A stretch of DNA of 22,617 bases from a virus. The stretch spans positions 1 to 22,617 of the IMG/VR virus record IMGVR_UViG_3300018080_000622, one strand, 5' to 3'. Position 1 is the stretch's first letter, and each line of letters starts with the position of its first letter. A model generated the notes under the pieces. The model was not told the DNA's origin. It was given only the letters and a program-made list of their open reading frames with translations, and ran no database searches. Position numbers and translations under genes: made by a program. Positions 1 through 22,617 of this stretch are shown here, one piece after another.

Positions 1-89
1 TTGAGTATAATGATCAAGAAGTTACTTTTGTTGATACAAGTGTTCCAAATAATAAGTATTTACAATGGATAGATAATCTGTTTAACTAG
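1..89 (+). CDS. C-terminal fragment of an upstream gene (partial)
   Basis: An open frame enters from the left edge with its first full codon at position 3 and stops at TAG 87-89. It encodes 28 residues beginning EYNDQEVTFVDT and ending YLQWIDNLFN. The next gene starts 25 bases later on the same strand, so this is most likely the end of the preceding structural gene in the same transcription unit. The fragment is too short to assign to a family. The alternative is a chance open frame; the balanced, protein-like composition and the position directly upstream of an operon favour a real gene end. Confidence 0.5.
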   Translation, partial: EYNDQEVTFVDTSVPNNKYLQWIDNLFN

Positions 90-114
90 TACTTTATAAA
101 ATTTAAATATAACT

Positions 115-423
115 ATGGCAAGTTTTGGTAAAAATAGAGGACCTTATGAAATAGATGGAAATGTTTATATCCATAGAGGAAATCCTATATCTACAATTTT
201 GCACTCTGAGGAGTTTGATTTTATTATTCAAAATTTAGAAGAAGCTTATGAATATAACTATATTTATATTTCAGATAGTTTAGAGCACAGACCGGATCTT
301 ATCTCAAATGAAGCTTATGGAACTCCTAAATTTTGGTGGCTAATTATGTTTGTAAATGGAATTACAGACCCTTTTGAAGGTTTTAATATTAATGATAAAA
401 TAAGAATTCCTGTAGTAAAATGA
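115..423 (+). CDS. gp53: gp53-like baseplate wedge protein (LysM-like)
   Basis: A 102-residue protein whose second half (about residues 59-99) has the pattern RPDLIS..AYG.P.FWWLIM..N.I.DPF followed by a short basic strand ending KIRIP. This is the recognisable signature of T4 gp53-type wedge proteins and related LysM-like tail proteins, in which the YG.P..WW segment is the conserved core. T4 gp53 is about twice as long, so this is a minimal version. In T4 the protein helps lock neighbouring wedges around the hub during baseplate assembly. The gene overlaps the hub gene by 4 bases (ATGA at 420-423), which suggests translational coupling. No Shine-Dalgarno sequence precedes the ATG; the 25-base leader is almost entirely A/T. 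The family call is from motif recognition, not a search. Confidence 0.72.
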   Translation: MASFGKNRGPYEIDGNVYIHRGNPISTILHSEEFDFIIQNLEEAYEYNYIYISDSLEHRPDLISNEAYGTPKFWWLIMFVNGITDPFEGFNINDKIRIPVVK

Positions 424-2960
424 ACATTTCTAGTCCACAAATTATTCTTAGTTTTAGTAGGTCTGAAATTAATAAACTATTTGGAGGCTTACCGAGGAAT
501 CCAACTCCTAAACCTACAACTTTTCAATCTTCTGAACAAAATAATGTTAATATAAATTATAATAATGCTGAATTATTTGAGTCTCCCCAAGATGTAAGTG
601 AGTTAGAAGAGTCTGTAATTGTAGGTGATCCCAACTATATCTCAGTAGACGAGATTGATCTAGCAGATCAAAACTCTTCAGAATTATTTCTATTAAAAAA
701 TAGTAGTAATCTTTTATCTTTTACTCATAAGCATAGTACAGAATCTGGTTATGTAATAACTTTAGAAGTAATTGATCCATCTAATGATTTTGAAAAAAGA
801 TTCGTGTCTACCTCGCCTATTGAGGATTTAATAGATTCTTCTCTTTTTAGGGATAATCAAAAGTTTGGAAACCCCTTTGCTGAGGATATTGAAAATTTAA
901 TTAATTCAAATAGTAGACCCACTCTTCAACAAAAAGTATCTAAAGCTAGAGCAAAAGAGTTTAATAATACATTTCAAGAAGCTACTCAAAATCCTAAAGT
1001 TTTGTACTTAGCTTACGGTATTGGAACTAATACTAATTTATGGTCTGGTCCTCATGTTGTTTCTTTAATTGGAGCTAATATTACTTTTGTTGAAGGGTTA
1101 AAAGTTTTAACTTTAGAGTTTATCCCTTCTCCTAATCCTTTTGATATCATAAATGAAAGAAAAGGAGTATTTAATTCTGATGGATTAAAGAATTTTAATT
1201 TTTTAGGATTAACTATTGGAGTTGAAGCTCAAAGTAAAAGCCTTGCTTGGGACTCCTCTGAAAATAAATTTAAATATCAACCCTCATTTGGTTCGTTAGG
1301 TGCTAGATCTGGGGACACAGGAGAAACTAATATAGATGGATTAAATATACACAGAATAATTTGTGATATAGTAAAGGATCTAGTGTATAAGGTAACTGGA
1401 AATCCAAATATCATTGTGCTACTTCCAGACATAAATAAGATATGTAAGGCTAACATAGAAGAGCACATATTTAACCCAGACGCTATCGGGATAGTTCCAA
1501 ATCCTAACACTATCTCTGCTGTAGAGCAAAAAGAGAGAGCAGAAGCAGCAATACAAGCTTCAAACACTATACGAGCTTCTGCTGTAAAAAGATTGAGGGA
1601 GTTAGCTGCTGCTTTTGATTTAGTCTGTTATGAAACATTAGATCAAAACGCTAAACAAAGTACTAGAAAAACGGATAATCCAACTATTCAGTATTACCGT
1701 GAGGTACTAGAATTTGATGATTTTTCAGAAAGACAAGAAAACCATTTAGAAAATCTAAAAATATCTTTTGGAAAAATAATAAAAGAAAAAAACTATTTAC
1801 CAAACCCAAAAGAGGCTTTATTAGAAATAATTAATAAAGTATCTGAGTATTCATCTAATTTTGGTATAGAGTTTAAATTTTTTTATGAAACTAATGTAGA
1901 GCTTATTGAGTTTTGGGTAAACCAAAGTAAGGATCTATGGACCTTTGGTGATAGTCAATCTACCCTTGATAAAACTAAACCGTTCATAATTTTAGGTGAT
2001 TATGGTTTAATTAAAAATTTCTTATATGGAAATATTGAAAATTTAGACTCTACCCCTAGTACTAATGAGCAAAGCTCAGTAAGTCCTCAAATACTAAATC
2101 CTTTAGATAAATATATAGCAACAACCGCATATACCGAGGATGTAAATAATTTAGTTACACCTAAAGTAGATATATCTGTAGGAGACTTTGGAGACATATA
2201 TCAGATTCCAGAGACATTTAAACTTGAACAAGCAGATATAGACAAATTTAAAAAGTATAATATTCCTGTTTTTAGGTTTAACACAGAAAATTCTAATGTT
2301 TTAGAATTAAATATTAAAAAGAATAATATCTATTTTACGATTCTACAGAGTGTTGCTTCTAAAGAACTATCAAGAATAGCAGGCAATACCTTAAGAGGTG
2401 CATTACCTGACAAATATAGAAAACTGGATTTTGCGGATGAAGAGGCAGTTATTCAGTATATTAGAAGTAGGCTAGTTAGTCAAGGTGTTTATGAAGCACA
2501 GATGCCTATAATAAATAAAGTAATTAGGGAATACCTGTCTATAAATGCTACATCTGATCAAAAAGCAGAAGAATATGCTTCCATATTAGCTAACAAGTAT
2601 AAAACAATTGTTGATAATCCTACTCTTAAATTTTATTTAGATCAAACTTTAGCAAAGAATCCGTTAACTATCTATTATGATCTTTTAACAGAGTGTTATA
2701 AACGAGGACTCTTTGAAATTGATATCACAGTGCTACCTAGTTTCTATTTAAGTAATACTTATACATTAGGAAAACTAGTTTTATTACTCGTAAATGATAC
2801 AAAAATAATAAACTCTAAAAGAGAAAAACATTTTAATTTTGGTAATTTTATTTCAGGATTGTACATTATACAAGGATTCTCACATGAAATTGATTCTTCA
2901 AACTGTGTAAGTAGGCTTAAGCTTGTCAGACTTCCTTTAGCGGGACTAAACCAACAATGA
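420..2960 (+). CDS. Large baseplate hub-like protein (gp27/gpD type)
   Basis: An 846-residue protein placed between the gp53-like and spike genes, where hub proteins usually lie. Residues about 97-120 form a strand pair resembling the first hub barrel (FTHKH...GYVITLEVID). The C-terminus has two typical hub signatures: an IDITVLPSFYLS segment near residues 765-790, like the 'TLP.F' strand of hub proteins, and FISGLYIIQGFSHEID...SRLKLVRL near 810-840, like the last barrel strands. Between them, residues about 367-399 are a charged alpha-helical stretch and residues 400-760 are not recognisable. T4 gp27 and phage Mu or P2 hubs are about 350-400 residues, so this one is roughly twice the usual size. 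Its role would be to form the trimeric collar that joins tail tube and spike. It overlaps the spike gene by 4 bases (ATGA at 2957). Confidence 0.6.
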   Translation: MNISSPQIILSFSRSEINKLFGGLPRNPTPKPTTFQSSEQNNVNINYNNAELFESPQDVSELEESVIVGDPNYISVDEIDLADQNSSELFLLKNSSNLLSFTHKHSTESGYVITLEVIDPSNDFEKRFVSTSPIEDLIDSSLFRDNQKFGNPFAEDIENLINSNSRPTLQQKVSKARAKEFNNTFQEATQNPKVLYLAYGIGTNTNLWSGPHVVSLIGANITFVEGLKVLTLEFIPSPNPFDIINERKGVFNSDGLKNFNFLGLTIGVEAQSKSLAWDSSENKFKYQPSFGSLGARSGDTGETNIDGLNIHRIICDIVKDLVYKVTGNPNIIVLLPDINKICKANIEEHIFNPDAIGIVPNPNTISAVEQKERAEAAIQASNTIRASAVKRLRELAAAFDLVCYETLDQNAKQSTRKTDNPTIQYYREVLEFDDFSERQENHLENLKISFGKIIKEKNYLPNPKEALLEIINKVSEYSSNFGIEFKFFYETNVELIEFWVNQSKDLWTFGDSQSTLDKTKPFIILGDYGLIKNFLYGNIENLDSTPSTNEQSSVSPQILNPLDKYIATTAYTEDVNNLVTPKVDISVGDFGDIYQIPETFKLEQADIDKFKKYNIPVFRFNTENSNVLELNIKKNNIYFTILQSVASKELSRIAGNTLRGALPDKYRKLDFADEEAVIQYIRSRLVSQGVYEAQMPIINKVIREYLSINATSDQKAEEYASILANKYKTIVDNPTLKFYLDQTLAKNPLTIYYDLLTECYKRGLFEIDITVLPSFYLSNTYTLGKLVLLLVNDTKIINSKREKHFNFGNFISGLYIIQGFSHEIDSSNCVSRLKLVRLPLAGLNQQ

Positions 2961-4060
2961 ATATAGTAATAGCAACTCTAAGAGAGCCTTTTGACCCAGC
3001 AGGAGATGGATATCTTTCTGTAACAATAGACAAAGAAGGCGGAACTAACCAGCCAGTTAGTGTTAATCCTACTAGTATCTTTGCTTCAGGTAAGGGTATT
3101 ATAAAAGCACCTTCAATGGTTAGAGGAACTCGTATATTAATAGTAAAACCTGAAAATGATTCTGAATATTATTTTCTAACGGCAACATTTAAAAAAGGTG
3201 TAGAAAATGAAGGGCCAAAAGATGCATTAAATAATGCTGTTGGAAGGGCTTTCTTAACTGGGGATAGAACGACGACGATAGCTCAAGGTTCCGGTAGAGA
3301 TAACTCTTTATTATTACAAAATCAAGCCGGAGTAGGATTAGAGATGAATCATATATTTAATAAAAAATTCAGATCTAAATATATAAAAATGTTTACTCCT
3401 TCTGGGAAAAGAGTAATTCTTCAAGATTCTCCTACTATTGATTCCATAGTTATAGATACAGGTAAAGATAGCTATCTAGCTCTGACAGGAGATACTGAAA
3501 TGGTTACTAAGCCCAAGAGGGGATTAGAGGCTAAAACTAATGGAACACAAAGGTTTACCTCTACAGCGGGCTCCATAGACATCTCTGTTAAAGAGGGACA
3601 AGATCTAAGCATATCAAACCACTCTTTTGGCTTTAGACCTCCAATCACAAACCCTCTAAGGACAGGTAACGTGAACATACAATCTGACTGGGGAGACGTA
3701 AATATTATGCAATCAGTATCTCCAGCGGGTAAGATTTTCCTGGAGTGTCAAAACGTAGCAGGAGGAGATCAATTAATACAATTAAGAACAGCACCAACGC
3801 CTGTTAATAAGATTAAGTTGTCTACTGGAACAGTAGAAATTGATGCTACTACAATAAATATAAATGCCATAGATAGTATAAATTTAAATGCTACTGGAGC
3901 AATAAACTTACTTGGAGGTATCATCAACATGAGAGCCTTAACTACTGTAAATATAGATGGAATTACTGGCCTGTTTTTAAATTCAGGAACAGCAAACATA
4001 CCCCCATCTACACCAACCCCGCCTGTGGTAAATAAGTATCCTTTAGGGATAGAAAAATAG
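2957..4060 (+). CDS. Baseplate central spike, gp5/VgrG-like, with beta-helical needle
   Basis: A 367-residue protein with three visible parts. Residues 1-80 look like the OB-fold at the base of spikes (IVIATLREPFDPAG..YLSVTI... YYFLTATF). Residues about 145-180 carry the FTPSGKRVILQDS...IVIDTG pattern, resembling the 'T.sGh.I..DDt' strands that precede the needle in VgrG-type spikes. Residues about 237-345 alternate polar and aliphatic residues in short strands (VEIDATTININAIDSINL, then further similar units), as expected for an intertwined triple beta-helix. The end is Pro-rich (IPPSTPTPP) and polar. I see no lysozyme domain like that of T4 gp5, and no PAAR tip. The product would be the cell-puncturing device docked on the hub encoded just upstream. 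The stop codon overlaps the Shine-Dalgarno of the next gene. Confidence 0.75.
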   Translation: MNIVIATLREPFDPAGDGYLSVTIDKEGGTNQPVSVNPTSIFASGKGIIKAPSMVRGTRILIVKPENDSEYYFLTATFKKGVENEGPKDALNNAVGRAFLTGDRTTTIAQGSGRDNSLLLQNQAGVGLEMNHIFNKKFRSKYIKMFTPSGKRVILQDSPTIDSIVIDTGKDSYLALTGDTEMVTKPKRGLEAKTNGTQRFTSTAGSIDISVKEGQDLSISNHSFGFRPPITNPLRTGNVNIQSDWGDVNIMQSVSPAGKIFLECQNVAGGDQLIQLRTAPTPVNKIKLSTGTVEIDATTININAIDSINLNATGAINLLGGIINMRALTTVNIDGITGLFLNSGTANIPPSTPTPPVVNKYPLGIEK

Positions 4061-4064
4061 GAGA
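4059..4064 (+). promoter_or_regulatory. Shine-Dalgarno site of the LamG-domain gene
   Basis: AGGAGA, 8 bases before ATG 4073, sharing its first two bases with the TAG stop of the spike gene. It is the only textbook ribosome binding site in the window and supports the chosen start. Most other genes here begin at a stop/start overlap without such a motif. Confidence 0.75.
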
Positions 4065-4072
4065 ATTTGTAA

Positions 4073-6802
4073 ATGGCTGGAATTGACGCGGAAGCTTTTT
4101 TAAAAGGGAATATCCCTAATATCGGAGGCGGTAGCTCCGAATTTAATACCAATATAGCGTTACAGGAGCTTGCTCAAGGACAAGATATTTTAGGAGCTAT
4201 TGGTGGAGGTTTTGGACTACCCAGTTGTCTACTAAACTTAACAGAAGGCTTACTAGATTTATTACCAACTCCAGTTCTAGCTTCTATACAAGCTTCTATT
4301 TTATATGCCAAAAATCTAGCAAATGATTTCATTTCTAGATTTATGAATTTTATTTTTGAAAAAACAGGAATCTTAGAATTTGACTCCGATTTAGGTTTAG
4401 TTAGGCTTAAATCAGATAATGAACTATTAACTGGAATTGCTGATATTATCGGTTTGATACAGGCAGTAGCTTCTTTTGCTGGAACTTTATATGCTAATAT
4501 TTTAGATATAGCTCAACAGATTGATGAGATTGCTGACTGTCTACAAAGTTTAAGGTCTACAGAGGCATATAAGCATGGAGCTTCTAATAACGATGATTAT
4601 AATTTATCAACTGAAGAGAGGCTACAACTGTATGAGAGCCGCTTTGGCGCTGCTGCTGAAAGCCTGTACTACACTAGAGAGTTTGTAAATCGTTGCGATA
4701 AAGTTCTATCTGATATTGATAAAATTTTAGCAGCTAGGGCGTTAAACCCAGATCTAGAGCCCTGTTTTTCAGATTCTAAAGAGTTAGATGAAGTTTTAGC
4801 AAATACCACGTTTAAAAGATGTTCTCCTAAAGATCCTGGACTACCAACGGGTGAGGTTTTTAGACTTACTTATGGACCTCCTGTAACTTCAAACGGCCAG
4901 TATGTCCTTACTTCAGACGGTCTTTATTATGATTCCCGCTCTGGGGGCCTAGATCCCATTTACCTAAGTATTTCGGGAATTATCCCTCCTGGAGACAAGT
5001 GGAAGTATGACTATGACCCTAATCTTGGAGGCAAGGGAGATGCTATCTCCATAAAATCATTAAATACCTTTACAGATAATATTTTTGATATTACAAGAAT
5101 TGATGATAGTGTAGGATTACAACAGTATTACGATAAAGACCACTTTTTACTAACTCTTAAACAGCAGAGAGAAAAGAACCTATACGATTTATCCTCTCAA
5201 CTAACGGAGTATATTACAACCTACGGTGAAGACTCTTCTGTAGTAAAAAATCAACGATTATTAATTCAATCAGAAATATTTAATTACAATACAAAAATTA
5301 ATAAAAGAAAAAAACAAATAGAGATTTTTGTTAAAGTACCACAAATCTATGCTGATAGTTCTGAGGCGGTGGTCACGCCTGGGAAGGTTCCGATTAACGA
5401 TTTTTCCTTATTAGAAAAATATAACTTAGAAGTTGATCTAGAAAAACAAAAAGCATTAACCTTAACTCATGCTGATGTAGTAGGTATTGTTCTTCCTATT
5501 GATCCTAAGTATAGCCAGTCATCAGCCAAAGCGCCCTCTATAGGCTTTTCACATCTATATGTTCCTAAAATAGGAAAAGGTTCAATGGTTTATGAACCCT
5601 CTGGAACAAGTAGTGCTAAAGTGCTTTCCCTGACTGATGAGTTGGTAACGGATGGATTATTTGCTATTTATAACTTTTTAGATACAACTGTTACTTTACC
5701 TTCTTCTACAAATTTTAATTCTTTAAACTGTGCTTCTCAAGATACTTACAATAACGCACAACTAATAAGCACTAATCCTAGTAATGTTTATTTTTCAGGA
5801 ATTAGTATTCCTTATTTTGAAGGCTTAGTAAAAAATAAATCTTCATTCCCACAAGGAGCTTCAGCACTTGGTAGCGTTCTTAGACTACCGGACACTCCTG
5901 AGTTTAATAACCTAGCTTACTCTAGATCTGGGTTTACGATGGAGTGTTGGGTTCATGTTCCAAACATAATGGATGCTGAAACTGGATGGTTAAGTGGAAC
6001 TACTTCATCCTTGACAAAGGTTTTATTGGCAAATGAAAATGTGGGTGTCGCTTCTGGAGTTACCTCTACGGATCATTTAGGAAATATCCGAGATTTAGAC
6101 TTCCTAGACAACGATAAGTCTAGCTCCTATGTTAGAGGTTTAGTTTGTGGGTTTACTAGAGATAGACGAATTACTCAAGAGTCTGTAGGATACAGTAATG
6201 ATAATGCGGACAATGATCCTGTATCTTCACTTAGCTTTTTCTTAGCACCTACAAGGTCAAGAGATGCAAGCTCCCTGTCTTGGATAAATAATGATGAATG
6301 TCAGGACTTTGAGAGCTTCTATAAAATGAAAGTAGATTTATCAGCAAATGAACTTATTGGAAATGTTTCTTCTCAGTTTGTTCTTATTGATATCTCTGTA
6401 GACCCTGATGCTAATGCCATCACATTCTATGCTGATGGACAGGTTATAGCTACATCCTCTATAACAGATGTTTTTGGAGTAGACATAGGCCAATCATTAA
6501 ATGTTCCATCCTTTAAGAAGCCTAATAGTTTTGAATACTCTGAAGATACAGTAGATGGTCCTTCTACCCTAAAAACAGGCCCTAAGTTAGACCCATTCTA
6601 CACTCCCTGGATTGTCGGTGGAGGATGGACTGATGGGATGTATGCTTCTGGAAACTTTATGGGTGGGGATCGAGGAGGTGTTGTGAGCGGTCTTCGTGGT
6701 CATGTTGGAAGTTTAAAGTTTTACTCTAAACCTCTAGATACTGATGAAGTATTAAAAAACTACAACGCTCAAAAAGGATTATTTAAAAATATTCAAGTAT
6801 AA
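4073..6802 (+). CDS. Baseplate-cluster protein with C-terminal LamG/concanavalin-like domain
   Basis: A 909-residue protein between the spike and gp25-like genes. Residues about 45-160 are alpha-helical and strongly hydrophobic in patches (for example near 116-150), without a clear signal peptide. Residues about 356-420 are a charged helical stretch likely to form a coiled coil. The C-terminal region (about 527-905) has LamG/concanavalin-A-like signatures: DGLFAIYNF at 527-535, FTMECWVHVP at 621-630, a central FYADGQ strand, and a closing GHVGSLKFYSKPLDTDEVLKNYNA at 876-899, matching the 'G.ig.v.iY...L...Ei..nYn' end of the family. Such domains usually bind carbohydrate or protein. It is preceded by the best ribosome binding site of the window and overlaps the gp25-like gene by one base. 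The N-terminal two-thirds is unrecognised; a structural role in the tail tip or hub is inferred from position. Confidence 0.62.
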   Translation: MAGIDAEAFLKGNIPNIGGGSSEFNTNIALQELAQGQDILGAIGGGFGLPSCLLNLTEGLLDLLPTPVLASIQASILYAKNLANDFISRFMNFIFEKTGILEFDSDLGLVRLKSDNELLTGIADIIGLIQAVASFAGTLYANILDIAQQIDEIADCLQSLRSTEAYKHGASNNDDYNLSTEERLQLYESRFGAAAESLYYTREFVNRCDKVLSDIDKILAARALNPDLEPCFSDSKELDEVLANTTFKRCSPKDPGLPTGEVFRLTYGPPVTSNGQYVLTSDGLYYDSRSGGLDPIYLSISGIIPPGDKWKYDYDPNLGGKGDAISIKSLNTFTDNIFDITRIDDSVGLQQYYDKDHFLLTLKQQREKNLYDLSSQLTEYITTYGEDSSVVKNQRLLIQSEIFNYNTKINKRKKQIEIFVKVPQIYADSSEAVVTPGKVPINDFSLLEKYNLEVDLEKQKALTLTHADVVGIVLPIDPKYSQSSAKAPSIGFSHLYVPKIGKGSMVYEPSGTSSAKVLSLTDELVTDGLFAIYNFLDTTVTLPSSTNFNSLNCASQDTYNNAQLISTNPSNVYFSGISIPYFEGLVKNKSSFPQGASALGSVLRLPDTPEFNNLAYSRSGFTMECWVHVPNIMDAETGWLSGTTSSLTKVLLANENVGVASGVTSTDHLGNIRDLDFLDNDKSSSYVRGLVCGFTRDRRITQESVGYSNDNADNDPVSSLSFFLAPTRSRDASSLSWINNDECQDFESFYKMKVDLSANELIGNVSSQFVLIDISVDPDANAITFYADGQVIATSSITDVFGVDIGQSLNVPSFKKPNSFEYSEDTVDGPSTLKTGPKLDPFYTPWIVGGGWTDGMYASGNFMGGDRGGVVSGLRGHVGSLKFYSKPLDTDEVLKNYNAQKGLFKNIQV

Positions 6803-7263
6803 TGGCATACAGTAATACAGTAAATGTTTATGGAGTAAAATCTCCTAGCTTTATAGAAAAATCTTTTACTTCTAAAAAGAAGAGAACTGTAGGACTTGCT
6901 TTTCCTTTAGGAAAAGCTAGACAAGAACTTTTTAAGCAAAGGTCTGGTGTTGAGTTAGTAAAAGACGCAATTACACAACTAATAAAAACTAGAAAAGGGG
7001 AAAGGATTATGTTGCCTAGTTTTGGTTGTAATTTAGATGCGTATTTATTTCAACCATTAGATGAAACTACATTTAACGGCATCAAACAAGAAATTCTAAC
7101 ATCTTTTGAAAGATATATAGTAGGAGCTAGAATCTTAAAACTAACCGTACTCCCCTTGGGGGAGGCAGGTCCATTAGGAGGAAACTCTTTAAAGATTACG
7201 CTAAGAGTTCGATTGGAAGAGGACGACTTAGCAATTTTTGATATACCTATAACATTATCATGA
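6802..7263 (+). CDS. gp25: gp25-like baseplate wedge protein (GPW/gp25 family)
   Basis: A 153-residue protein with the family hallmarks: V.LVKDAITQLIKTRKGERIMLP.FG at about residues 50-75, a helix with PLDETTFNGIKQEI at 86-98, and a final strand pair including KLTVLP and LKITLRVRLE. T4 gp25 and type VI secretion TssE are of similar size. In those systems the protein sits in the wedge, binds the gp6/TssF-like protein and templates sheath polymerisation. The usual Glu-Pro-Arg motif before the strand pair appears here as Gly-Ala-Arg (108-110), if the alignment by eye is right. The first 35 residues are a basic extension (SKKKR). The start ATG overlaps the previous stop (TAATG) and the gene ends in an ATGA overlap with the gp6-like gene. 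Confidence 0.87.
   Translation: MAYSNTVNVYGVKSPSFIEKSFTSKKKRTVGLAFPLGKARQELFKQRSGVELVKDAITQLIKTRKGERIMLPSFGCNLDAYLFQPLDETTFNGIKQEILTSFERYIVGARILKLTVLPLGEAGPLGGNSLKITLRVRLEEDDLAIFDIPITLS
7150..7164 (+). repeat. Short GC-rich inverted repeat inside the gp25-like gene
   Basis: CTCCCC TTG GGGGAG: a perfect 6-bp stem with a 3-base loop, unusually G/C-rich for this AT-rich sequence. It encodes the LPLGE at residues 117-121 of the gp25-like protein. No T-run follows, so it does not look like an intrinsic terminator. It could simply reflect local codon choice. Confidence 0.5.
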
Positions 7264-8849
7264 ACTTATCAGGAACCGTACAATCAGATTACCTAAAGCT
7301 TAGTACCCTACCATTATTAAAAAGAAAAAATTTAATTAATTTTTCTAATAATGATTTTATAGCTATTAGGGAATCCTTGATTAATTACGCTAAGGCGGCA
7401 TACCCAGGCGAGTATGAATATTTTGTTGAATCCGATTTAGGTATGATGTTTATTGAAATGATAGCATACCTAGGTTCAGTAATGTCTCTTAAAGCGGATA
7501 TGTTAGCTAATGAAAATTATCTATCTACAGCGATTCAAAGAAAAAGTATATCAAAGCTCCTTAGACTTTTAGGAGTAAGAATGAGAGGACCTTTATCCGC
7601 CGCATCAGATGCTCAGTTAGTTTTATCTAATACTCCTGGTGGTCAGTTTACTATAAATGCACAGGATCGTGTATTCTCTGTAAACTCCCCAGAGGACGGA
7701 GGTGTTGTCAATTATACCTTATACACAGTTACAAATGGATTAGTTAACAACTTACCCTCAGATACTGGAGATTTAACGATAAGGACTCTTAATTCGTCTA
7801 ACCCTACAACCAATACAATTTATGATAATTTAGCATTTCAAGAGGGGTCTTTAGTTACAGAGCGTGGAAGCTTTAACTCCTCAGAATCCTTAAAAAGTAT
7901 TGTACTAAACGAAGGTCCTGTCATTGATGGAAGTGTACAGATTTATATTACTTCTAATGATTCTGATGTAGAGGGTGCTTATACTGAAGTAGAAAGTTTA
8001 TTTTTCGCTTCGGGTACAAATGAAAGAATATTTGAAATTTCATATGATGATAATTACAATGCTACCGTTTTATTTGGAGATGGCAGAGTAGGAATAAACC
8101 CAGACAGCACTAGCACTTACTTTATCGCCTACAGAGTAGGTGGAGGGACTAGGGGCAATATTCCAAAAAACCTAATTAATACTACAATCAATACAAGCCT
8201 AGCTCCAACCATTACAGCAACAATTACAAATTCAAGTTTAGCTACTGGTGGACAAAATGCAGAAACAGTAGACCAAGCTAGATCCTACGCTCCTTTAACT
8301 TTTAGGCGGCAAGATCGCTTAGTTACTTTAGACGATTATCAAGTTTTTGCTAATCAATTTATAAGCACCTGGGGTTCAGTTGGAAAAGCTAAGGCTGTTA
8401 CAAGAAAAGCGTACTGTTCGGCTAATATAATTGATATATATGTTTTAGAAAGAGCTAATAATCTTCAACTTCAAAAAGCTACTACAAACTTTAAAACAAA
8501 TTTATTAAATGCTATCAACAAAAAGAAAATGGCAACAGACGAAATTGTTATTGTTGATGGGTTGTTAAGAACTATTGATTTAGTAGTAACTATAAAAGTA
8601 GATGAAGAGCAGAAACCAAATCAAGTCTCAATATTAAATAAGGTAAGAGATAAAATATTAAATTATATGAATGTGGATAATATTTCTTTTGGTGATGCTT
8701 TAAGAATTGCTGAGTTAAATAGAGAAATATTTGAAATTGAAGAGGTACGGTATTCAACCTTAGATAATGTTGAACAAGATATTCAAGTAGGATTTAATGA
8801 AATAATTCAACTTAATAATTTAACTATCAATATAGACTTCTTAGCATAA
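7260..8849 (+). CDS. gp6: gp6-like baseplate wedge protein (baseplate J family)
   Basis: A 529-residue protein with clear baseplate J/gp6 features. Residues 58-91 read SDLGMMFIEMIAYLGSVM..KADMLANENYLSTA, the conserved 'D.G.mliel.A...e.l.y..d..ane.yL.tA' helix pair, followed by the 'LL..LGVRM' segment at 100-108. Near 272-306 come FGDGR.G and YRVGGGTRGNIP, and near 328-367 the TGGQNAETVDQARSYAPLTFRRQDRLVTLDDY stretch, all typical of the family core. T4 gp6 is 660 residues, so this is somewhat shorter. In phage baseplates the protein dimerises and forms the inner ring that triggers sheath contraction, with gp25 and gp7/I partners. Start overlaps the gp25-like stop (ATGA); the stop overlaps the next start (TAATG), consistent with coupled, stoichiometric synthesis. 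Confidence 0.88.
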   Translation: MNLSGTVQSDYLKLSTLPLLKRKNLINFSNNDFIAIRESLINYAKAAYPGEYEYFVESDLGMMFIEMIAYLGSVMSLKADMLANENYLSTAIQRKSISKLLRLLGVRMRGPLSAASDAQLVLSNTPGGQFTINAQDRVFSVNSPEDGGVVNYTLYTVTNGLVNNLPSDTGDLTIRTLNSSNPTTNTIYDNLAFQEGSLVTERGSFNSSESLKSIVLNEGPVIDGSVQIYITSNDSDVEGAYTEVESLFFASGTNERIFEISYDDNYNATVLFGDGRVGINPDSTSTYFIAYRVGGGTRGNIPKNLINTTINTSLAPTITATITNSSLATGGQNAETVDQARSYAPLTFRRQDRLVTLDDYQVFANQFISTWGSVGKAKAVTRKAYCSANIIDIYVLERANNLQLQKATTNFKTNLLNAINKKKMATDEIVIVDGLLRTIDLVVTIKVDEEQKPNQVSILNKVRDKILNYMNVDNISFGDALRIAELNREIFEIEEVRYSTLDNVEQDIQVGFNEIIQLNNLTINIDFLA

Positions 8850-11800
8850 TGTCCTCCTCGTTTAGAAAAAAACAAAAAAACTACACTAAAGTAAGTTTTG
8901 TTGATTTAGTTAAAAAGATAACTCCTCAAGTATATGAAGAGGAAGATCTTACTATTAGTGGATTAGGACTAACCCCCTTTGATCAAATCATAAATAGTCA
9001 TCTTAGGATAGCTAACAATATTTCTAATTTTATATCCCTATCTTCCATACCAAATTCTGATACTGAAAATTTAAATAATGTTTCAGGGATATCTAAATAT
9101 TTTGTAAAACAGAACGAGCTAACTAGGATCTCTCCCTATAGTTTTGAAAGTAATATTTTATTACCGTTAGGGACTACCATGAAGAACTTTTCAACAAGTT
9201 CTTCCTTTGAGTCCTATTTATCCTCAAATCTATTACCATTAATAATTCCAGCGTCAGAGACAGACGATTCCTCCATAGTCAATAATATATCTACACTATC
9301 TGCCTTAGTTGGAAACACAGAAGCCTCTAGTATTCATAATTACTTAGCTGATACTTTAGGGTGGTTCTACTTTTTAAATACATCAGCAGAAGGAGGTTTA
9401 GACTACTCCCCCTCCTCGTATGTTTTAAGTAGTTTAAATAGAGTATACACCGGAGAAACCTTAGAAACGGTTGATGGTATAAAAGGGCTAGTTACTTATG
9501 TTTGGAGAAACTATGAAACTTGTTCAACTTGGAAACCGTACTCTCCAATACCTACAGATTTTGTATCTGGAACTGCTGATGCAATCGTTAATATTGTTGA
9601 TGGTCCTTTAGCAACATACACAAGTGGTATTCAAAAGTTAGAAAATCTACTAACTTTGGTTGATGCTGTTTATTCTAATCTATACATAGATAAAACTGAT
9701 TTTAAAGTCAGAGACGCTTTTGAGGATTTTATAAATTCTGAATCCATCTTAAATCAAAAAAAAGCACAAGGACCACTAACTAAATTCCAAACAATCCTAG
9801 GTCTAGGAGCAGCCGACTTCAATGAAGCTGTTGAAAAGATTGGTTTAATTTACGATTTAGATAATGTAGACGCTGAAGGCTTACAAAGGATAGCAGAATT
9901 AATAGGTTGGAAGCTACGAGGAATATCAGAAGATAAATGGCGATACCAACTACGAAATGCCATTGATGTTTATAAAAAATCAGGAACTTTAGAGGCTATT
10001 CAAACTACGGTAAATAATTTAATAGTTAATTCCTCTTTTGATGTTTCGGGAAAAGCCTCTGAATTATGGGAATCTTATATTCCCTTTTTGATTTGGTACT
10101 CTTTAGCTACGGAATCAGATTTATTTTTAAGTTTAAACACTTGGACACAAAGCCTAGCCTCTCAAGCGGGTATACAAAGTTACAGTTTTAGTAGTTTAGA
10201 GGAAAATATAAAGATTGTAACAGATACAATATTATTAAGACTGTATAAGCTTTATCCAGATAACTTTACCTTTAATAATAAAGCGTGGGATCCCCCCAGA
10301 CTTTATAGACTTAACCAGTTTGCTGAACCCACTGATTTATACACAGTTTATAATGAAGACTTTATAAAGCCATTCCATATTTATCGTTATGATGAGCCGA
10401 TTTATAACTTTAAAAGGAAAGAAGCCCAAGCGTTTGGGGAAATACTAAGCTTTGATGCAGCCTTAACTTATGGACCGCTAGGTTATGGTGTTTACGCTGA
10501 GGGTGAGGATATCCCCACAGATGGTAGTAGACCAAAATATCTATCTGCTACAGGCGATTTAAATTTCGTTTATTCCTACAGAGGTCATTATAACTATCCG
10601 GTACCTCCTTTTGAAGAGATAAAATACTATAAAGACTGTACGGTTACGGAAGATCTGCTAATTGCTTTAGAAGAGCAATTAGCTTGTTTTGGTGTTAGAG
10701 AAGCCTTTGCTAGGCAGGTTAGAGACTTTATAACTAGTGCTTGTATTACTGATAGTACAAATCTAACGACATTAAATGAGTTTTTAATGTTCTTTAGTAG
10801 TATGGAAAATCCTCCTAACTATGAAGAAGTTATTACAAGTAATACAAAATATAATTTTGAACTTTTTAGTTTATGGAATGGAAAGTCTTCTCATCTTTTC
10901 TTAGATTTTGATAATTCTGATTTTAATTTTACAAAAAATACACTAGAGGCCGATGGTAGATATGCTTTGAAAGAAGCTGCTCAAGTAGCTAATGAGTTCT
11001 CCCCTGCACACACGATTATACGAACTAATCTAAATGCTAGTGATATAGATGATGCGTATGACTACTCCTCTGTTTCCTACGATTTTTTAAGTTACAAAAA
11101 TATTGATTCGTATGAGTCTTATACTTCCGCAGCCTTAGTATCAAACTTTGAACAATCTGGAGTTAGTATGTCTTTTGCTAACGGAGGTGGAGACTCTGAT
11201 TTCGGATCAGATGATGGTAGAGGGGGTCTTAATACATTTAAGCGGGATAAAGTAGATTCAATTTTTGATACTTTAGCGTTTTCCGCAGATCCAGGAGAGG
11301 TGTTATCTACTGGAGTTAATAGAAGGGCTTTAAGAAGAAGAAACTATAAATATTTACTACCTAAGAACGGTTATTACGATAGAACAGGATTTAATGGTCC
11401 TGTAAGCTTTGATCCTTCTGTTTTAGAAAAATCTACCACTAGTTCTCTAGGTGAATTTACTTTGGGATATGTTGTTTCCTCTGGACAGTTTTATCCTATT
11501 GTGGATCCTATCAGCCCCTCTGGAGTTTGGAATATTTGTGAAGGGTTGAACTCCGAAAAACAATTCTTCGGTGTTTATACTAGCGCAACATTCCCATACA
11601 GAGGGCTTTCTTCTGTGGCTCTAAACAATAATGAAAAGATTCCAGAGCTATCCCCTAGCACTACTAAGTATAACGATAGAGGACAGTTACCCTATGTCTA
11701 CCAAGTAATGCATAACGCTATGATGTCTCAGGCTTCTGCTTATGCTGAGAATCAAATTGAACTTTCTTCATCCGCTTTTGATCTAAACAGATACTGGAAA

Positions 11801-13315
11801 AACAACATTCAAAGTATAGCAAATCAAGCGGTTGCTGATGGATATGTATTAAACTCTTACAACGATTACTTAAACTTCTCTTTCGGTTCTGGATTACACA
11901 AACTCTTTAGAGATTATAATAAGCATTTTGAACACGATCTAGGGGGTTACTACTTAGATAAAACTGGAGGTTCCATTTTTGGACACACCTTTGGAAGGGC
12001 TTTATTTAATTGTAATTTTAAGTTAGAAGGAGAGAACGCAACTACAGCAGAAGGGAGCTACATAGCGTCTAGTTTTGCTAGTTCTGTACCCTTAGCCTTC
12101 AACTCAGCCTCTGGTGTTTTTAGTGAGTATGGAGTTACCAATTACGGTAGTTATATTGCCAGCGATTCTGGAGATTTATATGTACCAAGAGACGGATCTA
12201 TAAACCCTGGAGGTAGTTTTCAAGCAGAGTTTAGAAACGCTACTATTTTAAGTGGAGTTGAATTCGTTAATACTTCTGGAGTCTCTGTAAATAACAGCTT
12301 TAGAATATATAAGTTAGATGATTCTCTCGTATCTGAAGTTTCTGAGCCACGACTTATTGAAAATACGATAGTAAAATGTAAATCTGTAGACGGGCTTCCT
12401 AGAATTAGATTTGATGTCAGTGCTTATGGAGAGGATCAAAATACCTTAATAAAAGACCACAGGTTTAAGCTAACTATTACTGCCCTCTTTGGGGATGAGA
12501 AGATTAATAAACTGGGTGGAGGAAAACTAGGGGTTTGGATTCACACAGATGTAGTTGGTTCTGATACTAAATATTTTTGGAGTTGGACAAGAAACAATAA
12601 GTGGGAGCTAATAAAAGAGAGTGAAGTAAGTATAGAAAAGGTAACTAGTGATTTAGCAATAATAAAGAACTTTGCTTTAAAGACAAAGGACAACGAATGT
12701 TTTATTCATACAGTTCCTGGATACGATCCCGATTCTATTAAATTATCAAACATTGTTTATAGCGACTTTGAACCTTTTGAAGTTAACTTTGATACTAGAA
12801 ACTTTACAATATTCAATAACTTTGAATATCTAGATGTTATTCCTGTTCCCGAGAGATATCACTCGATTAAGGAACAAGTACACCTAAATGAACTTCAACC
12901 CACAAACTACATAATTGAAATTTTTGCTATTCCCCAAAAAGAAAATAATTCTAAATTCTTACTGATAGAAGACATACAACTTCAAGATTTAACTCTTAGA
13001 GATTGGGCTGCGGTTCCTCTTGGCTTTGGAACAGAAACTAACTCTACTCCTTTGCGTAGATTTGTAAAAGAGAAGTTATACTATTTAAGCGACTTAGAAC
13101 TTTTAGAAGTATTGAAGTTCTATAATGGATTACTTGGTAATGGTAGTTCTCAATATACAACAAACTTAGCTTCAAGAGATTCTACAATCACTTCTCCGAT
13201 CTTAGAACAATCAGGAGGAAGTAGACTAAACTATCGAATTCATCCTGAGTGGGCTACATACACTAAAGCATCAGGAACTAATAATACCTATACCTTGATT
13301 AATATTTATAACTAA
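8849..13315 (+). CDS. Giant baseplate wedge protein with tail-protein-I-like segment (gp7-like role)
   Basis: A 1488-residue protein directly after the gp6-like gene, the usual place of phage tail protein I or T4 gp7. Residues about 338-395 carry the tail-protein-I core: DNVDAEGLQRIAELIGWKLRG, then a RYQLRNAIDVYKKSGTLEAIQ helix. Residues 716-728 (EFSPAHTIIRTNL) resemble the 'PAHt' strand that closes such domains. Residues 825-851 hold a striking basic-aromatic tract (RRALRRRNYKYLLP...YYDRTGFNGP). Residues about 1130-1255 look like a beta-sandwich or jelly-roll (KLGVWIHTD..., YFWSWTRNNKWELI). The rest is not recognised. P2 gpI is under 200 residues, so most of this protein is added peripheral material. 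Likely role: wedge arm linking the inner ring to fibres. TAATG overlaps at both ends. Confidence 0.65.
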   Translation: MSSSFRKKQKNYTKVSFVDLVKKITPQVYEEEDLTISGLGLTPFDQIINSHLRIANNISNFISLSSIPNSDTENLNNVSGISKYFVKQNELTRISPYSFESNILLPLGTTMKNFSTSSSFESYLSSNLLPLIIPASETDDSSIVNNISTLSALVGNTEASSIHNYLADTLGWFYFLNTSAEGGLDYSPSSYVLSSLNRVYTGETLETVDGIKGLVTYVWRNYETCSTWKPYSPIPTDFVSGTADAIVNIVDGPLATYTSGIQKLENLLTLVDAVYSNLYIDKTDFKVRDAFEDFINSESILNQKKAQGPLTKFQTILGLGAADFNEAVEKIGLIYDLDNVDAEGLQRIAELIGWKLRGISEDKWRYQLRNAIDVYKKSGTLEAIQTTVNNLIVNSSFDVSGKASELWESYIPFLIWYSLATESDLFLSLNTWTQSLASQAGIQSYSFSSLEENIKIVTDTILLRLYKLYPDNFTFNNKAWDPPRLYRLNQFAEPTDLYTVYNEDFIKPFHIYRYDEPIYNFKRKEAQAFGEILSFDAALTYGPLGYGVYAEGEDIPTDGSRPKYLSATGDLNFVYSYRGHYNYPVPPFEEIKYYKDCTVTEDLLIALEEQLACFGVREAFARQVRDFITSACITDSTNLTTLNEFLMFFSSMENPPNYEEVITSNTKYNFELFSLWNGKSSHLFLDFDNSDFNFTKNTLEADGRYALKEAAQVANEFSPAHTIIRTNLNASDIDDAYDYSSVSYDFLSYKNIDSYESYTSAALVSNFEQSGVSMSFANGGGDSDFGSDDGRGGLNTFKRDKVDSIFDTLAFSADPGEVLSTGVNRRALRRRNYKYLLPKNGYYDRTGFNGPVSFDPSVLEKSTTSSLGEFTLGYVVSSGQFYPIVDPISPSGVWNICEGLNSEKQFFGVYTSATFPYRGLSSVALNNNEKIPELSPSTTKYNDRGQLPYVYQVMHNAMMSQASAYAENQIELSSSAFDLNRYWKNNIQSIANQAVADGYVLNSYNDYLNFSFGSGLHKLFRDYNKHFEHDLGGYYLDKTGGSIFGHTFGRALFNCNFKLEGENATTAEGSYIASSFASSVPLAFNSASGVFSEYGVTNYGSYIASDSGDLYVPRDGSINPGGSFQAEFRNATILSGVEFVNTSGVSVNNSFRIYKLDDSLVSEVSEPRLIENTIVKCKSVDGLPRIRFDVSAYGEDQNTLIKDHRFKLTITALFGDEKINKLGGGKLGVWIHTDVVGSDTKYFWSWTRNNKWELIKESEVSIEKVTSDLAIIKNFALKTKDNECFIHTVPGYDPDSIKLSNIVYSDFEPFEVNFDTRNFTIFNNFEYLDVIPVPERYHSIKEQVHLNELQPTNYIIEIFAIPQKENNSKFLLIEDIQLQDLTLRDWAAVPLGFGTETNSTPLRRFVKEKLYYLSDLELLEVLKFYNGLLGNGSSQYTTNLASRDSTITSPILEQSGGSRLNYRIHPEWATYTKASGTNNTYTLINIYN

Positions 13316-14373
13316 TGAAAGGCGAAGTAGAGATTTGGAGAGGAGACTCCTTAATACATAAAGAATCTAACATGATTGTAGATGGAGCAGGTGTTACCAT
13401 AGCTGATATGATGACTGCTACTCCATCCCTATCCGCATATGATCCTACTTTGTCATCAGTTTTAGATCCATCAAATTATTGTATACAAGCTCTTTCTTTT
13501 GGAACCGGTAAAGATGCTTTTAGTGCTAATGCTCATAATACAGGAGAACCCCTTGGTATTCTTATACAGCAGCGTCAAGTAAACGTCTGGGATAATGAGC
13601 AAGAAGAAGCGTTGTTGTTTGTTAATTTTTCTGCTATAGACGGGAGCGCCTATGTTCCAGAAGCAGGATTTCCAGAAGCTCCTAATCCAGAATTATCTCG
13701 TCTAGAAATGGGAGATACTACAACTTATCAAGTTCTTCCGAGTACTGCAAACGTATCCTCTTATTTCGTTGGAAATGGACAGCTAGTAAATTTACTACCA
13801 TCAGCAATAGTTTTAAATACCACTGAGATTACTGGAGCAAATGAAGTTGACAAAAAAGTAATAGGATCTACTTTAGGGTGCTTCCCTCCAGGCGGACTGC
13901 CTTCAATCTCTGCAATTGCTATTTTCCCTGATGGATCGGAGTTATCTTCTTTAATTGGCTCTAGTACTTTTAATAGTGCTAGTAGTATGGACTATTCAGG
14001 ATTTGTTTCTTTTCAAAAAGGTATTTCTAATCCCGCTTCTGGCCTAGTCGTAGCCTCCATAGGAGGTAATTATCTTAATGGGGTGGAATATTCAGTAGAA
14101 CTAGGACCTGGAGATGTTCAATGCGCTAACTTGTACGGAGGTATATACCATCTTGGTTTGTGGTCTTTAAATTTACAAGAGTCTCTTAGATCTGGAAATA
14201 TTCCTCCTTATAGCTTTAGTGTACTAAATAATCCTAGGAAATACAGGTTATTTGCCATAAAAAGTTTTAATGTAGATATAACCAAAAATGAAGACAATGG
14301 ATCCACCCCAGGGTTTACAAACTACGCAATTGATCAAAACCTACTTATTAAATGGAAGCTAACATTCTTATAG
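13315..14373 (+). CDS. Tail fibre/collar-like structural protein, paralogue of the next gene
   Basis: A 352-residue protein of no firmly known family. Its N-terminus (GEVEIWRGDSLIHKESNMIV then DGAG..IADMM, residues 3-35) and its C-terminus (YRLFAIKSFN...LLIKWKLTF) have clear counterparts in the neighbouring 202-residue protein, so the two probably arose by duplication. The middle (about 60-280) is rich in Ser, Gly, Pro and beta-branched residues and includes a SIGGNYLNGVEYSVELGPGD segment, as in beta-rich virion proteins. The position between the wedge gene and the large adhesion proteins suggests an adaptor or fibre-base role; that is inference. The start overlaps the preceding stop (TAATG at 13313-13317), and one base separates it from the next gene. 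No Shine-Dalgarno is visible. Confidence 0.5.
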   Translation: MKGEVEIWRGDSLIHKESNMIVDGAGVTIADMMTATPSLSAYDPTLSSVLDPSNYCIQALSFGTGKDAFSANAHNTGEPLGILIQQRQVNVWDNEQEEALLFVNFSAIDGSAYVPEAGFPEAPNPELSRLEMGDTTTYQVLPSTANVSSYFVGNGQLVNLLPSAIVLNTTEITGANEVDKKVIGSTLGCFPPGGLPSISAIAIFPDGSELSSLIGSSTFNSASSMDYSGFVSFQKGISNPASGLVVASIGGNYLNGVEYSVELGPGDVQCANLYGGIYHLGLWSLNLQESLRSGNIPPYSFSVLNNPRKYRLFAIKSFNVDITKNEDNGSTPGFTNYAIDQNLLIKWKLTFL

Positions 14374-14374
14374 T

Positions 14375-14983
14375 ATGAATTTTATAGAAGAAAAAAAAAT
14401 AAATGGTCATCTAACTATTATTAAAAAATATTCTTCTGGTAAAGAAGAAATTTTATTAGATGAAAATAATATTATTGTTTCTGGTATGGGGTTTGCTTTA
14501 TCTAAGTTTTTTTCTCATAATCATGCAACTAATAATACTATTCTAGATTACCAAATTGGAAAATTTCAAGTAGGTGTTTCTGGTCCACCAGCAGGAGGAG
14601 TTGTTAGTTCAATTTCAGAATTAAGTGGAGCTTTAAGTTCTATTAGTGAATACGGGCTGGGTAGTAACTTAGTGATTGAGTCACTACAACCAATAGTAGG
14701 TACATCTGTTGGAGGAGCAAAACCGTTTGCTAATATACCTCATAGTAAGATAACAAGGGTAGGCGATTCTTCTGTTAGATATACTTTAGTTATAGATGAA
14801 GAGGCTTGTAACAACCTCACTAGAGATTCTTCTGATGCGTATTTAAACGAGATTGGACTATTTGTAAATAATCCTACAGGACAAGCATCAGAACGACCAA
14901 TTCTTGTAGCATACAAAACATTCAGTAACATTTATAAAACTAGCGATTTTAGTTTAATCTTTAGATGGACAATTAACTTCTAA
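14375..14983 (+). CDS. Tail fibre/collar-like structural protein, shorter paralogue
   Basis: A 202-residue protein. Residues 10-40 (NGHLTIIKKYSSGKEEILLD, then NNIIVSGMGFALSKFF) align by eye with the N-terminus of the preceding protein. The last 35 residues (RPILVAYKTFSN and FSLIFRWTINF) align with its C-terminus. Ending on an aromatic/aliphatic strand of the type 'F.W.i.F' is seen in phage proteins that trimerise at the base of fibres. It lacks most of the central insert of its 352-residue neighbour. It follows that gene by 1 base and precedes the beta-helix gene by 2 bases, so all are likely co-translated. Function is unproven; an adaptor between baseplate and adhesins is the simplest reading of the context. 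Confidence 0.5.
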   Translation: MNFIEEKKINGHLTIIKKYSSGKEEILLDENNIIVSGMGFALSKFFSHNHATNNTILDYQIGKFQVGVSGPPAGGVVSSISELSGALSSISEYGLGSNLVIESLQPIVGTSVGGAKPFANIPHSKITRVGDSSVRYTLVIDEEACNNLTRDSSDAYLNEIGLFVNNPTGQASERPILVAYKTFSNIYKTSDFSLIFRWTINF

Positions 14984-14985
14984 TC

Positions 14986-17900
14986 ATGGCATTTAAGAGT
15001 GAAGACATTTATACAGCGAGTGGAAATACTAAGCTATTCAACGCTTGGACTCCATACGTTTCTAAGTTTGATACTAGCTCCTTTTACAACTGGGAGCAGG
15101 ACAACCTTCCTCTTTATGATCTGGAGGAAAGAACGTATGAGCTATGGGAACAGCAAGGATGGCCCACTTCTTCTATTCCTGGACTGGCTCTTACGGTGTC
15201 TGCTGACGCTGACTCCGCTACACTTCTTAGTGAGAGCACACTCTTTACTGATGTAAGTTCAGCCATCGCTGCCATTCCAAAGATTGTAAGATTCCCTGTT
15301 TTAATTGAAGTAGGAAGCTTTGGAGATTTAGGAAAGCTAGAATTACATAATTTTAGATTTGAAGAAAACGGATCAATTGAGATTATTAATAGAAACTTTG
15401 GAAGGTTTTTATGTGCTTCCTCTATAGTTACTGAGATTGATACTCCTGATAATAATCAGTCTCAAGCCTTAGTAACTCAGGTTAGTTCCTTAGATCTTAG
15501 TAATACTTTAAGTGATTCAAGCTGTGTTCATTTAGCTATTCCTGTGTTTAGTGCTACAATGGATAGTAGATTTGGTGGCTCAAATTCTACAATGTTTGCA
15601 CATTTAAACCATAACGAAAGAAAGTCTACCTTAAGTGTAACTCATAAAAATCTAACTGTTACGGATGGACCTAATCTGTTTGGAATAGACTCAACCACCA
15701 CCCATGTCTACGAAGATACAGCAGCAACTCACTCTGATCTATCCATACCAACAGAAGATTTATCCGCTGTTTCAGACTTTTTAGATTCTATAATAACAAG
15801 AGTTCTTACTACATCAGGACAAGAAGTAAAAGGAGCTATTTATAATAACTATTGTTCAAAAATTAGTATAAAGAACTGTGAAGGTCCAATTTACATAAGA
15901 AACTTTTTTGTTGATCCTGCAAATTCCGTTGAAAATGGAATCGAAGTTAATAACTCAGAAGTTGTTCTTGAAAACTGCGCTTCTATAAGAAGTAAAAACG
16001 CTGGATTTAAATTTAGTAATTCTAAAGTAATATTATCTAGATCAGCCTTTAGTTACAGAAATTACGAACTTGATGGAGGTCTTGGAGTCACTGCGAGAAT
16101 TCCAAATAAAGGAGCTGGCTTTTTATGCTTAAACAGCGAAGTTACCTTAAGCTCTTTACCAGCGACTCTGGGATCTAGTGATGGAGCTAAAGACTACGGA
16201 GCTTCGGCAAAAGATGCCGTATTCATCGCAGCGAGAAATACTTATGGCTTTGTTTTACAAAACTCTATATTAAACGGAGGCTTGTCCAGATCAGATTTAA
16301 CAAATCCAGAAACAGCCAGCTTGTTATCAGTAGAATGTAATAAGCAGGACGGATTCCTCTTAACAAATTCAATAGTTAATGTTAAAGGACTAATTGATGT
16401 TTATAACAATGATGTAGGCATAAACTCTAACAATTCTACAATAGTAACAGAGGAGTTATGTGTAGATAGACAAAACTCAGAGGGTTACTTAGCTACAGGT
16501 TCTCGATTTACATTTGATTCTTCTGGATTCTTTACAGAGGCGGGACAGGCTGTGCGTAGTCAGGTGGACTTTACGCAAAATAAGCAGCATGTTGTTCTAA
16601 AGAGTGGTAGCATTTTTGAGTTTAAGGAAAAAAACCATATGCCAACTCTTTATGGTTCCATGAAGTTCATGGTTAGTCATGGTGCTGAAGTTTTTGGTGT
16701 TGGTGGTAAATGTTATTTACCTTCTATTTCCGTTGAAAGCGGATCTAAACTTTCTCTTATTCATCCCTTTATTGATATCTCTGAGGATGGACCTAATTCT
16801 ACAGTAGATTTTGGAAAAGCTTTAAGAGTTATTAATGGATCTGTGGCGTCTTTATATGGAACAAAAACAGGTTGTAATGCTATTGTAGGCCCTGATGCTT
16901 ATGGTAAACAAATTTTATCGGCAGGAGCATATGTAGCAAATGGATCTACGTTAAATCTTCACGGCCCAACCCTTATAGCTAAATTTGGAGTTGATGTCTT
17001 AGTAGAGGATCATTCGACGCTGAATATCCAACCTTCTAGAAATAGAACTAACAATGGTTTAAATGCTAGTTCTTTTGATTTAGAGGATACAGCTAACCAT
17101 ACTAGCGTAGAGCTACATTCAGTAAAAGCTTGTTTAGTTGCTAATAACAACTCAACTATAAATCTTCAAGACCTTGGTGATTTTAGACCAAATTGGGATA
17201 GGACCACAAACGGGAGCAATAAGCTTAGTAACGGCTATGATTATGTTGTTGCCACAATAACTCCAAGTGCTTTAGTGGCTAATGGATCATTACAATTTTT
17301 CCCAAACCCCAATGATTCAACAACTGTAAATAGCCTTAATCTCCATAAGCCCACTAACTTAACGGGTTTAGGTTCTACATCATTTCCTAAATTTACATCA
17401 GGAACTTATATGAACACCTTCCTCGTTAATGATACTCCTGTATTAGGAACTAATAATGAAACTCTAAGAGGACAAGTATCATTAGGAGGAATGTGTGTTC
17501 GAGCTTTAGGAAACAGTGTAGTAAATGCTATGAATGTTCACTTCCCAACAGGTAACGATGGGGGAGAGCTTGACGGACTGCTGTATAATGCTTCTGGATC
17601 AAATTGTGATAGGTTAATGATTTGGAACATAGCAGATACTTCAAAACTAAATGCTTCTTATCTATCTGTTAGTGGGCTTTATCCGTTGGACGCTCAATAC
17701 TATGGACCTAGCGCCGTTTATGTTTCCTCTGATAGTTATGGAACTAATGCTACTTCCTTTGATTTTGCTTCAGGAGCGCCTACAGGAACTCCAGATACAG
17801 GATCTTTAAGTATTCTTGATAGCTTTGGGTATTCTCCTGGTAATGGTTGGAGTCTTCCAATTGGAGCTAGTATAAACTCTTCTTTTACTAGATTCTTTCC

Positions 17901-18537
17901 AATGGATTTAACAGGTCTTGATAAAACCGATCTATCGGGAGCTGAGATTATCCTGGAGTCTAATGAAACCTCCTTACAGTATGGAGCGTCAGCAGCAGCT
18001 AACACAGGACCCTTTAGGCTTTATTTCTCTGTAAGTCCTGCCGCAAAGGTTTTAGCTACTGATGTTAGTGGTTACGCTTATGGAGTATTTAATGGCTATG
18101 GTGCTGGTCAACCATACGACGGAGAGGTAGGTGCTGCGTATCAGATATTCTCACAAGGTTATAACTTATCCGCTCCTGTTTCTGCTCTAAACTTAGAAGG
18201 CGGTAATTCAGCAAGTTCAGTTTATCCTCAACTACTAAAGATGAGTAAAGATACTGATGCCGATAATTTACCAGATAGCCTTGTAACTTCAGGATTCTAC
18301 TATTGTTCTGAGTTTGTTGAAAGTAATCCAACTCAATGTATGCTGGATGAATCCGCAGCGGCCACGTTTGCTAATGCTAAAAACGCATCTTTAGGAACTT
18401 CTGGTAGGCCAAAGAAGGTTACTGTATATCGAGCAGGATCTGATTCAGCCACAAATAGAGAATCAGAGGCGTATCAGGGAGATTCTATAGTAGGATTTAA
18501 GTCTTCTAATGTGTTTGATTTACGGAGAGATTGTTAA
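14986..18537 (+). CDS. Large beta-helical tail adhesin candidate
   Basis: An 1183-residue protein, no signal peptide. Residues 33-58 (FYNWEQDNLPLYDLEERTYELW) form an N-terminal signature also present in the next protein, plausibly its virion anchor. Residues about 317-510 contain seven copies of a 12-residue pattern, G-(F/I/Y)-x-x-x-N-S-x-(V/I)-x-(L/V/F), for example AGFKFSNSKVIL and AGFLCLNSEVTL; related NGS/NNS-x-hydrophobic units go on to about residue 770. Such spacing (22-50 residues) with hydrophobic alternation is typical of right-handed parallel beta-helices in tailspikes and fibres. The C-terminal 400 residues are Ser/Gly/Ala-rich and unrecognised. No catalytic signature of a depolymerase is evident by eye, but that cannot be excluded. 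Likely a surface-exposed, trimeric receptor-binding or structural fibre. Confidence 0.6.
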   Translation: MAFKSEDIYTASGNTKLFNAWTPYVSKFDTSSFYNWEQDNLPLYDLEERTYELWEQQGWPTSSIPGLALTVSADADSATLLSESTLFTDVSSAIAAIPKIVRFPVLIEVGSFGDLGKLELHNFRFEENGSIEIINRNFGRFLCASSIVTEIDTPDNNQSQALVTQVSSLDLSNTLSDSSCVHLAIPVFSATMDSRFGGSNSTMFAHLNHNERKSTLSVTHKNLTVTDGPNLFGIDSTTTHVYEDTAATHSDLSIPTEDLSAVSDFLDSIITRVLTTSGQEVKGAIYNNYCSKISIKNCEGPIYIRNFFVDPANSVENGIEVNNSEVVLENCASIRSKNAGFKFSNSKVILSRSAFSYRNYELDGGLGVTARIPNKGAGFLCLNSEVTLSSLPATLGSSDGAKDYGASAKDAVFIAARNTYGFVLQNSILNGGLSRSDLTNPETASLLSVECNKQDGFLLTNSIVNVKGLIDVYNNDVGINSNNSTIVTEELCVDRQNSEGYLATGSRFTFDSSGFFTEAGQAVRSQVDFTQNKQHVVLKSGSIFEFKEKNHMPTLYGSMKFMVSHGAEVFGVGGKCYLPSISVESGSKLSLIHPFIDISEDGPNSTVDFGKALRVINGSVASLYGTKTGCNAIVGPDAYGKQILSAGAYVANGSTLNLHGPTLIAKFGVDVLVEDHSTLNIQPSRNRTNNGLNASSFDLEDTANHTSVELHSVKACLVANNNSTINLQDLGDFRPNWDRTTNGSNKLSNGYDYVVATITPSALVANGSLQFFPNPNDSTTVNSLNLHKPTNLTGLGSTSFPKFTSGTYMNTFLVNDTPVLGTNNETLRGQVSLGGMCVRALGNSVVNAMNVHFPTGNDGGELDGLLYNASGSNCDRLMIWNIADTSKLNASYLSVSGLYPLDAQYYGPSAVYVSSDSYGTNATSFDFASGAPTGTPDTGSLSILDSFGYSPGNGWSLPIGASINSSFTRFFPMDLTGLDKTDLSGAEIILESNETSLQYGASAAANTGPFRLYFSVSPAAKVLATDVSGYAYGVFNGYGAGQPYDGEVGAAYQIFSQGYNLSAPVSALNLEGGNSASSVYPQLLKMSKDTDADNLPDSLVTSGFYYCSEFVESNPTQCMLDESAAATFANAKNASLGTSGRPKKVTVYRAGSDSATNRESEAYQGDSIVGFKSSNVFDLRRDC
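18524..18528 (+). promoter_or_regulatory. Shine-Dalgarno-like site for the 808-residue protein gene
   Basis: GGAGA lies 11 bases before ATG 18540, inside the last codons of the upstream gene. It is only 2 bases from an in-frame TTG at 18531, which is too close for that codon to be the start. The site therefore supports ATG 18540. Confidence 0.5.
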
Positions 18538-18539
18538 TT

Positions 18540-20966
18540 ATGGCTGAGTTCAATTTTAAAGATAGTAACTATAGGTTCTCTGATCCTATTAGATTTTTTA
18601 AAGCTAATGATCCCTATTATTTTGAAGTCGATAATATTCCTTTAAAACAACTTCAAGAAAACTGTTTATGGTTGAAAGATCAGCTTAGACAGTCTACACC
18701 TGAAGTTCAAAAAGTAAAAAGGGCTGATATTGATGAGCTTAGACCTTATGCTACTGGAGGGGATAGACTAGTTCGAGTTAATCCAGGAAGATATACTGCT
18801 AGAGTAAACGATGCGACTAAGTATAGACCTCTTGCCTATCTTCTTAGACAGTCGGGTCAAGAGGTTGGAGAAACTGATTCCTGGCTCGCTGCGGTTCCTG
18901 GAGAAGGCACCTTTGGAACAAACTCAACTATATCTTGGAATACATTTTTAGATGGGGCTCTACAAAAGTTTAAGAGTTCAATCTATTCTACTGGAGGAGG
19001 TCCTTTAGATACTACTAACTCTTTAGGTCTAAATGGTTTAGAGACTAGAGTTTTTACTTGGCCCGTTGTTAACTCAGACTTTGCTATCAACAACACTGGA
19101 GTTGTTTTAGATGACTCCGTTTCTTATATAAAATACGCTCAATTAAGCGAGAATAACCCAGGAGGATCAGTAGCCTTTGTTCCCACAGTAATATCACAAG
19201 CAATACTCTGGGCTAAAAGCTTTTCCTCACAAAGTTTTCCTCTATTTACCCATGAAGGGATTGAGTCGGATGGTTTTGCTAAATTAGCAAGAACTGAATC
19301 ACACTTTGTAAAACTATGGAGAGGTGTTGCTAGAACTGCTGTTGTAGATATAGACGAAGAACTTACTATTGAAGTTCCTGCTTTTAATACAGAAGACTTT
19401 AACTACATAGATGAAGATGGAAATGAACAATCAGTAGATGGTGTACAAACTAGAATTGATTTAGTATTCATTTACACTAAACCTGTAGATATGGAAGAAG
19501 TAAATATTCTTAAACCTACAGGAAAAACAACTATAACAAAACCTCAGTTAGGTATCGTTAAAGGAGCAGGTATAAAACTTAATTTAGATCCTATAAATAA
19601 CGAATCAGCAGAGAGGGGTATATGGCAACCCACAACGGATGAGCATAAAATCTTAGCTTGCCCAGCAGACCAAAATAATCCAACATTAGGATTTACAGCT
19701 ACTTCTGCTAACGATCTTGCTTATGATGTTAGAGGAACCTTCCCAACCCCAGACGATCTACTTAACTTAGCTCCATTACTTTCAGAAAGATTAGAGACGG
19801 ACGCTATCGAATTGGTAGGTCAAAGTATTCTTCCTGTTGCTTATGTGTGGGTTCGTAACGAAGGCGATTTACTGACTAATGGCAGTGTCCCTGTTCAAAC
19901 AACTGATGTTATTGATATTCGTCCATTCTTTAGAACAACAGAATTAGCTTACAATGAAAGAGCAGGTATCGCAGCAGCGTTTCCTCAATTATCTCTAGCT
20001 AATCCCGCAGTAGGCAAAGCACAACTAGATTATGAATTAAGAAGAGTTCATAAAGACTTATTAGCAAAAATACCTGTAATTGGTGAGGGTCCTTCAATAG
20101 GGCTTAAAACTGTTGCTATGGGATATGTTTATGGTGGTTGGTTCTTTGGACCCGAAGGAACTATTTTAAACTATTTTCAAAATGCAGTTTCTCCTTTAAT
20201 TACTAAACAGCAGGTAGGACAGCAAATGGGGTTTGTTAACGCACCTAATTACCCTGATTGGGATATAGGAGAGTGGACCCAATACTATGAATTAGATTCT
20301 CCAGGAAAGTATGCTGTAGACTACATCAACTATGCGCCTTTGGGCACTCCAGAAACTTTGGTTGCCGGATGTTTCTCTGGAAAGGTTAATGAGGATGGAA
20401 AAACTGATGGTGGAGCCGAGCCGCCAACAACGCTAGGTACAGCACAAGGAGGAACACAAGAAACTATATTAACTGCCGCCTCACAAGACAGAGCAATTAT
20501 ATACAAAAAAACGATATACTTTGATAGACCGTCAGACATGATTGACTACTCTGTTAACGTGCATTTAATAAATAGTATGCTAGTTTATGATGGTACTACC
20601 GAAGGAAGCAGTGATCAAGGTTTGGCAAAAAACATTTATGTTGCTAAAGAATTTAATAGATTTACCATTGTAGTTACTAATGGATTTAATATACTTGATG
20701 ATCAATACCTTGATGATATTCAAAACAACAGAGCTGGTAAAGCAAACAACAGAATGGCACAAGTAACTGTTTGTGTACCTCCTTTAATGTACTCGCAACT
20801 AGACCAATCACTTAACTCTAGTTGGTCTAAAGGTATTCTCTCTTTTGGAACTTGTTATTACCCAACTGTTCAATGGACTATGACAGGTGTTTATCCAGAA
20901 GACTCAGCTTATTATGGTGGAGTTACTGTTAACAGTCCTTCTAACCCCTTAAATGTTATTAGATAA
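18540..20966 (+). CDS. Large virion protein sharing an N-terminal anchor with the beta-helical adhesin
   Basis: An 808-residue protein, counted from ATG 18540. An in-frame TTG at 18531 would overlap the previous gene and sit 2 bases from the GGAGA site, so the ATG is preferred. Residues 24-50 (DPYYFEVDNIPLKQLQENCLWL) match the signature near the N-terminus of the upstream 1183-residue protein, with the shared core Y/F..(E)xDN(L/I)PL..L. The remainder is mixed alpha/beta with acidic stretches (DEDGNEQSVDG near 295) and shows no repeated beta-helix pattern, no signal peptide and no family I can name. The gene order (after baseplate and fibre-base proteins) and the shared anchor suggest a peripheral baseplate or fibre component. 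The gene ends at TAA 20964-20966, 8 bases before the next start. Confidence 0.55.
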   Translation: MAEFNFKDSNYRFSDPIRFFKANDPYYFEVDNIPLKQLQENCLWLKDQLRQSTPEVQKVKRADIDELRPYATGGDRLVRVNPGRYTARVNDATKYRPLAYLLRQSGQEVGETDSWLAAVPGEGTFGTNSTISWNTFLDGALQKFKSSIYSTGGGPLDTTNSLGLNGLETRVFTWPVVNSDFAINNTGVVLDDSVSYIKYAQLSENNPGGSVAFVPTVISQAILWAKSFSSQSFPLFTHEGIESDGFAKLARTESHFVKLWRGVARTAVVDIDEELTIEVPAFNTEDFNYIDEDGNEQSVDGVQTRIDLVFIYTKPVDMEEVNILKPTGKTTITKPQLGIVKGAGIKLNLDPINNESAERGIWQPTTDEHKILACPADQNNPTLGFTATSANDLAYDVRGTFPTPDDLLNLAPLLSERLETDAIELVGQSILPVAYVWVRNEGDLLTNGSVPVQTTDVIDIRPFFRTTELAYNERAGIAAAFPQLSLANPAVGKAQLDYELRRVHKDLLAKIPVIGEGPSIGLKTVAMGYVYGGWFFGPEGTILNYFQNAVSPLITKQQVGQQMGFVNAPNYPDWDIGEWTQYYELDSPGKYAVDYINYAPLGTPETLVAGCFSGKVNEDGKTDGGAEPPTTLGTAQGGTQETILTAASQDRAIIYKKTIYFDRPSDMIDYSVNVHLINSMLVYDGTTEGSSDQGLAKNIYVAKEFNRFTIVVTNGFNILDDQYLDDIQNNRAGKANNRMAQVTVCVPPLMYSQLDQSLNSSWSKGILSFGTCYYPTVQWTMTGVYPEDSAYYGGVTVNSPSNPLNVIR

Positions 20967-20974
20967 TGTGTTAA

Positions 20975-22617
20975 ATGGTATTCCAAGATCCGTTAGAGCC
21001 ATACAAGAAAAATGGAACTAAATTAACATTTGATTGTGGTAAGCTTTTACCTGGATATGGAGAGTCTGATTTTGATGACTATGACCCTCCATTAGACGAT
21101 GTTGATGTTCCAGGAACTATCGGTTGGGATGACGCAGGAAATGATAACGATGTAGATCCACAACTCTGTCAGTGCCAAATTATTCCATATGTTGCTGAAA
21201 GTAGTACAGAGTTTCTATATGGGTTTGATGGAGGACAGCATGTAATTAGAGGTTATTTGGTTTGCTTAACCTTTCTTCAAGAGTGTAAAGAGGCTGATCC
21301 AAGTAATCCTCCTACTACAATTCAAAATCTTATTTCACAATTTGTTCCTAATGACGGAAATAATGTTAGAGTTGACGGAATAACAGGAAGTCCTTGTAGC
21401 TGTGGCAGTAATGAGTGTCCTCCTATTACTATTTGTTACGAACTACCTCTTACAGGAGATAGACCAAACGTTACACCTCCTCCAGGAGGAGGTGGAGGTC
21501 CAACTCCAGGCCCAACTACCCCAGGTCCAGGAGGAGGCGGTAATATTAAGTGTTTATGCGTAGTTAAAAGCGTAACAACCAGATATGTAGGACCAACAAC
21601 TCCAGTATTTGACGATAGTGCTCCTTTACTATCTTGTAGTTCATTTGAAGTAAATGTGGAGTTAGAGTGTAAAAGATACGATATTAATAACCCAGTTGAA
21701 AATGATCAGTATATTAAGGACTCACTTACAGCGAGTATAACTAGAGGTGCTTATAATGATCTTCAAAATAATGGTGATATTAATCCACCCTTACCTACAT
21801 CTCCTAACACTTTTGATGATATAGGTAAAGATTGTTGTGAGGATGATAGCGGTCCTTGTGAGAATATTATTTATACTTATGTTGTATGCGAACCGAAAGA
21901 ACCAGTTGGAACTACTCCAATAGAGACTGGAGGAGGAGAGCCGGGTGATGGTATTATTTTTGTTGCTGATCCTATAGTAGATCAGGATTTAATTAGTGAT
22001 TTTGGAGTTACTAATGAGTCTGACCCTGGAGGAGGAGCAGGAGATGGTATTATTTTTGTTGATGGTTCTGTTACTGATCAGGATTTAATTAATGATTTTG
22101 GAATTACTGATGGAGTAGATTCAGACCCTCCACAACCTCCATTTGTTACTGCTGGAGGTTTAACTGGGGTTGTAGTTCCTCCCCAGCCACCTTTTATTGC
22201 TACCAATGGACTAACAGGAATTCCTTCTCCTCCTAGCCCTGGAGGGGGCGGTGTCACAGGAATTAGAGTTCCCTTCAATCAAAATGCTGGAGTCTTTGTT
22301 AGTACGGAAGGGAACTCAGGAGGAGGAGGAGGAGGAGGTAACTCTGGAAGTCTTGGACTTCCTTCTCAAACAGTAAATGCACAAGTAGAAGGAGACTTTA
22401 AACCCTCTAGAATTCTAGATGAGGGTATAGTTCAAAATAACTTGCTTAATCAGTCTGGAGAGATTGATTTAAATAATCCTCTATTTTTAGAGTATTTATC
22501 TAATAATGACCTACTAGCTCTTACTGATGATGATATTTCTATAAGAAAAAATAGAAAACCAAAAGGACTTGTACAAAATAATCTTTATTTAAATATCTTT
22601 AAAGATCAAATATCAAA
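20975..22617 (+). CDS. Cysteine-rich, Gly/Pro-linked repeat protein (partial, runs off the window)
   Basis: An open frame from ATG 20975 to the right edge, 547 codons without a stop; the C-terminus lies outside. Residues 30-62 are very acidic (13 Asp/Glu). Residues 65-154 and 193-305 are two divergent copies of an eight-cysteine module: Cys 65, 67, 97, 104, 141, 143, 148, 154 against 193, 195, 221, 232, 287, 288, 295, 305. Both contain an ExC-(K)-x-x-D-x-x-NP type segment after the fourth Cys. They are joined by a Pro/Gly linker (168-189). Two 33-residue repeats (319-384), three Pro-rich repeats (385-432) and a seven-Gly run (449-455) follow, then a non-repetitive polar region. No family is recognised. 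An earlier GTG (20968) meets a stop after 17 codons. Its position after the adhesins suggests a virion surface or fibre protein; cysteines may bind metal or form disulfides. Confidence 0.65.
   Translation, partial: MVFQDPLEPYKKNGTKLTFDCGKLLPGYGESDFDDYDPPLDDVDVPGTIGWDDAGNDNDVDPQLCQCQIIPYVAESSTEFLYGFDGGQHVIRGYLVCLTFLQECKEADPSNPPTTIQNLISQFVPNDGNNVRVDGITGSPCSCGSNECPPITICYELPLTGDRPNVTPPPGGGGGPTPGPTTPGPGGGGNIKCLCVVKSVTTRYVGPTTPVFDDSAPLLSCSSFEVNVELECKRYDINNPVENDQYIKDSLTASITRGAYNDLQNNGDINPPLPTSPNTFDDIGKDCCEDDSGPCENIIYTYVVCEPKEPVGTTPIETGGGEPGDGIIFVADPIVDQDLISDFGVTNESDPGGGAGDGIIFVDGSVTDQDLINDFGITDGVDSDPPQPPFVTAGGLTGVVVPPQPPFIATNGLTGIPSPPSPGGGGVTGIRVPFNQNAGVFVSTEGNSGGGGGGGNSGSLGLPSQTVNAQVEGDFKPSRILDEGIVQNNLLNQSGEIDLNNPLFLEYLSNNDLLALTDDDISIRKNRKPKGLVQNNLYLNIFKDQIS
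21475..21493 (+). repeat. GC-rich perfect palindrome in the Pro/Gly linker
   Basis: ACCTCCTCC A GGAGGAGGT, a 9-bp inverted repeat around one base, encoding Thr-Pro-Pro-Pro-Gly-Gly-Gly. No T-run follows. Adjacent Pro (CCN) and Gly (GGN) codons produce such palindromes automatically, so a dedicated function is doubtful. Confidence 0.5.
21929..22126 (+). repeat. Two tandem ~33-residue coding repeats
   Basis: Unit 1 (21929-22027) and unit 2 (22028-22126) both read GGG..GDGIIFV, five variable residues, then DQDLI(S/N)DFG(V/I)T and an acidic tail ending SDP. The GDGIIFV blocks start 96 bases apart (21944 and 22040). Near identity at DNA level in 'gatggtattatttttgttg' and 'gatcaggatttaatta' points to a recent tandem duplication in the coding frame. 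Confidence 0.9.
22127..22270 (+). repeat. Pro-rich 17-residue coding repeats (two good copies, one degenerate)
   Basis: Copies at 22127-22177 (PPQPPFVTAGGLTGVVV) and 22178-22228 (PPQPPFIATNGLTGIPS) are adjacent and in frame. A third, degenerate copy at 22229-22270 reads PPSPGGGGVTGIRV. They continue the repeat region of the cysteine-rich protein and probably act as an extended spacer. Confidence 0.85.
22319..22339 (+). repeat. Seven-glycine codon run (GGA x6, GGT)
   Basis: Six GGA triplets followed by GGT, in frame, encoding residues 449-455 of the cysteine-rich protein. A simple triplet repeat of this kind can change length by slippage without breaking the frame. Confidence 0.9.

Follow-up and report, generated by a model that had tools for sequence, protein, structure and literature searches.

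A modular, cysteine-rich virion-cluster protein of uncultured T4-superfamily phages carries exchangeable eight-cysteine modules

Introduction

Phages display Ig-like and fn3 domains on virion proteins, e.g., in the form of Hoc-like decoration. Regarding disulfide chemistry, the closest described system is the Agrobacterium phage Milano, for which disulfides, often between subunits, have been reported in proteins of the sheath, tube, baseplate, neck and capsid (PMC10811340, PMC10491603). The initial annotation of the DNA studied here had regarded sixteen conserved cysteines as unusual for phage tail proteins, a view that has to be qualified by the disulfide cross-linked Milano virions. Regarding lineage, the nearest described group may be the Far-T4 phages, for which RM378 represents the nearest isolate (PMC4360716).

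Here, we describe a gene at the end of the window, i.e., of the whole stretch of 22,617 nucleotides analyzed (IMG/VR record IMGVR_UViG_3300018080_000622). This gene shares with the Milano system that a myophage carries cysteine-rich structural proteins and, as predicted below, disulfides, but its family differs by small repeated modules and by up to 111 cysteines in one region. With Ig/Fn3 display domains it has in common that small exchangeable domains sit on a conserved virion protein, and one relative (L070) even has fn3 in the same slot; in contrast, the eight-cysteine module has neither a sequence match nor a clear fold match, and predicted disulfides hold it together. Like the Far-T4 phages, the carriers are uncultured aquatic members of the T4 superfamily with divergent gp23. 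Membership in the Milano type, the Ig/Fn3 display domains or the metal-binding modules is not claimed.

Results

Gene Layout and Genomic Place

The open reading frame starts at position 20975 on the plus strand, which also encodes the parts of the protein listed below and the 808-aa upstream gene, and runs off the window end (>22615), so that 547 aa of the 5′ part lie inside the window. A full-length relative, L002 (1158 aa, 86% identity), was found in IMG/VR. The encoded protein begins with a conserved peptide around TFDCGKLLPGYGE (21020–21064), holding C21, the single cysteine outside the modules. It is followed by module A (residues 61–154; 21155–21436), a Gly/Pro-rich linker (residues 161–187; 21455–21535), which has similar counterparts in relatives, and module B (residues 188–305; 21536–21889). 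A Gly/Pro-rich, cysteine-free spacer with GDGIIFVDGSVTDQDLINDFG-type repeats (21890–22450), evident from the sequence and the alignment with L002, leads to the start of a conserved C-terminal domain of about 630 aa (22451–22615; boundary by phmmer and HMM), which continues beyond the window and corresponds to L002:9561-11474.

In the window, gp53-, gp25- and gp6-like baseplate genes together with large fiber-like genes precede the gene, in agreement with the placement of the module inside a virion-gene cluster by the initial annotation. In relatives, small genes and then the gp21 protease (PF03420; 44/44 testable loci) follow downstream, as does gp23 (30 of 33). With gp6-, gp25- and gp53-like genes in the window and gp21 and gp23 adjoining the gene in relatives, the phages belong to the T4 superfamily (gp23 group), and it is because of this gene context that we count the product as a probable virion protein. 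The gp23 of L004 is less than 31% identical to INPHARED capsid proteins among the matches listed. No psbA was found in 23 records and hence no sign of cyanophages, though the records may be fragments. Rhodothermus phage RM378 has relatives of gp21 and gp23 (the latter by pairwise match), but neither the C-terminal domain nor the eight-cysteine module nor the 808-aa neighbor described next found a counterpart there.

Several neighboring genes deserve mention in their own right. In 49 of the 60 loci that could be tested, the cysteine-rich gene is immediately preceded by a conserved partner gene of 808 aa (18540–20963 in the window). The partner shows 35–50% identity across distant members and contains a highly conserved NDPYYFEVDNIPLKQLQEN peptide, and its Cys42 and Cys772 are conserved as well; it matched no known family, nothing in the PDB and, by tblastn, nothing in INPHARED. 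A 1183-aa fiber-like neighbor (14986–18534) has 16 cysteines (1.35%), the highest content among the other window genes. Directly downstream in relatives lies a small conserved gene with an HVCPLC motif (L002:11568-11918, L004:9382-9807), which resembles the Rad50 zinc hook only weakly (E 0.02–0.04).

Two Divergent Copies of One Module

The initial annotation had noticed the same cysteine order in two adjacent blocks (21167–21889), and all cysteines and spacings it gave are correct: C65, C67, C97, C104, C141, C143, C148 and C154 in module A, and C193, C195, C221, C232, C287, C288, C295 and C305 in module B. The segments ECKEADPSNP and ECKRYDINNP each start one residue before the fourth cysteine of their block. 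Residues 65–305 thus contain 16 cysteines per 241 residues, compared with 1.9 expected from the remaining ORFs at these loci (p ~1e-10, binomial). The best local alignment of A with B comprises only the ECKEADPSNP/ECKRYDINNP 10-mer and is not above chance (p 0.29 vs shuffles); the repeat therefore had to be demonstrated through relatives.

For this purpose, a profile HMM was built from 31 modules of other loci, including neither the window nor L002. It matched A with an i-E of 1.2e-7 and B with an i-E of 2.9e-4, in both cases over nearly the full model, and the scores of 30.2 bits (A) and 18.6 bits (B) exceeded the maxima of 11.3 and 11.1 bits reached by 500 shuffles in which every cysteine was kept in place. 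The profile matches and the cysteine-fixed shuffle control establish A and B as genuine, though divergent, copies of a single module, and their homology can be considered solid at the level of sequence comparison. The proposed duplication was consequently borne out via the family profile and not via the pairwise comparison. The second part of the claim, sixteen conserved cysteines, was not right in full: within the family, invariance is limited to C4 and C5 of each module, a core of six cysteines is usual and C3/C8 represent an optional pair.

The Family in Relatives

Beyond L002, searches with the upstream gene and with the C-terminal region extended the IMG/VR set to a large family. The C-terminal profile marks 71 distinct ORFs, and once near-copies were discarded, 55 of them offered a usable variable region; stricter near-copy removal and the exclusion of one broken frame gave the set of 51 non-redundant members used for cysteine counts. 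The family accordingly spans about 55 uncultured T4-superfamily phages, and all relatives are metagenomic fragments.

The architecture consists of an N-terminal FxCGxxLPG-like peptide (in nearly all members; a cysteine followed by G or N within the first 40 residues in 47/51), a Gly/Pro-rich variable region and the C-terminal domain of about 630 aa, present in all. The variable region holds 0–3 eight-cysteine modules or other cysteine motifs, and about 120 to 1827 residues separate the N-terminus from the C-terminal domain. Within the set studied, the eight-cysteine module was found only in this protein. Cysteine content amounts to 4.0% in the variable region, 0.24% in the C-terminal domain and 0.78% in other ORFs, and the number of cysteines before the C-terminal domain extends from one (e.g., L014, which has no module in its variable region, L069 and L073) to 83 (L041) and 111 (L126). 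In L070:11278-12441, the slot of the modules carries an fn3 domain instead of cysteine modules (25.3 bits at a Pfam cut-off of 25).

The two members richest in cysteine, of 2501 aa (L126:3379-10881) and 2137 aa (L041:11514-17924), consist mostly of some ten repeats of another cysteine motif, C..C ... Y.T..C...C; L126 had no Pfam match. At the opposite end, L089:7927-8547 (the same protein as L009) has two cysteine-poor modules keeping only C4 and C5.

Exchange of Module B

Between the window and L002, its nearest relative, DNA identity is about 81–97% in neighboring genes and 92–95% over most of module A, drops to 58–72% (about 62%) at ~21540–21900, corresponding to module B, and returns to about 93% after 21960. 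The pS value is 0.80 in B compared with 0.22–0.47 elsewhere in the gene. This local divergence together with the saturated pS argues for replacement by a divergent allele and against fast drift; module B alone was replaced between the two phages. Across the family, variable regions of phage pairs with C-terminal domains 80–82% identical are 36–56% identical, and L022 and L023, with one module each, share 67–69% identity in the C-terminal domain with the module-free L014.

Cysteines Are Gained and Lost in Pairs

Co-occurrence of cysteines was assessed in 47 non-redundant modules. High phi values were obtained for C1/C6 (0.91), C2/C7 (0.81), C3/C8 (0.81) and an extra pair Ca/Cb (0.90), while every other combination reached at most 0.62; C4 and C5 are present in all 47. 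These counts include some exceptions that look like alignment or boundary effects, such as L041_155, where the CxC is located further upstream, and the frame-broken L084. Four modules (L011_191, L091_215, L086_216 and L029_303) have lost C1 and C6 and retained C2 and C7. A set of four cysteines retained or lost jointly, as a Zn or Fe-S site would require, was not observed among these modules; losses come in twos. On the module tree, the fewest changes are 5 for C1, 5 for C6, 8 for C3 and 7 for C8; few branches are supported and the per-module pair test is underpowered.

A second line of evidence comes from parity. Of the 51 members, 48 carry an odd number of cysteines ahead of the C-terminal domain (p 2e-11, members being treated as independent), i.e., one N-terminal cysteine plus an even number; the exceptions are L023, L060 and L070. 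Control ORFs for parity were few (n=17, 12 odd). When kinship was handled by means of the C-terminal-domain tree, the cysteine count differed by an even number in 18 of 21 independent differing pairs (p 0.0015). A search for an Erv1/ALR thiol oxidase gave no match, but its control was also silent, and the result is hence uninformative.

Pairwise gain and loss and the parity of the counts favor disulfides over metal, so that of the two options offered by the initial annotation the former is the better supported: judging from the sequences, the cysteines likely form disulfides and not a metal site. Disulfides as such are strongly suggested by these data. The pairs would be C1–C6, C2–C7, C4–C5 and, optionally, C3–C8, where C4–C5 is assigned by elimination because of its invariance and because just these two cysteines are left in the L089 modules. 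For module A, the predicted bonds are C65–C143, C67–C148, C104–C141 and C97–C154, and for module B C193–C288, C195–C295, C232–C287 and C221–C305.

Database and Fold Searches

Consistent with the earlier statement that no named family shows this pattern, neither Pfam, PHROGs nor NCBIfam gave a convincing match to the family, profile searches of the PDB yielded no clear match, and tblastn against INPHARED found none, whether the query was the protein of the window, the full-length one of L002, divergent C-termini or a single module. In Pfam searches with 45 modules, only single weak chance matches appeared (best K319L-like_PKD, 0.0048, in one member), and no Ig or fn3 profile matched the eight-cysteine module. 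The C-terminal alignment had zero matches in a genome collection scan, which consequently provided no clue to the host.

An AF2 model of module A from the 45-module alignment (pLDDT 86, pTM 0.73) shows two strands, one helix and two further strands in succession, where an Ig/Fn3 domain would be an all-beta sandwich. Foldseek returned nothing at E 1e-3, and the best VIA-align Z-score, 4.7, is below the tool's own stated meaningful level. Several tail terminator and neck proteins (8gtf, 9oab, 9mu3, 9khy, 3fzb) rank among the best structural hits of module A by their strand-helix arrangement, but this is a common one, and with Z ≤4.7 and unrelated proteins mixed among the matches we rejected such an assignment as noise. 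The C-terminal domain of L002 (638 aa) was likewise modeled with confidence (pLDDT 89.5, pTM 0.88), and no clear structural match emerged from the PDB or BFVD. A portal, considered from the gene place, was dismissed because no portal was prominent among the fold matches. Absent fold matches do not prove new folds.

Discussion

The gene place and the fn3 domain in the slot of L070 point to a virion protein whose base is anchored and whose displayed part can change. We consider it fairly probable, though by no means assured, that this is a core virion protein bearing a surface-displayed, swappable adhesion or receptor-binding array that is stabilized by disulfides. Here, the C-terminal domain and the N-terminal peptide would anchor the protein to the virus particle, while its Gly/Pro-rich middle would display exchangeable small domains. 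Blocks A and B, copies of one domain of about 100 aa (predicted strand-strand-helix-strand-strand), would be closed by disulfides that may form as virions exit the reducing cytoplasm. Swapped between phages, the domains would most likely bind ligands on the host surface, as is thought for displayed Ig/Fn3 domains. We have moderate to weak confidence in when oxidation occurs, in the presence of the protein in the virion, in its exposure at the surface and in the binding of ligands; adhesion to the host surface is our inference, and no ligand or lectin fold was found.

Several alternative explanations were weighed against this proposal. The CxC and the CxGxC-like pair resemble metal knuckles, and the cytoplasm where virions assemble is reducing; C1, C2, C6 and C7 (CxC ... 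CxxxC) could accordingly hold one zinc or iron, with the other cysteines being structural. However, the four modules that drop C1/C6 and retain C2/C7 would be left with half a site, C3/C8 and the extra pair are also gained and lost in twos, and total counts shift by even numbers, which makes a metal site very unlikely. Regarding the blocks as low-constraint linker domains, with a quickly evolving B and no exchange, would suit the many pairs in which C-terminal domains are 60–80% identical and variable regions about 30–40%. Low constraint would not be expected to saturate pS in B and leave the flanks as they are, and we give drift an even slimmer chance.

A further option is a mechanical role, in which the disulfide-rich region would act as ligand-free armor or spacer that stiffens or cross-links the particle as in Milano, whose virions are stabilized by disulfides. 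The lone conserved N-terminal cysteine is compatible with an inter-subunit disulfide and could cross-link to a neighbor, and the C-terminal domain is retained while the modules vary freely. Parity and co-loss agree with Milano-type pairing in that both speak for disulfides at the sequence level. Yet, the Milano network is largely between subunits, whereas the parity seen in this family implies that the pairs are closed inside the region, and armor would leave module exchange and the fn3 replacement unexplained; overall, we judge a purely mechanical function unlikely.

Because tailed phages assemble in the reducing cytoplasm, a core virion protein with 0 to 110 apparently paired cysteines beside one lone cysteine is unexpected. 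In view of the Milano precedent, disulfide chemistry in a tailed phage has been described before, and the novelty lies in the small closed domains, in their exchange and in how numerous they are. More tentatively, and as a reading that we consider less likely than not, the family could represent a new class of host-range modules, i.e., disulfide-closed domains on a conserved virion protein that uncultured T4-like phages exchange with one another as cassettes, with 0 to about 55 predicted disulfides (111 cysteines) and an unpaired N-terminal cysteine covalently linked to the particle.

With the odd-count rule, metagenomic data can be tested for disulfide pairing in a simple way. If confirmed, the array described in this study would yield a new domain family along with a disulfide map that can be tested, and for uncultured aquatic phages it would be a candidate determinant of host range that is readable from sequence alone.
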